In this document: positions 1 to 64,000 of the stretch, piece by piece
Layout: each line of letters begins with the position of its first letter
How positions within the stretch are numbered: the first letter of the stretch is position 1
NCBI RefSeq assembly: GCF_000189535.1
Contig: NC_015145.1
Coordinates: forward strand, 1,674,001 to 1,738,000
Reading direction: 5' to 3'
DNA from: Pseudarthrobacter phenanthrenivorans Sphe3
GTDB taxonomy: Bacteria > Actinomycetota > Actinomycetes > Actinomycetales > Micrococcaceae
DNA length: 64,000 nt
Made by a program: the position numbers and the translations under genes
Notes under the pieces: model-generated
What the model saw: the letters and a program-made list of their open reading frames with translations, nothing else
Told to the model about the DNA's origin: nothing
The model's database searches: none

Positions 1-2
1 GG

Positions 3-134
3 CCGGTGCTGCTGCTGTGGCCGGCCGCAACTGCCATATCGGTCTTCGTGCTGGAGCTCCTCCACCTGCTTGGGAAGAAGCCCGACGGCGACGCGCACGG
101 GGCGCCCTACGCGCCTGCCGGGACCGTAAAATAG
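3..134 (+). CDS. C-terminal end of a membrane protein gene (partial)
   Basis: Only the last 43 residues are in the window, and the frame is open from the left edge to the TAG at 132-134. The fragment starts with a hydrophobic, probably membrane-spanning stretch rich in Leu, Ala and Val. It ends in a short polar tail with KKPDGD and a Gly/Pro/Ala-rich end. It stops four bases before the hisD GTG, so the two genes are probably co-transcribed. No family can be assigned from so little sequence. Confidence 0.6.
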
Positions 135-138
135 CCGG

Positions 139-1506
139 GTGACCAATTCTTCGGAGAATACCGCCAGCCCAGCCGCCGCCGTCGTGGACTTCCGCACCGT
201 TGACCTGCGCGGGCGGAGCCTGACGCTCGCGGGCCTGCGCGCGGCCGTGCCCCGCGCCCAGGGCCACACCGTGGCGGACGCCGAGGAGAAGGTGCTGGAC
301 ATCATTTCCGCCGTCCGGCAACGCGGATTCGAGGCGCTGGGCGAACTGGCCCTCCGCTTCGACGGCGTCCAGCAGGAGCATCCGCTGGTTCCGCAGGACG
401 CCCTCTCCGCCGCGCTGGACGGGCTGGACCCGTCCGTCCGCCGTGCGCTGGAGGAATCGATCAGCCGCGCCCGGCGTTTTGCGGACGGCCAGCGCCCGCG
501 CAATATCGACGTCGAGCTCGGTGACGGTGCCCTGGTGAGCCAGAACTGGGTGCCGGTGGCGCGCGTTGGCCTCTACGTTCCTGGCGGCCTGGCCGTATAC
601 CCGTCCTCCGTGATCATGAACGTGGTTCCGGCGCTGGCTGCCGGTGTGCAGTCCATTGCGCTGGCCTCACCGCCGCAGAAGGAGTTCGGCGGGCTGCCCC
701 ACCCCACCATCCTTGCTGCCGCAGCCTTGCTGGGCATCACGGAGGTCTATGCCATCGGCGGCGCCCAGGCGATCGCCGCGTTCGCCTACGGCGTGGCTGC
801 ATCAGACGCCGGCCCGGCCCTGGAGCCGGTGGATGTGGTGACAGGACCAGGCAACATTTTCGTGGCTACGGCCAAGCGGCTGGTGAAGGGCGTGGTGGGA
901 ATCGATTCCGAGGCCGGCACCACGGAGATCGCGATTCTGGCCGACTCCACAGCCCGGCCCCGCCTTGTTGCGGCGGACCTCATCAGCCAGGCCGAGCACG
1001 ATCCCAAGGCCGCCTCGGTGCTCATTACCGATTCCGAGGAGCTGGCGGCCGCTGTACGGACTGAACTGGAGCAGCAGGCGGCGGCCACGAAACACGGGTC
1101 GCGCGTCCGCGAAGCCCTGTCCGGTCCGCAGTCCGGAGTTGTGCTGGTGGACAACCTGGAGCAGGGCATCGCCGCCTGCGACGCCTACGCTGCCGAGCAC
1201 CTTGAGATCATGACCCGGGACGCTGCCGGTGTTGCAGCCCGGATCCGGAATGCCGGCGCCATCTTCGTGGGGGACTACAGCCCTGTGAGCCTGGGCGATT
1301 ACTGCGCCGGCTCCAACCACGTGCTGCCCACCAGCGGCACGGCAGCTTTTTCCTCGGGCCTGAATGTGACCACGTTCCTGCGGGCCATCCAGGTAGTTAA
1401 CTACAGCCGGGAGGCGCTGGCCGAGGTCAGCACGCACATTGTGAGCTTGTCCGGCGCGGAGGACCTTCCGGCGCACGGTGATGCCGTGACTGCCCGGTTC
1501 TCCTGA
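139..1506 (+). CDS. hisD: Histidinol dehydrogenase
   Basis: Zinc- and NAD-dependent enzyme for the last two steps of histidine synthesis, oxidising L-histidinol to L-histidine in the cytoplasm. The 455-residue product is slightly longer than the usual 430-440 because of an Ala-rich N-terminus. The family zinc ligands are visible: Q284 and H287 in SQAEHDPKA, the Asp of the [15 protein letters not shown] segment, and the His of LPAHG near the C-terminus. The AAEHLEIM motif with its catalytic Glu-His pair is present. The GTG start lies just after the upstream stop, so translation may be coupled. No other his gene is in the window. Confidence 0.96.
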
Positions 1507-1540
1507 GAGCCGGCTGTCCTGGGGCTGTGACGGCTGAAAA

Positions 1541-1578
1541 AGCCAGCATCTAGTAGTAGGCACCACAACATGTGGTAG
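1541..1578. promoter_or_regulatory. Two candidate NrdR boxes upstream of nrdR
   Basis: Two 16-base segments, 1541-1556 and 1563-1578, resemble the published NrdR box (acaCwAtATaTwGtgt). The first matches at the key C and at the AT..TwGt positions around its centre. The second, centred on ACATGT, matches at the CAA.AT.T.GT positions. Their centres are 22 bp apart, about two helical turns, which fits cooperative binding. They lie 128-165 bases upstream of the nrdR start, so autoregulation is the natural inference. The match is by eye and no score was computed. Confidence 0.45.
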
Positions 1579-1705
1579 TTACAAGCTTGTTATTAGCCCG
1601 GGCCGGGACGTAAACTGGAAAGGCCAGCCTGTGCTGGCTGCCATCAAGCTTGCACGTGTTCCGCCTGCACAGCTTCGAACAGGATCACGGGAAGAGGGAG
1701 ACAGG

Positions 1706-2200
1706 ATGTATTGTCCGTTCTGCCGCAATCCCGATTCCCGTGTGGTGGACAGCCGGATGGCCGATGACGGTTCCGCCATCCGCCGCCGCCGCCAGTGCCC
1801 CGAATGCGGACGCCGGTTCACCACGGTGGAAACCACCAGCCTCTCCGTGATCAAGCGGTCCGGCGTGGGGGAGCCCTTCAGCCGCAGCAAGGTGATCAAC
1901 GGTGTGCGCAAGGCCTGCCAGGGCCGCCCCGTCAGCGAGGACGACCTCGCTTTGCTGGCCCAGGAAGTGGAAGAACAGATCCGCTCCTCCGGGGCCGCCG
2001 AGATCGATGCCCACGAGGTGGGCCTGGTCATCCTCGGTCCGCTGCAGAAGCTGGACAAGGTCGCCTACCTCCGGTTCGCCAGCGTCTACCAGGCCTTTGA
2101 ATCGCTTGAAGACTTCGAAGCGGCAATTGCCCTGCTCCGCCAGGAAGAGGATGACGCGCGTCACCTGCCCGCCAAGAGCTCCGAGAAGAGCCCACTCTAG
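1706..2200 (+). CDS. nrdR: Transcriptional repressor NrdR
   Basis: ATP/dATP-sensing repressor of ribonucleotide reductase genes. The 164-residue product begins with the family signature MYCPFC. Zinc-ribbon cysteines are C3, C6, C31 and C34, and an ATP-cone domain follows from about residue 49 to 139. The ATG at 1706 is chosen because the zinc ribbon starts there and a purine-rich ribosome site (gaagagggag) lies just upstream; the open frame extends further up without similarity. Candidate NrdR boxes precede the gene. No ribonucleotide reductase gene is in the window, so the targets lie elsewhere. Confidence 0.96.
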
Positions 2201-2275
2201 GCTCCGGTGGCGGCAGCGGAGGGGAAGCCGCAGCCGCCACCGGCATCATCACCTTGCCGTTGGACGGCAACAGGA

Positions 2276-2316
2276 TAACCGCCAGGATGCCCCGCCAAGG
2301 GGCGTCCTGGCGGTTA
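2276..2316. terminator. Bidirectional hairpin terminator between nrdR and ppgK
   Basis: Two 18-base arms (2276-2293 and 2299-2316) pair over their whole length, with one G-T wobble, around a five-base loop. The element lies between the convergent nrdR and ppgK stops. The arms begin and end in TAA/TTA, which gives a few U residues on either strand. Confidence 0.85.
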
Positions 2317-2319
2317 CTG

Positions 2320-3123
2320 CTACTTGGCGAGCTTGTGCTTCAGCGCGATTTCGATGGCTGCGCCCACGATGCCGGCCTCGTTGCGGAGGACGGCGGGCAC
2401 GATGGGGGTCCGGAGCTTAAGGTTCGGCAGGTACTCGTCCGCCCGCTTGGAGATTCCCCCGCCCACAATGAACAGTTCGGGCGAGAACAGGAATTCCACG
2501 TGGGAGAAGTACCGCTGCAGGAGGACACTGTATTCGTCCCAGGAGAGCCCGTCGCGTTCGCGGGCCACGGCTGATGCCTTGCTCTCGGCATCGTGGCCGT
2601 CGATTTCCAGGTGACCCAGTTCGGCGTTGGGAACGAGCTTGCCGTCAAAGATGAAGGCCGAGCCGATGCCCGTGCCCAGGGTGATCACCAGGACGGTGCC
2701 TTTGACGCCGGCGCCCGCACCGTAGCGGGCTTCGGCAAGTCCTGCCGCATCGGCGTCATTGATGACCTCCACAGGCCGGCCCAGGCGGGCGGTCAGGAGT
2801 GCATCGATGTCCGTGTTGAGCCAGCTCTTGTCCACATTGGCTGCCGAGTGGACCACGCCGTGCTGGATGATGCCGGGGAAGGTTACCCCGACAGGCGAGC
2901 CGGCGGCGGGGGCTTCCGGGCGGGCCGACAGTTCGGAAACCACCAGTGCCACTGCCTCGGCGACCGCTTCCGGCGTGGCCGGCTGCGGCGTGGGAACGCG
3001 GAACCGTTCGCCCAGCAGTTTGCCTTTTTGCAGGTCGACAATGCCGCCCTTGATTCCCGTGCCTCCGATATCGATGCCGATCAGCGGGGCGTTCTTGTGC
3101 GGTTTCTCGTCCTTCTTGGCCAA
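2320..3123 (-). CDS. ppgK: Polyphosphate glucokinase (ROK family)
   Basis: Phosphorylates glucose to glucose 6-phosphate using inorganic polyphosphate, usually also ATP. The 267-residue product has the ROK/actin-fold phosphate loop GIDIGGTG at residues 16-23 and the second signature [18 protein letters not shown], followed by ELGH. Its length and motifs match the actinobacterial PpgK group, which includes the Arthrobacter polyphosphate/ATP glucomannokinase. A role with mannose as well as glucose is therefore possible but cannot be read from the sequence. It lies 109 bases downstream of map on the same strand and is probably co-transcribed with it. Confidence 0.93.
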
Positions 3124-3232
3124 TGGGTTTCCGTTCGTGGCAGTGGCGGGCAGGGTTGCAGCGGCCGGTGGCCGGCCTGGTGTTAGGTCCGGTGGGAACC
3201 GGAAGGAGGTAAAGCGGGGTCAGTACGTCAGG

Positions 3233-4111
3233 CTAGGGCAGGGTTAGTATTTCCGCGCCGGAGTCCGTGACCAGCAGCGTGTGCTCAAACTGGGCGGTGC
3301 GCTTCCGGTCCTTCGTGACCACGGTCCAGTCATCGGCCCACATGTCCCACTCCACGGTTCCGAGGGTGAGCATCGGTTCGATGGTGAAGACCATGCCGGC
3401 CTCAATCACCGTGTTGTAGGCCGGCGCGGCGTCGTAGTGCGGGATGATCAGCCCCGTGTGGAACGCTTCGCCAACCCCGTGCCCGGTGAAGTCACGCACC
3501 ACACCATAGCCGAAGCGCTTGGCGTAGGACTGGATGGCGCGGCCAATGACGTTGATTTCCCGTCCTGGAGCTACCGCTTTGATGGCCCGGTTCAGCGACT
3601 CCTGCGTGCGTTCCACCAGCAGCCGGGATTCCTCGTCCACGTCGCCCACCAGGAAGGTGTAGTTGGTGTCGCCGTGGACGCCGTTGATGTACGCGGTGAT
3701 GTCGATGTTCAGGATATCGCCGTCCTGGACAACGGTGCTGTCCGGGATGCCGTGGCAAATGACCTCGTTCAGGGAGGAGCACAACGACTTGGGGAAGCCC
3801 CGGTAACCCAGGGTGGACGGGTAGGCGTGGTGGTCGAGGAGGAACTCGTGGCCCACCTTGTCCAGTTCGTCCGTGGTGACGCCGGGCCGGATATGCCGCC
3901 CGACTTCGACGATGGCCTGGGCGGCGATCTTTCCGGCGATCCGGATCTTCTCGATCGTCTCGGCAGACTTCACCTCGGAACCGGTAAATTTCGCCGGCGC
4001 GGGCTTGCCAACGTACTCCGGCCGCGGGATGGACGCCGGAACGGGGCGCTGCGGACCTATGGTTCCCGGGGTGAGGGTGCCGATGGGTGCAGTCGAGGCA
4101 AGGGAAGGCAT
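3233..4111 (-). CDS. map: Methionine aminopeptidase, type I
   Basis: Removes the initiator methionine from new proteins. The 292-residue product has a Pro-rich N-terminal extension of about 45 residues, seen in one of the two actinobacterial MetAP classes, and then a pita-bread catalytic domain. The five metal ligands are visible: Asp in NIDITAY, Asp in HGDTNYTF, His in FTGHGVG, Glu in TIEPMLTLG and Glu in QFEHTLLVT. The substrate-pocket His occurs in CHGIPD. No ribosome site precedes the ATG. Instead a -10-like hexamer ends six bases upstream, which points to a leaderless mRNA. Confidence 0.95.
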
Positions 4112-4117
4112 AGATTG

Positions 4118-4123
4118 ATCATA
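4118..4123 (-). promoter_or_regulatory. Candidate -10 element of a leaderless map promoter
   Basis: On the minus strand TATGAT is followed by six bases and then the map ATG, so transcription would start at the A of the start codon. A TTGTTA -35-like hexamer lies 19 bases further up. The same hexamer and spacing occur before the tricorn gene at 19460. Confidence 0.55.
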
Positions 4124-4229
4124 TAAGGCACCACAGAACGCCTAACAACCGGAGGCCGCACGCGACCCGCGTATGCATTTAAGTTACGCGGATCACGCTG
4201 CTGTTTCCCCGCCCGCCGGAGGAGCAACG

Positions 4230-4394
4230 ATGACTGAGTACTGGTACAACGTCAGGACACATGAGATCGAAGAGGACCGGCTGTCCGACTGGAGTCAGCT
4301 GATCGGCCCCTACAAAACCAGGGAAGAGGCTGAGCACGCCCTCGAGAAGGTCCGCGTGCGCAACGAGGCCTGGGAAAAGGACGACGACGACTGA
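4230..4394 (+). CDS. Small SPOR-like domain protein
   Basis: A 54-residue acidic protein with aromatic clusters (EYWYNV, DWSQLIGPY) and the pattern TREEAEHALEKV. The combination of an aromatic strand with GPYxTREEAExALxKV resembles a single SPOR-type repeat, and actinobacterial proteins of this size are often annotated that way. SPOR domains bind denuded peptidoglycan glycans, but this protein has no signal peptide or membrane segment, so that function is doubtful here. The ATG at 4230 has a good ribosome site (ggaggag); an in-frame ATG at 4173 has none. It is divergent from map. Confidence 0.75.
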   Translation: MTEYWYNVRTHEIEEDRLSDWSQLIGPYKTREEAEHALEKVRVRNEAWEKDDDD

Positions 4395-4453
4395 CGGCAC
4401 GGGAGTGGCAGTCCGCTTGGGGCTGGAGTGCTGTGCCGCCGCCCCTTCGTCGG

Positions 4454-4477
4454 GTGACTGCCGGCGTGACTGCCGGC
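4454..4477 (+). repeat. 12-bp tandem duplication
   Basis: The 12-mer GTGACTGCCGGC occurs twice head to tail in the gap between the convergent SPOR-like gene and panB. No function is evident; replication slippage is the simplest explanation. Confidence 0.8.
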
Positions 4478-4514
4478 TGGTATTGCTGGCAGGTATGGCC
4501 GGCCGGCGCTGGCG

Positions 4515-5411
4515 CTAAAAGGAGTGTTCAGGCCCGGGGAACTGACCGGACCTGACGTCGTCGGCGTAGGCGGTGGCAGCATCCAAAAGGGTGCTGCGCA
4601 GGTCCGCGTACTGCTTGACGAACTTGGCCATCCGCCCGCCGCGCAGTCCGGCCATGTCCTGCCAGACGAGGACCTGGCCCGTGGTTTCCTTGCCGGCGCC
4701 GATGCCGACGGTGGGGACCGTGACCGCGGCGTCCACCGCGGCCGCAGTTTCCGCCGGGACCATTTCCATCAGCACGCTGAAGGCTCCCGCTTCAGCCAGC
4801 GCGACGGCGTCGTCAATCAACCGCTGTGCGTCGTCGCCGCGGCCCTGGACGCGGTACCCGCCCAGCGCGTGCTCGCTCTGCGGGGTGAAACCGATGTGCG
4901 CCATCACCGGAATCCCGGCCTGCACCATAGCCTTTACGGTCGGTGCGTAATACTTGCCGCCCTCGATCTTGACGGCGTGGGCCAGGCCTTCCTTGAGGAA
5001 GCGAACGCCCGCGGCAACGGCCTGCTCGGGGGAAACCTCATAACTGCCAAACGGCAGGTCGGCTACCACCAGCGCGCGCTTGGCGGACCGCGCCACGGCC
5101 CTGCACAGCGGGAGCAGCTCGTCCACGGTCACCGGCAGGCTGGTTTCATTGCCGAACACGTTGTTCGACGCCGAATCGCCCACCAGGAGCACCTCGATCC
5201 CCGCGGCGTCGAAGATCTCCGCCGTGTACTGCTCATAGGCAGTCAGCATCGCGAACTTGGTCCCGTCCCTCTTTGCCTGCTGAAGGTGGTGGATGCGGAC
5301 CTTCGCAGGCTTCCGTTCGGCAGCAGACGCAGCAGCCTGCCCGGGCCCGCTGCCGTAGGGAGCGGGGACATCGGCGGACATGCTGGAGTCGGGGCTGTTG
5401 CTTGAGGCCAT
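4515..5411 (-). CDS. panB: 3-methyl-2-oxobutanoate hydroxymethyltransferase
   Basis: Transfers a hydroxymethyl group from 5,10-methylenetetrahydrofolate to 2-oxoisovalerate, the first committed step of pantothenate synthesis. The 298-residue product has an Ala/Ser/Pro-rich N-terminal extension of about 35 residues before the TIM barrel. Conserved segments are [30 protein letters not shown] (metal-binding Asp), [14 protein letters not shown] and VGIGAG. No panC or panD is nearby. The start has no ribosome site but a TAnnnT hexamer lies six bases upstream, which suggests a leaderless transcript. Confidence 0.95.
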
Positions 5412-5417
5412 GGCATG

Positions 5418-5423
5418 AGCGTA
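5418..5423 (-). promoter_or_regulatory. Candidate -10 element of a leaderless panB promoter
   Basis: On the minus strand TACGCT ends exactly six bases before the panB ATG. No convincing -35 hexamer was seen. Confidence 0.45.
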
Positions 5424-5686
5424 GTGCGGTACCGGCCGTCCTAGCTACCGGCGGCGATCACCGCCAGTGGTGATACGTGTCATAGGACGGCTCCGGAGCG
5501 CGTCCCCGGGAGCGGCGGAGGCGCGCTCCGGAGCCGAAACCCGGCAGGAAGGTGTTAACGCTGTGTTACGCGCGGCGCAGGCTCCAGCATCGGCGCCGAA
5601 TGCTTAGTACAGTGTTGGTGAACTGCTGCCGGCTTTCCCCCTCTGCGGACCCCGGAGCATGGACGTTGACCGGAGAAGAGGCCATC

Positions 5687-7027
5687 ATGGACCGCCAGCA
5701 AGAGTTTGTCCTGCGCACAATCGAAGAGCGCGACGTACGTTTCGTGCGCCTGTGGTTCACCGACGTCGTGGGTTCGCTCAAGTCCGTAGCCCTCGCCCCC
5801 GCCGAAGTCGAGGGTGCCTTCGATGAGGGCCTGGGCTTCGACGGTTCCGCTATCGAAGGCCTTGCCCGCGTCTTCGAATCCGACATGCTGGCCCAGCCGG
5901 ATCCCTCCACCTTCCAGATCCTGCCGTGGCGCGGTGAAACCGAACAGACGTCCCGCATGTTCTGCGACATTCTTACGCCCGACGGCGAACCGTCTGCCGC
6001 CGACCCCCGCAACGTCCTGAAGCGGACGCTCGCCAAGGCAGCGGACATGGGATTCACCTGCTACACGCATCCCGAAATCGAGTTCTATCTCCTCAAGTCG
6101 CAGGAACCGGGGCCGGACGGCGCACCGGTACCCGTGGACGAGGGCGGCTACTTCGACCACGTTCCCGGCGGCGTAGCCCAGGACTTCCGCCGGACCGCCG
6201 TAACCATGCTCGAATCTGTGGGCATATCGGTTGAATTCAGCCATCACGAGGCGGGGCCTGGCCAGAACGAGATCGACCTGCGCTACGCCGATGCCCTGCA
6301 GACGGCTGACAACATCATGACGTTCCGCACCGTCATCAAGGAAGTCGCCCTGCAGCAGGGTACTTACGCCACGTTCATGCCCAAGCCCTTCACCGCCCAC
6401 CCCGGCTCCGGCATGCACACCCACTTCTCGCTGTTCGAAGGCGACACCAACGCGTTCTATGAAGCGGGCGCGGAATTCCAGCTGTCCAAGACCGCCCGCC
6501 AGTTCATCGCAGGCATCCTGAAGCACGCGCCCGAGTTCACGGCGGTGACCAACCAGTTCGTGAATTCCTACAAGCGGCTGTGGGGCGGCGGCGAGGCTCC
6601 GAGCTACCTGAGCTGGGGCCACAACAACCGTTCGGCCCTGGTCCGGGTTCCGCTGTACAAGCCGGGCAAGGGCCAGTCCGCCCGGATCGAATACCGCGGC
6701 ATCGATTCCGCCGCGAACCCGTACCTGGCCTACGCCGTCCTGCTGGGGGCAGGTTTGAAGGGCATTGAGGAAGGCTACGACCTGCCCGCAGCGGCCGAGG
6801 ACGATGTGTGGTCGCTGAGCTCGGCAGAACGCCGCGCCATGGGCCATGATCCGCTGCCGGCCAGCCTTCATGACGCCATCCGGACCATGGAGGACTCGGA
6901 ACTGATGCCCCAGATCCTGGGCGAGCAGGTCTTCGAGCACTTCCTGCGCAACAAGCGTGCGGAGTGGCAGGACTACCGCCTGCAGGTGACGCCCTACGAG
7001 CTGCAGCGCAACCTCGGCATCCTCTAG
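5687..7027 (+). CDS. glnA2: Glutamine synthetase family protein, GlnA2 type
   Basis: A 446-residue type I glutamine synthetase fold, 28 residues shorter than the other copy at 11372. Visible active-site segments are GFDGSAIEG, HPEIEFYLL, HHEAGPGQNEID, HPGSGMHTH, NSYKRL and ARIEYRG. The ATG at 5687 has a ribosome site (ggagaagag); the frame stays open upstream without similarity. It lies nine bases before glnE, the same linkage as in mycobacteria. Streptomyces GlnA2 is reported to be a gamma-glutamylpolyamine synthetase, so this copy may use polyamines rather than ammonia. Its tail has GYDLP where the adenylylation site of GlnA lies, but in a different context. Confidence 0.9.
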   Translation: MDRQQEFVLRTIEERDVRFVRLWFTDVVGSLKSVALAPAEVEGAFDEGLGFDGSAIEGLARVFESDMLAQPDPSTFQILPWRGETEQTSRMFCDILTPDGEPSAADPRNVLKRTLAKAADMGFTCYTHPEIEFYLLKSQEPGPDGAPVPVDEGGYFDHVPGGVAQDFRRTAVTMLESVGISVEFSHHEAGPGQNEIDLRYADALQTADNIMTFRTVIKEVALQQGTYATFMPKPFTAHPGSGMHTHFSLFEGDTNAFYEAGAEFQLSKTARQFIAGILKHAPEFTAVTNQFVNSYKRLWGGGEAPSYLSWGHNNRSALVRVPLYKPGKGQSARIEYRGIDSAANPYLAYAVLLGAGLKGIEEGYDLPAAAEDDVWSLSSAERRAMGHDPLPASLHDAIRTMEDSELMPQILGEQVFEHFLRNKRAEWQDYRLQVTPYELQRNLGIL

Positions 7028-7036
7028 GGAACGGGC

Positions 7037-10000
7037 GTGAGCCTGGCGCGCCGCCTGATTGCGGCCGGTTTCAGCGACCTTGATAAGGGCGAGCGGTTCC
7101 TTGCTGCCCCGGAGCTTGAGGGGCTGGACCGGGACCGGCTGTTCGCGGGCCTGCAGATGGCGGCAAGCCCGGACACCGCCCTCCAGTCCCTGGTGCGCCT
7201 GATTGAAAAGCATCCGGACCTCCGGGAGCTGGCCGCAGCCGATCCTGACATCAGCGAGCCGATGTTCCGCGTCCTCGGAGCCTCCGAGGCGTTGGGCGAG
7301 TTCCTGATCCGGCACCCCGAGCACCTGGAAGCGTTCCGCGTCCACGCCAGCCCGGAGCCGCTGCAGTCCGATCCTGCCGACCTGCGCGACGCGCTGTTGC
7401 GGTCGGTGGGCGCCGACCCCCGGGCAGCACGTCCGGTGGCAGCGTTGACAGGCGCAGAGGCCTACGCCGCCCTCCGCACGGCCTACCGCCGGGGAGTGGT
7501 GGACCTGGCCGTCAAGGATCTCTGTGCCGCCGATCCGCTGGATTTCCTGCCGTCAGTAGGCGGCGAACTCGCCGACCTTGCCGGCGCAGCGATCGAGGCG
7601 GCACTCGCAGTCTCACGCGCAGAAGCAGGGGAGCAGTACGGCGCTGACGACGTGGCCGGTGTAGGCCTGGCCGTCATCGGGATGGGCAAATGCGGCGCCC
7701 GCGAGCTGAACTACATCTCCGACGTCGACGTCATCTATGTGGTGGACCCCGGCAGCTTGGACGATGCGCGCGCCAACACGGTGGGCACCGCCCTGGCCAG
7801 CGGAATCTCCCGCGCCATTTCTTCGGTGGCCCGGGAACCGGGACTCTGGGAAGTGGACGCGAACCTTCGGCCTGAAGGAAAGTCGGGCCCGCTGGTACGC
7901 ACCCTCGCGTCCCATGAGACCTACTATGCGCGCTGGGCGGAAAGCTGGGAGTTCCAGGCACTGCTGAAGGCACGCACCATCGCCGGGGACGCCGACCTGG
8001 GACGCCGCTACGAGGAGGCAGTCGCTCCGCTGATCTGGAGTTCGGCGAGCCGGGACGGTTTTGTGGAATCAGTGCAGGCGATGCGCCGGCGCGTCACCGA
8101 ACATATCCCGCCCGCCGAGGAACAGCGGCAAATCAAGCTGGGCCGCGGCGGGCTGCGGGACGTCGAGTTCACGGTCCAGCTGCTTCAGCTGGTCCACGGC
8201 AAAGCGGACGAAACACTCCGACGGCGTGACACCACGTCCGCGATCGCTGCCCTGTCCGCCGGCGGGTATATCGGCCGCTCGGATGCTGCCGCCTTCGACA
8301 ACGCCTACCGGTACCTGCGCCTGCTGGAACACCGGATCCAGCTGTTCCAGCTGCGCAGGACGCACCTGATGCCGGTGGCGGAGCCTGCCCTCCGGTCGCT
8401 TGCCAAAGCAGTGCTCGGCCCGTTCTCCACCGAGCGGCCGCATCCGGACGCGCTGCTGGCGACGTGGCAGAAGACCAAGCGGTCCGTCCGCGAACTGCAC
8501 GAGCGGATTTTCTACCGTCCCCTGCTCAACAGCGCCGCCAAGCTCAGCAGTGAGGACGCCAGGCTGTCACCGGAGGCGGCCCAGGGCCGGCTCGCAGCGC
8601 TGGGATACCGGGATCCGCAGGGTGCCATGCGCCACATCGAGGCCCTGACCGCCGGGGTGAGCCGCCGCGCGGCACTCCAGCGGCAGTTGCTGCCGGTCCT
8701 GCTGGACTGGCTGGCCGAGGGCGTAGATCCCGACGCCGGCCTGCTCGCCTTCCGCCGGGTCAGCGAGGCGCTGGGCACCACGCACTGGTACCTGGGGCTG
8801 CTGCGGGATTCCAACGCCGCCGCAGAGCGGCTGTGCCACATGCTCTCCAACTCCAGGCTGATTGCGGACCTGCTTGAGGTATCGCCCGAGTCGGTGGCCT
8901 GGCTGGGCCAGGACAAGGACCTGGCGCCGGTGGGTTTCGAGGCGCAGTGGCAGGAGATCACTTCCAAGATGTCCCGGCATGAGGACCCGGAAAGCGCCAT
9001 GCGCCTGATCCGCCTGATCCGGCGCCGGGAGATCCTCCGGATCGCCATCGCGGACTCGGCGGGCCTGCTGGACCAGGACCAGGTGGGGCTGGCACTGGCG
9101 GACAACGACCGGGCTGCGGTCCTTGGTGCCCTGCGGGTGGCCGAAGGCATTGTCTCCGCCAACGGTCCCCTCAAGACAGCGGTGCTGGTGGTAGCCATGG
9201 GAAGGCAGGGCGGCCGCGAGATCGGCTACGGTTCGGACGCGGATGTGATGTACGTGCACAGGGCGCTGCCCGGCTTCAGCCAGGAAGAGGCCCAGGACCA
9301 GGCAGCCCGGATCGTGGCGAAGGTTTCCACGCTGCTGACCCAGCCCCTGAAGCCGGCCATCATGGCTGAGCGGGTCCTGCAGATGGACGCGGACCTGCGG
9401 CCGGAGGGCAAGAACGGCGCCATGGTCCGTTCCCTTGACTCCTTCGCGGAGTACTACCGGCGCTGGTCCCTCATCTGGGAGGCGCAGGCACTCTTGCGGG
9501 CACGCCCCATGGCCGGTAACGACGAGCTGGCCAAGGACTTTCTGGAACTCATTGATCCCATCAGATATCCCCAGTCGGTATCCGAAACGGACGTGCGCGA
9601 AATCAGGCGGATCAAGGCACGCGTGGAGTCTGAACGCCTGCCCCGGGGAGCCGACCCCGCGCGTCATCTGAAGCTGGGCCGCGGCGGGCTGAGCGACGTG
9701 GAATGGCTGGTCCAGCTCCTGCAGCTTCAGCACGCCGGAAAGAACCCGGAACTGCGGACAACCTCCACGCTGCCCGCACTGGAAGCCGCTGCCGGGCTTG
9801 GCCTGCTGGCCCGGGCCGATGCCGACCTGCTGGCCCGCGCATGGCGGCTCGCCAGCCGCATCCGGTCCGCCAACGTGATCTGGAGCGGCAAGGCCTCCGA
9901 CCTGCTCCCGTCCTCACGGCGTGACCTCGAAGCCGTGGCACGCTGGTGCGGGTACGAGCCCGGCCAGGCAGCGGTGCTGGAGGAGGACTACCTGCGCGTC

Positions 10001-10048
10001 AGCAGGCGGGCCAGGGCAGTCTTCGAGCGGGTTTTTTACGGGCAGTAG
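7037..10048 (+). CDS. glnE: Bifunctional glutamine synthetase adenylyltransferase/deadenylase
   Basis: Adds AMP to, and removes it from, a tyrosine of glutamine synthetase according to nitrogen status. The 1003-residue protein has the usual two nucleotidyltransferase-fold halves. The N-terminal deadenylylase half carries GKCGARELNYISDVDVIYV near residues 216-235. The C-terminal adenylylase half carries GRQGGREIGYGSDADVMYV near 720-740. The DxD metal pair is intact in both. Each half is followed by a helical domain with KLGRGGLxDVE. It starts with GTG nine bases after glnA2. The likely substrate is GlnA at 11372, whose Tyr402 lies in the matching site. Confidence 0.95.
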   Translation: MSLARRLIAAGFSDLDKGERFLAAPELEGLDRDRLFAGLQMAASPDTALQSLVRLIEKHPDLRELAAADPDISEPMFRVLGASEALGEFLIRHPEHLEAFRVHASPEPLQSDPADLRDALLRSVGADPRAARPVAALTGAEAYAALRTAYRRGVVDLAVKDLCAADPLDFLPSVGGELADLAGAAIEAALAVSRAEAGEQYGADDVAGVGLAVIGMGKCGARELNYISDVDVIYVVDPGSLDDARANTVGTALASGISRAISSVAREPGLWEVDANLRPEGKSGPLVRTLASHETYYARWAESWEFQALLKARTIAGDADLGRRYEEAVAPLIWSSASRDGFVESVQAMRRRVTEHIPPAEEQRQIKLGRGGLRDVEFTVQLLQLVHGKADETLRRRDTTSAIAALSAGGYIGRSDAAAFDNAYRYLRLLEHRIQLFQLRRTHLMPVAEPALRSLAKAVLGPFSTERPHPDALLATWQKTKRSVRELHERIFYRPLLNSAAKLSSEDARLSPEAAQGRLAALGYRDPQGAMRHIEALTAGVSRRAALQRQLLPVLLDWLAEGVDPDAGLLAFRRVSEALGTTHWYLGLLRDSNAAAERLCHMLSNSRLIADLLEVSPESVAWLGQDKDLAPVGFEAQWQEITSKMSRHEDPESAMRLIRLIRRREILRIAIADSAGLLDQDQVGLALADNDRAAVLGALRVAEGIVSANGPLKTAVLVVAMGRQGGREIGYGSDADVMYVHRALPGFSQEEAQDQAARIVAKVSTLLTQPLKPAIMAERVLQMDADLRPEGKNGAMVRSLDSFAEYYRRWSLIWEAQALLRARPMAGNDELAKDFLELIDPIRYPQSVSETDVREIRRIKARVESERLPRGADPARHLKLGRGGLSDVEWLVQLLQLQHAGKNPELRTTSTLPALEAAAGLGLLARADADLLARAWRLASRIRSANVIWSGKASDLLPSSRRDLEAVARWCGYEPGQAAVLEEDYLRVSRRARAVFERVFYGQ

Positions 10049-10094
10049 CAGCGACCGGCGGACAGGACGCCTCCCTCACGATGGCGGGGAACGG

Positions 10095-10124
10095 CTGACA
10101 CCAGGCAAAGGCCGGTGCTACTTT
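10095..10124 (+). promoter_or_regulatory. Leaderless promoter of the VOC gene
   Basis: CTGACA at 10095-10100 (five of six to the -35 consensus), an 18-base spacer, then TACTTT at 10119-10124 as -10. Six bases later comes the ATG at 10131, with no ribosome site between. This is one of the two leaderless candidates in the window with both promoter boxes. Confidence 0.6.
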
Positions 10125-10130
10125 GAGCCC

Positions 10131-10574
10131 ATGGCTACCCAAATCTATTTCAACCTGCCCGTCAAAGACCTGAAACGCTCCGTGGACTTCTTTACGGCCC
10201 TTGGCTTTTCCTTCAACCCGGACTACACCGACGAGAATGCCACCTGCATGATCATCAACGAGAACGCCTACGTCATGCTCCTCGTGGAATCCTTCTTCAA
10301 GACCTTCACCTCCAAGGACGTCGCGGACAGCAAGGGCTCCGCCGAGACGATCATCGCCTATTCCGTGGACAGCCGGGAGGCAGTGGATGAGGCCGTCCGG
10401 ACCGCGCTGGCCTCCGGCGGGTCCCCGTCCGAGAAACCCCAGGACTACGGATTCATGTACAACCACAGCTTCCAGGACCCGGACGGCCACCTCTGGGAAG
10501 TGATGTGGATGGATCCGGCCGGTCCGCCTGCTGAATCAGCGGCCGGCGGAAATTCTGCCGGCCCCCAATCCTGA
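10131..10574 (+). CDS. VOC-family (glyoxalase/extradiol dioxygenase fold) protein
   Basis: A 147-residue vicinal-oxygen-chelate protein with paired beta-alpha-beta-beta-beta modules. The N-terminal module has LPVKDLKRSVDFFTALGF and the C-terminal one has HSFQDPDGHLWEVMWMDP. The Asp-Gly-His-x-Trp-Glu motif near the end supplies usual metal ligands. The substrate is unknown; relatives include uncharacterised lactoylglutathione-lyase-like and resistance proteins. The ATG at 10131 is preferred because similarity begins there and a promoter -10 ends six bases upstream. Five bases separate it from the GNAT gene, so the two form an operon. Confidence 0.88.
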   Translation: MATQIYFNLPVKDLKRSVDFFTALGFSFNPDYTDENATCMIINENAYVMLLVESFFKTFTSKDVADSKGSAETIIAYSVDSREAVDEAVRTALASGGSPSEKPQDYGFMYNHSFQDPDGHLWEVMWMDPAGPPAESAAGGNSAGPQS

Positions 10575-10579
10575 GAAGC

Positions 10580-11107
10580 ATGGACCGGAGCGTTTGGCTG
10601 ATCCCGCTCAGGGACGTGGACGACGATGCCCGGGCCATCCAGCTCGGAGCCGTGGCGTCCCTGGAACTTGCCCCCGGACAGGAACGGTTCGTCGGCGATC
10701 CCCTTCGGATGGCACTCGCCGGACTGGCCGAGGACTCGCGGCGGCCCTACGTCATTGAAGCGGCCGGCCGGGCGGTTGGTGTCCTGACCCTCCAAACCGG
10801 GGCAGCGCGCCTGGCGGGCTGGCCTGATGACCATTCCGCCTGGCTCCTCCGGGGCTTCCTGATCGATCGGCGGGAACAGGGCGCCGGACTGGGGTCACGC
10901 GCCGCTGCAGCGGCTGCGGCAACCGCCGAAAGACTTTCGCGGCGGCACAGCACGGGGGAGGCCGGCGTCGTTCTTTCCGTCAACGAGGCGAACCCGGCGG
11001 GCCTCGCTGCCTACCGCCGGGCAGGGTTCGTGGACCGGGGCCGGTACACCGGAGGTTCGGCAGGGCCGCAGCGGATCATGTTTTGCCGGTTTACAGCACC
11101 GGAATGA
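10580..11107 (+). CDS. GNAT-family N-acetyltransferase
   Basis: A 175-residue GCN5-related acetyltransferase. The acetyl-CoA loop is recognisable as LIDRREQGAGLGSRAA (R/Q-x-x-G-x-G type). The family C-terminal strand and helix appear as VVLSVNEANPAGLAAYRRAGF. The substrate cannot be inferred. It is the second gene of the VOC-GNAT operon. Confidence 0.87.
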   Translation: MDRSVWLIPLRDVDDDARAIQLGAVASLELAPGQERFVGDPLRMALAGLAEDSRRPYVIEAAGRAVGVLTLQTGAARLAGWPDDHSAWLLRGFLIDRREQGAGLGSRAAAAAAATAERLSRRHSTGEAGVVLSVNEANPAGLAAYRRAGFVDRGRYTGGSAGPQRIMFCRFTAPE

Positions 11108-11193
11108 GGCTAACGGCGCCGCGCCGCCGTTTGCACTGAGAAAGCGATTGCCCGATCATGTGGATTGGCGGTGTTTCTCAACCTTGTTGGGGG

Positions 11194-11212
11194 GAAGGCT
11201 GAATCAGCCTTC
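11194..11212. repeat. Short perfect inverted repeat
   Basis: GAAGGCTGA and its complement TCAGCCTTC flank a single A downstream of the GNAT gene. It could be a first-stage terminator or a protein site. A stronger hairpin follows at 11304. Confidence 0.5.
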
Positions 11213-11303
11213 AACCCGGGGGGCATTCGTCAGGGGGTCCGGCTCCCGGTCTCAGCACGTCTGGAGCCGGGCCTCCACCTGCAACGTCTTTCCAGACATG
11301 CAG

Positions 11304-11335
11304 AAGGCGGCCACCGGGTAACCGGTGGCCGCCTT
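11304..11335. terminator. Hairpin terminator between the GNAT gene and glnA
   Basis: A perfect 14-base-pair stem (11304-11317 with 11322-11335) with a GTAA loop. It starts with AA and ends in TT followed by TT on the plus strand, and lies between convergent genes. It probably serves both. Confidence 0.85.
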
Positions 11336-11371
11336 TTGCAGTCTCAGTTCTTCCTGCGGGCAGGCAGCAGA

Positions 11372-12796
11372 CTAGACGCCGTAGTAGAGCTCGAACTCGT
11401 AGGGGTTCGGGCGCAGGGACAGCGGGCGGATCTCGTTCTCGTACTTGTACTCGATCCAGGTGTCGATCAGGTCCTGGGTGAACACGCCGCCGGCCTGGAG
11501 GAACTCGTTGTCCTCGCGCAGGGCCTCAAGGGCTTCCTCGAGGGTGCCCGGAGCCTTGGGGATGTCCTTGGCTTCCTCGGCGGGGAGCTCGTAGAGGTCC
11601 TTGTCGATCGGTGCCGGTGGCTCGATGCGGTTGCGGATGCCGTCGATGCCGGCCATCAGCTGGGCGGCGAAGGCCAGGTAGGGGTTGGAGGAGGGGTCCG
11701 GTGCGCGGAACTCGATGCGCTTGGCCTTGGGGTTGGAGCCCGTGATGGGGATACGGATACCGGCGGAGCGGTTGCCCTGCGAGTAGACCATGTTGACCGG
11801 AGCTTCGAAGCCTTTGACCAGGCGGCGGTAGGAGTTCACCGTCGGGTTGGTGAACGCCAGGACGGCGGAGGCGTGCTTGAGCAGGCCGCCGATGTACCAG
11901 CGGGCGGTGTCGGACAGGCCGGCGTAACCCTTCTCGTCGTAGAACAGCGGCTCGCCGCCGTTCCACAGCGACTGGTGGCAGTGCATGCCGGAGCCGTTGT
12001 CACCGAAGACGGGCTTCGGCATGAAGGTCACGGACTTGCCCCAGGCATCTGCGGTGTTCTTGATGACGTACTTGAACTTCTGCAGGTCATCGGCAGCGTG
12101 GGTCAGCGTGGTGAACTTGTAGTTGATCTCAGCCTGGCCGGCGGATCCAACTTCGTGGTGGCTGCGCTCGACCTCAAGGCCGGCCTCGTCCAGTGCAACA
12201 CACATGGCGTCGCGCAGGTCGGCCTGCTTGTCGGTGGGGGAGACCGGGAAGTAACCGCCCTTGACGGGGGTCTTGTAGCCGAGGTTTCCGCCCTCTTCCT
12301 CGCGGCCGGTGTTCCAGTGGGCTTCTTCGGAGTCGATCTTGTAGAAGCTGCCCTGCGGGGAGGACTGGTACTGGACGTTGTCGAACACGAAGAACTCAGC
12401 TTCGGGAGCGAAGAACGCGGTGTCGGCGATGCCGGTGGACGCCAGGTACGCTTCAGCCTTTTCGGCTACGCCGCGGGGGTCGCGGTGGTACGGGTCGCCG
12501 GTGCGCGGGTTGACGATCGAGAAGTTCAGCGCGAGGGTCTTCTCCATGCGGAAGGTGTCCAGGAAGGCCGTGGTGACGTCCGGGATGAGCTGCATGTCGG
12601 ATTCTGCGATGCCCTGGAAACCGCGGATGGAGGATCCGTCGAAGAGCTGGCCGTTGATGAAGAAGTCAGCGTCAACGCTCTTGGCGGGGACGTTGAAGTG
12701 CTGCTGGACGCCCGGAAGATCGGTGAAACGGATGTCGACGAACTTAATATCTTCGTCTTTGATGAACTTGAGGACTTCGTCCGCAGTCTTGAACAT
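11372..12796 (-). CDS. glnA: Glutamine synthetase, type I-beta
   Basis: Main ammonia-assimilating enzyme, condensing glutamate and ammonia with ATP. The 474-residue length is typical of the adenylylated I-beta class. Landmarks are [10 protein letters not shown] (51-60), APEAEFF (130-136), [10 protein letters not shown] (267-276), [13 protein letters not shown] (321-333) and the C-terminal EFELYYGV. The segment [10 protein letters not shown] contains Tyr402, which aligns with the adenylylated tyrosine of the enteric enzyme, so GlnE control is expected. The ATG has a clear ribosome site (taggagc). A GlnR-like operator lies about 170-210 bases upstream and a hairpin lies in the presumed leader. 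Confidence 0.98.
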
Positions 12797-12860
12797 CTAT
12801 GCTCCTAACGCATATGTAAATAGCTGGCGTGCAAGCCATCTGGTCCAGCGCAATCCGAAG

Positions 12861-12887
12861 GCAGGGAAACATCCTGTGTTTCCCTGC
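12861..12887 (-). promoter_or_regulatory. Stable hairpin in the glnA 5' leader
   Basis: An 11-base-pair perfect stem (12861-12871 with 12877-12887) with a five-base loop lies 65 bases upstream of the glnA ATG. There is no U-run after it, so a plain terminator is unlikely. It could stabilise the leader or take part in attenuation. The surrounding 12797-13098 gap of 302 bases holds no gene, only this hairpin and the sites listed next. Confidence 0.5.
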
Positions 12888-12967
12888 TGTGAGTACCCTG
12901 CTCTTAATAGCTGCTGTACTGCTTGCTGCTCGGTTGCTTGAAACTGGTAACAGCCTATGGACACGGC

Positions 12968-13005
12968 ATTTCCCGTCCGTGTCCGCATTGTTTCGGGCAG
13001 GTTAC
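12968..13005 (-). promoter_or_regulatory. GlnR-type operator upstream of glnA
   Basis: Read on the minus strand, four pentamers are spaced by exactly six bases each: GTAAC, GAAAC, GACAC, GAAAT. This fits the actinobacterial GlnR site gTnAC-n6-GaAAC-n6-gTnAC-n6-GAAAC with mismatches only in the third and fourth boxes. The site lies upstream of glnA in the orientation expected for activation under nitrogen limitation. No glnR gene is in the window. Confidence 0.65.
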
Positions 13006-13038
13006 AGAATGCCCTGATATGGCAACGGTATCTTCTGT

Positions 13039-13071
13039 CCACACTGTGGTCTAACCCCATCCACAGTGTGG
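13039..13071. promoter_or_regulatory. Pair of CCACA-N-TGTGG palindromes
   Basis: Two perfect 11-base palindromes, 13039-13049 (CCACACTGTGG) and 13061-13071 (CCACAGTGTGG), have centres 22 bp apart. Together they also form one larger inverted repeat. They lie just upstream of the RDD gene -10 element, a typical place for an operator. The left halves with flanking bases (CTGTCCACA, CCATCCACA) also resemble DnaA boxes. The binding protein is unknown. Confidence 0.55.
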
Positions 13072-13086
13072 GCTGCGGGAAGTCGC

Positions 13087-13092
13087 TAAGCT
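13087..13092 (+). promoter_or_regulatory. Candidate -10 element of a leaderless RDD gene promoter
   Basis: TAAGCT ends six bases before the GTG at 13099, and no ribosome site intervenes. Confidence 0.45.
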
Positions 13093-13098
13093 TGGACG

Positions 13099-13536
13099 GT
13101 GGTAGATCGCAAAGACATCGGCTCCTGGCTCTCCGGCCCCGACACCTCAGGCATATCCAAGTATCCGGGGGAGCGGCTGGGCTTGCCGGAGTCAGGGCCG
13201 GGCTCCATCGCCCGGGCTGGCCGCAGAATAGCGGCAATCATGATCGACTGGGCCATCGCACTGCTGATCAGCAATTTCGCTTTCGGCGGCAATTCGTGGG
13301 CAACCCTGGCTGTCTTCGCCATCGAACAGATCCTCCTGATCGGAACCCTTGGCTACAGCATCGGCCACCGGGCAATGGGAATCCACGTGGTCCGGGCCGG
13401 CGGCGGGGCCCCCGGCCCCCTGGCTGCCTTGGTGAGGTCAGTGCTGCTCTGCCTGGTGGTTCCCGCCGTCATTTTCGATCCTGACCAGCGCGGACTCCAT
13501 GACAAGGCAATGAACACGCTGCTGCTGCGGCGCTAG
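13099..13536 (+). CDS. RDD-family membrane protein
   Basis: A 145-residue protein with the RDD pattern: an Arg-Arg followed by Asp in the first helix (AGRRIAAIMIDWAIALLI) and a polar RAMGIHVVRAGG loop. Three hydrophobic segments span roughly residues 44-62, 68-88 and 106-124. The family is widespread and mostly uncharacterised; some members have been linked to ion or small-molecule transport. It sits between the lipoate and glutamine synthetase genes, as in mycobacteria. The GTG start follows a -10 hexamer directly, so the mRNA is probably leaderless. Confidence 0.85.
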   Translation: MVDRKDIGSWLSGPDTSGISKYPGERLGLPESGPGSIARAGRRIAAIMIDWAIALLISNFAFGGNSWATLAVFAIEQILLIGTLGYSIGHRAMGIHVVRAGGGAPGPLAALVRSVLLCLVVPAVIFDPDQRGLHDKAMNTLLLRR

Positions 13537-13564
13537 GCCGGCAGCCGGCGCACGTGCGCGCGAG

Positions 13565-13921
13565 CTAAACCGAGCTTGATTCCGGGACAGCTGCGGCGCC
13601 GGTTGCTGCCCCTGCGGCGGTAAGGTGCCCGCGCTTATCTGCCCACCGCTCAAACAGGATGGTGGCGAACGGGAAGACGGCCGAGAGGCCCGCGAACAGG
13701 GCCACCACGAACGGCCAGCGCTGCAGCCGCCAGAGCGCCAGGGCCGCGAGGCCGTAACCTACGAACAACGCGCCATGGATTGGTCCGGCGATCTGTACGC
13801 CGAGCTCCGTGGTGCCGGCGATCCATTTGAAGTACATGCCGATCAGGAGCGCCGCCCAGCTGAAGGCTTCCGCGACGGCAAGGATCCTGAAGGCGCGGAG
13901 CACTGCGTTCTTAAAGGTCAC
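13565..13921 (-). CDS. DUF3817 membrane protein
   Basis: About 118 residues with three or four hydrophobic segments and the family core FRILAVAEAFSWAALLIGMYFKW, then GPIHGALFVGYG. DUF3817 proteins are small membrane proteins of unknown role common in actinobacteria. The GTG at 13921 is chosen because an AGGA-rich ribosome site lies just before it. A TTG start 11 codons further up is possible but has no ribosome site and would fall next to the upstream terminator. The gene converges on the RDD gene. Confidence 0.8.
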   Translation of the reverse strand: MTFKNAVLRAFRILAVAEAFSWAALLIGMYFKWIAGTTELGVQIAGPIHGALFVGYGLAALALWRLQRWPFVVALFAGLSAVFPFATILFERWADKRGHLTAAGAATGAAAVPESSSV

Positions 13922-13960
13922 AAAAATATCCTGTCCTGCCCCTGTGGGCTGCAAAGAAAA

Positions 13961-13995
13961 CGCCCCGGCCGCCGGCAGTAGCCGGAACCGGGGCG
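13961..13995 (-). terminator. Rho-independent terminator after DUF4191
   Basis: Outer arms CGCCCCGG and CCGGGGCG (13961-13968, 13988-13995) enclose a second small stem. On the minus strand the hairpin is followed directly by TTTTCTTT, the expected U-rich tract. It ends the lipB-lipA-DUF4191 transcript. Confidence 0.88.
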
Positions 13996-14005
13996 GGGTC
14001 CAAAA

Positions 14006-14758
14006 CTAGCGTCCGCGGTTGGGACGCGCCTTGTACGGGTCAATGCCCTTGGGAATGGGGAGCCGGTTACCCAGCGAAGCGATCCGCTTGGACACGGCGT
14101 TCACCTCCAGCTTGGTGAGTTCCTTCTTGAGCTTGCCCATCTTCTTGGCCACCTCGCTGAGGGGCACCTGGCCTTCGCCGCGGCCGCTTTCAATCACGTG
14201 CACGGTGACGTTGGGCAGGATGCGGGCAAGCCGCTTGCGCTCGGCTTCCAGCAGCGGCTTCACGCGGTGGCTGGGGCCTTCACTGACAAGGACGACGCCG
14301 GGACGGCCGATGGCGCGGAACACGGCGTCCTGCGTACGGGGGTTGACTGCAACAGGCTGTTCCTCGGTGATCCAGCCGCGGCGGAGGGTACCCAGGGCTG
14401 CACCGGAGGCGCCGGGCTGGTTCTCGATCTGCGCGAATGCCGCCCGCTCTGCCCGGCGGGACAGGATGAATGTGGCGCCCAGCAGGCCCAGCGGAATGCC
14501 GATGATCAGGCCCGTGATCCAGTTGTCCAGCCAGAAGCCCACCAGGAAGCTGACAGCCACAACGCCAAGGAAGACCAGAAGCATCAGCCACGGGACCATG
14601 GGGTCGTGGCGGCGGGTCATGGTGAAGACTTCGCCGATCTGCTTGAGCCGGCTCGGCTTCTTGACCTTTGCCTCTTTGGGCTTGCGGGAGAACAGGCCAC
14701 GCTTCGGGGTGCCGGAGGCAGCCGGAGTGGAGTTGCTGGAATCAGGGGATTTCGCCAT
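14006..14758 (-). CDS. DUF4191 membrane protein
   Basis: A 250-residue protein with a Lys/Arg-rich N-terminal cytoplasmic part (about 1-50), two adjacent membrane helices (about 55-98) and a soluble C-terminal domain ending in basic residues (PYKARPNRGR). It follows lipA on the same strand by 85 bases. Its place after lipA is conserved across actinobacteria, but no function is established. It is probably part of the lipBA operon, which ends at the terminator at 13961. Confidence 0.88.
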   Translation of the reverse strand: MAKSPDSSNSTPAASGTPKRGLFSRKPKEAKVKKPSRLKQIGEVFTMTRRHDPMVPWLMLLVFLGVVAVSFLVGFWLDNWITGLIIGIPLGLLGATFILSRRAERAAFAQIENQPGASGAALGTLRRGWITEEQPVAVNPRTQDAVFRAIGRPGVVLVSEGPSHRVKPLLEAERKRLARILPNVTVHVIESGRGEGQVPLSEVAKKMGKLKKELTKLEVNAVSKRIASLGNRLPIPKGIDPYKARPNRGR

Positions 14759-14843
14759 AGTGCCTCAATTCTACGTGACCAAAGCGGAAGGGCAGGCACC
14801 GGAGTCTTCCGGTGCCGGCCCTTCCAGGACGATGCGTTGGCGG

Positions 14844-15863
14844 TCAGGAGTGGGCGGCGAGCAGGGTGCTGGCTTCCTGGCGGGTGGTGCCGGAGTCCTG
14901 GATACCGTCGGCGATGTGGGCGAGTTCGGCAGGGATGTCCCGGCCCTTCTTGCGCATGGCGGTGGCCCAGAGCCGGCCGGCCCGGTAGGAGGAACGGACC
15001 AGGGGCCCGGACATGACGCCGAGGAAGCCGATCTCCTCGGCCTCGTGCTGCAGGTCCACGAATTCCTGGGGCTTGACCCACCGGTCCACCGGCAGGTGCC
15101 GCTCGGACGGGCGGAGGTACTGGGTGATGGTGATCAGGTCACACCCGGCCTCATGCAGGTCCTTCAGGGCCTCGCTGATTTCTTCCCGGGTTTCGCCCAT
15201 GCCCAGGATCAGGTTGGACTTGGTCACCATGCCCAGGTCCCGGCCCTGCGTGATCACATCCAGGGACCGCTCGTAGCGGAACGCGGGCCGGATCCGCTTG
15301 AAGATCCGTGGCACGGTCTCGACGTTGTGCGCGAACACCTCCGGCCTGGAATCGCAGATCGCCTTGATGTGTTCGGGTTTGCCGGAGAAGTCCGGGATCA
15401 GCAGCTCCACCCCGGTGCCGGGGTTCAGCTCGTGGATCTTCCGGACCGTCTCGGCGTACAGCCACACGCCCTCATCGGCGAGGTCGTCGCGGGCCACGCC
15501 GGTGACGGTGGCGTAGCGCAGCTGCATGGACTGCACGGAGCGGGCCACCTTGGTCGGTTCGAACATGTCCACCGGGGAGGGCTTGCCGGTATCGATCTGG
15601 CAGAAATCACACCGCCGCGTGCACTCGGACCCGCCGATCAGGAACGTGGCTTCCTTGTCCTCCCAGCACTCGAAAATGTTGGGGCAACCGGCCTCCTCAC
15701 ACACCGTGTGCAGGCCCTCTTTCTTGACCAGGTTCTTCAAGCCCACGAACTCCGGGCCCATCTGGACCTTGGCCTTGATCCACTCCGGCTTCCGCTCCAC
15801 CGGAACAGCAGCATTACGCTGCTCAACGCGCAACAGCTTCCGGCCTTCAGGTGCCAATGTCAC
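14844..15863 (-). CDS. lipA: Lipoyl synthase
   Basis: Radical-SAM enzyme that inserts two sulfur atoms into protein-bound octanoyl groups to form lipoyl cofactors. The 339-residue product has the auxiliary cluster cysteines C55, C60 and C66 and the radical-SAM triad C81-x3-C85-x2-C88. The conserved RSSY segment near the C-terminus supplies the serine ligand of the auxiliary cluster. Its ATG overlaps the end of lipB by four bases, so the two are translationally coupled. Likely clients are the E2 protein at 24157 and other lipoylated proteins. Confidence 0.97.
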
Positions 15864-16528
15864 AGTAATGCTCCTTCGGGGGTAGCGACCAGGGCGTCTT
15901 CATTCTTGCGCAGTTCTTCAGTGATCCGGGAAACGAGGTGGGCCGGGGCAATATCACGGCCGGTTTCCTGGGCGATCGTTGTCACGCCGGCATCGGTGAT
16001 CCCGCAGGCAATGATTTGCGCGTAAGGGGAAAGATCGTTGTTGCAGTTGATGGCGAAGCCGTGCATGGTGACGCCTTCGTGCACGCGGATCCCGATGGCA
16101 GCGATCTTCCGGTCCGGGCCCTTGCTGTCTGAGGTGATCCAGACGCCGGCCCGTCCCTTGATGCGGACGGCGTTGATGCCGTAGTCGGCGAGGACGGCGA
16201 TGATCACGGACTCCAGGCGTTCCACGTAGTCACGGATGCCTGCCCGGTTCTTCAGCTTGATGATGGGGTATCCCACCAGCTGGCCGGGACCATGCCAGGT
16301 CAGTTTGCCGCCCCGGTCCACCGGGACCACCGGTGTGCCGTCGAATGGCCGCTCATGATCCTCGGTCCTTTTCCCGGCCGTATATACCGGGGAGTGTTCC
16401 AGGAGGAGGACGGTGCTTGGGGCCAGCCCGGCGACTACCTTGTCGTGGAGTTCACTCTGGATTTCCCAACCACGGGTGTAGTCGACGAAATCAGGAGCAA
16501 GACCCAGCTGTGAAAACTCAAGAGTCAT
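15860..16528 (-). CDS. lipB: Octanoyl-[acyl-carrier-protein]-protein N-octanoyltransferase
   Basis: Moves octanoate from acyl carrier protein to the lipoyl lysine of E2 and glycine-cleavage H proteins, giving the substrate for LipA. The 222-residue product contains the family motif [17 protein letters not shown] (72-88). The catalytic Lys is K141 in KIAAIGIRV and the Cys is C175 in ACGITDAG. The ATG has no good ribosome site but a TAAGCT hexamer seven bases upstream, so a leaderless transcript is likely. It is divergent from the kinase gene at 16691. Confidence 0.97.
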
Positions 16529-16535
16529 GGCATCC

Positions 16536-16541
16536 AGCTTA
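16536..16541 (-). promoter_or_regulatory. Candidate -10 element of the lipBA promoter
   Basis: TAAGCT on the minus strand is followed by seven bases and the lipB ATG. This is one base longer than the spacing seen at the nine other leaderless candidates. Confidence 0.35.
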
Positions 16542-16643
16542 GACCTCCTGGCCTCCCGTACCCGGTTTAGTGCTTAAGCTCACCCGGTCACAACCGACAG
16601 GTGACGGCAGGCCTCGAGGTGGTTTGGAGCGTCACCGCCACCC

Positions 16644-16652
16644 TGTGGATAA
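16644..16652 (-). promoter_or_regulatory. Perfect DnaA-box sequence
   Basis: The minus strand reads TTATCCACA, identical to the strongest DnaA-box consensus. It lies in the divergent lipB/kinase gap. A single box may be chance, but intergenic DnaA boxes can titrate DnaA or tune nearby promoters. Confidence 0.4.
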
Positions 16653-16690
16653 CTTCTGCAGGCGAAGCCGGATTCGGCTAAACATGACCT

Positions 16691-18415
16691 ATGGAAGATG
16701 TGAAGGCGCCCGAGGTGCCCGGCTTCACCGTTGGCCGGCAGTTGGGCCGCGGCGGGAGCGCTACCGTTTGGCTCGGCACGGACCAGGAAACCGGCCGGCA
16801 AGTCGCCCTGAAGTGCTTTCCGCCCGCCGCCGGCAGGGCCAGGTGTACCCAGCGGCTGTCCCCGGATGCTGTGCGCCGTGAGATCCGGATCCTGTCCGTC
16901 CTGGACCATCCGCACCTGGTCAGAGCACATGACGTGGTCGGCCTGTCAGGGTCCCTCGAAGGAGGCGCGGCGCTGGTGATGGAGTACGCCTCCGGTGGCT
17001 CCCTCGCGGGCCTGCTGTCCAGCCGGGGCAGGTTGAGCGTGGGCGAAACAGTAACTGTGCTGACTCCCATCGCCCAGGTGCTGGCATACCTGCATGGCAA
17101 CGGCTTCACCCACTCCGACATTTCGCCCGGAAACGTCCTGTTCACCGGCCAGGGCAAACCGATGCTGTCCGACCTCGGCATCGCCCGGATGCTGGGTGAG
17201 CCTGCCGGAGGCGACGCTTCAGGAACGCCGGGCTTCGTCGATCCCGCCCCGCTTGATGCGGTGCGCGGGCTCCAGCCGGAGAGGGATGTCTACTCGACGG
17301 CGGCGCTCGGCTGGTTCTGCCTCACCGGCAGAGTGCCGGGCCGGACAGCAGACCGGCCGCCCCTGTCCCTCCTGGTTCCGGAGGTCCCGCGGGAGCTGGC
17401 CGCTGCCCTCGAAGCGGGCCTCAGTGAGGAACGGCGGGGGCGGCCTGCTGCCGCGGCGCTGGCAACGGCGGTGTACCGCAGCGCCGCACCGGAACCGCTG
17501 GACCTGGCGGCGTCGGTGCATCCCACAGTGATTCCTGAGCTGTTAACCCGACGGCAGGTCCCGGCGCCGTCCCGGCGCAGGGCAGCGGCCGAAAAACTGC
17601 GGGTTGCAGGCAGGAGGATCGCCACCTTGCCCTGGTCCCGTATCCCCTGGGTTCCTGCCCTCTTCGTCAAGGCGTCCGTGCCGGCGGCGGGGATCCCCTT
17701 CCCGCGTTCCGGCAACGGTCGTCCGGCTGCCCATGGAAAGCACGCAGGCAAGAGGACGCCCACGCTGCCTCGGAAATTTTGGTCCGGACGTCCAGTGGCG
17801 GTACGTTACGTTATCCCTCCCGCCGTGGCCGCGGCGGCCGCCTGCGTCTGGTGGTTCTCCGGAGTCGGAGGTTTCCCGCCCGAACCTGCCGGCGCTGAAC
17901 CGCGCCCAGCGGCAGCCGCGGTGGAAGGAACGGGTTACGTCCATGGTGACGCCGCGGTGCCGGCGCCGGCGCACACAGCCGATGCCGAGGGGGATGCAGG
18001 CCTTGCCGGTCTGAGGCAGCAGGCGCAGGCGCGCGATCCCGTTGCTGCTGTCCGTGGCCTCGCTGCCCTGCGGGACCGGGCCTTCAGCAGCGGAGACCTG
18101 GAACTGCTCAAGGAAGTGAACGCGGAAGGGTCAGGCGCCGCGAACGCCGACGGGCAAACAGCCGATCAGCTGCTCGCGTCCGGCCGTGTCCTCGCCGGAT
18201 TCTCAAGCACGCTCACGGATGTCGAGGCAGAGGAAGGCGCAACGCACACGCACGCCGTGGTGCGCGTTGTCTCCGCCTCCTCCACCTATAAGGAAATGGA
18301 CAGCCAGGGTGCCGTCGTCGGTGTTGGCCCGGCCAGCGAACCGCGGCGGCTCAAGCTGGTGCTCACGGCCGTTGACGGCACGTGGCGGATCAGCGACATC
18401 CTTGCCGGGGGCTGA
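16691..18415 (+). CDS. Membrane-anchored Ser/Thr protein kinase
   Basis: A 574-residue bacterial Hanks-type kinase. The kinase domain spans about residues 10-265: glycine loop LGRGGSATV (18-26), K41 in VALK, E64 in the C-helix, catalytic D143 in HSDISPGN, and metal-binding D161. Two features are unusual. The catalytic loop has Ser where most Ser/Thr kinases have Lys (HRDxKxxN), and the DFG motif reads DLG. A basic, Pro/Arg-rich linker follows, then one membrane helix (about 372-391) and an extracytoplasmic domain of about 180 residues with no PASTA repeat. That domain may sense an envelope signal. Activity is probable because K41, E64, D143, N148 and D161 are all kept. Confidence 0.88.
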   Translation: MEDVKAPEVPGFTVGRQLGRGGSATVWLGTDQETGRQVALKCFPPAAGRARCTQRLSPDAVRREIRILSVLDHPHLVRAHDVVGLSGSLEGGAALVMEYASGGSLAGLLSSRGRLSVGETVTVLTPIAQVLAYLHGNGFTHSDISPGNVLFTGQGKPMLSDLGIARMLGEPAGGDASGTPGFVDPAPLDAVRGLQPERDVYSTAALGWFCLTGRVPGRTADRPPLSLLVPEVPRELAAALEAGLSEERRGRPAAAALATAVYRSAAPEPLDLAASVHPTVIPELLTRRQVPAPSRRRAAAEKLRVAGRRIATLPWSRIPWVPALFVKASVPAAGIPFPRSGNGRPAAHGKHAGKRTPTLPRKFWSGRPVAVRYVIPPAVAAAAACVWWFSGVGGFPPEPAGAEPRPAAAAVEGTGYVHGDAAVPAPAHTADAEGDAGLAGLRQQAQARDPVAAVRGLAALRDRAFSSGDLELLKEVNAEGSGAANADGQTADQLLASGRVLAGFSSTLTDVEAEEGATHTHAVVRVVSASSTYKEMDSQGAVVGVGPASEPRRLKLVLTAVDGTWRISDILAGG

Positions 18416-18471
18416 TCCCGCTGCAGCCCCGCGTAGGTACGCGCTGGGCCTGGCGCCTGCAACGCAAGGTG

Positions 18472-19398
18472 CTATCCCAGGCCCGCGTTTTCCTTGCCTG
18501 CGGTCCCTTCTGCGCCGGCAACCCATTCAGCCGCCTGCGCCAGCGTGGGATGCTGCCACGTGAAGCCGGCGTCCCTGAGCACCGCCGGTTCCATGCGCTG
18601 GCTGGAGAGAAGGAGCTCCTCCGCCAGTTCCCGCATCACCAGGCGCAAGACCGGCGCAGGGACGCGAAGGACGGCAGGCCGGTGCAGGGCGCGGGCCAGT
18701 GCAGCCACCAGTGCGTTGACGTCGGAGTCTTCCGGAGCGCACAGGTTGACGGGACCACTGGAACCTGACTCCAGCAGGAAGAGGAACGCGGCGGAAACGT
18801 CCGGCAGCGTGACCCAGGGCCAGTACTGGCGGCCGTTCCCCAGGGGCCCGCCCACGCCCAGGCGCATGAGTGGCAGCAGCCTGCCCATGGCTCCGCCTTT
18901 ACGGCTGAGGACCACGCCCGTCCGCGGAATCACCACGCGCACGCTGTCCGGGGCAGTACGTGCAGCCTCCTCCCACTCCACGCAGATCCGTGACAAGACA
19001 CCCGACCCCGGCGGCGCATCCTCCCGAAGCACGGTGTTGCCGGCGTCGCCGTAGTATCCGGAGGCGGACTGGCTGATGAAGGTGCGCGGCGGCGAATCCA
19101 GCCGGCGCATCGCTGAGGTGAGGGTGCGCGTGGAGCCCACCCGGGAGCGGAAAAGCTCCTCCACGCGCTTGCGGGTCCAGGGCCTGTCGCCGATGCCGGC
19201 GCCGGCGAGGTTCACCACCGCGTCCGCCCCTTCCAGCGCACCGGGGTCCAACTCACCGGCCGCAGGGTCCCAGCGGATTTCCAATGCGGAAGCAGGTTTT
19301 CGCCTGACCAGGGACACGACGTCGTGCCCGGCGTTCCGGAAGGTTGCTGCCACGGAGGTGCCGATCAGCCCGGAGGCCCCGGCGATGATGATGCGCAT
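18472..19398 (-). CDS. TIGR01777-family NAD(P)-binding epimerase-like protein
   Basis: An extended short-chain dehydrogenase of 308 residues. The dinucleotide loop GASGLIG is at residues 7-13, followed by VVNLAGAGIGDRPWTRKRVEEL and the catalytic-type SASGYYGD segment. The C-terminus matches the DUF1731 tail (FTWQHPTLAQAAEW). The reaction of this family (YfcH-like) is not firmly established; sugar-nucleotide epimerase activity is only inferred from the fold. The ATG at 19398 is used because the Rossmann strand begins there. A GTG five codons upstream is an alternative. Mycobacteria have a homologue between dlaT and lipB. Confidence 0.87.
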   Translation of the reverse strand: MRIIIAGASGLIGTSVAATFRNAGHDVVSLVRRKPASALEIRWDPAAGELDPGALEGADAVVNLAGAGIGDRPWTRKRVEELFRSRVGSTRTLTSAMRRLDSPPRTFISQSASGYYGDAGNTVLREDAPPGSGVLSRICVEWEEAARTAPDSVRVVIPRTGVVLSRKGGAMGRLLPLMRLGVGGPLGNGRQYWPWVTLPDVSAAFLFLLESGSSGPVNLCAPEDSDVNALVAALARALHRPAVLRVPAPVLRLVMRELAEELLLSSQRMEPAVLRDAGFTWQHPTLAQAAEWVAGAEGTAGKENAGLG

Positions 19399-19459
19399 GC
19401 TCCATCTCACCACGCCACGTCCCCCCGAGGCGCCTCCCTGCGGCCGCTGAAGGGTTGAC

Positions 19460-19465
19460 TATGAT
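19460..19465 (+). promoter_or_regulatory. Candidate -10 element of a leaderless tricorn promoter
   Basis: TATGAT ends six bases before the ATG at 19472, with the same hexamer and nearly the same spacer as at map. No ribosome site is present. Confidence 0.5.
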
Positions 19466-19471
19466 CAAACG

Positions 19472-22400
19472 ATGACCTTTTCGAGCTACTTCCGTTTCCC
19501 GCATTTGCATGGCGACCTGGTCACTTTCGTGGCCGAGGACGACGTGTGGATCGCGCCCCTGGGTGGCGGCCGCGCCTGGCGTGTTTCCGCGCTCCAACTG
19601 CCGGCCCGCAACCCCCGTTTCACACCCGACGGAAAGCGGCTGGTGTGGACCGTGGTCCAGGGAACGGCGCCCGAGGTGGTATCGGCAGAGGTCGACGGCG
19701 GCGGGTACCGGCAGCTGACGTACTTCGGCCACAGCACCACAAGGGTCAAGGGCTTCACCGCTAACGGTTCGGTGGTGGTCACCAGCGCTTTCCGCCAGGC
19801 CGAAAGCAGGCACACGCACGCTTACAGCGTGCCGCTTGAGGGCGGCTGGGCTGAAGAGCTACCTTTCGGGCCGGTTGAGTCCGTGGCGTTCGGCCCTGAA
19901 GTGGGCGACGAACGCCCCGTGGTGGTAGGCAGCGTGCTGTCCCGCGAACCGGCCTGGTGGAAGCGTTACCGCGGCGGCACTGCAGGAAAGCTGTGGATCG
20001 ACACGGACGGCAACGGTGAGTTCGAGCGCCTGCTCCCGGACGTTGACGGCAACCTCGCCGATCCCATGTGGGTGGGCGGCCGGATCGCTTTCCTGTCGGA
20101 CCACGAAGGCTACGGCAACCTGTACTCGGTCCTTCCCAACGGGAAGGACCTGCGCCGGCATACCGACCATGAAGACTTCTACGTCCGCCACGCAGCGACG
20201 GACGGCACGCGCGTGATTTTCGAGTCCGCCGGCGAGTTGTGGGTGCTCCACGACCTGGGTTCCGATGCGGTGCGGCTGGACATCACCCTCGGCTCTGCAT
20301 CCCAGTCCCGGCGTCCCGCCCTGCTCAAGACCAGCAAGCACCTCGGTGCGGTGGTGCCGGACGCCACCGGTTCGGCCAGTGCAGTGGAAGCCCATGGCAC
20401 CATCCACTGGCTCCGGCACAAGGACGGCCCATCCCGCATCATCGAGGCCACCCCCGGTGTCCGTGCCCGGCTGCCCAGGCCGCTTGGCGAGGGCCGGATC
20501 GCCTACATTGCAGACCATGATGGCGCGGAGGCGTTGTACATCAAGGACATTGCTGCGCCCGTACCGCACGCCGCCGCGGCCGGCGGGGCCGGCGCCCGCA
20601 GCACCCTTTCTGCGGGGCAGGGAGCCGCGGCCGGGCACACGGATAAAGCGGAACACGAAGAAACCGTGGCGCTGCCACAGCCGGTTCCGGCCGCCGGCGC
20701 CGCCATCATGGGCGGCAGCAGCAACGCCGGGACCCATGCCACGGACGAGCAGGCCGACGTCGCCCCAGACTCCGGTGCCACCGCTGCGGATGCCCAGGCA
20801 GGTGGCGCGCAGGAAGACGCCACAGACCGCATCGACTTCCCGGGAACGTCCCGTGCCAGCGCACTGGAAACGAGCCCGGACGGGCAGAGGATCGCTGTGG
20901 GCACCTCGTTTGGCGAGGTGTACATAGCGGACACCCGGACCGGTGAACTGGCCCTGGTAGCAAGCATTGGTGAAGGGACCGTGGCAGATCTTGCATGGTC
21001 AGCGGATTCGCGATGGCTCGTTTGGTCGGAGCCGGTCACGTCCTTTGGTTCCCGCAGCCGGCTGCGGCTGGCCAACGTGGCAACGCCGGATGCCGCCCCG
21101 GTGGACGTCACCGATGGCCGTTTCTGCGACCAGTCCCCGGCCTTCACCCCTGACGGGAAGTTCCTGGCCTTCCTGTCGAACCGCAGCTTTGACCCCGTGT
21201 ACGACGGACATTCCTTCGACCTCTCGTTCCCCAGCCCCATCAAGCCGTACCTTGTGGCACTCGCTGCGGACACGCCGTCGCCCTTCGGCCCTGCAGTGGA
21301 CTCCGAAGGAGCGGACGCACCATCCGCCGAGGGAGCAGGCAGGCAGGACGAGGCCGGGCCGGAGCTGCCGGAGGTCCGGGTAGACCCGGAGGGCCTGGCG
21401 CACCGGGTCATCACCGTTCCCGTTCCCCAGGGTAACTACACCTCATTGAAAGCCTCCGACGGGGCGCTGCTGTGGCTCGACTGGGCACTGGCCGGCGTGA
21501 CCGGTGACGGAAAAGCCAGCCAGGACGACAAGGACTCCCGCCCCAGCCTGGTCCGGTTCGACCTTGGCCGGCGCAAGCAGTCCACCCTGGTGGACGCGCT
21601 GGACAGCTACCGGCTGTCGGGGGACCGCAGCAAGGTGGTGCTGATTTCGGACAAGCAGGTCACGGTTGTTCCCACGGACGCCAAAGCGGACGAGGAGTCC
21701 GGGAAGCTGGTCAAGGTTGACCTGGGCCGCATCCGCGTCATGATGGATCCGCTCAGCGTCTGGGGCCAGGCGTTCGACGAGGCCTGGCGGCTGCAGCGGG
21801 ACTTCTTCTGGGCCGAGGACATGGCGGGGCAGGACTGGCAGTCCATCCACCGCCGCTACCGTCCGCTCGTGGAGCGTCTCGGCTCGCATGATGACCTGGT
21901 GGACCTCCTGTGGGAGCTGCACGGCGAACTGGGGACCTCCCATGCCTACGTCCGTCCGGCGCCGGTTACCGAGAACGGCAGCCATGGCCAGGGCAGGCTT
22001 GGTGCCGACCTGGCCCACACGCCGGGCGGGTGGGAGATCACCCGCATCCTGGCAGGGGAGTCTTCGGATCCATTGGCCACGTCGCCCCTGACCAGGCCGG
22101 GCGTCGGCGCCAAAGCCGGGGATATCCTGCTGGCGATCGACGGCGTGCCGCTGTCGGAAAGCGTCACGCCGGCCATGCAGCTCGTGGGGGCGGCGGGCCG
22201 TGCGGTGGAGCTGACCCTCCTCAATGGCGTTGCCCACGGAGCCGCGGCCGGCACTCAGCGCCGTGTCGCCGTCGTGCCCGTCAAGGATGAGGAACGCTTG
22301 CGGTACCAGGAGTGGGTGGCCGCCAACCGGCGCACCGTCCGGGAAGCATCCGGCGGCAAGTTCGGCTACCTGCACATTCCGGACATGATGGCGAACGGCT

Positions 22401-22996
22401 GGGCGCAGCTCCACCGGGACCTGGACACTGAGACGGCGCTGGACGGACTCATCGTGGATGTCCGGCGCAACCGCGGCGGCCACACGTCCCAGCTGGTGGC
22501 CGAACTCATCGGCCGGAAGGTCACGGGCTGGAGCATGCCCCGCGGCGAGAAGCCGCGGACGTACCCGCACCACGCGCCGCGCGGCCCGGTGATCATCCTG
22601 GCCGACGAATTCGCCGGTTCTGACGGTGACATCATCACGCAGGTGTCAAAGCTGCGGGGTATCGGCCCGGTCATCGGGACGCGCACCTGGGGCGGTGTGG
22701 TGGGCATCGACAACCGGTTCGCCCTGGCCGACGGCACCGGCGTCACCCAGCCGCGGTACGCCACCTGGTTCGGCGGTGGAGTGGGCTGGAGCGTGGAGAA
22801 CTACGGCGTGGATCCGGACATCGAAGTGACCTATCCGCCGCACGCGTACGCGGCCGGGCGCGATCCGCAGCTGGAGTACGGCATCGGAGCGCTCAAGGAA
22901 ATGATCCAGGAGCTGCCCACGGACCGTCCGCCGGCACGTGAGGGATACCGCCGGCTGCGGCCCGCTCCGCTGCCTGCACGCGCCCAGGGCAACTAG
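19472..22996 (+). CDS. Tricorn-type S41 peptidase
   Basis: A 1174-residue homologue of tricorn protease, which in archaea degrades proteasome-derived peptides. The N-terminal two thirds hold two beta-propellers with repeated strands such as NPRFTPDGKRLVW and SPAFTPDGKFLAFLSNR. A PDZ-like domain and the S41 catalytic core follow. The tetrad is intact: S823-H824 (GTSHAYV), nucleophile S1050 (FAGSDGD) and E1109 (VENYGVDPD). Spacings (227 and 59 residues) are close to those of the Thermoplasma enzyme. There is no signal peptide, so it is cytoplasmic. A low-complexity Ala/Gly/Glu insert (about 368-450) interrupts the first propeller region. Confidence 0.93.
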   Translation: MTFSSYFRFPHLHGDLVTFVAEDDVWIAPLGGGRAWRVSALQLPARNPRFTPDGKRLVWTVVQGTAPEVVSAEVDGGGYRQLTYFGHSTTRVKGFTANGSVVVTSAFRQAESRHTHAYSVPLEGGWAEELPFGPVESVAFGPEVGDERPVVVGSVLSREPAWWKRYRGGTAGKLWIDTDGNGEFERLLPDVDGNLADPMWVGGRIAFLSDHEGYGNLYSVLPNGKDLRRHTDHEDFYVRHAATDGTRVIFESAGELWVLHDLGSDAVRLDITLGSASQSRRPALLKTSKHLGAVVPDATGSASAVEAHGTIHWLRHKDGPSRIIEATPGVRARLPRPLGEGRIAYIADHDGAEALYIKDIAAPVPHAAAAGGAGARSTLSAGQGAAAGHTDKAEHEETVALPQPVPAAGAAIMGGSSNAGTHATDEQADVAPDSGATAADAQAGGAQEDATDRIDFPGTSRASALETSPDGQRIAVGTSFGEVYIADTRTGELALVASIGEGTVADLAWSADSRWLVWSEPVTSFGSRSRLRLANVATPDAAPVDVTDGRFCDQSPAFTPDGKFLAFLSNRSFDPVYDGHSFDLSFPSPIKPYLVALAADTPSPFGPAVDSEGADAPSAEGAGRQDEAGPELPEVRVDPEGLAHRVITVPVPQGNYTSLKASDGALLWLDWALAGVTGDGKASQDDKDSRPSLVRFDLGRRKQSTLVDALDSYRLSGDRSKVVLISDKQVTVVPTDAKADEESGKLVKVDLGRIRVMMDPLSVWGQAFDEAWRLQRDFFWAEDMAGQDWQSIHRRYRPLVERLGSHDDLVDLLWELHGELGTSHAYVRPAPVTENGSHGQGRLGADLAHTPGGWEITRILAGESSDPLATSPLTRPGVGAKAGDILLAIDGVPLSESVTPAMQLVGAAGRAVELTLLNGVAHGAAAGTQRRVAVVPVKDEERLRYQEWVAANRRTVREASGGKFGYLHIPDMMANGWAQLHRDLDTETALDGLIVDVRRNRGGHTSQLVAELIGRKVTGWSMPRGEKPRTYPHHAPRGPVIILADEFAGSDGDIITQVSKLRGIGPVIGTRTWGGVVGIDNRFALADGTGVTQPRYATWFGGGVGWSVENYGVDPDIEVTYPPHAYAAGRDPQLEYGIGALKEMIQELPTDRPPAREGYRRLRPAPLPARAQGN

Positions 22997-23009
22997 CCCC
23001 GGGAACAGA

Positions 23010-23053
23010 AAAGGCCCTGCCTGTCCGGAACACTCCGGCCAGGCAGGGCCTTT
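23010..23053. terminator. Bidirectional terminator between the tricorn and OsmC genes
   Basis: A 14-base-pair perfect stem (23010-23023 with 23040-23053) carries a second small CCGG/CCGG stem in its loop. The arms begin with AAA and end in TTT. It lies 14 bases after the tricorn stop and 17 before the OsmC stop, so it serves both genes. Confidence 0.88.
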
Positions 23054-23069
23054 CGGCGTTAACCGCGGA

Positions 23070-23498
23070 TCAGGATTCCAGTGTGGCATCCATGGTGATG
23101 TCGATGCTTGCCAGCGCACCTGACACGGGGCAGCCCACCTTGGCTTCGCCGGCAATCTTCTGGAACTCGTCCTCAGAGATGCCGGGGACCCTCGCCGCGA
23201 CGGTCAGGTGGCTGCCGGTGATGCCGGTGCCCGGAACGAACGTCACGTCAGCCTTGGCCCGGACTTCTTCCGGGGTGTGTCCTGCCTTTGCCAGCTCGTT
23301 GCTGAAGGCCATGGAGAAGCAGGCGGCGTGCGCTGCGGCGATGAGCTCCTCGGGGCTGGTCTTACCGTTGGCCGCTTCCGTGCGGGCCTTCCACGTGACA
23401 TCGAACGTGCCAAGGCCTGAGGTGGCCAGGCTGGTGGTTCCGGAACCTTCCGTCAGGTTGCCGTTCCATACTGCATTTGCTGAACGTGTTGCTGCCAT
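23070..23498 (-). CDS. osmC: OsmC-family peroxiredoxin-like protein
   Basis: A 142-residue thiol peroxidase family protein. The two redox cysteines are C60 (AAAHAACFSMAFS) and C123 (KVGCPVSGAL). The first cysteine context and the short length fit the OsmC subgroup of the OsmC/Ohr family, which detoxifies organic hydroperoxides. The ATG at 23498 is chosen because gaggag lies six bases upstream; a GTG two codons earlier is possible. It forms a single-gene unit. Confidence 0.9.
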   Translation of the reverse strand: MAATRSANAVWNGNLTEGSGTTSLATSGLGTFDVTWKARTEAANGKTSPEELIAAAHAACFSMAFSNELAKAGHTPEEVRAKADVTFVPGTGITGSHLTVAARVPGISEDEFQKIAGEAKVGCPVSGALASIDITMDATLES

Positions 23499-23629
23499 GT
23501 TCACTCCTCAGGTCGATGTGTACCGGGGCAGGCCGCTGCCTGGACCCCGCCGGTCCCATCCTAGGGACTTCACTGGCGGCGTGCACCGGCTGTCCGCTGT
23601 CAGTGGATTATGACCGGGTTGTTAAACGA

Positions 23630-23668
23630 CGACGGCGGCGCCGCCTTGGAGGAGGGGCGCCGCCGTCG
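23630..23668 (-). terminator. Terminator of the small membrane protein gene
   Basis: A 13-base-pair stem (23630-23642 with 23656-23668). On the minus strand the stem is followed by GTCGTTTAAC, which holds three Ts. The outer arm shares the 18-mer GTTAAACGACGACGGCGG with the hairpin at 24088. Confidence 0.75.
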
Positions 23669-23691
23669 CGGTGGTCCGGTTGGGAGGACGG

Positions 23692-24042
23692 TTACTGCCA
23701 GAGCGTGGCGATGGCCACGTTCAGCAGGGCGAGCCCGCCCACACCGTGCGCCAGCCCAGCGCTGATGGGCTCACCCTTCTTGTACTTCCGGCGGCCGATG
23801 AAGGCCAGGACACCGACGGCGAGGGCAACTGCGAACTTGATGCCGAGCTTGAAGTAGTTGGCATCCATGTCCAGGGCCGGGATGAGTCCCATCAGGGCGA
23901 CGCCGGTGAGGAGCTGGAGCATGGCGCCGTCGAACTGGCGCGGGTGGACTGTTGGCTTTTTCATCTGGCCGATCCAGATGCCAACGATCATGGCGGCGCC
24001 GACGATGTGCAGGAAAACCACGATGTTATAGACGATGTTCAT
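23692..24042 (-). CDS. Four-helix integral membrane protein of unknown function
   Basis: A 116-residue protein with about four hydrophobic segments. The first carries VFLHIVGAAMIVGIWIGQM, and further segments lie near residues 42-56, 65-83 and 95-114. A conserved His (FLHIVGAA) in the first helix recalls small cytochrome-b- or CopD-like membrane proteins, but nothing else supports haem or copper binding. I cannot assign a function. The ATG directly follows a candidate -10 element and has no ribosome site. Confidence 0.8.
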   Translation of the reverse strand: MNIVYNIVVFLHIVGAAMIVGIWIGQMKKPTVHPRQFDGAMLQLLTGVALMGLIPALDMDANYFKLGIKFAVALAVGVLAFIGRRKYKKGEPISAGLAHGVGGLALLNVAIATLWQ

Positions 24043-24048
24043 GGGACC

Positions 24049-24054
24049 AGTGTA
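24049..24054 (-). promoter_or_regulatory. Candidate -10 element of a leaderless promoter
   Basis: TACACT on the minus strand ends six bases before the ATG at 24042. Confidence 0.45.
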
Positions 24055-24087
24055 GCCAGAGATTCTACGGCCTGTAGTAGTTAAACG

Positions 24088-24143
24088 ACGACGGCGGTGC
24101 AGGCCGTCCGATGGATTCCCACCGTGGCCTGCACCGCCGTCGT
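24088..24143 (-). terminator. Long hairpin terminator after the E2 gene
   Basis: Two 18-base arms (24088-24105 and 24126-24143) pair perfectly around a 20-base loop, 13 bases past the E2 stop. On the minus strand the stem is followed by GTCGTTTAAC, as at 23630. It separates the E2 gene from the small membrane protein gene on the same strand. Confidence 0.8.
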
Positions 24144-24156
24144 TCGAGGCTGGGAG

Positions 24157-25920
24157 TTACAGCCCCAGGTCTGCTTCGAACGCGCCTTCTTCAAGGCGTG
24201 CCTTCAGGGTCTGGAGGAAACGGCCTGCGTCCGCGCCGTCCACCAGGCGGTGGTCGTACGTCAGGGACAGGTACATCATGGAGCGGATGGCGATTGAGTC
24301 GTCGCCGTTCTCGTCGGCAACCACCACGGCACGCTTGACGATCGCGCCGGTGCCCAGGATGCCCACCTGCGGCTGGTTGATGATCGGGGTGTCGAACAGT
24401 GCCCCCACCGAGCCGATGTTGGTGATGCTGAAAGTACCGCCGGACAGCTCGTCAGGACCAATCTTGCCGTCGCGCGTACGGCTGGCGACGTCGGCGATCT
24501 TTCCTGCCAGGCCGGCGAGGTTCAGGCTTCCGGCATCGTTGATGACCGGAACCAGGAGGCCCTTATCAGTGTCGACGGCGATCGCCAGGTGCTCGGCGTT
24601 GTGGTAGGTGATCTCCTGCTTGTCCTCGTCGTAGGCAGCGTTGAGCTTGGGGTGCTGCTTGAGGGCCTCGGCCACGGCCTTGGCGATGAACGGCAGGAAC
24701 GTCAGCTTGGTGCCGTTCTGCGCCTGGAAGGAGTTCTTGGCGCGGGCACGGAGCTTCGCCACCTTGGTCATGTCCACCTCGTGGACCTGCGTCAGCTGCG
24801 TGGAAACCTCGAGGGATTCGCGCATGCGGCGGGCGATGACCTGGCGGATGCGCGGGGCCTTCTGGGTGGTGCCGCGAAGTGAGGAAGCAGCGGCGCTGGA
24901 AGCAGCGGGAGCCGGGGCAGCAGGGGCAGCGGCCGGAGCCGGTGCAGGTGCGGCCTTGGCTTCAGCTGCGGCCATGACATCCTGCTTGCGGATGCGGCCG
25001 CCGACGCCGGTGCCTGACAGGGAGGAGATGTCCACGCCGTGCTGGTTGGCGAGCTTGCGGACCAGGGGAGTCACGTAGCCGGATTCGGAGCCGCCTGCTG
25101 CAGGGGCCTCAGCTGCTGCGGGAGCGGGTGCTTCTTTGGGTGCTTCCGGTGCCGGGGCGGGGGCTGCTGCCGGTGCGGGAGCGGCCTGCGGGGCCGGCGC
25201 CTCGGCTTTGGGTGCTTCTTCAGCCTTGGGTGCTTCCTGCACCGGCGCCTCGGTGGAGGGAGCCTCTGCGGGAGCGGCAGCTGCGCCTGAACCGATGACG
25301 GCCAGGACGGAGCCGACCTCTGCGGTCTCGTCCTCGTTGACGCGGATTTCCTGCAGGGTACCGGCCACGGGGGACGGAATTTCGGTGTCGACCTTGTCGG
25401 TGGAGACCTCCAGCAGGGGCTCATCCATTTCCACGGTGTCGCCCACGGCTTTCAGCCAGCGGGTGACAGTACCTTCGGTGACGCTTTCGCCCAGCGCGGG
25501 GAGGGTGACCTCGTGGCTTTCGCCGCCGCCGGCGCCGCCCGCCGCAGGTGCCTGCTGTGCGGGCGCTTCCTGTGCGGGTGCTTCTTCAGCCGGTGCTTCC
25601 TGGGCGGGTGCTTCTTCAGCGGGTGCTTCCTCGGCAGGTGCCTGCTGTGCGGGGGCTTCTTCGGCAGGCGCACCGCCGCCGGAGCCGTCGCCTATGCGGA
25701 CCAGGGGAGCGCCAACCTCGGCGGTCTCGTCCTCGGCAACCAGGATTTCCTCAATCACGCCAGCTACAGGAGAGGGGATTTCAGTGTCTACTTTGTCGGT
25801 GGAGACTTCGAGCAGGGGCTCGTCCACCTCTACCCGGTCACCTACCTGCTTGAGCCAGCGGGTGACGGTTCCTTCGGTGACGCTCTCACCGAGGGCGGGC
25901 AAGTTAACGGATTCAGACAT
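24157..25920 (-). CDS. sucB: Dihydrolipoamide acyltransferase, E2 of 2-oxoacid dehydrogenase complexes
   Basis: A 587-residue E2 with two N-terminal lipoyl domains (about 3-77 and 137-210, lipoyl lysines K43 and K176 in [11 protein letters not shown]). An E3/E1-binding domain (about 300-335, [15 protein letters not shown]) and a C-terminal catalytic domain with the HRLVDGA motif follow. Linkers are Ala/Pro/Glu-rich, the first made of nine [10 protein letters not shown]-type pentads (84-128). Usual annotation is succinyltransferase (SucB), but the gene neighbourhood matches mycobacterial dlaT, which serves pyruvate dehydrogenase. Substrate choice is therefore open. The ATG at 25920 has a ribosome site (aaggag). 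It lies downstream of lpdA. Confidence 0.93.
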
Positions 25921-25982
25921 GTCGTCCCCGTTCTCCTTATTGATCTTTAGTGCGGATGATTGCTGCCTTGTTGGCCAGCCTA

Positions 25983-26011
25983 GTGCACCCGGCATTCCGT
26001 GCCGGGTGCAC
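25983..26011. repeat. Perfect hairpin between lpdA and the E2 gene
   Basis: A 12-base-pair stem (25983-25994 with 26000-26011) with loop TTCCG, 26 bases past the lpdA stop. No U-run follows on the minus strand, so partial termination or mRNA stabilisation is more likely than full termination. Confidence 0.65.
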
Positions 26012-26036
26012 CAGGCCCTGTGGTGCTTGGGGGAGA

Positions 26037-27419
26037 CTAGCCGTGAAGGGGCTTGCCCGCGAGTGCCAGGTGGGCTTCGCCCAGGGCTTCGTTCTGGGTG
26101 GGGTGGGCGTGCACCAGCTGCGCCACATCCTCGGGGTAGGCTTCCCAGTTCACGATCAGCTGGGCTTCGCCGACCTGCTCGCCCATGCGGGCGCCGATCA
26201 TGTGGACGCCCACCACGGGGCCGTCCTTCTGGCGGACCAGTTTGACCAGGCCGGAGGTGCCCAGGATGGAGCTCTTGCCGTTGCCGGCCAGGTTGTATTC
26301 CTGCGTCTGTACCTGGTCCTCGCCGAACTTCTCCTTGGCTGCTTTTTCGGTGTAGCCAACCGTGGCGATTTCGGGCTCCGAGTAGGTGACCTTGGGGATG
26401 TTGATGTCTTCGACGACCACGGGCTTCAGGCCGGCGATTTCCTCGGCCACGAAGATGCCCTGCTGGTAGCCGCGGTGCGCCAGCTGCACGCCGGGGACGA
26501 TGTCGCCCACCGCGTAGATGTTGCCGACGCCGGTGTGCAGGCGCTCGTTGGTGATGACGAAGCCGCGGTCGATGGTGATTCCCGCTTCCTCGTAGCCCAG
26601 GTTGGCGGTGACGGGGCCGCGGCCGACGGCGACCAGGAGGAGGTCGGCTTCGAACGTCTTGCCGTCCACCAGGGTGACCTTGACGCCGTCGTCGTTCTGC
26701 TCAACGCCCTGGAAGAACACTCCGGTGGAGAACTTGATGCCGCGCTTCTTGAAGGCACGCTCGAAGTTCTTGACGATGGTGGCGTCCTCGTTGGGGACCA
26801 GCGAGGGCAGGCCTTCCACGATGGTGACATCCACACCGAAGGACTTCCAGACAGAGGCGAACTCGACGCCGATCACGCCGCCGCCCAGGATGATGGCGCT
26901 CTTGGGGATGAAGTCCATGGTCAGCGCCTGGTCGGAGGTGATGACCTTGCCCCCGAGCTCCAGGCCGGGCAGGGTGCGCGAGTAGGAGCCGGTGGCAAGG
27001 ACGATGTTCTTGCCCTTGTAGGCGGTGCCGTTCACCACGACGGTGTCGGTGCCCTGCAGCTTGCCTTCACCTTCGATGACGGTGATGCCCTTGGACTTGA
27101 TGAGTCCCTGGAGGCCCTTGTACTTGCCGGCGATGATGCCGTCCTTGTACGCGTTGACGGCATTGATGTCGATGCTGTCCAGGGTGACGTTCACGCCGTA
27201 CTTGGCGGAGTCGCGGGCGTGGTCGGCCAGCTCCGCGGAGTGCAGGAGGGCCTTGGTGGGGATGCAGCCGTTGTGGAGGCAGGTGCCGCCCAGCTTGGCT
27301 TTCTCCACGAGGCCGACGGTGAGGCCAAGCTGTACTGCCCGCAGCGCGGCGGCGTATCCGCCGCTGCCGCCACCGAGTACCAGGATGTCGAATTCTTGCG
27401 CAGTTGCCTGATCGGCCAC
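26037..27419 (-). CDS. lpdA: Dihydrolipoyl dehydrogenase (E3)
   Basis: Flavoprotein that reoxidises dihydrolipoyl groups with NAD+. The 460-residue product has the FAD loop [11 protein letters not shown] near the N-terminus and the redox disulfide GGTCLHNGC. The NAD domain carries [13 protein letters not shown], the second FAD motif is YAVGDIVPG, and the C-terminal His-Glu pair is in [13 protein letters not shown]. The GTG start has a ribosome site (gagggag). It precedes the E2 gene on the same strand and supplies E3 for its complexes. Confidence 0.96.
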
Positions 27420-27606
27420 TTAAACGCTCCCTCGCGTGAACGATGACGCGTTCTCCGCGCATCATCTGGTCTTGGAACTTGCACTGCCGTGATTATGCCA
27501 GCAGGCCAATTCTCTTGCATTTGTGACTACCGTGGTTCACCTTAGCGAACCACTTATCCATGCTCCACCCTGGCACCACGTTTGTGGAGCGCTTGTGTCG
27601 AGTGTC

Positions 27607-27650
27607 ACGCGGCTTTGTGGCACAGGGATCACCGTCCCGCAAAGCCGCGT
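27607..27650. repeat. Inverted repeat after pepA
   Basis: An 11-base-pair stem (27607-27617 with 27640-27650) lies 26 bases past the pepA stop and upstream of lpdA on the same strand. No U-run follows, so it is a weak terminator candidate. Confidence 0.5.
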
Positions 27651-27675
27651 CACAGGGGCTGCAACTGGGCCTGGG

Positions 27676-29202
27676 TCAGGCGGCAGCAGCCAGGATGTCC
27701 TCGACATACGCCACCAGGGTCCGGACGGTGCAGCCCGTTCCCTGCTTGTGGGTGTAGCCGTAGGGGCTTCCGTTGTTAAAGGATGGTCCGGCGATGTCGA
27801 TGTGGGCCCAGGGGATCTGTTCTCCGTCCTTGCCCTTGCCGACGAATTCGCGGAGGAACACGGCAGCCGTCATCATGCCGCCGTGGCGTTCGCCGATGTT
27901 CGCGAGGTCGGCCACCTGCGAATCAAGGCTGGGGCGCAGTTCCTCGGGCAGCGGCATGGGCCAGACCAGTTCCCCGGCGCGGTCCGCTGCCGTCTTCAGT
28001 GCCCCCGTCACGCTGTCCGAGCCCATGACGCCTGCCGTCCTGTTGCCCAGGGCGATGAGCTGCGCGCCCGTCAGGGTTGCCACGTCGATGATGGCGTCCG
28101 GGTATTCACCGCTGGCGGCCACGATTCCGTCGGCCATCACCAGGCGCCCCTCGGCATCCGTGTTCAGGACCTCCACGGTCTTGCCGCCGAACATGGTCAG
28201 GACGTCGGCAGGCCGTGAGGCCGCGCCCGACGGCATGTTTTCGGCAATGCAGAGCCAGGCGGTGGCTTTGACCGGCAGGCCGAGCCCCGCCAGGGCGAGG
28301 ACAGTATTAAGGACGACGGCGGCGCCCGCCATGTCGCTCTTCATGTCGCCCATGCCCAGGGCGGGCTTGATGGAAATGCCGCCGGTATCGAAGGTGATTC
28401 CCTTGCCGACGAGGGCGATCTTCGACGTTGCCTTGGCGGGGGAGTACTCCACCTTGACCAGCCGGGGCTGGCGGGCGGAGCCTTTGCCCACGCCCATGAT
28501 GCCGCCGAAGCCTTCCTTTTCAAGCCGCTTTTCGTCCCACACGGTGACTTTCACCGGGAGGCCCTTTGCCAGGTCCTTGGCGGCCTCGGCAAAGGTTTCG
28601 GGGTAGAGATGGCTGGGCGGCTGGTTAACCAGGGAACGGGTGGCGTTGACTGCCTTGCCCAGGAGCGCGGCCCGCTTGAGCGCCGCCTGGATGTCCTTAT
28701 GGTCGGCCAGTTCCGTGAAGATGACCGCGTTGCGGACAGGATCCTTCAGCCCGTCCTTCGAGGACCGGAACTCGGTGAAGGAGTAGGCGCCGAGGGCGGC
28801 ACCTTCCGCAACGGCCGCGACGTCGGCCACGGACGCCGTCGGAAATGCGAGGGCAACCGTGGCGAGGCCGGCAAGCTGGCGGATGGCGCTTCCCGCCGCC
28901 CGCCGCAGGGCTTCTCCGGCCAGCGGGTTTGCAGCGGAAACCTTGCCCACGCCCGCCAGGACCAGGATGCCTGCGCCCGTTTCGGGGAGGCCGGGCAGGC
29001 GCACCAGCTGGTCGGCGGCACCGGTGACGCCGAGGCCCTTGAGCGAATCGGCCAGCGCCTCGGCGGATTTGGCCGTCAGCGGGTTGTCCAGGAGGACCGG
29101 GCCGTCCGCAGCCTGCCCCACGCCAATGACCACAGCGTCAGTGGGGCTCTTCTTAAGGTCCCGCGAGAGGGTACTAAGGTTGATTTCAGTATTCTTGACC
29201 AC
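27676..29202 (-). CDS. pepA: Leucyl aminopeptidase (M17)
   Basis: A 508-residue cytosolic M17 aminopeptidase that removes N-terminal residues from peptides using two metal ions. The signature NTDAEGRL is present, followed by VMADG. The metal/catalytic Lys lies in LVGKGITFDTGGISIKP, and LTGAQLIALG follows near the C-terminal domain. The GTG at 29202 is chosen because gaggac lies eight bases upstream and the conserved domain starts there. A GTG further up gives a non-conserved N-terminus. A pepB/pepA gene close to dlaT is also seen in mycobacteria. Confidence 0.95.
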   Translation of the reverse strand: MVKNTEINLSTLSRDLKKSPTDAVVIGVGQAADGPVLLDNPLTAKSAEALADSLKGLGVTGAADQLVRLPGLPETGAGILVLAGVGKVSAANPLAGEALRRAAGSAIRQLAGLATVALAFPTASVADVAAVAEGAALGAYSFTEFRSSKDGLKDPVRNAVIFTELADHKDIQAALKRAALLGKAVNATRSLVNQPPSHLYPETFAEAAKDLAKGLPVKVTVWDEKRLEKEGFGGIMGVGKGSARQPRLVKVEYSPAKATSKIALVGKGITFDTGGISIKPALGMGDMKSDMAGAAVVLNTVLALAGLGLPVKATAWLCIAENMPSGAASRPADVLTMFGGKTVEVLNTDAEGRLVMADGIVAASGEYPDAIIDVATLTGAQLIALGNRTAGVMGSDSVTGALKTAADRAGELVWPMPLPEELRPSLDSQVADLANIGERHGGMMTAAVFLREFVGKGKDGEQIPWAHIDIAGPSFNNGSPYGYTHKQGTGCTVRTLVAYVEDILAAAA

Positions 29203-29459
29203 GCGGATCAGTCCTCGATTCTCGAAAGATGCTCGGGCAGGGGTGCATGTTCGGCGCTCTGCCATGGTTGCCCGGTACGGCCGTTCGGAACGCAGTCCGG
29301 GTGTCTGCCGGCCCGGCTGGCGGGCCAGTTCCGATCGTAGCCCTTCCCTGCCGCGGCCGGAGAATTTGATGAGATGTCCGCCACACAGGGTGCCGGAATG
29401 CCCGGTTCTCCCGGCGCGTTATAAGGATTGTCCACCCTGGCCTCTGAAAGGAACATGCC

Positions 29460-30398
29460 GTGCTTGAACGGATCTCCGGCTCCCTGCTGGACCCTGACTC
29501 GCTCTACGCGAGCAACATTGAGCTGTTCCACAGCCCTGAGCTCCGCGGGCTAAACCTGGTGATGGGATTCACCGGCTTCGCCGACGCCGGGCATGTGGTG
29601 AAGCAGATCAATGCGGAACTGCTTGACTCCCTCGACGCACAGCCGGTGGCCGTGTTCGACGCGGACCAGTTGATCGACTACCGCTCGCGGCGGCCGCACC
29701 TGACGTTCGTCGAGGACCATCTCCAGGACTACCAGGAGCCGCGGCTGGCCCTGTACCGGCTCGTGGACGGGCTGGGCAAGCCGTTCCTCCTCCTTGCAGG
29801 CTTCGAACCGGACCTGCAGTGGGAGCGTTTCGCCCGCGCAGTGGTGGGGATCGTGGAAAAACTGGACGTCAACCTGGTGACCTGGATCCACTCCATCCCG
29901 ATGCCGGTACCGCACACCCGGCCCGTTGGCGTGACCGTGCACGGCAACCGCCCGGACCTCATTGAGGGCATTTCGGTCTGGAAGCCCACCGTTGAGGTTC
30001 CGGCCGCGGTGGGCCACATCCTGGAACTTCGGCTGGTGGAGGCCGGGCGCAATGTCGCCGGATACGTCATCCACGTGCCCCATTACCTGGCAGAGGCCGA
30101 GTACCCCATTGCTGCCGTGGCCGGTCTCGAATACCTGGGCGCGGCCACCTCGCTGATGCTGCCTACGGACAGGCTTCGCGAAGCCGGCCGTGAAGTCAGC
30201 CGGCAGATCGCCGAGCAAATAGATGCTTCCGAGGACGTGCAGCAGGTGGTGTCCCGCCTGGAGACGCGGTACGACGAAAAGGCTGACGGCATCGTGCGGC
30301 GCTCGCTCCTCGCCGACGAAAACGACGAGCTGCCCAATGCCGACGACCTCGGCGCTGCGGTGGAAGCCTACCTTGCCCGGGAGAACCCCGGGCAGTAG
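29460..30398 (+). CDS. PAC2-family protein
   Basis: A 312-residue protein of the PAC2 (proteasome assembly chaperone 2) superfamily, recognised by LNLVMGFTGFADAGHVV, VFDADQLIDYRSRRP and GVTVHGNRPDL. In archaea and eukaryotes such proteins help assemble proteasomes. Bacterial members are widespread in actinobacteria, including species without proteasomes, so the role is unclear. The C-terminal 60 residues are charged and helical. GTG start with aaagga eight bases upstream; a TATAAG -10-like element lies at 29420. It is divergent from pepA. Confidence 0.88.
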   Translation: MLERISGSLLDPDSLYASNIELFHSPELRGLNLVMGFTGFADAGHVVKQINAELLDSLDAQPVAVFDADQLIDYRSRRPHLTFVEDHLQDYQEPRLALYRLVDGLGKPFLLLAGFEPDLQWERFARAVVGIVEKLDVNLVTWIHSIPMPVPHTRPVGVTVHGNRPDLIEGISVWKPTVEVPAAVGHILELRLVEAGRNVAGYVIHVPHYLAEAEYPIAAVAGLEYLGAATSLMLPTDRLREAGREVSRQIAEQIDASEDVQQVVSRLETRYDEKADGIVRRSLLADENDELPNADDLGAAVEAYLARENPGQ

Positions 30399-30454
30399 CA
30401 GCCGCCCGGCCAGTAGGCCGCCGCCTGCTGACCGGGCGGCTGCGGGAGTAACGG

Positions 30455-30460
30455 CATAAT
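30455..30460 (+). promoter_or_regulatory. Candidate -10 element of a leaderless MFS gene promoter
   Basis: CATAAT, five of six to consensus, ends six bases before the GTG at 30467. No clear -35 was seen at normal distance. Confidence 0.5.
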
Positions 30461-30466
30461 GAAGGG

Positions 30467-31813
30467 GTGACTTCACCCCGCGCCTGGCTTATCTGGACCA
30501 TTGGAATATTTGGATACCTGGTAGCTGTGGCGCAGCGCACGTCCTTCGGTGTGGTTGGGCTGGAGGCCACCGAACGCTTCAATGCCAGCGCGTCGGCGAT
30601 CTCGTTCTTCACAGTCCTCCAGCTCCTTGTCTACGCCGGCCTCCAGATCCCGGTGGGCGTGCTCGTGGACAGGTTCGGTTCCCGGGCCATGATCGCCGGG
30701 GGTGCCGTCCTCATGGGGCTGGGCCAGCTCCAGCTCGCGTTTGCGGACAGCATTCCAGGAGGCGTGGCCGGCAGGGTGCTGGTGGGGGCGGGGGACGCCA
30801 TGACCTTCATCTCGGTGATCCGGCTCATTCCGCTGTGGTTCGCCCCTGCCAGGGTGCCGTTGGTCACCCAGCTGACGGGCATGTCCGGCCAGTTGGGCCA
30901 ACTGTTCAGCGTCATCCCCTTTGCTTTCGTGCTCCACCTCTCAGGCTGGACCCCGGCGTTCCTGATGCTGGCAGGCATGTCCGCCCTCGCCGTCGTGCTG
31001 GTCCTCCTCCTGCTGCAGGATGTCCCCCCGGGCACCGAGCGGCCGGCGGCTCACCAGGGGCTCAGGGCCACCGGCGCATCCCTCGCCCGTGCATGGCGCC
31101 AGCCGGGGACCCGGCTGGGAATGTGGAGCCACTTCACCATCCAGTTCAGCGGCACGGTGTTTGCCATGACGTGGGGCTACCCGTTCCTCATCTCCGGGCA
31201 GGGGCTGGACGCCGGCACCGTGGCCGCCCTGATGGCCCTCTATGTCGCGGCCGCCATGGCCGTGGGACCGTTCATCGGGCGCTTCGTTTCCCGGCATCCG
31301 CTTCGGCGCTCCACCATGGTGCTCCTGATTGCGGGTGCCACGGCCGGAGCCTGGGCTGCCGTCCTGCTGACTCCCGGCAGGGCGCCGCTGTGGCTCCTGG
31401 CCGGACTGGTGGTGGTGCTCGCGGTGGGCGGGCCGGGTTCCATGATCGGCTTTGACTTCGCCCGCACCTTCAATCCCGCACACCGGATGGGTACGGCCAC
31501 CGGGATCGTCAACGTGGGAGGCTTCATCGCCGCCCTTGTGGCGATCTTCCTGATTGGCCTGGTGCTGGACGTCCTGTTCGCCAGCGGCTTCTCCAACGGT
31601 GTCCTCTACGGGCTCGACCCGTTCAGGATTGCCATGAGCGTCCAGTTCCTGCTGCTGGGCCTTGGAGCGGGAGCGATGCTGGTGTGCCGCCGGAAAGTGC
31701 GGCGCCAAATGGCGGCGCAGGGCGTTGTTGTGCCGCCCCTGCGTAACGCCCTTGCCCGCCAGCGCCGGGAAAGCCTCGCCAGGCGCCGGCAGGCCTCGGT
31801 CAAGGACCGGTGA
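30467..31813 (+). CDS. Major facilitator superfamily transporter
   Basis: A 448-residue protein with about 12 hydrophobic segments. The loop after the second helix has the MFS motif A form VDRFGSRAMIAGG (about 70-82), and the matching half-site RFVSRHPLRRSTM lies in the second half. The C-terminal tail is basic (RRKVRRQMAAQG, RRRQASVKDR). The substrate is unknown; relatives are annotated as nitrate/nitrite-like or generic permeases. The start codon follows a -10 element directly. Confidence 0.88.
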   Translation: MTSPRAWLIWTIGIFGYLVAVAQRTSFGVVGLEATERFNASASAISFFTVLQLLVYAGLQIPVGVLVDRFGSRAMIAGGAVLMGLGQLQLAFADSIPGGVAGRVLVGAGDAMTFISVIRLIPLWFAPARVPLVTQLTGMSGQLGQLFSVIPFAFVLHLSGWTPAFLMLAGMSALAVVLVLLLLQDVPPGTERPAAHQGLRATGASLARAWRQPGTRLGMWSHFTIQFSGTVFAMTWGYPFLISGQGLDAGTVAALMALYVAAAMAVGPFIGRFVSRHPLRRSTMVLLIAGATAGAWAAVLLTPGRAPLWLLAGLVVVLAVGGPGSMIGFDFARTFNPAHRMGTATGIVNVGGFIAALVAIFLIGLVLDVLFASGFSNGVLYGLDPFRIAMSVQFLLLGLGAGAMLVCRRKVRRQMAAQGVVVPPLRNALARQRRESLARRRQASVKDR

Positions 31814-31914
31814 GACTGTTCCTCCACAGCCCGGGTTACCCACATGGTGCCGGGTTGCCCACATAGGGGCATTGCGTTCTTAACCAGGACGTGCAGCCGG
31901 CGAATGCTTGAGCC

Positions 31915-33255
31915 ATGACACCTCCAGAACACCTCACGGTCCGCGGTCCGGAAGACATCCTCGGTTTCATTCCCCACTCGCTGGGATACTGGCCGGCCAA
32001 TAGCCTGGTCGCCATGACACTGCAGGGCAAGAGCCTCGGAGCCACCCTGCGGCTGGACCTGCCGGAGCGTGATGTCCTGGCCGCACCTTCAAAGTACCTG
32101 CGGGCTGTCCGGGGCTACCTCGAAGCGGACAAGGAGGCGGACGGCACCTTGCTGGCGATCTTCACCGGCAACGGCGGCATGGCCGTCCCGTCCATGTACG
32201 ACGGTTTGCTGGCCGGCCTGGACTCAATGCTGGAAAGGGCCGGACTGCCAGTCCGGGAAGCCTGGTATATCGGGGATGACTACTGGCGGGATGCGTGGTG
32301 CATCGATGCTTCATGCTGCCCACCGCCAGGCCGCCCCATCCAGCAGATCCGGGACAGCCTGCTCAGCACGGAGATGGTGTACCGGGGAAGCAGCGTAGGA
32401 CCGCCGCCTGGGGCTTGTCCCGCCCCCGGCCCGGTGCCGGCCAGGCACGTCGACGCGGTGTTGGAGGCCGAGGCCGTGTGGTCGGCCCAGTTGGACCTGC
32501 GGCGGCAGAGCCGGCCGCAGTTCGACGCAGTGCTCCGGCAGTGGGAAGCGGCCCTGGCCCGCCGTTCCGTGGATGCTGCCCGTTCCGCGGATGCCGGCCG
32601 TTCAGTGGATGCTGCCCGTCCCGTGGATGATGGGCGGGCGCCCGCACACTCGGACGCCTTCCTGCGGGCTACGCTCCTGGTGCCGGCTTGGCGTGACGCG
32701 GTCCTGGTCATGGCTGCGGCAGGGAAAGTGGCGGCGACGGCCGGAGCCGAGGCATTCGGCATCTTCAGCAGCCAGGTGGATTTGGGCCCGCTTGAGCCTG
32801 CGGCGGAAGACGCCGGGAGGGAAACAGTTCCTTCCGGAACGGTGGCTTCCGGTCCTCCCTCCTTTGCCATGCCTGCCGGGGAGACAGGTGACCACCAGGA
32901 GAGCCTGCTGCTGTCCGCCAGCTGGCGAGGAACACCCGGCTATGGGGAGGTCCTGATGGGGGAGGCGCCGGCGGTACCGCAATGGAGGACGCTCGATTCC
33001 CTCGATCTTGTCCTGGGGCAGCTCGCCTTGCCGGGCGGGGCACCGGCGGCAGCCGCCCTGACGGGACGGGGCTGGATTGAATGGTGCCGGGGACGCGGCT
33101 CCTATGCGGCTGCCTACCTGGGTGAGGCCCTTGTCATCGAGCCCGGCTACCGCCTGGCGGAGTTGTTGCTGGAACTGGTCCGCCGTGGCACTTTGTGCGG
33201 ATGGGCCGCGCGGAAGGACGCCGCCTGGCAGAAATTCGGACCGGCCGCGGCCTGA
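31915..33255 (+). CDS. DUF4192 protein
   Basis: A 446-residue actinobacterial protein with the DUF4192 opening LTVRGPEDILGFIPHSLGYWPANSLVAM near its N-terminus and the C-terminal part ending in a helix-rich segment with GYRLAELLLELV. There is no membrane segment or signal peptide, and the role is unknown. Between the conserved halves lies a variable linker with four copies of a six-residue unit of the RSVDAA type (217-240). It follows the MFS gene by about 100 bases, a gap with two imperfect copies of a CCGGGTTnCCCACAT sequence. Confidence 0.85.
   Translation: MTPPEHLTVRGPEDILGFIPHSLGYWPANSLVAMTLQGKSLGATLRLDLPERDVLAAPSKYLRAVRGYLEADKEADGTLLAIFTGNGGMAVPSMYDGLLAGLDSMLERAGLPVREAWYIGDDYWRDAWCIDASCCPPPGRPIQQIRDSLLSTEMVYRGSSVGPPPGACPAPGPVPARHVDAVLEAEAVWSAQLDLRRQSRPQFDAVLRQWEAALARRSVDAARSADAGRSVDAARPVDDGRAPAHSDAFLRATLLVPAWRDAVLVMAAAGKVAATAGAEAFGIFSSQVDLGPLEPAAEDAGRETVPSGTVASGPPSFAMPAGETGDHQESLLLSASWRGTPGYGEVLMGEAPAVPQWRTLDSLDLVLGQLALPGGAPAAAALTGRGWIEWCRGRGSYAAAYLGEALVIEPGYRLAELLLELVRRGTLCGWAARKDAAWQKFGPAAA
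32563..32634 (+). repeat. Four 18-bp in-frame tandem repeats
   Basis: Four near-identical 18-base units, each coding for a variant of RSVDAA, lie in the linker of the DUF4192 protein. The length keeps the frame, so copy number could vary between strains. Confidence 0.85.
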
Positions 33256-33264
33256 CGGCGGGCG

Positions 33265-33310
33265 CCGGACTGGGCTGGCTGTGGTTACCGGACTGGGCTG
33301 GCTGTGGTTA
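33265..33310 (+). repeat. Perfect 23-bp tandem duplication upstream of sigA
   Basis: A 23-base unit beginning CCGGACTGGG occurs twice head to tail just after the DUF4192 stop. It sits in the 296-base gap before sigA. The rest of that gap shows a TTGACA hexamer at 33487-33492 but no -10 at normal spacing. Confidence 0.9.
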
Positions 33311-33551
33311 ACAGGATCTGCGGGGAGGTCGTATTCGGGGAAACGTGAGACAATGGTTGCCGAGACCCGGTTGGGTCCGTGTATCGAGCGCTCTTGGTTG
33401 TCCCTTTCCGGGAACATTACAGCGGCTCCGGCAGTTGTCATTAAAGACTCTGCCGGCCGTGGTGGCGCTTGGTTTCCACCACGGACTTGACAGGGTCATA
33501 GTGGTGTTGCCCGTATGGTGATTCCACAGACCACCGCTAGAAAGGTTTTCT

Positions 33552-34865
<1,314 letters not shown>

Positions 34866-34880
34866 ATCAACGGCCGGCAA

Positions 34881-34937
34881 CGCGGGGTCACTCAATGCCT
34901 CTTTATCCCCGGATGGAGGGCGTTGAGTGGCCCCGCG
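34881..34937 (+). terminator. sigA terminator
   Basis: A 19-base-pair stem (34881-34899 with 34919-34937), with a few G-T pairs and a 19-base loop, starts 15 bases after the sigA stop. Confidence 0.75.
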
Positions 34938-34953
34938 TCGCAGTTAAAAAGAA

Positions 34954-34983
34954 TTGGGACCCCACCGTGCGGTGGGGTCCCAA
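34954..34983. terminator. Second terminator between sigA and DUF7455
   Basis: A perfect 13-base-pair stem (34954-34966 with 34971-34983) with loop GTGC. On the minus strand it is followed by TTCTTTTTAAC, a good U-tract, so it ends the DUF7455 gene. Confidence 0.88.
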
Positions 34984-34998
34984 CAGCTTTCAGTGCGG

Positions 34999-35220
34999 CT
35001 AGTCGATTTCTACGGCTGCCTTCTCGTGAAGCTTGCCCGTCTCATCGTGCCAGTCGGAGCTCAACGGCTTGAGCGTTGCCTCCACTGCACGGGCGTGGTG
35101 GCCGCAGAACAGCAGCTCACCGCCGGAGGACTCCAATACAACCCGGACATAGGCCTGAGCTCCGCAACGGTCGCACCGGTCGAGTGCGTTGAGTGTGCGG
35201 TCTGCCACTGCTGTTGTCAT
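34999..35220 (-). CDS. DUF7455 zinc-ribbon-like protein
   Basis: A 73-residue protein with four likely zinc ligands: C16 and C19 in RCDRCGAQAYV, and C39 with H42 in LLFCGHHA. The pattern and size match the DUF7455 family of small actinobacterial proteins often found near sigA. Function is not known. The ATG has a strong ribosome site (aaggagg). It converges on sigA. Confidence 0.87.
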   Translation of the reverse strand: MTTAVADRTLNALDRCDRCGAQAYVRVVLESSGGELLFCGHHARAVEATLKPLSSDWHDETGKLHEKAAVEID

Positions 35221-35475
35221 GTCGGCCTCCTTAGTAGTTCAGTACGTCTATATAACCAGCATTCGTAACAAAACCATCGCAAGGATGGGGCAAGTTCGCT
35301 GTCCGCGTATCCGCAAGGTTGGCGCAAGATCCCGTCAGGCAACCGCCCTCCGCGCCACGTGGCGCGGTCCACATCCGCCTGCACGTGTGGCAGCAGGCCC
35401 TGGAGCGTGGAGCCGACTACCCTAGAGGGAGCGACCCCAGCCCCGCTGTTCCGTCCCTGAAGGAGTTCATTACCA

Positions 35476-37584
35476 GTGGCACCAAGCTCTGATTACACTG
35501 CCCGGCACCTCTCTGTGCTGGAGGGCCTGGAGGCCGTCCGCAAGCGCCCGGGCATGTACATCGGTTCCACCGACTCCCGCGGGCTCATGCACTGCCTCTG
35601 GGAAATCATCGACAACTCGGTGGACGAGGCCCTGGCAGGGTTCGGCCATGACATCAAGATCATCCTCCACGCAGACAACTCGGTGGAGATCCACGACGAC
35701 GGCCGCGGCATCCCCATCGACAAGGAACCCAAGACCGGCCTCACAGGGGTGGAGGTGGTCTTCACCAAACTGCACGCCGGCGGTAAGTTCGGCGGCGGCT
35801 CCTACACGGCGTCGGGCGGCCTGCACGGCGTGGGCGCCTCCGTGGTGAACGCCCTGTCCTCCCGCCTGGACGTTGAAGTGGACCGCGGCGGCAAGACGTA
35901 CAAAATGTCGTTCCGGCGCGGCGAGCCCGGCCGGTTCCAGGACACCGGTTCCAAATCTGACCCGGCAGCACCGTTCACCCCCTTTGTGGACGACTCGGTA
36001 CTGGACATCGTGGGCAAGGCCAAGCGCGGGGTCACAGGAACGCGGATCCGCTACTGGGCTGACCGGCAGATCTTCACGCCGGACGCCAAGTTCTCCTACG
36101 ACGAACTGGCTGCCCGTGCCCGGCAGACCTCCTTCCTGGTCCCCGGCCTCAAGCTGACCGTCAGGGATGAGCGCCGGATCCCGGGAACCCCGGGCGAGGC
36201 TGGAGTCCACGAGGAGGTCTTCCACCACGACGGCGGAATCTCCGAATTCGTCGAGTTCCTTGCCGCCGATCCCGCCGTCACCGACGTGTGGCGCCTGCAC
36301 GGCTCGGGAAAGTTCAAGGAGACCGTTCCCGTCCTCGACGAACGGGGCCACAGCCAGCTGGCCGAGGTGGAGCGCGACTGCGAAGTGGATGTGGCGCTGC
36401 GCTGGGGCATCGGCTATGAGAGCACGGTACGGAGCTTCGTCAACATCATCTCCACCCCCAAAGGGGGAACTCACCAGTCGGGCTTTGAGCAGGCCCTGGT
36501 GAAGACCTTCCGCAAGGCAGTGGAAAGCAACGCCCGCAAGCTCAAGGCCGGCAACGACAAGATTGAAAAGGACGACATCTTTGCAGGCCTGACGGCCGTC
36601 CTGACGGTGCGGCTGGCAGAGCCGCAGTTCGAAGGCCAGACCAAGGAAATCCTCGGCACCTCGGCGGTCCGCGCCATTGTGGCCAAAGTGGTGGAGCGCG
36701 AGATCAGCGCCAAGCTCAGCTCGGCGAACAGGAACGACAAGGCGCAGTCCGCCCTCCTGCTGGAAAAGATCGTCAACGAGATGAAATCCCGCATCTCTGC
36801 CCGCGTGCACAAGGAGACCCAGCGGCGCAAGAACGCCCTGGAAACCTCCTCGATGCCCACCAAGCTGGCAGACTGCCGTACGGACGACGTCGACCGTTCA
36901 GAACTCTTCATCGTGGAAGGCGACTCAGCGCTCGGAACGGCCAAGCTCGCCCGGTCCTCCGACTTCCAGGCGCTGCTCCCCATCCGCGGCAAAATCCTCA
37001 ACGTCCAGAAAGCCTCGGTGGGGGACATGCTCTCCAACGCCGAGTGCGCCGCCCTGATCCAGGTGGTGGGCGCCGGTTCCGGCCGCAGCTTCGACCTGGC
37101 AGCCGCCCGCTACGGCAAGGTCATCCTCATGACGGATGCCGATGTGGACGGCGCGCACATCCGTACCCTGCTGCTGACCCTTTTCTTCCGCTACATGAGG
37201 CCCATGATCGAGGAAGGCCGCGTTTTTGCTGCCGTCCCGCCGCTGCACCGGGTGGAAGTCATCAACGCGGGCCAGAAAGCCAACGAGATGATCTACACGT
37301 ACTCCGAGGCGGAGCTGCACGTGCTGCTCGCGCGGCTGGCCAAGGAGGGCAAGCGGTACAAGGAACCCATCCAGCGCTACAAGGGGCTGGGTGAGATGGA
37401 TGCCGAGCAGTTGGCAGAGACCACCATGGATCCCCGTCACCGCACCCTGCGGAAGGTGGGGATCGAAAACGCCAAGCAGGCCGAGGAAATTTTCGACCTG
37501 CTGATGGGATCCGATGTGTCGCCGCGCAAGGACTTCATTATTGCCGGCGCCGCCAGCCTGGACCGGGAGCGCATCGACGCCTGA
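35476..37584 (+). CDS. parE: DNA topoisomerase IV subunit B (type IIA)
   Basis: ATPase subunit of a type IIA topoisomerase. The 702-residue product has the GHKL ATP-binding domain with RKRPGMYIGST and EIIDNSVDEALAG, and the lid loop GLHGVGASVVNALS. The Toprim domain has EGDSALGTAKLARSSDFQALLP and the metal site DADVDGAHIRTLL. The tail carries RYKGLGEMDAEQL. EGDSALG instead of the gyrase EGDSAGG and the nearby parC at 45973 favour topoisomerase IV over gyrase. GTG start with aggag ten bases upstream. Confidence 0.9.
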   Translation: MAPSSDYTARHLSVLEGLEAVRKRPGMYIGSTDSRGLMHCLWEIIDNSVDEALAGFGHDIKIILHADNSVEIHDDGRGIPIDKEPKTGLTGVEVVFTKLHAGGKFGGGSYTASGGLHGVGASVVNALSSRLDVEVDRGGKTYKMSFRRGEPGRFQDTGSKSDPAAPFTPFVDDSVLDIVGKAKRGVTGTRIRYWADRQIFTPDAKFSYDELAARARQTSFLVPGLKLTVRDERRIPGTPGEAGVHEEVFHHDGGISEFVEFLAADPAVTDVWRLHGSGKFKETVPVLDERGHSQLAEVERDCEVDVALRWGIGYESTVRSFVNIISTPKGGTHQSGFEQALVKTFRKAVESNARKLKAGNDKIEKDDIFAGLTAVLTVRLAEPQFEGQTKEILGTSAVRAIVAKVVEREISAKLSSANRNDKAQSALLLEKIVNEMKSRISARVHKETQRRKNALETSSMPTKLADCRTDDVDRSELFIVEGDSALGTAKLARSSDFQALLPIRGKILNVQKASVGDMLSNAECAALIQVVGAGSGRSFDLAAARYGKVILMTDADVDGAHIRTLLLTLFFRYMRPMIEEGRVFAAVPPLHRVEVINAGQKANEMIYTYSEAELHVLLARLAKEGKRYKEPIQRYKGLGEMDAEQLAETTMDPRHRTLRKVGIENAKQAEEIFDLLMGSDVSPRKDFIIAGAASLDRERIDA

Positions 37585-37610
37585 CCGCCTGCCCCGCGCG
37601 GTAACGCCGC

Positions 37611-37645
37611 CCGCCGTCTGATGCCGAGTCGGATGCCGACGGCGG
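37611..37645. terminator. Weak hairpin between parE and the M56 gene
   Basis: CCGCCGTC (37611-37618) pairs with GACGGCGG (37638-37645) between the convergent stops. No U-run is present, so termination strength is uncertain. Confidence 0.5.
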
Positions 37646-37649
37646 CGCT

Positions 37650-38639
37650 TCAGCCAAGCAGGCCCGGCACCACCAGCAGGGCTGTGGGCAGCGCCAGCAG
37701 CAGCACGCAACCGGCCAGGACAAGGGTGCGGACGGGGGATGGGAGTTCGGGCTGGGGCGAGAGCAGCCGGCTTACCCTTGAGGCGGTGGTGCGGGCAGAG
37801 TCAGACCCGGCGGCGCCGGCGGCGGGGTCCAGCGCGGACAGCGCCAGGGCGGAAGTAGCCGGCCGGAGTTCTGCCCCGGTAGTCCCTGCGGAGCCGCTGG
37901 CCACGATGGCGATCGCCTTGATGAGCGTGGCTTTGCTTTCGGTCTTGAGCGCAACATCGTCTGCGAGCATTTCGATCAGGGAGTTCACGGCCTCCTGCGC
38001 CAGCCGCGTGGTGGGAAGCCACGGCAGCGCCTGCCGCCACGCGGCGAAGGCCCACAGCAGCAGATGGTGGCGCTGGCTCAGGTGCGCGTTCTCGTGGCTC
38101 AGGACCGCGCGGAGCTCATCCGGCTCAAGCGCCGCCATCAGGCCGTCGGAGAGCACGGTTACCGAACGCGCCCCTCCCGGAAGGCAGTAGGCCACGGGGG
38201 AGTCGTGGCTGATGACCAGGGTCCCGGCTCCCTCCGCCGACGGCGACGCCAGCAGCGCCAGCAGTTCACGGTGCCGCCGCCGCTGCCGCTCAATCTTGTA
38301 GTAGGTCAGCAGCAGCGTGAACACCAGGTGGGCGGTGAGCAGCGCGGCCGCAGACAGGGCAAAGATGTGCCAGAATCCCAGGGCTGTGGTGGGCGCGTTG
38401 AACAGGACCATCCCGGCCAACGCCCGGACCCCTGCAATCAGGTTGTCACCGATCGGTTCCAGCCCATAGACCAGCATGGCGCCGATCATCGAGAGCCCGC
38501 CTGCCAGTGCGATGGCCTGCCACAGCAGCATGGCCGTAAACGGCGCGCGGGCGGGCCACTGCGCCCGCGAGAGCAGGATAGGCACTGGCCACGCCAGGAC
38601 TATCGCAAGGACCGCCAGCAGGTATGAGGCCCAGAACAT
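37650..38639 (-). CDS. M56-family membrane metallopeptidase (BlaR1/MecR1-like)
   Basis: A 329-residue membrane protease. Hydrophobic segments lie near residues 1-23, 35-57, 72-88 and 92-113, and a last one near 303-325. A cytoplasmic zinc protease domain carries H182-E183-x2-H186 (LSHENAHLS) and a downstream Glu in the LIEMLADDVAL segment. It lacks the extracellular penicillin-binding sensor of true BlaR1, so the signal is not a beta-lactam by this evidence. It starts six bases after the BlaI-like gene and forms an operon with it. In such pairs the protease removes the repressor when activated. Confidence 0.9.
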   Translation of the reverse strand: MFWASYLLAVLAIVLAWPVPILLSRAQWPARAPFTAMLLWQAIALAGGLSMIGAMLVYGLEPIGDNLIAGVRALAGMVLFNAPTTALGFWHIFALSAAALLTAHLVFTLLLTYYKIERQRRRHRELLALLASPSAEGAGTLVISHDSPVAYCLPGGARSVTVLSDGLMAALEPDELRAVLSHENAHLSQRHHLLLWAFAAWRQALPWLPTTRLAQEAVNSLIEMLADDVALKTESKATLIKAIAIVASGSAGTTGAELRPATSALALSALDPAAGAAGSDSARTTASRVSRLLSPQPELPSPVRTLVLAGCVLLLALPTALLVVPGLLG

Positions 38640-38645
38640 GGTCCG

Positions 38646-39032
38646 CTAGAGGTGGCCAAGCAGTTTGCGCAGCGTCTCGGCTTCACCTTCGGAAACGGAG
38701 CCAATGAAGCGTGCCAGCACTGCTTCGCGGTCAGGGGCTGACCCCAGTACTTCATGCATCAGTTCGGCCGTGTGGTCCTCGCGGCTGGATACAGCCTGGT
38801 AGCGGTGCGGGCGGGTGCCGCGTTCGCGCTCAACCAGGCCCTTCTTCTCCAGCCGGGACAGCACGGTGAGCACGGTGGTGACGGCAAGTTCCTTGCCTTC
38901 ATGGCCGGCCGCGCCACCCTGGCCTGCCGAGGTCTGCGCCAGTCGGTCCCGGAGGGTATTGGCGGTGGCTGCTTCCTGGCCCGCCCAGAGCAGGTCCATG
39001 ACTGCCCGTTCCAGTTCACCAAGACTAGCCAT
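38646..39032 (-). CDS. blaI: BlaI/MecI/CopY-family repressor
   Basis: A 128-residue winged-helix repressor. The opening LGELERAVMDLLWAG and the recognition region TTVLTVLSRLEKKGLVERERGTRPHRYQAV are typical of the family. The C-terminal dimerisation helices hold the usual cleavage region for the partner protease. The ATG at 39032 is used because similarity starts there and aaagga lies upstream. Three identical dyads lie in the gap to cydA, so the likely regulon is this operon plus cydABDC. Confidence 0.92.
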   Translation of the reverse strand: MASLGELERAVMDLLWAGQEAATANTLRDRLAQTSAGQGGAAGHEGKELAVTTVLTVLSRLEKKGLVERERGTRPHRYQAVSSREDHTAELMHEVLGSAPDREAVLARFIGSVSEGEAETLRKLLGHL

Positions 39033-39133
39033 TGCACTTTTCCTTTGTTCCCCGCGCCGTGCCGCAAGGCTGCGGCGACTGCACGCGAATTCTTTCAACT
39101 ACAGAAACAAATTTACCTCCAATCGGCGCTACT

Positions 39134-39150
39134 TTCTACATTGGGTAGAA
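39134..39150. promoter_or_regulatory. Operator 1 (BlaI-like gene side)
   Basis: TTCTAC, five bases, GTAGAA: a perfect 6-bp dyad. It lies about 100 bases upstream of the repressor ATG. Its repressor-proximal half overlaps the -35 position of a candidate promoter with TAAATT at 39110-39115 on the minus strand. Autorepression is the natural reading. Confidence 0.75.
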
Positions 39151-39197
39151 CACATAGGCGCGCGCCCTTTTCCGGTCGGTTCATGGGGGACGTCACG

Positions 39198-39259
39198 TTT
39201 ACACCGCTTCCAGACTTGTTCTACACTCGGTAGAAGTTGGAGTTCTACAAAACGTAGAA
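39198..39259 (+). promoter_or_regulatory. cydA promoter with operators 2 and 3
   Basis: TTTACA at 39198-39203 (-35, five of six) and TACACT at 39222-39227 (-10) are 18 bases apart. Operator 2 (39219-39235) covers the -10. Operator 3 (39243-39259) lies just past the predicted start, centred 24 bp downstream of operator 2. Both are exact TTCTAC-n5-GTAGAA dyads, as is operator 1. A bound repressor would block the promoter. The leader to the TTG start of cydA would be about 55 bases. Confidence 0.75.
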
Positions 39260-39289
39260 AATCCGCTTCCGCTGACACGAGGGACCGCC

Positions 39290-40903
39290 TTGGACGCTTT
39301 AGACGCGCTGGAAATCGCACGCTGGCAATTCGGTATCACCACCGTCTACCACTTCATGATGGTCCCGCTGACCATCGGACTGGGACTGGTGGTGGCGGTG
39401 ATGCAGACGGCCTGGCACCGTACCGGCAAAACCGAATACCTCCGCATGACCAAGTTCTGGGGCAAGCTCTTCCTCATCAACTTCATCATGGGCGTGGCCA
39501 CCGGCATCGTGCAGGAATTCCAGTTCGGCATGGCCTGGAGCGAGTACAGCCGGTTCGTCGGAGACGTCTTCGGCGCACCGCTGGCCCTGGAAGCGCTGCT
39601 GGCCTTTTTCGTGGAGTCCACGTTCCTGGGGCTGTGGATCTTTGGCTGGAAGCAGCTCAAGCCTGCCATCCACCTCGCCTGCCTCTGGATCGCCGTCGTT
39701 GGCTCCGTGTTCTCCGCCTACTTCATCATCGTGGCCAACAGCTGGATGCAGCACCCCGTGGGCGTGGAGATGATCGACGGCCGCCCCGTGATGACCGACG
39801 CCTGGGCCGTCTTCACCAACAACACCGCACTCGTAGCGGTGCCCCACACCCTGTTCGGCGCCCTGGCGGTGGCCGGCGGCTTCCTGCTCGGCATCGCCTG
39901 GTACCACCTGTGGCGGAGGCGGCGCGACGGCGTCGATACCGTCGGTGCCGATGGCAGGGTGATTCCCGGGGAAGCAGCAGACATTCCCGGCCGCGACCGC
40001 GACGACCACAAGGTCTGGCTGCGGTCCCTGCGCATCGGAGCCGTAGTTGCCATGATCTCCTTCGCCGGCACCGCCCTCACGGGCGACCTCCAGGGCAAGC
40101 TGATGTTTGAGCAGCAGCCCATGAAAATGGCCGCGGCAGAAGCGGCCTGCCACGACGGTACCGGCTTCTCCGTCCTGAGCATTGGCAACCTCGGTTCGCA
40201 AAACTGCGACGACATCGTGGCACTGATCGAAGTCCCCGGCATCCTCTCCTACCTGGCCAAGGGCGACTTCACCACCGAAGTCCAGGGCGTCAACAGCCTC
40301 CTGCCCGAATACCAGGAGAAGTACGGCACCCACCTGCCGGACAACCCGATCTACGGCGAGCGCGCCGGCCAGGAAATCGACTACCTGCCGGTCATGGAGG
40401 TCACCTACTGGGGCTTCCGGATGATGATCGGCTTCGGCGGCCTTGCCGCACTGGCAGCGCTGGTGGCCCTGTGGATCACCAGGAAGGGCACCGTCCCCGA
40501 ATCCCCGTGGCTCATGCGGCTGGCAGTCTTCGGCATCCTCGCCCCGTTCGGAGCCAACGCCGCCGGCTGGATCTTCACCGAGATGGGACGCCAGCCGTTC
40601 GTGGTGGCACCCAACCCCGACCCGAACGGCATCGACCAGGTCTTTATGTTCACCGCCGCCGCCGTCTCACCGGGCGTTTCCGCCGGGGAGCTCCTCGCCT
40701 CGCTGGTCACGCTGACCGCTGTCTACGCAGTCCTCCTGGTTGTCGAGGTCAAGCTGCTGGTCAAGTACATCCGCGGCGGAGTGGTGTCCGCCATGCCGGA
40801 ACTGGTCCACGCGCCTGTGGACGAAAACGAGGATGCCACCCCTGGCCCCGGTGGACAGGGCGGCACAAAAGCTGCCGACGACGTCCTGGCCTTCGCCTAC
40901 TAA
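39290..40903 (+). CDS. cydA: Cytochrome bd oxidase subunit I
   Basis: Quinol oxidase subunit carrying haems b558, b595 and d, used at low oxygen or under stress that blocks cytochrome aa3. The 537-residue product has about nine membrane segments. The N-terminal EIARWQFGITTVYHFMMVPLT holds the conserved haem His. The conserved GRQPF turn follows TEM in the C-terminal half, and the quinol-binding loop lies around LLPEYQEKYG. It starts with TTG, with gaggga six bases upstream. It is first in cydA-cydB-cydDC and lies behind two BlaI-type operators. Confidence 0.97.
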   Translation: MDALDALEIARWQFGITTVYHFMMVPLTIGLGLVVAVMQTAWHRTGKTEYLRMTKFWGKLFLINFIMGVATGIVQEFQFGMAWSEYSRFVGDVFGAPLALEALLAFFVESTFLGLWIFGWKQLKPAIHLACLWIAVVGSVFSAYFIIVANSWMQHPVGVEMIDGRPVMTDAWAVFTNNTALVAVPHTLFGALAVAGGFLLGIAWYHLWRRRRDGVDTVGADGRVIPGEAADIPGRDRDDHKVWLRSLRIGAVVAMISFAGTALTGDLQGKLMFEQQPMKMAAAEAACHDGTGFSVLSIGNLGSQNCDDIVALIEVPGILSYLAKGDFTTEVQGVNSLLPEYQEKYGTHLPDNPIYGERAGQEIDYLPVMEVTYWGFRMMIGFGGLAALAALVALWITRKGTVPESPWLMRLAVFGILAPFGANAAGWIFTEMGRQPFVVAPNPDPNGIDQVFMFTAAAVSPGVSAGELLASLVTLTAVYAVLLVVEVKLLVKYIRGGVVSAMPELVHAPVDENEDATPGPGGQGGTKAADDVLAFAY

Positions 40904-40932
40904 GCCGCGAACCAAAGCAGAGGAAAAGAAGA

Positions 40933-41982
40933 ATGGAACTGCTGCCAACCATCTGGTTCATCGCCATCGCCGTGCTGTGGACCGGGTACCTCTTCCTGGA
41001 GGGCTTCGACCTGGGCGTCGGAATGCTCATGAGGATATTCGCCCGCAACAACACCGAACGCAGGGTGCTGCTTAACACCATCGGCCCGGTCTGGGACGGC
41101 AACGAGGTGTGGCTCCTGACCGCCGGCGGCGCCACCTTTGCCGCCTTTCCCCTTTGGTACGCCTCCCTGTTTTCGGCCCTTTACCTCCCACTGCTGGTGG
41201 TGCTGGTGGCACTGATCTTCCGTGCCGTTGCCTTTGAATACCGCGGCAAGGTGGACACCGACCAGTGGCGTGCGCGCTGGGACTGGGCCATTGCCCTGGG
41301 GTCCTTCTTCGCCGCGTTCGGGGTGGGCGCGGCACTGGCGCTCACCACCACCGGACTTCCCCTGAACGCCAACGGCGACCGTGAGGGTGGCCCGCTGGCG
41401 TGGTTCAGCGGCTACGCGGTGCTTGGCGGACTGGCGGTGGTGGGCTTCTCCCTGGTGCATGCCCTCGCGTTCCTGGCGCTGAAAACCGACGGCGAGGTCC
41501 GGTACCGCGCGCGCCGCTGGTTCGTCAGGCTGCTGCCGGTCCTGCTGCTGCCCATCGCCGCATGGGCCCTCAGCGTTCAGTTCCTGGATGGTACGCCGTG
41601 GACCTGGGTTCTTGTCCTCCTGGCCGTTGCCGCTGCGGCCGCCGCCTGGATACTGGGCCGCAAGGGCGCTGAGGGGCGCGCGTTCCTGGCTCTGGGTGCG
41701 TTTCTGCTGCTCGGCACGGCGTCCATCTTCGGTGCGGTCTTCCCCGTGGTGCTGCCCTCCACCCTTGATCCCGCCTTTGACCTGACCATTTCCAATGCTT
41801 CATCCTCGGACTACACTCTGGGCCTGATGAGTGTTGTGGCCGCGTTCGGCCTGCCCCTGGTGATCGCCTACCAGGCCTGGACCTATTGGGTCTTCCGGGC
41901 GCGGGTCAGCTCAGCACACATCCCGGAGGCGCACAGCTTCCTGCCGGCCATTGCCGCCAAGGCCCTCACCAACAAAGGCTGA
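40933..41982 (+). CDS. cydB: Cytochrome bd oxidase subunit II
   Basis: A 349-residue multispanning partner of CydA. The N-terminus has the family segment LWTGYLFLEGFDLGVGML, then NTIGPVWDGNEVWLL with conserved Trp and Glu, and further helices to the end. The ATG at 40933 follows aggaaaagaag and is where similarity begins; the frame stays open upstream inside cydA. It lies 29 bases after cydA and one base before cydDC. Confidence 0.96.
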   Translation: MELLPTIWFIAIAVLWTGYLFLEGFDLGVGMLMRIFARNNTERRVLLNTIGPVWDGNEVWLLTAGGATFAAFPLWYASLFSALYLPLLVVLVALIFRAVAFEYRGKVDTDQWRARWDWAIALGSFFAAFGVGAALALTTTGLPLNANGDREGGPLAWFSGYAVLGGLAVVGFSLVHALAFLALKTDGEVRYRARRWFVRLLPVLLLPIAAWALSVQFLDGTPWTWVLVLLAVAAAAAAWILGRKGAEGRAFLALGAFLLLGTASIFGAVFPVVLPSTLDPAFDLTISNASSSDYTLGLMSVVAAFGLPLVIAYQAWTYWVFRARVSSAHIPEAHSFLPAIAAKALTNKG

Positions 41983-41983
41983 C

Positions 41984-44900
41984 ATGCGTCCAACCCTCCC
42001 GCCAGGCCCGGCAACCCGCTCCGCCCTCTACCTTCTTGGCCTGCTGGCAGCCCTGAAGGCACTGTCACTGGTCCTGATGGCCCAGGCGGTGGCCTCGGTC
42101 CTTGCGGGCCTGGTAGCGGGAGACCAGCGCTGGGACGGGCAGCTTGCCTGGGGGCTGGCCGGCGTGGTCCTGCGCTCCCTGACCGTCTGGGGGCAGGCGG
42201 TAGCAGCCCGCCGTGCGGCACTCGGCATCAAGGAGGAGTTGCGCGCCGGACTTCTCGAAAGGGCGCTTCGCAACGGCGCCCGGGGGACCGGGCCCGCGGA
42301 CGGCGGGCTGGCGGTCCTGGCAACCCGCGGCCTGGACGCGCTGGACAACTACTACACGCAGTTCCTGCCCGCGCTGGTGAACTGTGCCGCGATTCCGCTG
42401 CTGCTGGGCGCGAGGATCCTCTTCGCGGACTGGGTCAGCGCGGTGGTGATTGTCCTGACGGTACCGCTCGTGCCGCTGTTCATGGTGCTGATCGGCCGCT
42501 ACACGGAAGACAATGTCCGGGAAGCGCAGGCATCCCTGGCGCGGCTCTCCGCCCACATGCTGGAACTGGCCAAAGGCCTGCCGGTCCTGGTGGGACTGGG
42601 ACGCGCCACTGCCCAGCGCAAGGCCCTGGAGGAAATCTCGGAAGAGTACCGGGTCCGCACCATGGGGACCCTGCGGACCGCCTTCCTGTCGGCGCTGGCG
42701 CTGGAGCTGATCGCCACCATTTCCGTGGCCGTGGTGGCAGTTTTCATCGGCGTCCGGCTGGTGCACGGCGATATGCCGCTCGAAGCCGGCCTGCTGGCCC
42801 TGATCCTGGCACCGGACTGCTACCTTCCGCTGCGTGAGCTGGGTACCGCCCACCATGCCAGCGACGACGGCAGGGTGGCCCTGGCCCAAACCACCGCGGT
42901 CACGGAGGCGCCGGAGCCGAGTCCGCTTCCGGCAGCCAAGGCCGGCCGGCCCGGGGCGCCGGTCACTGTCAACGGCCTGACGGTGAGCTACAGCGGACGG
43001 TCCGGCCCCGCCGTCGGACCGATCAGCTTCACCGCGCCCCAGAGCAGGATCACCGCCTTGGACGGGCCCAGCGGCGCAGGCAAGAGCACCATCCTTGGCG
43101 TACTGGCCGGGACGGTTGGGCACGGTGCCGGCACTTCCGTCACCGGAACCCTCGAGGGCCTTGACCGCAGCACCCTGGCCTGGGTGCCGCAGCATCCTGT
43201 CATGCTTGCGGAAACTGTGCTGGAGGAGGTGGCGCTCTACGTTTCCGGTGAGCTGCACGGCCTCCGACGCGCCGGAGTGGAGGAAACTGCCCGGAAATGC
43301 CTGGCTCGGGCCGCCGCAGCCCACCTGGAGCACCAGCACCCTGCGGAGCTCAGCCCGGGTGAGCTGCGGCGGGTGGCCCTTGCCCGGGGGCTGGCCAGGA
43401 TTGAGGCCGGGGCCACTGTCCTGCTGCTTGATGAGCCCACTGCGCACCTGGATGACGGCTCGGCCCGGGCGGTTGAAGACGCCATCAGCAGACTCCGCGG
43501 CCGCGTCACCGTCATCCTGGTGGCGCACAACCAGCGCACCCGCAGCCTCGCCGACCATCTGGTGCCGGTGGGCACAGCCGGGCCCACCGCCCCCGGCGCC
43601 GGGGCCGCGCTGGACGCCGCCCGGGTCCCGCAGGACGCCGCCCGGCCACCGCAGGCCGCCGCCGCGAACGCGAAACTGGCGGCCACACCAGCAACCGCAC
43701 CGGCAGCCCCGGCAGCTGCCGCCGGCCCCAGCGCCAGCCGCACCGTCCCGGGCCTGCTTGCGGCGCTCCTGGCCCCGGTCCGCGGCCGGTTTGCCGCGGC
43801 AGCTGCTGTAGGCACCCTCGCAGCGGTCTTCGCCGTTGCCCTGTCCGGGCTGTCCGGCTGGCTGATCATCAGGGCCAGCGAGCAGCCTCCCATCCTGTAC
43901 CTGCTCACTGCCATCGTGGGGGTGCGGTTCTTCGGGATCGGACGGGCCGTGCTCCGCTACTGGGAACGGCTCCTCCTGCACGATGCCGTGTTCGCGGCAC
44001 TCACCCTGCTCCGCGGCCGGCTCTGGGAGACGTTGAGCCGCAGGGCACTCGCCCTTCGCCGCCTGCTCCAGGGCGGCAACGTCCTGGGAACGGTGATCGA
44101 CGACGTCGATACCGTCCGCGACCTCCTGCCGCGCGTTGTGCTGCCGCCCGTCACCGCCGTTGCGGTGTCCGTCCTGGCGCTGGCCACCACCTGGCTGCTG
44201 GTGCCGGAGGCGTTCCCCGCCGTGCTGGCCGCCGCCGCGGCAAGCCTGGTGCTGGCCCCGGCGGTGGCGCTCTGGGCGGACAGGAAATCGGCCACCGCCG
44301 AGCAGCTCCTGAAGTCCGGGGTCCTGCGTCGCATTTCCGCTGCCCTTGACGCCCGCGCCGAACTGCAGGCCAACGGTGTTGCGGCACCGGTGCTGGCCGG
44401 GCTGCGCGCCCAGGACCGCAGCGCCACCCGGGCGTCCCAGCGGTCCGCCTGGGCGGACGGCCTGGGGCACGCGTTCACCACCGCCTCCTGCTGCGCGGCA
44501 GCCCTGGCAGCGGCCTGGCTGGCAGCTCCCGCCGTCCTTGCCGGCCGGCTCGAGCCCGCAACGGCCGCCGTCGTCGTGCTGCTGCTTCTCGCGCTGGTGG
44601 AACCCTACGCGGCCATGACGACGGCGGTCCGCCAGTTCCCGGCGCTGCAGACCGTCCTGCGGCGCGTCGCCGCTTCCGGCGCCCTGGACGACGATCCTCT
44701 TACGTCCGGAGCGATCTCCGCCGACGGCCTGCAGCAGGTGCCGCCCCGCCATGGCGGGACTCCCGGCGTCGAGCTCGCCGCCCTTTCGGCTGCCTGGCCG
44801 GGCGGTGCGCCGGTGTTCGCCGGACTCAATGCCGTGGCGGAACCGGGCCGCTGGCTGGCAGTGACCGGGCCTTCCGGCTCCGGCAAGTCCACCCTGCTTT

Positions 44901-45448
44901 CTGTGCTGCTTGGCTTCCTCCCGCCCGCGGCGGGGCAGGCCCGGGTGACCGGCCGGGCCGCCTGGTGCCCCCAGGAGGCGCACCTCTTTGACTCGACCAT
45001 CCGCGGCAACCTGCTGCTGGGCCGGCCGGCAGGAGGGCAGGCCGCAGCAGACGGAAGGCAGGGGGACGACGACGAACTTCGCGCGGTGCTCGCCGCCGTC
45101 GGACTGTCCGGCCTGGTGGAGCGGCTGCCCGCAGGGCTGGACACGAGGATTGGTCCCGGCGGGGCCTTCCTGAGCGGCGGGGAACGGCAGCGGCTGGCCG
45201 TGGCCCGCACCCTGATGACGGGAGCCGAGGTCATCCTGCTGGATGAGCCGACGGCGCACCTCGATGCTGAAGCGGCGCGGGCAATGCTCGCGGACCTTCG
45301 CATGGGGCTGCGCACGCGCACCGTAGTGCTGGTGACCCACAACCCGGCGGACATCCACGCGGAGGACGCACGGCTGGTGCTAACGGCCCGTCCCGGCGAG
45401 GAGCCGGGCAGCGCGGCGCCAGCGTATGCGGCGGCAGGGGAGCGTTAG
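41984..45448 (+). CDS. cydDC: Fused CydD-CydC thiol-exporter ABC protein
   Basis: A 1154-residue single-chain ABC transporter needed for assembly of cytochrome bd; in E. coli separate CydD and CydC export cysteine and glutathione. The first half has a membrane domain (about 10-290) and an ATPase with Walker A at 361-369 (GPSGAGKST) and LLLDEPTAHLDD. An Ala/Pro-rich linker of about 70 residues follows. The second half has a membrane domain (about 590-880) and an ATPase with Walker A at 962-970, signature LSGGERQRLAVA and LLDEPTAHLDAE. The first signature motif is LSPGELRR, one change from LSGGE. The ATG lies one base after the cydB stop. Confidence 0.94.
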   Translation: MRPTLPPGPATRSALYLLGLLAALKALSLVLMAQAVASVLAGLVAGDQRWDGQLAWGLAGVVLRSLTVWGQAVAARRAALGIKEELRAGLLERALRNGARGTGPADGGLAVLATRGLDALDNYYTQFLPALVNCAAIPLLLGARILFADWVSAVVIVLTVPLVPLFMVLIGRYTEDNVREAQASLARLSAHMLELAKGLPVLVGLGRATAQRKALEEISEEYRVRTMGTLRTAFLSALALELIATISVAVVAVFIGVRLVHGDMPLEAGLLALILAPDCYLPLRELGTAHHASDDGRVALAQTTAVTEAPEPSPLPAAKAGRPGAPVTVNGLTVSYSGRSGPAVGPISFTAPQSRITALDGPSGAGKSTILGVLAGTVGHGAGTSVTGTLEGLDRSTLAWVPQHPVMLAETVLEEVALYVSGELHGLRRAGVEETARKCLARAAAAHLEHQHPAELSPGELRRVALARGLARIEAGATVLLLDEPTAHLDDGSARAVEDAISRLRGRVTVILVAHNQRTRSLADHLVPVGTAGPTAPGAGAALDAARVPQDAARPPQAAAANAKLAATPATAPAAPAAAAGPSASRTVPGLLAALLAPVRGRFAAAAAVGTLAAVFAVALSGLSGWLIIRASEQPPILYLLTAIVGVRFFGIGRAVLRYWERLLLHDAVFAALTLLRGRLWETLSRRALALRRLLQGGNVLGTVIDDVDTVRDLLPRVVLPPVTAVAVSVLALATTWLLVPEAFPAVLAAAAASLVLAPAVALWADRKSATAEQLLKSGVLRRISAALDARAELQANGVAAPVLAGLRAQDRSATRASQRSAWADGLGHAFTTASCCAAALAAAWLAAPAVLAGRLEPATAAVVVLLLLALVEPYAAMTTAVRQFPALQTVLRRVAASGALDDDPLTSGAISADGLQQVPPRHGGTPGVELAALSAAWPGGAPVFAGLNAVAEPGRWLAVTGPSGSGKSTLLSVLLGFLPPAAGQARVTGRAAWCPQEAHLFDSTIRGNLLLGRPAGGQAAADGRQGDDDELRAVLAAVGLSGLVERLPAGLDTRIGPGGAFLSGGERQRLAVARTLMTGAEVILLDEPTAHLDAEAARAMLADLRMGLRTRTVVLVTHNPADIHAEDARLVLTARPGEEPGSAAPAYAAAGER

Positions 45449-45963
45449 CCGTTGACGTCGTGAAGGTGGTGGACCACGTCGTGCAGGAAATACTGGGCCA
45501 GGGTGAGCACGGTGAATTCGGAGCCGTTGCTGCGCAGCCCTTTCCGGCCCCATTCCGCTTCCCGGACACCGGCAAAGGACTCTGCGGCCTGCTTGCCCTC
45601 CGCCGTCAGCTCGGCGCTCACCACGGCGGGATCGGCGCCGGCATAGTCCTTCTCGATGGCCGTCCGGTCCTGGTCCCAGTCCTGGAACCGTGCGTCGTCC
45701 GAATCCAGCATGAGGTTCAGCCGCTGGTCAAAAAGGCTGAAAACATCCCGGACATGGCAGGCGTACTCCAACGGTGACCAGGTGTGGTCGTCGGGGCGCT
45801 CCACCGCGTCCGGCCTGCGCAGCACGGCCCGCCAGCGGGGCAGCATATTTTCAATGCTCCCCGGTACCGTGGACGGGGTGACGGTGGAGGCATCAAACGA
45901 GCACTCCGGGCAGGGACGCGTCAGGACCCAGGTCCAGTCCTTCTCATCAGGAACGATAGGCAT
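45445..45963 (-). CDS. DinB-superfamily protein
   Basis: A 172-residue four-helix protein of the DinB/YfiT type. The His residues that form the metal site are seen in EYACHVRDVF and in the C-terminal YFLHDVVHHLHDVNG. The N-terminus has a short CPEC motif. Family members include thiol-S-transferases that use bacillithiol or mycothiol, so a mycothiol-linked role is conceivable, but the substrate is unknown. It starts nine bases after parC on the same strand. Its last four bases overlap the end of cydDC, which runs the other way. Confidence 0.82.
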   Translation of the reverse strand: MPIVPDEKDWTWVLTRPCPECSFDASTVTPSTVPGSIENMLPRWRAVLRRPDAVERPDDHTWSPLEYACHVRDVFSLFDQRLNLMLDSDDARFQDWDQDRTAIEKDYAGADPAVVSAELTAEGKQAAESFAGVREAEWGRKGLRSNGSEFTVLTLAQYFLHDVVHHLHDVNG

Positions 45964-45972
45964 GCAAGCAGT

Positions 45973-48480
45973 CTAGGCGGGATCCTGCCAGGCCATGGCG
46001 GGACCCACCGCATCCACCGGCTGGGAGAGCGGCACGCCGGACCCGTCCCGCCGTCCGTGCTCCTGCGGCAGGGACCGGGCAACGCCCGCGGCGGAGGAAG
46101 CCTTGGCAGGCCCATGGCCCGCCCAGGCCAGCAACAGGGTGTCCTCACCCTTCAGGAAACGGTGGGCCCGCACACCGGCCGTGGCGCGCCCCTTGGCCGG
46201 GTACTCCGAGAACGCGGTGACCTTTGCCGTTCCCGGGGCCGTTCCCGGAAGCGCGCCGGTGGTGCCGGCAATCGTCACAACGACGGCGGCCTCGTCCTTG
46301 GGCTGGACGGCACCAAAGAACAATACGCGGTCGCCGGCGGCCAGCTTGATGCCCACCATGCCGCCCGCCGTGCGGCCCTGCGGCCGCACGCTGGCCGCGG
46401 CGAACTTCAGCAACTGGGCCTGGCTGGTAAGGAACACCAGTTCTGCATCGTCGGCCCCCGCGGGGGCAACCCCCACCACAAAGTCCTTGTCCTTCAAGGA
46501 GATGATCTCCCAGTCCTCCCGGTTCAGGGGATAGTCCGGCTGGACCCGTTTCACCACGCCCTGCGCGGTGCCGACCGCCAGCACTTCGTCCAGCGGAGCG
46601 AAGGCCACCAGGGTTTCCCCCTTTAACAGCGTCAGGAATTCCTTGGCGGGGACTCCGCCGGCGAGGTTGGGAAGCCCTGACATCGGCGGAAGGACCGGCA
46701 TGTCCATCACCTGCAGGCGCAGCATGCGCCCCTGGGAGGTGACGGCGGCAATCTCGCCGCGTGCCGATGTCTTCACCACGGAAGTAAAGACGTCGTGCTT
46801 GGTCCGGGGCCCCGCTTCCGCCAGCGGCTCCTGGTTGCTGGTACGCGCGATCTGCCCGGACGCAGTCAGGATGGCCCAGCACGGGTCGTCCGCGATCTCC
46901 AAGGCCAGCGGCACTGCCTTGCCCTTCTTCCCGGCGGCCAGGGCAAGGTCGGCGGCGATGGTGGGGGACACGGCCTCGGATTCCAGCAGGACGGTGCGGC
47001 GCGGGGTGCCGTGCTCCTCGGCAATGGCGCCCAGCTCATCCGAAACCAGGGTCCGGAGCCGCTCCTCCGACCCAAGGATGGCCTCCAGCTCCGCGATCTC
47101 GCGGCGCAGCTCGTCCTGCTCCTTCTCCAGCTCGATCCTGGAGTACTTGGTCAGCTGGCGCAGCCGGAGCTCCAGGATGTAGTTGGCCTGGATTTCCGTG
47201 AGGTCGTAGATGGACATCAGCCGGGCCCGGGCTGCCGCGGCCTCGTCCGAGGACCGGATGATCTGGATGACCTCGTCGATGTCCACGATGGCGATGAGGA
47301 GGCCCTCCACCAGGTGCAGGCGGTCCTTCTTCTTCCCCAGCCGGAACACCGTCCGCCGGCGCACCACATCGATCCGGTGGTTCACGTACACCGTGAGCAG
47401 CTGCACCAGGCCAAGGGTCTGCGGCTGGCCGTCCACCAGCGTGACGTTGTTGATGCCGAAGGAGTCCTCCATCGGCGAATAGCGGTAGAGCTGCTGGAGC
47501 ACCGCGTTGGGGTTGAAGCCGTTCTTGAGCTCGATGACCAGGCGCAGGCCGTGCTTGCGGTCCGTCAGGTCGACGATGTCGCTGATGCCCGTCAGCTTCT
47601 TGGCGTTGACGGCGTCCTTGATCTTCTCGATGACCTTTTCAGGCCCCACCATGTACGGCAGTTCGGTGACCACCAGGCCGGTCCGGCGCGCGGACAGCTG
47701 CTCCACCTCCACCTTGGCCCGAGTCTTGAACGACCCGCGCCCGGTGGCATATGCGTCGCGGATCCCGTCCAGCCCCACAATCCGCCCCCCGCTGGGCAGG
47801 TCCGGGCCGGGCACGAAGCGCATGAGGTCATCCAGCGTGGCGTCCGGGTTGGCAATCAGGTGCCGGGCGGCCGAGATGACTTCCACCAGGTTGTGCGGGG
47901 CCATGTTGGTGGCCATGCCGACGGCGATGCCGGTGGCCCCGTTGACCAGCAGATTGGGGAAAGCGGCCGGCAGGACATCCGGCTGGGTCAGCTGGTTGTC
48001 GTAGTTGGGGACGAAGTCCACCACGTCTTCGTCAAGGTGGTCGGTGAGCGTCAGGGCCGCCGCCGCCAGCCGCGCCTCCGTGTACCGCGGCGCCGCCGGG
48101 CCGTCGTCGAGCGAGCCGAAGTTCCCGTGCCCGTCAATCAGGGGCAGCCGCAGCGAGAAGTCCTGCGCCATGCGCACCATGGCGTCGTAAATGGCGGTGT
48201 CGCCGTGCGGGTGCAGCTTGCCCATCACCTCGCCCACCACGCGGGCACTCTTCACGTGGCCCCGGTCAGGGCGCAGGCCCATGTCGCTCATCATGTACAG
48301 GATGCGGCGCTGCACCGGCTTGAGCCCGTCACGGGCGTCAGGAAGGGCCCGGGAGTAGATCACCGAATATGCGTACTCCAGGAAGGAACCCTCCATTTCG
48401 GAGGTCACATCGATGTCCACGATGTTCTCCGTGTAAGGGGTGTTGTCCGCGGGAGGGGCTGAACTTTGGCGGCGGGCCAT
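45973..48480 (-). CDS. parC: DNA topoisomerase IV subunit A (type IIA)
   Basis: DNA-cleaving subunit, 835 residues. The catalytic tyrosine is Y133 in APRYTEARL. The quinolone-resistance region reads [20 protein letters not shown] breakage-reunion domain and coiled coil lie to about residue 500, then a C-terminal beta-pinwheel. The GyrA box QRGGRG is not seen, which supports topoisomerase IV rather than gyrase and agrees with parE at 35476. The ATG at 48480 opens the conserved part; upstream codons in frame have no similarity. Confidence 0.9.
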
Positions 48481-48546
48481 GGGGCTGGTAAATCCTTCTG
48501 CAGTGCTGTTGCAGCCGATGGGGGATGTGTTGCGGGAGTTTTTGGC

Positions 48547-48552
48547 TAGGCT
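48547..48552 (+). promoter_or_regulatory. Candidate -10 element of a leaderless acetyltransferase promoter
   Basis: TAGGCT ends six bases before the ATG at 48559, and no ribosome site is present. Confidence 0.45.
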
Positions 48553-48558
48553 AAGCCT

Positions 48559-51261
48559 ATGGTGGAACAGCCCGTGGACGGCGAATATCCGGAACATTGG
48601 GAAGCCGATGTCGTCCTGCGCGACGGTGGAACCGCGCATCTGCGGCCCATCCACCCCTCGGACGCGGACGCCGTCCAGAAGTTCCACATGGGACAGTCCC
48701 AGAACTCAATCTACATGCGCTTCTTCGCCTTCAAGGCCAAGCTCTCCAGCAAGGAGCTCAAGCGGTTCACCGAAGTGGACTACAAGGACCGCGTGGCGTT
48801 CGTCATCACCATTGGCGGAGAAATCGTGGGAATCGGCCGGTATGACCGCCTGGACGACCCCGCCGAGGCCGAAGTGGCCTTCAACATCGCGGACTCGCAC
48901 CAGGGCAGGGGCATCGGTTCCATCCTGCTGGAACACCTCGCCGCCGCAGCCCATGAAAACGGAATCCGCCGCTTCAGCGCCGAGGTGCTGCCGGAAAACC
49001 GCAAGATGCTGATGGTGTTCTCCGACGCCGGATATGATGTCAAGCGCCATTTCGACGACGGCGTGGTGAGCCTGGAGTTCAACATCGACCCCACGGAAAA
49101 ATCACGGGCCGTGATGGAGTCCCGCGAGCACCGCGCAGAGGCGAGGAGCGTGCGCGACCTGCTGACGCCGTCGTCCATTGCGGTGATCGGTGCCAGCCGG
49201 AAGTGGGGGACGGTGGGGTACCAGCTGCTGGAGCACATCATTGAGGGCGGCTTCCCCGGGCCGGTCTACGCCATCAACCCCGAGGCCCTGGAGCTGGCGG
49301 GCATGATGTCCTTCGGCAGGCTTTCCGAAGTCCCGGAGCGGGTGCAGCTGGCGGTGGTCGCCGTCCCCTACGAGGAAGTATCCGCCGTCGTGGCCGACTG
49401 TGCGGCGGCAGGGGTGAAGGGCCTGGTGATCGCTTCGGCAGGCTTCGCGGACGACGGCGAACGCGGCCTCCTACGGCAGCGGGACCTGGTGCGGCAGGCC
49501 AGGGCCAACGGGATGCGCGTGATCGGCCCGGCATCCCTGGGAATCGTGAACACCCACCCCGACGTGTCACTGAACGCGTCGATGGCGCCCACGCTGCCGC
49601 TGCGGGGCGGCCTGGGGCTGTTCTCCCAGTCAGCCGCGATCGGCGTTTCCCTCTATGCCGCCTCGAGCCGCCGCCGGCTGGGCCTGTCCACCTTCCTGTC
49701 CGCCGGGAACCGCGCCGACGTGTCCGGCAACGACATGATGCAGTACTGGGAAGATGACTCCGACACTTCCGCGGTCGGCCTTTACCTTGAATCGATCGGC
49801 AACCCGCGCAAGTTCTCCCGCCTGGCCCGGCGCCTGGCCCGGATCAAGCCCGTCATCGTGGCCAAGTCCGACGCCATGGGCCTGCGGCTGCCGCCGGGGC
49901 ACGCCGTACGCACCACGCAGGCACCGGCCGGCGCCCTCGACGCCATGCTTCGCCAGTCCGGCGTCATCAGGGTGGAAACCATCGAGCAACTGATGGACGT
50001 GGCCCAGGTGGTCTCAGGCCAGCCGCTGCCCGCGGGGCCGGGGCTGGCCATCTGCAGCAACTCCCAGGCGCTGGGGAAAGTCGTTGCGGACAGTGCCTCC
50101 TCCCACGGGCTCACAGTCGCGCAGCTGGTGGCCGGGGTGGACCTCGACGCCGGCCAGTCGATTGCCCTGCCGGCCTTGCGGAGTGAACTGCTGGCCGCGT
50201 TGGAGTCCGATGCCGTCCATGGTGCCGTTGCCGCGTTGCTTCCGGCCCGCGGGCTCACCGTGGACACCATCGCCGAAGTGCTTGCCGAATGCTCCGTCAA
50301 AGCGGGGAAACCTGTCGTGGCCGCCTTCACGGGGATCCTCGATCCCTCGGTCTACGTGGAAGGCATGGTGGGTGCCCCGGACCCTGCCAAACCTGCCGGC
50401 CAGGCCGTCCCCTGCTTTTCGAACCCCGGGGCCGCCGTGGCCGCGCTCGCAGCCGTGGTGCGGTACTCGGAGTGGGTCTCGCGCGACCAGGGCCATTTCG
50501 TGGAACCGGAAGGCTGCGATCCGCAGAGCGCACGGCATGAGCTTGAAACCCTCCTGCGGGACGTGAGAGGGGACCAGCTCAAACAGTTGGACCAGGCTGC
50601 CGCATCCTCACTGCTGGGCCACTACGGCATCACCGTGCTGCCCTCTAAGGGCTTTGACACCCCTGACGAGGCGGTGGCGGCCGCCGACACGCTTGGGTGG
50701 CCGGTGGCACTGAAAACCACCGACCCGTCGCTGCGCCACCGGCTCGACCTCGGGGGAGTGCGACTGGACATCCAGGACCCCGAGTCCCTGCGCGCCAACG
50801 TGGTGCAGATGCGGCGGACGTTGTCCCGCTACGGCGACCCTGCACTGGAAGTCCAGAGCATGGCACCGGTCGGGCAGGCCTGCACCTTCCGGGCCATCGA
50901 GGACCCCCTGCTGGGGCCTGTCATTTCGTTCGGCCTGGCCGGCGACGCCGTCAACCTGCTGGATGACTGGGCGCACCGGGTGCCACCGCTGTCCGCAGCC
51001 GACGTGCACGATTTCATCCGCGCTCCGCGGGCAGCCCGCAAACTCTTCGGCTACCAGGGCCTCCCGCCCGTTGATGTCGCAGCGCTGGAGGACCTTGCCG
51101 GCAGGCTGGCCTGGCTGAAAGACAGCCACCCCGAGATTGCCCTGGTGGAATTCAACCCCGTGCTCTGCGGCGTCTCCGGTGCCGTGATCCTGGCCGCTGA
51201 TGTGCGGATCGGCAACGCTGCCCACCGCACCGACAGTGCCCGCAGGGCGATGCTCGGCTGA
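48559..51261 (+). CDS. GNAT/acyl-CoA-synthetase-like protein lysine acetyltransferase
   Basis: A 900-residue Pat-type fusion. Residues about 15-175 form a GNAT domain with the acetyl-CoA loop SHQGRGIGS (113-121). From about 200 a CoA-binding Rossmann domain ([14 protein letters not shown]) and flavodoxin-like succinyl-CoA-ligase domains follow. An ATP-grasp domain occupies about 670-900. The GNAT domain is N-terminal, the order found in actinobacteria, whereas Salmonella Pat has it at the C-terminus. Such enzymes acetylate and inhibit acyl-CoA synthetases. The ligase part is usually regulatory rather than catalytic. It is divergent from parC. Confidence 0.9.
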
Positions 51262-51303
51262 CGCGGTTAGCCATGTGACCGGCCCATCTGTGAAAATGGG
51301 GGA

Positions 51304-52044
51304 ATGAGCTCACAGCCTCCCGCGTCGGCGCCCGAAACGCCCGGCAATGAAAACCAGGCCGTCCGCCACAGCTCACACAACCACAGCGCCCAGGGCCAAA
51401 GCCTGGACGGCGCGCTCCAGAAGGCGGGTTTCTACCCCCGCCTCGTGGCCGACGTGGTGGATGATGCCCTGGACGGCCGCGACTGTGTTGCCCACCTGGT
51501 GCACCTGGAGACCCACTTTGACCGGGCTGAGGTGCGCCGCCACATCACCGTGCTGGTGCTGACCTCGGACATGCTGGTGATCACCCACGTGGACGATCAG
51601 CAGCTCGATGAGGCCGGCGAACAGATCGTGGCCCAGATCTCCACCGAATCCGTCCCCGTGGCGCAAATCCGGTCAGTGGTCCTCAGCTACATGTACGCCC
51701 AGCCGCAGAACTACAAACCGTCAGACCCGGTACGCGAGGTCACCCTGTCCATTGCCTGGTCCGGCGGACAGCGGCTGGACATGGGACCTGCAAGCTGCGG
51801 CGACCCACAGTGCGAAGCGGACCACGGTTACAGCGGCACGATTGCGCAGGAGGACATTGTCCTGCGGATCAGCGCCGAGGCGGACGGGCTGCAGGCAGTC
51901 CAGGACGCCAAGCTCTTCGCCCGCGCGCTGCGCGCCGTCAACACCGGCTCCGCCGCGCCGGTGCCGCACATCCAGTCCATGCCACCGCGTCCGCGGTCCG
52001 GCGTCTTCGGCAACCGGCTGAGCCGCGGGCACCAGCAGCGCTGA
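51304..52044 (+). CDS. DUF5998 protein
   Basis: A 246-residue soluble protein with the conserved core GFYPRLVADVVDDALDG, HLVHLETHFDRAEVRRHITVLVLT and LVITHVDDQ. This matches the actinobacterial DUF5998 family, whose function is unknown. The N-terminal 30 residues are polar and low in complexity. Its TGA overlaps the ATG of the next gene by one base (ATGA), so the two are translationally coupled, and the next gene overlaps tdk. The three form an operon. Confidence 0.85.
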   Translation: MSSQPPASAPETPGNENQAVRHSSHNHSAQGQSLDGALQKAGFYPRLVADVVDDALDGRDCVAHLVHLETHFDRAEVRRHITVLVLTSDMLVITHVDDQQLDEAGEQIVAQISTESVPVAQIRSVVLSYMYAQPQNYKPSDPVREVTLSIAWSGGQRLDMGPASCGDPQCEADHGYSGTIAQEDIVLRISAEADGLQAVQDAKLFARALRAVNTGSAAPVPHIQSMPPRPRSGVFGNRLSRGHQQR

Positions 52045-53270
52045 TGCCGGAAGAACGCCGCACGGTCACCGCTCCCGCAACTTCCCCGTCTCCGGACCTG
52101 CCGCCCGCGCCGGCGTACGGCCGCCGTTCAGTGGCGGACGTGCTGGGCAGCGCCGCAGCGAGCCTCGGGCTGGAGGGTTTCGCCAACACCCTTGGCCTTC
52201 CTGCTGCATCCCGGGTCTGCGTGGTGGTGGCCGACGGACTGGGCCGGAACCTGCTCAAGCAAAAGTCCGCCCACACACCCTTTTTGCGGTCGGTCATCCA
52301 GGCCGGGCAGGGCGACGTCCCGGTCTGGCTGGACTCCGCTTTCCCTTCCACCACCGCCGCGGCGCTGGCAAGTTTCGGCACGGGGCTTCCCCCCGGGCAG
52401 CACGGCATGGTGGGCTATGACGTCCTGGACCCTGACCAGGACAAAGTAGTCAACCTGCTCGGCAACTGGGACGCCGGTGTGGACCCGCTTGCCTGGCAGC
52501 CGTTTCCCACTGTCCTGGAGCGTGCCGCGGAGCAGGCGGCCGTCACCACCGTCAGCCTTCCCCAGTTCGGCGATTCACCCATGACCCGGGCCGCCCTGCG
52601 CGGCGGCGCCTTCGTGCCCGCCACCACGCCGCACGCCCGGACTGCTGCCGCTGCCGAGGTCCTGGCCAGGCCGGGCCCCGCGCTCATGTACTTCTACCTC
52701 AACGAACTGGATAAGGCCGGACACCGCTTCGGCTGCCAGTCGGAGCAGTGGGAGCACCAGCTTGAGGAACTGGATGCCACCATGAAGCGCCTCAATGCCT
52801 CCCTGCCGGCGGGCACCACCATCCTGTTGACCGCGGACCACGGCATGCTTGACGTTCCGGAACAGCAGCGGATCGACTTCCCGGCGGACCCCTCGCTGGT
52901 GGAGGGCGTCCGGCATACAGCAGGCGAACCCAGGATGCTGCACCTCTACCTCGAACAGGACGACGCCGGACCAGCGTCGCGCGATCGGCTGCTCGCTGCC
53001 TGGCGGGCACGGTTCGGTGCGCGCATCTGGGCCTTCACGCGGGAAGAAGCCATTGCGGCTGGTCTGTTCGGACCCGTCCGGACCGCCGTTGAAGGCCGGA
53101 TCGGTGACGTGATGATCGCCGCCCGGGATGAGCTCGCGCTCTATGACACGCGGCGGGTCCGCCCTGCCGCAATGGAGGTAGTGGGCCAGCACGGCTCACT
53201 GACCAAGGCTGAGCGGGAGGTCCCGCTCTTGTGCTTCCCGGCAGGCGGCAGGAGTGCCCGCCGTGGCTGA
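52044..53270 (+). CDS. Alkaline-phosphatase-superfamily phosphodiesterase/pyrophosphatase
   Basis: A 408-residue protein of the nucleotide pyrophosphatase/phosphodiesterase group. Metal-binding and nucleophile segments are in order: VVVADGLGRNLL (Asp), AFPSTTAAALASFGTG (Thr nucleophile), LNELDKAGHRFG (Asp and His) and TADHGMLD (Asp-His). There is no signal peptide, so it is probably cytoplasmic, unlike many secreted relatives. The substrate is unknown. Start codon overlaps the DUF5998 stop. Confidence 0.88.
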   Translation: MPEERRTVTAPATSPSPDLPPAPAYGRRSVADVLGSAAASLGLEGFANTLGLPAASRVCVVVADGLGRNLLKQKSAHTPFLRSVIQAGQGDVPVWLDSAFPSTTAAALASFGTGLPPGQHGMVGYDVLDPDQDKVVNLLGNWDAGVDPLAWQPFPTVLERAAEQAAVTTVSLPQFGDSPMTRAALRGGAFVPATTPHARTAAAAEVLARPGPALMYFYLNELDKAGHRFGCQSEQWEHQLEELDATMKRLNASLPAGTTILLTADHGMLDVPEQQRIDFPADPSLVEGVRHTAGEPRMLHLYLEQDDAGPASRDRLLAAWRARFGARIWAFTREEAIAAGLFGPVRTAVEGRIGDVMIAARDELALYDTRRVRPAAMEVVGQHGSLTKAEREVPLLCFPAGGRSARRG

Positions 53271-53988
53271 ATTGGTCTTTTTCTCCGGCACCATGGACTG
53301 CGGCAAATCCACGCTCGCCCTGCAGATGGACTACAACCACCGTGCCCGCGGCCGCGGCGGGGTGCGCTTCAGCCGGAACGACCGCGCCGGCGAGTCCCGC
53401 ATCTCGAGCCGCCTCGGCCTGGAAACGGACGCCGTTGAGGTCGCGGACGGCACCGATTTCTGGGAAGAAGTCATGCGCCGGCGCACCCAGGGCCAGCGCG
53501 TGGACTACCTGATTTGCGACGAGGCGCAGTTCTACACTCCCGAGCAGGTGGAGCAGCTGGCCAAGGTCGTGGACGAGATTGACGTGGACGTCTTTGCCTT
53601 CGGCATCACCGCCGACTTCCGCACCCGCCTCTTTCCCGGCTCGCAGCGGCTGATTGAACTGGCGGACCGGGTGCAGGTCCTGCAGGTGGAGGCACTGTGC
53701 TGGTGCGGCCGCCGCGCCACGCACAACGCCCGCACGGTGGACGGCGTCATGGTCACCGAGGGTGCCCAGGTGGTGGTGGGCGATGTGGATATGGCCGTGG
53801 ACGCAGCAGCCGCCGCAGCGCCGGATCACCTGCCGGTTGTGGGCTACGAAACCCTCTGCCGGCGGCACTTCATGCGCAGGGTCACGGCGCACGGCGCGAA
53901 TCTCATGGCAGAGCAGGAACAACTGCTGCCGTTCGAAGTGGATGCCTGCCTCTGGCGCGGCACCGGCAGGACAGGCCCGGGAGCCTGA
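53263..53988 (+). CDS. tdk: Thymidine kinase
   Basis: Type II thymidine kinase of the salvage pathway, 241 residues. The P-loop is GTMDCGKST (9-17) and the Walker B-like site is CDEAQF. The zinc ribbon has a Cys-x-Cys pair (CWCGRRATHNAR) and a later Cys-x2-His (LCRRHF). The GTG at 53263 is chosen because aggag lies eight bases upstream; an in-frame GTG at 53254 overlaps that ribosome site. It overlaps the previous gene by eight bases. Confidence 0.92.
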   Translation: MAELVFFSGTMDCGKSTLALQMDYNHRARGRGGVRFSRNDRAGESRISSRLGLETDAVEVADGTDFWEEVMRRRTQGQRVDYLICDEAQFYTPEQVEQLAKVVDEIDVDVFAFGITADFRTRLFPGSQRLIELADRVQVLQVEALCWCGRRATHNARTVDGVMVTEGAQVVVGDVDMAVDAAAAAAPDHLPVVGYETLCRRHFMRRVTAHGANLMAEQEQLLPFEVDACLWRGTGRTGPGA

Positions 53989-54004
53989 ACCGGGCCGTTG
54001 TGGC

Positions 54005-55351
54005 TTAGTCGCCCCGGGTGCCGAAAACTATCTCGTCCCAGGACGGGACACTGGAGCGCTTGGGCCTGGATGGCTGCCGCTCGGGGGCGCCCGTCTCCGG
54101 AAGCTGGCCGGTGGTGGGGGAAGCGTCATCGTTCCTGGGTGCGGGCCGCCGCGGGTTTCCGCCCAGCAGCTCATCCAGTCCGGCTCCACCAGTGGCGCCG
54201 GTTTTCTGCCCTTCCGCCGCATCAGTTTCAGCCTGGCCGGAGGGGCGCTGGGGAGAGGCCACAATGGTGATCTCCCGGGTGTCGGTGCTCACGCCGTCAT
54301 GCAGCCGCAGGTTCTCATCGGCAGGGTCGCGGTGGGCGGGGATCAGGCTGAGCCGGGAGAGCATGGACGGCCGGGCGTCCCGCCGCCGGATGAAGGAATC
54401 GCCTTGGGCGGCAGGAGCGTTCCCCTGGTCTGGTTCCGGTCCCGGTTCCGTCTCTTCCGCCTCTGCTTCCGGCACCACTTCCGAAGGGCGCGGATGGGCG
54501 GCAGGCACGCCATGCGTCAGCAACAGGGCCAAAGCGTCGTCGGAATCCTCGTCCACGCCCAGCCGCTGGCCCCGGCGGGAACGCAGCATGTCAAGGAGGC
54601 CGTCCGATTCCTTGTCCTTCCCGGGTTGCTGCCCGGCGTGGCCGGCCTGGTTTCCGGGTGCGGCGTCCGCGTCCGTTTCAAAATCGAAGGGCCTGTCCGA
54701 GACGGCGGAAAGCCTGCGCGCCGGCACCGGCCCGTCCAACGGCTCCAGCTCGCTGAGCTGCTGGGCCCAGCGGTTGGCGTTGTGCAAGGATTTCCGGGCC
54801 GGACTGAAGGTCCACAGGGCAGGCGGCTCTTCGCCGATGCCCGGGGTCCCGCCGTTCTTCGGTTCGAAAGTGGCAGACACGGTCCAGGTGCCGTCCTGGC
54901 GCCGCCACGAATCCCACTCCACTGTGGCGGGATCGATGCCATGGGCCGCGAGCCGGTGCGCCACCATGTCATCCAGGGTTGCCGGATTGTCGCCGAACGC
55001 TGACCGGTAGGCGTCGTGCCCGGGGGAGGGGGATGCCACCTCCACCTTGCGGGCCTGCTGGGCCACGTATTCGCGTTCGGCGAGGACGGGCCCCTCATAG
55101 CGCTCCACCTTGGCCAGGGGCAGGCCTGAGAGCTCCGCGACATCCGCCGCGGTTGCGCCTGCCCGGATCCTCGCCTGGATGTCCCGTGGGGACATCGGCA
55201 CGGCGGGGCGGTCAGCCCGCGGCTTGGCGGACGACCGGCTCGCCGTCCTCAATGCTTCGTCGATCGGCAGCTGGAACATCTCGCCGCCGGCCCCGCTCAA
55301 CAGGAGGTGAGTCCCGTCGTCGTGTACGCCTACAAGCCGTAGATCCTGCAT
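54005..55351 (-). CDS. sepH: Septation protein SepH
   Basis: A 448-residue homologue of SepH, which in Streptomyces and mycobacteria stimulates FtsZ assembly at division. The conserved N-terminal DUF3071 region (about 1-170) has MQDLRLVGVHDDGTHLLLSG-type residues and a helix-turn-helix-like stretch (AADVAELSGLPLAKVERYEGP). The middle is long, acidic and disordered. The C-terminus ends in the conserved SVPSWDEIVFGTRGD. The ATG at 55351 has ggagga upstream. The gene converges on tdk with a 16-base gap. Confidence 0.92.
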   Translation of the reverse strand: MQDLRLVGVHDDGTHLLLSGAGGEMFQLPIDEALRTASRSSAKPRADRPAVPMSPRDIQARIRAGATAADVAELSGLPLAKVERYEGPVLAEREYVAQQARKVEVASPSPGHDAYRSAFGDNPATLDDMVAHRLAAHGIDPATVEWDSWRRQDGTWTVSATFEPKNGGTPGIGEEPPALWTFSPARKSLHNANRWAQQLSELEPLDGPVPARRLSAVSDRPFDFETDADAAPGNQAGHAGQQPGKDKESDGLLDMLRSRRGQRLGVDEDSDDALALLLTHGVPAAHPRPSEVVPEAEAEETEPGPEPDQGNAPAAQGDSFIRRRDARPSMLSRLSLIPAHRDPADENLRLHDGVSTDTREITIVASPQRPSGQAETDAAEGQKTGATGGAGLDELLGGNPRRPAPRNDDASPTTGQLPETGAPERQPSRPKRSSVPSWDEIVFGTRGD

Positions 55352-55566
55352 ACAAATCCTCCACCCTGGCATTACTATCAATCGAAACTTTGCCACCCGC
55401 CGGACGGGTTTTGGGTCAAGGGGCAGGGCGCGCCGCGATATTCCGGGACTTCAGGGCGTAAAGCCGGGCGGAACAGGTTTCCGGCCCGGGCACCAAGGCT
55501 GGCCATCCGGCGTTATCAAGGATGTTGTTACCCTGGCGGCACAACAGGAAGAAGGCAGCTGCTGCA

Positions 55567-55866
55567 ATGGCCACCGATTACGATGCTCCCCGCAAGAACG
55601 AAGAGGACCTGGACTCCGATTCGCTGGAAGAATTGAAAACGCGCCGGTCGGACAAGCCGGTAGCGGTGGTGGACGAGGACGAAAGCGAGCTGGCGGCAAG
55701 TTTTGAACTACCCGGGGCGGATCTCTCGGGCGAGGAACTGCAGGTCCAGGTTGTCCCGGCACAGGCGGATGAGTTCACCTGCTCCTCCTGTTTCCTGGTG
55801 CGGCACCGCTCCCAGATCGCCAGGGAAAAGGACGGCCGTTTCTACTGCAAGGACTGCGAGGGCTGA
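55567..55866 (+). CDS. DUF4193 zinc-ribbon protein
   Basis: A 99-residue acidic protein with a C-terminal four-cysteine zinc ribbon: C72 and C75 in FTCSSCFLVRH, C94 and C97 in YCKDCEG. This is the actinobacterial DUF4193 family, found beside dut and DUF3093 in many genomes. The function is unknown. The ATG at 55567 begins the conserved part; a purine-rich sequence (aggaagaagg) lies about ten bases upstream. Confidence 0.88.
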   Translation: MATDYDAPRKNEEDLDSDSLEELKTRRSDKPVAVVDEDESELAASFELPGADLSGEELQVQVVPAQADEFTCSSCFLVRHRSQIAREKDGRFYCKDCEG

Positions 55867-55915
55867 CTCTCCGGCCGCCCGGACCGGTCTGGCTGTCCTG
55901 CAGGAGGGCGTGCTG

Positions 55916-56404
55916 CTACTTGCGCGAGAGCGCCGCCGTCAACTCATCCGGCCGCCGGGTGGACGTCAGCCAGTACGGCGTCGGATCGGAGGGGTCCGTG
56001 ATGTCGATCCTGACAACGGGATCAATCCAGCCCCGGATGCAGAGGTATGCCAGGCCGTTCAACCGGGTGCCCCGCTCCGCCGTCGCTTCTTCTTTGCGGA
56101 AGGACTGCACGGCCCCCACGAAGCGCCGCTCGATGGTGGCACGGCCCACGGTAAGTGTTTCTTCGGTTACCACGATGCTGGGGGTGGAAAGGACCAGCAG
56201 TGCCGCGATGATCGCGAACAGCACCACTGCGGCCGTGTATCCGGCAGCTGCGCTGATAGGGGCAAACACCAGGATTCCAGCACCGGACACCCCTGCGGCA
56301 ATGATCCAGATCCAGGCATTGGGCCACAGCTTCTCGCGGTACGTCACGGCGGACCCGGTGGGAGGTGTGCTGGGAACGGGCGCTGCGGAACTGGATTCGG
56401 GCAT
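55916..56404 (-). CDS. DUF3093 membrane protein
   Basis: A 162-residue protein with two membrane helices (about 33-50 and 56-78) and a soluble C-terminal domain with RTRLNGLAYLCIRGWIDPVVRI and PTPYWLTSTRRPDEL. It matches the DUF3093 family, conserved near dut in actinobacteria, of unknown role. The ATG at 56404 is used; the frame is open for 114 further codons upstream through the dut gene without similarity. It is divergent from dut. Confidence 0.87.
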   Translation of the reverse strand: MPESSSAAPVPSTPPTGSAVTYREKLWPNAWIWIIAAGVSGAGILVFAPISAAAGYTAAVVLFAIIAALLVLSTPSIVVTEETLTVGRATIERRFVGAVQSFRKEEATAERGTRLNGLAYLCIRGWIDPVVRIDITDPSDPTPYWLTSTRRPDELTAALSRK

Positions 56405-56520
56405 GAGCCAAGCTTTCCACCTTTCCCCGCCTATTTCATCCCGGCCGCTCCCTGGCCTGGTGGCGGCGGGGAGCCGGTGGCCTAGGTCCCAGCTGCGCGC
56501 GCGGGTTAGAGTGAGTGACT

Positions 56521-57054
56521 GTGACTGATCATTCCGCAGCCGTCGACACCATCCCTCCAGCAGTGGCCGCCGGTGAGCCTCTTGCGGCAACCGCCCCAAC
56601 CCTGCAGGTCCAGCTGAAGATGCTGGATCCCGGCCTGGAGGCACCGTCCTACGCACACCCGGGCGACGCCGGCGCTGACCTTCGCGCCAGGGAAGATGTT
56701 GTCCTGCAGCCCGGGGAGCGCAAGCTTGTTCCCACCGGAGTGGCAATTGCCCTGCCGGAGGGTTTCGTGGCCCTCATCCATCCGCGGTCCGGACTGGCCA
56801 CCAAGCACGGGCTCACCATCGTGAACGCCCCGGGAACAGTTGATGCCGGGTACCGCGGAGAAATAGCGGTGACCCTCCTGAATACCGACGCCACCCAGAC
56901 CATCGAGCTCCGCCGCGGCGATAGAATTGCCCAGATGGTCATCCAGCGCGTGGAGCACGCGCAGTTCATTCCAGTCAGCGAATTGAGCGGATCCGTGCGC
57001 GGCACTGGCGGATTCGGGTCCACCGGCGGCTTCAGCCGGCCGCCAGCCCAGTAA
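56521..57054 (+). CDS. dut: Deoxyuridine 5'-triphosphate nucleotidohydrolase
   Basis: Trimeric dUTPase that keeps uracil out of DNA and supplies dUMP. About 177 residues with all five motifs in order: [40 protein letters not shown] and the C-terminal [11 protein letters not shown] arm. The N-terminal 30 residues are a low-complexity extension. The GTG at 56521 is preferred, but a GTG two codons earlier is equally possible. A TAGAGT element at 56507-56512 may be the -10. Confidence 0.95.
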
Positions 57055-57160
57055 AGAACGACGCCGCTCCCTGCAGCGTGGTTGCGGGAGGGCGAACAGC
57101 ACGACGGCGGGACCCGCCAGGGGCCGGACCGGCATATTTCACAACTAAGGAGACACCCTG

Positions 57161-57874
57161 ATGGTCTTTGGGCTCGGCAGGAAAGCCAAGAAGGAACACG
57201 ACGCCGGACCGGACGACTCCCTGGCTGCTGGAGAGTCCGCCGGGGAGGCGGCACCCGTCACCGGCCCCCGCGCAAACGGCCCGTTCGACGAGTCCGAAGT
57301 CAGCAGCCGCGACGGCTACGTTGACCTCGGCGCCCTGCTGGTGACTCCCAGTGAAGGGCTCCAGCTCCGCCTCGAGGTGGAAGAAGCCACCCAGAGGGTT
57401 GTGGCGGTCACGCTGGACCTCAACGGCTCGAGCCTGCAGCTCCAGGCCTTCGCAGCCCCCAAGTCAGAGGGACTGTGGGACGAAATCCGTGAGCAGATCG
57501 GCCAGTCCGTGGGCGCACAGGGCGGCCAGGTGGAAGAGCTCGACGGCGGCTTCGGCACCGAACTCGTAGCGAAGCTTCCTGCAGGGCTGCCGGACGGCAG
57601 CCAAGGCTACCGGGTGGCCCGGTTCATCGGCATCGACGGTCCCCGGTGGTTCCTGCGCGGCGTCCTGGGCGGCCCGGCAGCCCTGGAGCGTGCGGCAGCG
57701 GAACCGCTGGAGGCCCTGTTCCGGCAGGTTGTGGTGGTGCGGGGCAGCAGTCCCATGCCGCCGCGTGACCTTCTGCAGTTGCGCCTGCCCAAGGACGCAT
57801 CCACCACGCCTCCTCCCGGAGCCCCTTCGCTCCAGGAACCGGAACGTGGGCCGGAGACTACCCAGATTGGCTGA
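57161..57874 (+). CDS. DUF3710 protein
   Basis: A 237-residue soluble protein opening with MVFGLGRKAKK and containing DGYVDLGALLVTP, LQAFAAPKSEGLWDEIREQI and GPRWFLRGVLGGPA. This is the actinobacterial DUF3710 family, always close to dut, with no known function. The ATG follows aaggaga. Its last eight bases overlap the next gene if that uses the TTG start. Confidence 0.88.
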   Translation: MVFGLGRKAKKEHDAGPDDSLAAGESAGEAAPVTGPRANGPFDESEVSSRDGYVDLGALLVTPSEGLQLRLEVEEATQRVVAVTLDLNGSSLQLQAFAAPKSEGLWDEIREQIGQSVGAQGGQVEELDGGFGTELVAKLPAGLPDGSQGYRVARFIGIDGPRWFLRGVLGGPAALERAAAEPLEALFRQVVVVRGSSPMPPRDLLQLRLPKDASTTPPPGAPSLQEPERGPETTQIG

Positions 57875-58229
57875 CCCTGCCGCTGGTGATGTGCCCCACG
57901 GTGCCGCCGCGCCGCTTTCCCTGGGCCAGCTCCCGGACAAGGGCCGCGTCCTTTGCCAAGGACGCGTGGAGTCCGTGACCTTCCTTCCGGCGGATCAGGC
58001 AGCAGCCTTCACCGCGATCGTCGCCGACCCGCCCGCCGCAAAGGCCCCGTCCGGACACGCCGCGCCGGCCCGCGGCAGGCTCCGCGTTGTCTGGCTGGGC
58101 CGCCGGCACGTCCCGGGCATTGAAGCGGGGGCGGAGTTGCGGCTCGAAGGAATGATTTCCCGGAGCCAGGGCATGCCCACCATGTTCAACCCACGCTACG
58201 AAATACTGTCCAGCCAGGAGAACGAATGA
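57867..58229 (+). CDS. OB-fold nucleic-acid-binding-like protein
   Basis: About 120 residues. The segment GRVLCQGRVESVTFLPADQAAAFTAIVADP and the later RLRVVWLGRRHVPGIEAGAELRLEGMI look like an OB-fold. Homologues at this place in actinobacteria are annotated as OB-fold nucleic acid binding. The TTG at 57867 has a ggaga ribosome site; a GTG at 57891 would give 112 residues. It overlaps the DUF3159 gene by four bases, so the DUF3710, OB and DUF3159 genes are coupled. Confidence 0.78.
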   Translation: MADPAAGDVPHGAAAPLSLGQLPDKGRVLCQGRVESVTFLPADQAAAFTAIVADPPAAKAPSGHAAPARGRLRVVWLGRRHVPGIEAGAELRLEGMISRSQGMPTMFNPRYEILSSQENE

Positions 58230-59050
58230 CCGCGCCCCAGTCCGACCCGTCCTCCCGGCCTTCCGGGCCAGGTGCTCCAGACAACAGGGCAGCTCACCGC
58301 CAAGGATCCGGCAACCAGGCGACGCCGGGACCCGCGCAGGAACCATCCCCGGTAGCCGGCTTCGCGGCGGAGTATGCCGCCAAAGCGGGGCTCCACCGGA
58401 CGCACGACGGACGTGTGGATGTGCTTCGCAGCGCCGGGGGAGTCCAGGGCATAGCCGAAAGCATCGTGCCGGGCCTGGTTTTCCTCGTGGCCTTCACCAT
58501 CACCCGTGAACTGACGCTCTCGCTCGTGGCAGCGCTGGCATCCGCCGCGGTGTTCACCGTGGTCCGGCTGGTGCAGCGGCGGCCCCTGACGCAGGCACTC
58601 GCCGGTGTTGTCGGCGTCGGGATCTCTGCCTGGCTGGCCAACACCACCGGCAAGGCGGAGGACTTCTACCTCCCGGGCTTCTTCACCAACGCCGCCTACA
58701 TCCTGGCCATGGTGCTCTCCATTGCCGTCAAGTGGCCGGTGGCGGGGCTGCTCTTCGGATTCATCCGCAACGAGGGGCTTGACTGGCGCAAGGACCCCGT
58801 CCGGGTGAAGGCATACCAGGTGGGCACCTGGATCATCGTCGCGGTGCTGGCGCTGCGCCTGGTTGTGCAGGTTCCCCTGTACCTCATGGGCACGGACGGA
58901 CTCGCGGCACTGGCCACCACCCGGCTGATCATGGGCGCACCGTTGTACATCCTGGGAGTCTGGATCGCCTGGCTTGTCACCCGCCCTGCTCCGGCCAACG
59001 ACGCCGAGGGCGCGGGCGAGGCGGGCGAGGCGTTGAAGCCTGACGCCTAA
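58226..59050 (+). CDS. DUF3159 membrane protein
   Basis: A 274-residue protein with a polar N-terminus of about 75 residues, then five or six membrane helices. Conserved segments are QGIAESIVPGLVFLVAFTITR, GISAWLANTTGKAEDFYLPGF and GLDWRKDPVRVKAYQ. This is the DUF3159 family, next to the TrkA-type genes in many actinobacteria. The link to potassium transport is by position only. Its end overlaps the convergent ceoC stop by four bases. Confidence 0.88.
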   Translation: MTAPQSDPSSRPSGPGAPDNRAAHRQGSGNQATPGPAQEPSPVAGFAAEYAAKAGLHRTHDGRVDVLRSAGGVQGIAESIVPGLVFLVAFTITRELTLSLVAALASAAVFTVVRLVQRRPLTQALAGVVGVGISAWLANTTGKAEDFYLPGFFTNAAYILAMVLSIAVKWPVAGLLFGFIRNEGLDWRKDPVRVKAYQVGTWIIVAVLALRLVVQVPLYLMGTDGLAALATTRLIMGAPLYILGVWIAWLVTRPAPANDAEGAGEAGEALKPDA

Positions 59051-59796
59051 CCGTCGAAGCCGTCGTCTTCCGGCGCCTGCTGGACGGTTCCGGAACCTGC
59101 AGGTTCCGGAACACCGGTGGTCGTGAGCGTACCTGGCGTCTCCCGGGACAGCAGTGCCCGCAGTTCGTCCTCCGCCGCGATGGTGGTCACGAAGAACAGT
59201 TCATCGCCGCCGTCAATGACATCGTCCCGGCTCGGCGTGATGGGCGCGTGATCGCGCAGGATGGCCACCAGCGTGGAATCCTCCGGCCAGCGGATGTCCC
59301 CGACGGTCCGTCCTATCACGTGCGAATCGTGGGGAACCGTGAACTCCACCAGGGATGAAACGCCCGTTTGCAGGGTGAGGAGCCGGACAAGGTCGCCGAT
59401 CTCCACGGCTTCCTCCACCAGAGCGGTCATGAGCTGGGGGGTGTTGACGGCCACGTCCACGCCCCAGGAGTCGTTGAACATCCAGTCATTCTTGGGGTTG
59501 TTCACCCTGCCCACCGTGCGGCCGACGCCGAATTCCGTCTTGGCCAGGAGGGAGACCACCAGGTTGACCTTGTCGTCGCCGGTGGCGGAAACCACGACGT
59601 CGGCGTCCTCCACCTTTGCTCCCTGGAGGGTGCTCAGCTCGCAGGCGTCACCCACCAGCCAGTGCGCGCCCCGGAGGCCGCTCCGGCCGATAACTTCCGG
59701 CTTGAGGTCGATCAGCAGGATTTCGTGCTTGTGCGCCAGCAGTTCCCTGGCGATGGACGATCCGACGCTGCCCGCGCCCACGATCACGACTTTCAC
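59047..59796 (-). CDS. ceoC: TrkA-type potassium-gating protein, second subunit
   Basis: A 249-residue regulator with an RCK_N Rossmann domain: VIVGAGSVGSSIARELLAH (4-22), then the acidic strand end LLIDLKPE. The RCK_C domain begins near residue 140. The C-terminal 20 residues are low in complexity. Such proteins bind NAD(H) or ATP and gate Trk/Ktr potassium channels. Its ATG overlaps the end of ceoB by four bases. No Trk/Ktr membrane subunit gene is in the window. Confidence 0.9.
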   Translation of the reverse strand: MKVVIVGAGSVGSSIARELLAHKHEILLIDLKPEVIGRSGLRGAHWLVGDACELSTLQGAKVEDADVVVSATGDDKVNLVVSLLAKTEFGVGRTVGRVNNPKNDWMFNDSWGVDVAVNTPQLMTALVEEAVEIGDLVRLLTLQTGVSSLVEFTVPHDSHVIGRTVGDIRWPEDSTLVAILRDHAPITPSRDDVIDGGDELFFVTTIAAEDELRALLSRETPGTLTTTGVPEPAGSGTVQQAPEDDGFDG

Positions 59797-60467
59797 TGCA
59801 ACTCCTTGGCGGGGGCTTTGGCCAGGATCTGCGCAACCTGGGCGCTGCGGTCAACCTGAAGCATGGCGTGGACGGTATCGCCGTCCTGGTAGGCGGTTCC
59901 GGCGTCGGGCAGGAGGCCCTCGCCGAAGCGGGTCAGGTACGCCACCCTGATATTGGCGGCTCTTTCAATGCTGCTGATGCGGTGGCCGATCCAGCCTGAA
60001 TCGAGGTCCAGTTCAGCGAGCACCAGGCGCCCGGAGGGTTCGCGGAAATCGCCGGCCAGGTGCTGTTCGGGCAGGATGCGGCGCAGCACCTGGTCAGCGC
60101 TCCAGCGGACGGCCGCCACGGTGGGGATGCCGAGCCGCTGGTAGATCTCGGCGCGGCCCGGATCGTAAATGCGGGCGACGACGTGCGGAACGTGGAAGGT
60201 CTCCCGTGCCACCCGGGTGGCGAGGATGTTGGAGTTGTCACCGCTGGACACCGCGGCGAAGGCATAGGCTTCGGCAACGCCGGCCTGCTTCAGCGTGTCC
60301 CGGTCAAACCCCACGCCGGTGACTTTGCGCCCCGTGAATCCCTGCCGAAGCCTGCGGAAAGCGCGGTCGTCCTGGTCGATGATGGCCACGGAATGCCCGG
60401 CGTCCTCCAGCGTGTGCGCCAGGGTCGCCCCCACGCGGCCACATCCCATGATCACGAAATGCGCCAC
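59793..60467 (-). CDS. ceoB: TrkA-type potassium-gating protein, first subunit
   Basis: A 224-residue RCK protein with the N-terminal GCGRVGATLAHTLEDAGHSV loop, then AIIDQDDRAFRRL. An RCK_C domain occupies the last 80 residues. The GTG start has a strong ribosome site (agaggagat). It forms a coupled pair with ceoC, as in mycobacteria, and is divergent from the KimA-like permease. Confidence 0.91.
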   Translation of the reverse strand: MAHFVIMGCGRVGATLAHTLEDAGHSVAIIDQDDRAFRRLRQGFTGRKVTGVGFDRDTLKQAGVAEAYAFAAVSSGDNSNILATRVARETFHVPHVVARIYDPGRAEIYQRLGIPTVAAVRWSADQVLRRILPEQHLAGDFREPSGRLVLAELDLDSGWIGHRISSIERAANIRVAYLTRFGEGLLPDAGTAYQDGDTVHAMLQVDRSAQVAQILAKAPAKELQ

Positions 60468-60551
60468 GGTATCTCCTCTGTATTCCTGTCAAGGTCCTGC
60501 TGCTAGAACTCTACCGCCAGCACCCCCGCCCGCCGGTGCCAACCGGCCGTC

Positions 60552-60580
60552 ATGACATCGCCCGGGAATCAGACTAGCTT
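60552..60580 (+). promoter_or_regulatory. Leaderless promoter of the KimA-like gene
   Basis: ATGACA at 60552-60557 (-35, five of six), a 17-base spacer, TAGCTT at 60575-60580 (-10), then six bases and the GTG at 60587. No ribosome site is present. Confidence 0.6.
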
Positions 60581-60586
60581 TGTGGG

Positions 60587-62563
60587 GTGCTGACAATATT
60601 GAACGCCGCCAAGCGTGTGCTGGTGGGCCGGCCGTTCCGCAATGACAGGCTGTCCCATACGCTGCTCCCAAAGCGCATCGCACTCCCGGTTTTCGCCTCC
60701 GACGCGCTGTCCTCGGTGGCCTACGCGCCGGACGAGATCCTGCTCACCCTCGCTCTGGCCGGCGTCAGCGCCGTAGCGTTCTCGCCCTGGGTGGGGCTGG
60801 CGGTCATGGTGGTCCTGCTGACGGTTGTGGCCAGCTACCGGCAGAACGTCCACGCCTACCCCTCGGGCGGCGGCGATTACGAGATCGCCGGCGAGAACCT
60901 GGGCAAGTATGCGGGGCTCACCGTAGCGTCCGCCCTGCTGGTGGACTACGTCCTGACGGTGGCCGTTTCCATGTCCTCCGCCGCCACGTACCTCACCACC
61001 GCCGTTCCGGCCCTCCACGGGCAGCAGGCCATCATCGCCACAATCGGCGTGGTGATCCTCGCACTGGTCAACCTCCGCGGGGTCAAGGAAGCCGGCACAC
61101 TTTTTGCGGTGCCCACGTATATCTTCATGGCCTCGATCCTCGGCATGACGGCCGTGGGGCTCATCCAGGCTGCCACCGGCCGGCTGGGCCAGGCGCCGTC
61201 CGCCGCCTTCACCATCGTCCCGGCCCCCGGGTTCGATGAAGGGCTGGTCGGCCTTGCGGGCGCTTTCCTGCTGCTCCGGGCGTTCTCCTCTGGCGCTGCA
61301 GCGCTGACCGGCGTCGAAGCCATCAGCAATGGAGTGCCCAACTTCCGGCCGCCGAAGAGCAAAAACGCTGCCACCACGCTGCTGCTCCTTGGGGTTATCG
61401 GTGCCACCATGCTGGCGGGCATCATGTTCCTGGCCAGCGCCACCAAGGTCCACATCGTCCTGGACCCGGCCACCGAGTTCCTGTTGAACGGCAGCCCGCT
61501 CCCCGAGGGGTACATCCAAACCCCCGCCATCAGCCAGATCGCCCAGACCATCTTCGGCCCCGGATCGCTGCTCTTCTACATCGTGGTGGCCGCCACCGGT
61601 GTCATCCTGGTGTTTGCCGCCAACACGGCCTTCAACGGTTTCCCGGTGCTGGGGTCCATCCTCGCCCAGGACGGCTACCTCCCGCGGCAGCTGCGGACCC
61701 GGGGCGACCGGCTCGCCTTCAGCAACGGCGTCCTGGCCCTCGCCGCGGGCGCGCTGGTGCTCATCCTCGCCTTCAACGCCGACGTCACCAAGCTCATCCA
61801 GCTGTACATCGTGGGCGTCTTCATCTCCTTTACTGCCAGCCAGCTGGGGATGATCCGGCACTGGGGCCGCCGGCTCAAGCTGGAACGGGACAAGGCGGTC
61901 CGGCGCAGGATGGCCAAGTCCCGTGTCATCAACAGCATCGGCTTCGGCATGACGGCCCTGGTCCTGGTGATCGTGCTGGTCACGAAGTTCGAACAGGGCG
62001 CCTGGATTGCCCTGTTGGCCATGTTCGTCCTGTTCCTGATCATGTGGAGCATCAGGGCGCACTATGACAACGTGGCCCGGGAATTGGCCGTGGACGAGGA
62101 CTCCTCGCCGCGTGCGCTGCCCACCAGGGTGCACGCCGTCCTGCTGGTGTCCCATGTGCGCAAGCCCGTCCTGCGGGCCCTGGCCTATGCCAGGGCGTCC
62201 CGCCCGTCCCGCCTTGATGCAGTGACGGTGGACATCGACGCGGAAGAAACCGCCCAGACCGTGGCGGACTGGGAGAAGCTCGAAATCCCCGTGCCGCTGA
62301 CCGTGCTGGCCAGCCCTTACCGTGAAACGGTCACGCCCATCATGGAGTACGTCAAGCAGATGCGGCGGGACTCGCCCCGCGACCTGATCGTGGTGTACAT
62401 CCCCGAATATGTGGTGGGCAAGTGGTGGGAGCAGCTGGTCCACAACCAGACGGCGCTGCGCATCAAAACCCGGCTGCACTTTGAACCCGGCGTCATGGTG
62501 GCGAGCGTACCGTGGCAGTTGAAATCATCCGAAGAAGCCAAGAACCTGCAGGACGTGCAATGA
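60587..62563 (+). CDS. APC-superfamily permease, KimA-like potassium importer
   Basis: A 658-residue membrane protein with about 12 hydrophobic segments to residue 490 and a soluble C-terminal domain of about 150. Segments matching Bacillus KimA, as I recall it, are SDALSSVAYAPDEILL, LLVDYVLTVAVSMSS, AFSSGAAALTGVEAISN and RGDRLAFSNGVLAL. The C-terminal domain resembles the KimA cytoplasmic region. Potassium import is inferred from this and from the divergent ceoBC pair; amino-acid transport is the default alternative for the superfamily. No riboswitch fits in the short upstream gap. Confidence 0.85.
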   Translation: MLTILNAAKRVLVGRPFRNDRLSHTLLPKRIALPVFASDALSSVAYAPDEILLTLALAGVSAVAFSPWVGLAVMVVLLTVVASYRQNVHAYPSGGGDYEIAGENLGKYAGLTVASALLVDYVLTVAVSMSSAATYLTTAVPALHGQQAIIATIGVVILALVNLRGVKEAGTLFAVPTYIFMASILGMTAVGLIQAATGRLGQAPSAAFTIVPAPGFDEGLVGLAGAFLLLRAFSSGAAALTGVEAISNGVPNFRPPKSKNAATTLLLLGVIGATMLAGIMFLASATKVHIVLDPATEFLLNGSPLPEGYIQTPAISQIAQTIFGPGSLLFYIVVAATGVILVFAANTAFNGFPVLGSILAQDGYLPRQLRTRGDRLAFSNGVLALAAGALVLILAFNADVTKLIQLYIVGVFISFTASQLGMIRHWGRRLKLERDKAVRRRMAKSRVINSIGFGMTALVLVIVLVTKFEQGAWIALLAMFVLFLIMWSIRAHYDNVARELAVDEDSSPRALPTRVHAVLLVSHVRKPVLRALAYARASRPSRLDAVTVDIDAEETAQTVADWEKLEIPVPLTVLASPYRETVTPIMEYVKQMRRDSPRDLIVVYIPEYVVGKWWEQLVHNQTALRIKTRLHFEPGVMVASVPWQLKSSEEAKNLQDVQ

Positions 62564-63936
62564 CCGCCAAGACCCAAACCCAGCCTGGAATTTCCGGAGA
62601 CGCCGCTACGGAAGTAGTGCTCGAGGTGGGCCCGGTGGCCCACGGCGGCCACTGCGTCGCACGCCATGAGGGCCGCGTGATCTTCGTCCGGCACGGCATC
62701 CCGGGTGAAAAGGTGCGGGCACGGCTCACTGACGCCGACGAGACCGCGAAGTTCTGGCGGGCGGACGTCGTCGAGGTCCTCGAGGCCTCTCCCGACCGCG
62801 TGGACCACTTCTGGCATCTGGCTGATTCACGGCGCGCGTGGGGCCACGGGCACCCGCCGGTGGGGGGAGCGGAATTCGGCCACATCACGCTTGCCAGGCA
62901 GCGCCGCCTCAAGGCGGACGTGCTGGCCGAGCAGCTGAAGCGGCTCGCCGGCCTGGAGAGCGTTCCGGGCTGGGACGGCGGCAGCGTGGAGGCCGTGGGA
63001 GGGGCGTCCGACGGCGGCAACGGCCTTGGGTGGCGGACGCGCGCGAGTTTTTCGGTCACCCCCGGCGGGAAGCTTGGAATGCATGCCCACCGGTCCGGGC
63101 ACATTGTCCCCGTGCGGGAGATGCCCCTGGCCGTGGACGCGATCAATGAACTGCGACTGTGGGACATCGACCTGCAGGGTGTGGAGCGGGTGGAAGTGGC
63201 CGCTCCAGCCAACGGCTCCCGTCCGCTGGTGCTGCTGGCCCCGGCCGCGGGAACCAGGCCCAAACGCCTGGCCGCCATCGCAGCGCAGTTGCCGGCGGAC
63301 GTGTCGGTGGCCTCGCTAGACCCCGAGTCCGCAGCCGTCGAGCAGCTGCGGGGCCGCACCTGGGTGCAGGAAACCGCGGCCGGCCACGACTACCGGGTCA
63401 CGGGCGCCGGGTTCTGGCAGATCCACCGCGACGCGCCCGAAGCGCTTGTGGGGGCTGTCACACAATTCCTGCAGGGCGGCGGCTACCTCCACCCGGGAGC
63501 GGTGGTGGCGGATCTTTATGCAGGTGCAGGCCTGTTCACGGCAGTCCTGGCGGACGCGGTGGGGGAGACGGGCTCGGTCCTGTCCGTGGAGGGGGCTGCG
63601 GGAACCAGCCGCGACGCCCGCAAGAACCTGCACGCTGCACCCCAGGTGGAGATCGTCCAGGGCCGCGTAGAGCGGGTCCTGCGCCAGAAACCGCGGAACT
63701 TCGACGCCCTGATCCTGGACCCGCCCCGCGCCGGTGCAGGGAAAGCCGTGGTCAATCAGCTCCTGGCCGCGCACCCCCGCGCCATTGCCTACGTATCCTG
63801 CGATCCGGCGTCGTTCGCCCGGGACGTTGGGTACTTCCGCCAGGCGGGCTGGGAGCTGTCAGGCCTGAGGGCCCTGGACCTGTATCCCCACACCCATCAT
63901 CTGGAGACGGTGGCGTTACTGGCCCCTCGTCCCTGA
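62560..63936 (+). CDS. TRAM-domain SAM-dependent RNA methyltransferase
   Basis: A 458-residue protein of the RumA/TrmA (uracil-5) methyltransferase family. An N-terminal TRAM domain (about 15-75: VGPVAHGGHCVARHEGRVIFVRHGIPGE-like) leads to a catalytic domain. That domain has the SAM site VADLYAGAGLFT, the DPPRAGAGK motif and the nucleophile Cys in YVSCDPASFARD. The iron-sulfur cysteines that RumA has between the TRAM and catalytic domains are absent here. The ATG overlaps the permease stop (ATGA). The RNA target, 23S rRNA or tRNA, cannot be told. Confidence 0.88.
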   Translation: MTAKTQTQPGISGDAATEVVLEVGPVAHGGHCVARHEGRVIFVRHGIPGEKVRARLTDADETAKFWRADVVEVLEASPDRVDHFWHLADSRRAWGHGHPPVGGAEFGHITLARQRRLKADVLAEQLKRLAGLESVPGWDGGSVEAVGGASDGGNGLGWRTRASFSVTPGGKLGMHAHRSGHIVPVREMPLAVDAINELRLWDIDLQGVERVEVAAPANGSRPLVLLAPAAGTRPKRLAAIAAQLPADVSVASLDPESAAVEQLRGRTWVQETAAGHDYRVTGAGFWQIHRDAPEALVGAVTQFLQGGGYLHPGAVVADLYAGAGLFTAVLADAVGETGSVLSVEGAAGTSRDARKNLHAAPQVEIVQGRVERVLRQKPRNFDALILDPPRAGAGKAVVNQLLAAHPRAIAYVSCDPASFARDVGYFRQAGWELSGLRALDLYPHTHHLETVALLAPRP

Positions 63937-63952
63937 TGCCGGAACCGGGATC

Positions 63953-63974
63953 GACTACTATGGCGGTAGTAGTC
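63953..63974. promoter_or_regulatory. Perfect 8-bp dyad at the window end
   Basis: GACTACTA and its complement TAGTAGTC are separated by six bases, 17 bases after the methyltransferase stop. It may be a weak terminator or an operator of the next gene, which lies outside the window. Confidence 0.45.
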
Positions 63975-64000
63975 CCACGTCGCGCTCCGTAATCACGGCC

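What the first reader, a model, noticed from the sequence alone, without database searches (positions are those of the whole stretch)
38646..39292. BlaI/M56 switch apparently controlling cytochrome bd and CydDC
The gap between the BlaI-family gene and cydA holds three exact copies of TTCTAC-n5-GTAGAA (39134, 39219, 39243). One is placed for autorepression and two cover the -10 and start region of the cydA promoter (TTTACA-18-TACACT). The partner M56 protease has an intact HENAH site but no penicillin-sensing domain. BlaI/BlaR pairs are known mainly for beta-lactam response. Here the arrangement points to control of a respiratory oxidase and its thiol exporter, with an unknown membrane signal.
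Basis: partly seen in the sequence, partly recalled or inferred. Interest (0 to 1): 0.75.

Follow-up and report, generated by a model that had tools for sequence, protein, structure and literature searches.

The report
Protease-controlled repressor of respiration genes
A repressor-and-protease pair usually linked to penicillin resistance appears, in soil Arthrobacter relatives, to control a respiratory oxidase and many haem and respiration genes through one conserved DNA site.

Summary
Three exact TTCTAC-n5-GTAGAA dyads lie between blaI-M56 and cydABDC. Of 104 family genomes with a close BlaI, 93 have cydA divergent beside blaI, and 92 of those keep an exact dyad while the spacer varies. In four genomes where cydA lies elsewhere the dyads precede it there; in seven BlaI-less genomes that keep cydA none has one. 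Exact sites: 561 in the 104 genomes (46 for the reversed pattern), 1 in 12 BlaI-less genomes. Of 88 annotated sites, 36 face profile-named haem or respiration genes and 13 more face heads of operons inferred to be such. One-mismatch sites before ATP-synthase and ctaA-type operons occur only in BlaI genomes. The protease models like BlaR1 without its penicillin sensor. Best reading: a BlaI/protease switch for cytochrome bd and a wider respiration-haem regulon. In M. tuberculosis BlaI was already linked to ATP synthase and, by secondary citation, cytochrome bd. Binding, cleavage and signal are untested.

The parts
38646..39032 (-). blaI-like repressor gene, 128 aa, no cysteine
   Evidence: PF03965 76.2 bits; nearest solved chain 2g9w, E 7.7e-16; the genome's only other PF03965 match is partial, 23.6 bits, profile 6-56, cut-off 22.6 (not studied)
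37650..38639 (-). membrane gluzincin protease gene (M56/M48 clan), 329 aa, no penicillin-binding domain
39134..39150 (.). operator dyad TTCTACATTGGGTAGAA on the blaI side (autoregulation, inferred)
   Evidence: in the 11 family genomes without adjacent cydA a dyad still precedes blaI, 7 exact and 4 with one mismatch
39219..39235 (.). operator dyad TTCTACACTCGGTAGAA over the cydA -10
   Evidence: TACnnT inside the first dyad in 47 of 69 tandem pairs; T at that spacer position in 28 of 176 readings of the 88 other sites
39243..39259 (.). operator dyad TTCTACAAAACGTAGAA, 24 bp after the previous one
   Evidence: 28 of 33 close pairs are spaced 22-26 bp, mode 24
39198..39227 (+). predicted cydA promoter TTTACA-18-TACACT
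   Evidence: consensus match only
39290..40903 (+). cydA, cytochrome bd subunit I, TTG start
   Evidence: PF01654 506 bits
40933..41982 (+). cydB, cytochrome bd subunit II
   Evidence: TIGR00203 283 bits, cut-off 117.3; coordinates
41984..45448 (+). fused cydDC exporter (ATG 41984 likely; longest frame from TTG 41951)
   Evidence: TIGR02857 and TIGR02868 above cut-off in one frame; start
24063..24079 (.). further operator-like site, one mismatch (TTCTACGGCCTGTAGTA)
   Evidence: in 5 relatives the gap between sucB and a like small membrane gene holds an exact dyad (L101, L106, L108, L115, L119)
23692..24042 (-). 116-aa membrane protein gene beside sucB, putative regulon member of unknown function
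   Evidence: likeness to the relatives' gene judged by eye; no NCBIfam match

Best explanation
BlaI dimers bind TTCTAC-n5-GTAGAA. At cydA a tandem pair 24 bp apart covers the -10 and the start of transcription and blocks it. A third site lets BlaI repress its own operon. The membrane metalloprotease encoded directly after blaI has the BlaR1 layout (TM1-3, cytosolic gluzincin, TM4) without the penicillin-binding domain. When it is activated it cuts BlaI, most likely before the invariant Phe109, and cydABDC and the other targets are derepressed. The same BlaI acts on haem synthesis (hemQ, hemA/hemE), haem O synthase, oxidase assembly, ATP synthase and flavohaemoglobin, and probably on cytochrome c maturation and a ctaA-type operon, so the signal is probably the state of the respiratory chain or haem supply at the membrane. 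Shown by sequence: sites, conservation, co-loss with BlaI, target identity, active site; by prediction: the protease fold. Inferred: binding, direction of control, cleavage. Guessed: the signal.
For: Adjacency in 93 of 104 family genomes and exact dyads in 92 of these 93; adjacency in 76 of 80 named loci. Of the 11 BlaI genomes without adjacent cydA, 8 were searched for cydA: 4 have one elsewhere (G035, G004, G109, and a 58% cydA-like gene in G042) and each has two exact dyads before it, 4 have none; 3 were not searched. Seven of the 12 BlaI-less genomes have cydA and none has a dyad before it (best 3-6 mismatches). In the 4 genomes of genus g11, with a 40% BlaI, the one exact site lies before cydA. 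Site counts track BlaI: 561 in 104 genomes against 1 in 12; reversed control 46 and 1. Sites with at most one mismatch before genes, BlaI+ against BlaI-: hemQ 9/18 and 0/12; atpI 10/17 and 0/9 (11/17 once a contig-end error is mended); ABC/ctaA-type operon 12/18 and 0/12. 81 of 88 sites have a gene reading away within 400 bp; 36 face profile-named haem/respiration genes, 13 more face inferred operon heads (identities). The protease is adjacent in 103 of 104, the exception being cut by a contig end. Zinc-site residues invariant in 47/47. Phe109 invariant in 30/30 and aligned with MecI Phe102, the recalled cleavage position. BlaR1 is the best fold match.
Against: No binding, expression or cleavage data. 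39 of 88 sites do not face a haem/respiration gene by my list; many face small membrane proteins or a PNPOx-like protein of unknown role, and 7 have no gene reading away within 400 bp. hemQ lacks a near site in 9 of 18 BlaI genomes tested (for G012 the alignment starts at residue 52 and a site does lie before its hemQ). The reversed pattern also occurs, 46 times in the 104 genomes, and with up to 2 mismatches in this genome it is commoner than the motif itself (167 against 87 per strand), so loose matches mean little without conservation. Pfam M56 score is below cut-off. In M. tuberculosis cydAB is credited to SenX3-RegX3 (passages of PMC5874750). Beyond the family the coupling to cydA is common, not universal. 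Nothing in the sequence names the signal.
Confidence: 0.82

Rival explanations
1. The pair is an ordinary beta-lactam or cell-wall stress switch, and cyd induction is part of the response to wall damage.
For: Family relation to BlaI/MecI. Passages of PMC5473688 report blaI-blaR and cydAB induction by amoxicillin-clavulanate in M. tuberculosis.
Against: No class A beta-lactamase above cut-off in this genome; one partial match stays below it (20.3 bits, cut-off 22; 35 of 214 positions). No penicillin-binding domain. None of the 88 annotated sites was assigned to a beta-lactamase or peptidoglycan gene, though not every flanking gene was profiled.
Confidence: 0.12
2. The dyads belong to another regulator that is lost together with BlaI, and the adjacency is incidental.
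For: Binding was not tested; motif assignment rests on genomic correlation. A second, partial PF03965 match in the genome was not studied.
Against: A dyad precedes blaI itself even where cydA is elsewhere (7 exact and 4 one-mismatch of 11); losses in three genera g3, g6 and g14 track the sites (12 genomes, 1 site in all).
Confidence: 0.05
3. BlaI acts as a ligand- or metal-sensing repressor like CopY and the protease is not the inducer; copper is the signal.
For: Some sites face CopD-CtaG or CopC genes; weak CopY_TcrY profile match, 25.4 bits.
Against: CopY_TcrY cut-off is 121.95 bits; this BlaI has no cysteine for a metal centre; the protease is adjacent in 103 of 104 with an invariant active site.
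Confidence: 0.08

Closest known systems
M. tuberculosis BlaI/BlaR (Rv1846c/Rv1845c)
   Same: Nearest solved relative of this BlaI (2g9w; that 2g9w is Rv1846c is recalled). BlaR without sensor domain (passages of PMC5473688). ATP synthase is a shared target (passages of PMC12565901, and PMC5473688; conserved site here). A shared ctaA-type locus (rv1456c) is recalled, not read.
   Different: There it also controls blaC. Here there is no class A beta-lactamase above cut-off, the pair sits divergently on cydABDC with a tandem operator, and the inferred regulon reaches haem synthesis and oxidase assembly.
S. aureus BlaI/BlaR1 and MecI/MecR1
   Different: No penicillin-binding sensor domain; respiration targets; n5 dyad spacing (the staphylococcal n4 form is recalled).
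CopY/TcrY copper repressors
   Same: Same PF03965 superfamily (recalled) and a weak profile match.
   Different: Score far below the NCBIfam cut-off and no cysteine.

Membership tests
BlaI/MecI repressor family | PF03965 domain above cut-off | tested here: met
   76.2 bits, cut-off 22.6
BlaI/MecI repressor family | Profile match to solved BlaI/MecI | tested here: met
   2g9w 8.6e-48, MecI 1.3e-11, penicillinase repressor 7e-11
BlaI/MecI repressor family | Phe at the protease cleavage site (MecI Phe102; cleavage recalled) | tested here: met
   Phe109 invariant in 30 of 30, aligned with MecI Phe102
BlaI/MecI repressor family | Binding of a CTAC/GTAG dyad | not testable with these tools
   Dyads present and co-lost with BlaI; no binding assay
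BlaI/MecI repressor family | Controls a beta-lactamase (typical of the named members, not of the whole family) | tested here: not met
   No PF13354 protein above cut-off in the genome; other beta-lactamase classes not searched
BlaR1-type M56 protease | HExxH plus downstream Glu/Asp | tested here: met
   H182 E183 H186, E223, D227 invariant in 47
BlaR1-type M56 protease | BlaR1 fold and TM order | tested here: met
BlaR1-type M56 protease | Pfam M56 gathering score | tested here: not met
   22.0 bits, cut-off 31; M48 scores 42.7; some close homologues carry a precomputed PF05569
BlaR1 beta-lactam receptor | Extracellular penicillin-binding sensor domain | tested here: not met
   Protein ends with the last TM helix at 329 aa
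CopY/TcrY | NCBIfam CopY_TcrY cut-off | tested here: not met
   25.4 bits, cut-off 121.95

The most novel reading that the evidence does not exclude
BlaI plus a sensor-less M56 protease is an old respiratory-chain and haem switch of the Actinomycetes, with cytochrome bd as core target and beta-lactamase control in mycobacteria a later addition. The protease itself reads the signal in the membrane, perhaps through the invariant AYC-x-P strand whose Cys152 lies in the strand before the zinc helix, acting as a redox, gas or haem switch.
Probability: 0.35. Interest if true: 0.85.

Novelty: new variant of a known kind. Interest (0 to 1): 0.72.

Why it matters
It gives a testable regulon and operator for a protease-repressor pair whose signal is unknown, and it suggests that the mycobacterial BlaI/BlaR pair may be a respiration regulator first. 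That would bear on why beta-lactams, haem use and respiration are linked there: passages of PMC7058343 list blaR as essential for growth on haem or haemoglobin by TnSeq. It also offers a simple soil bacterium in which to find the signal.

Full report
1. What is there. The gap between blaI (38646-39032, minus) and cydA (39290, plus) is 257 bp and holds three exact TTCTAC-n5-GTAGAA dyads; none is expected in shuffles of the window. The only sigma-70-like match in 38900-39400 is TTTACA-18-TACACT, whose -10 lies inside the 39219 dyad. The M56 gene follows blaI by 6 bp. cydB and a fused cydDC follow cydA. The organism is close to Arthrobacter/Pseudarthrobacter: named loci encode BlaI up to 100% identical, e.g. 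Arthrobacter sp. AK04.

2. Conservation of the arrangement. I fetched the BlaI locus of each of the 104 family genomes (of 120 searched) that encode a BlaI of about 50% identity or more. cydA is divergent beside blaI in 93 of 104; the protease is beside blaI in 103 of 104, the exception being cut by the contig end. 92 of the 93 keep at least one exact dyad in the gap (77 keep two or more); the remaining one has a one-mismatch dyad. In the 11 without adjacent cydA a dyad precedes blaI: exact in 7, one mismatch in 4. In 80 named loci (the best 80 only), 76 have cydA adjacent, with three dyads in 67 and two in 9; the other 4 keep one dyad before blaI. The n5 spacer varies, except that the first dyad of the tandem pair contains TACnnT in 47 of 69 pairs, whereas T stands at that position in 28 of 176 readings of the other sites, as expected if this dyad is also the -10. 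Of 33 close pairs in the loci then held, 28 are spaced 22-26 bp, mode 24, the rest 32-38; G008 has one pair at 18.

3. Natural experiments. Of the 11 BlaI genomes without adjacent cydA I searched 8 for cydA: four have one elsewhere (G035, G004, G109, and a 58% cydA-like gene in G042) and each has two exact dyads before it; four have no cydA at E 1e-30; three (G066, G089, G107) were not searched. Seven of the 12 BlaI-less genomes have cydA; none of the seven has a dyad there (best match 3-5 mismatches). In genus g11, with a BlaI of only 40% identity, each of four genomes has one exact site and it lies before cydA. Genome-wide there are 561 exact sites in 104 BlaI genomes (46 for the reversed pattern) and 1 site in 12 BlaI-less genomes (1 reversed).

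4. The regulon. In the window's genome (4.54 Mb, nine exact sites) the six outside the cyd locus lie before flavohaemoglobin, before a PNPOx-like gene, before hemQ, between a histidine-phosphatase gene and yceI, at an unclear place (L010), and on contig C2 between a CcdA-like gene (by eye) and a copD-ctaG gene. I annotated 88 sites in 17 chosen family genomes, the window's own included, with my own codon-based gene caller: all 88 lie between called genes and 81 have a gene reading away within 400 bp. 36 face a profile-named haem or respiration gene, one of them cydA; 13 more face only the head of an operon that I infer to be respiratory from gene order (a histidine phosphatase or a thioredoxin-like gene of a cytochrome c maturation-type cluster, or the ABC gene of a ctaA-type operon) (one search counted 48 without cydA). 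hemQ has a site in 15 of the 17 genomes. Profile identities: HemQ, HemE, HemA, haem O synthase, SdhC, CtaC, isocitrate lyase and SucB above NCBIfam cut-offs; SURF1, CopD-CtaG, CopC, YceI and a globin-flavoprotein by Pfam (the NO-flavohaemoprotein NCBIfam model scores below its cut-off, 312 against 432 bits). The other 39 sites include small membrane proteins without any profile match, a PNPOx-like protein, copC, isocitrate lyase, an ATP-synthase site placed beyond my 400 bp rule, and places I cannot explain.

5. Weaker sites are real at least for two operons. In a stretch from 260 bp before to 30 bp after the start, sites with at most one mismatch are found before hemQ in 9/18 BlaI genomes and 0/12 without; before the atpI-type gene of the ATP-synthase operon in 10/17 and 0/9; before the ABC gene of the suf-linked operon (ctaA operon by recalled gene order) in 12/18 and 0/12. 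A control stretch inside the genes gave 0, 1 and 0 among the BlaI genomes. One atpI miss (G008) is an error at a contig end; an exact site lies 73 bp before the start there, making 11/17. The genomes were chosen by me, 18 with and 12 without BlaI. ATP synthase is a reported target of M. tuberculosis BlaI (passages of PMC5874750, and PMC12565901). The window has a fourth, one-mismatch site at 24063 before a small membrane gene beside sucB; five relatives have an exact dyad in the like gap.

6. Beyond the family. Of 296 class genomes, 177 have a BlaI at E 1e-8 or better. In order-level family f4, 9 of 9 fetched loci (L175-L183) have a divergent cydA, of only 42-46% identity in six of them, with exact dyads; the one f6 locus (L184) has cydA without an exact dyad. 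Of 17 f24 loci, four have a 27-28% cydA nearby with two or three exact dyads; the other 13 have no exact dyad before blaI, and their cydA-like matches (12 of 13) lie farther off. Of 20 hand-picked class loci, 8 have cydAB beside blaI-M56, one has cydDC-blaI-M56, and 11 have other neighbours; three show TACTAC-n5-GTAGTA dyads and none the TTCTAC form (neighbours named by eye or tblastn). So the coupling to cytochrome bd is wide but not universal, and the motif drifts.

8. Mechanism and status. Binding, repression and cleavage are inferred from family knowledge and from the anatomy; none was measured. The signal is not known. Passages of PMC7058343 list M. tuberculosis blaR as essential on haem or haemoglobin by TnSeq, and passages of PMC5473688 describe blaI-blaR and cydAB induction by amoxicillin-clavulanate; both fit a respiration or haem input, and the second also fits wall stress. 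Passages of PMC5874750 credit cydAB control in M. tuberculosis to SenX3-RegX3, so BlaI control of cyd is not settled there.

9. Verdict. A BlaI/M56 switch of known kind, with a sensor-less protease and a respiration-haem regulon, centred on cytochrome bd. Earlier work on M. tuberculosis makes part of this expected; I found no report of the Arthrobacter-type system in the searches named under Tried and rejected.

Noticed in passing
window 23692-24079: Small membrane protein gene beside sucB with an operator-like dyad; like gaps hold exact dyads in five relatives; no NCBIfam match and no Pfam match for the L119 relative.
   Followed up: partly
L080 3167-3511, L010 4093-4596 and relatives: Two small membrane protein families (clusters c2, c3) repeatedly flank dyads in relatives; no Pfam or NCBIfam match for the members tested.
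   Followed up: partly
G012, G042, G066, G089, G107 (genus g12): These five genomes have 9-15 exact sites each, including the highest counts seen, and in all five blaI is not beside cydA: perhaps an enlarged regulon.
   Followed up: partly
L218: A cydDC-blaI-M56 gene order on one strand in family f3, cydDC named by eye.
   Followed up: no
L185-L201: Family f24 has longer M56 proteins (about 340-420 aa) and longer BlaI (about 150-215 aa); the extra parts were not studied.
   Followed up: no
G000:C1:585989-586129 (L019): A second, partial PF03965 match in the genome, just over the cut-off (23.6 bits).
   Followed up: no
window 41984-45448: CydD and CydC are one fused protein, about 1154 aa.
   Followed up: no
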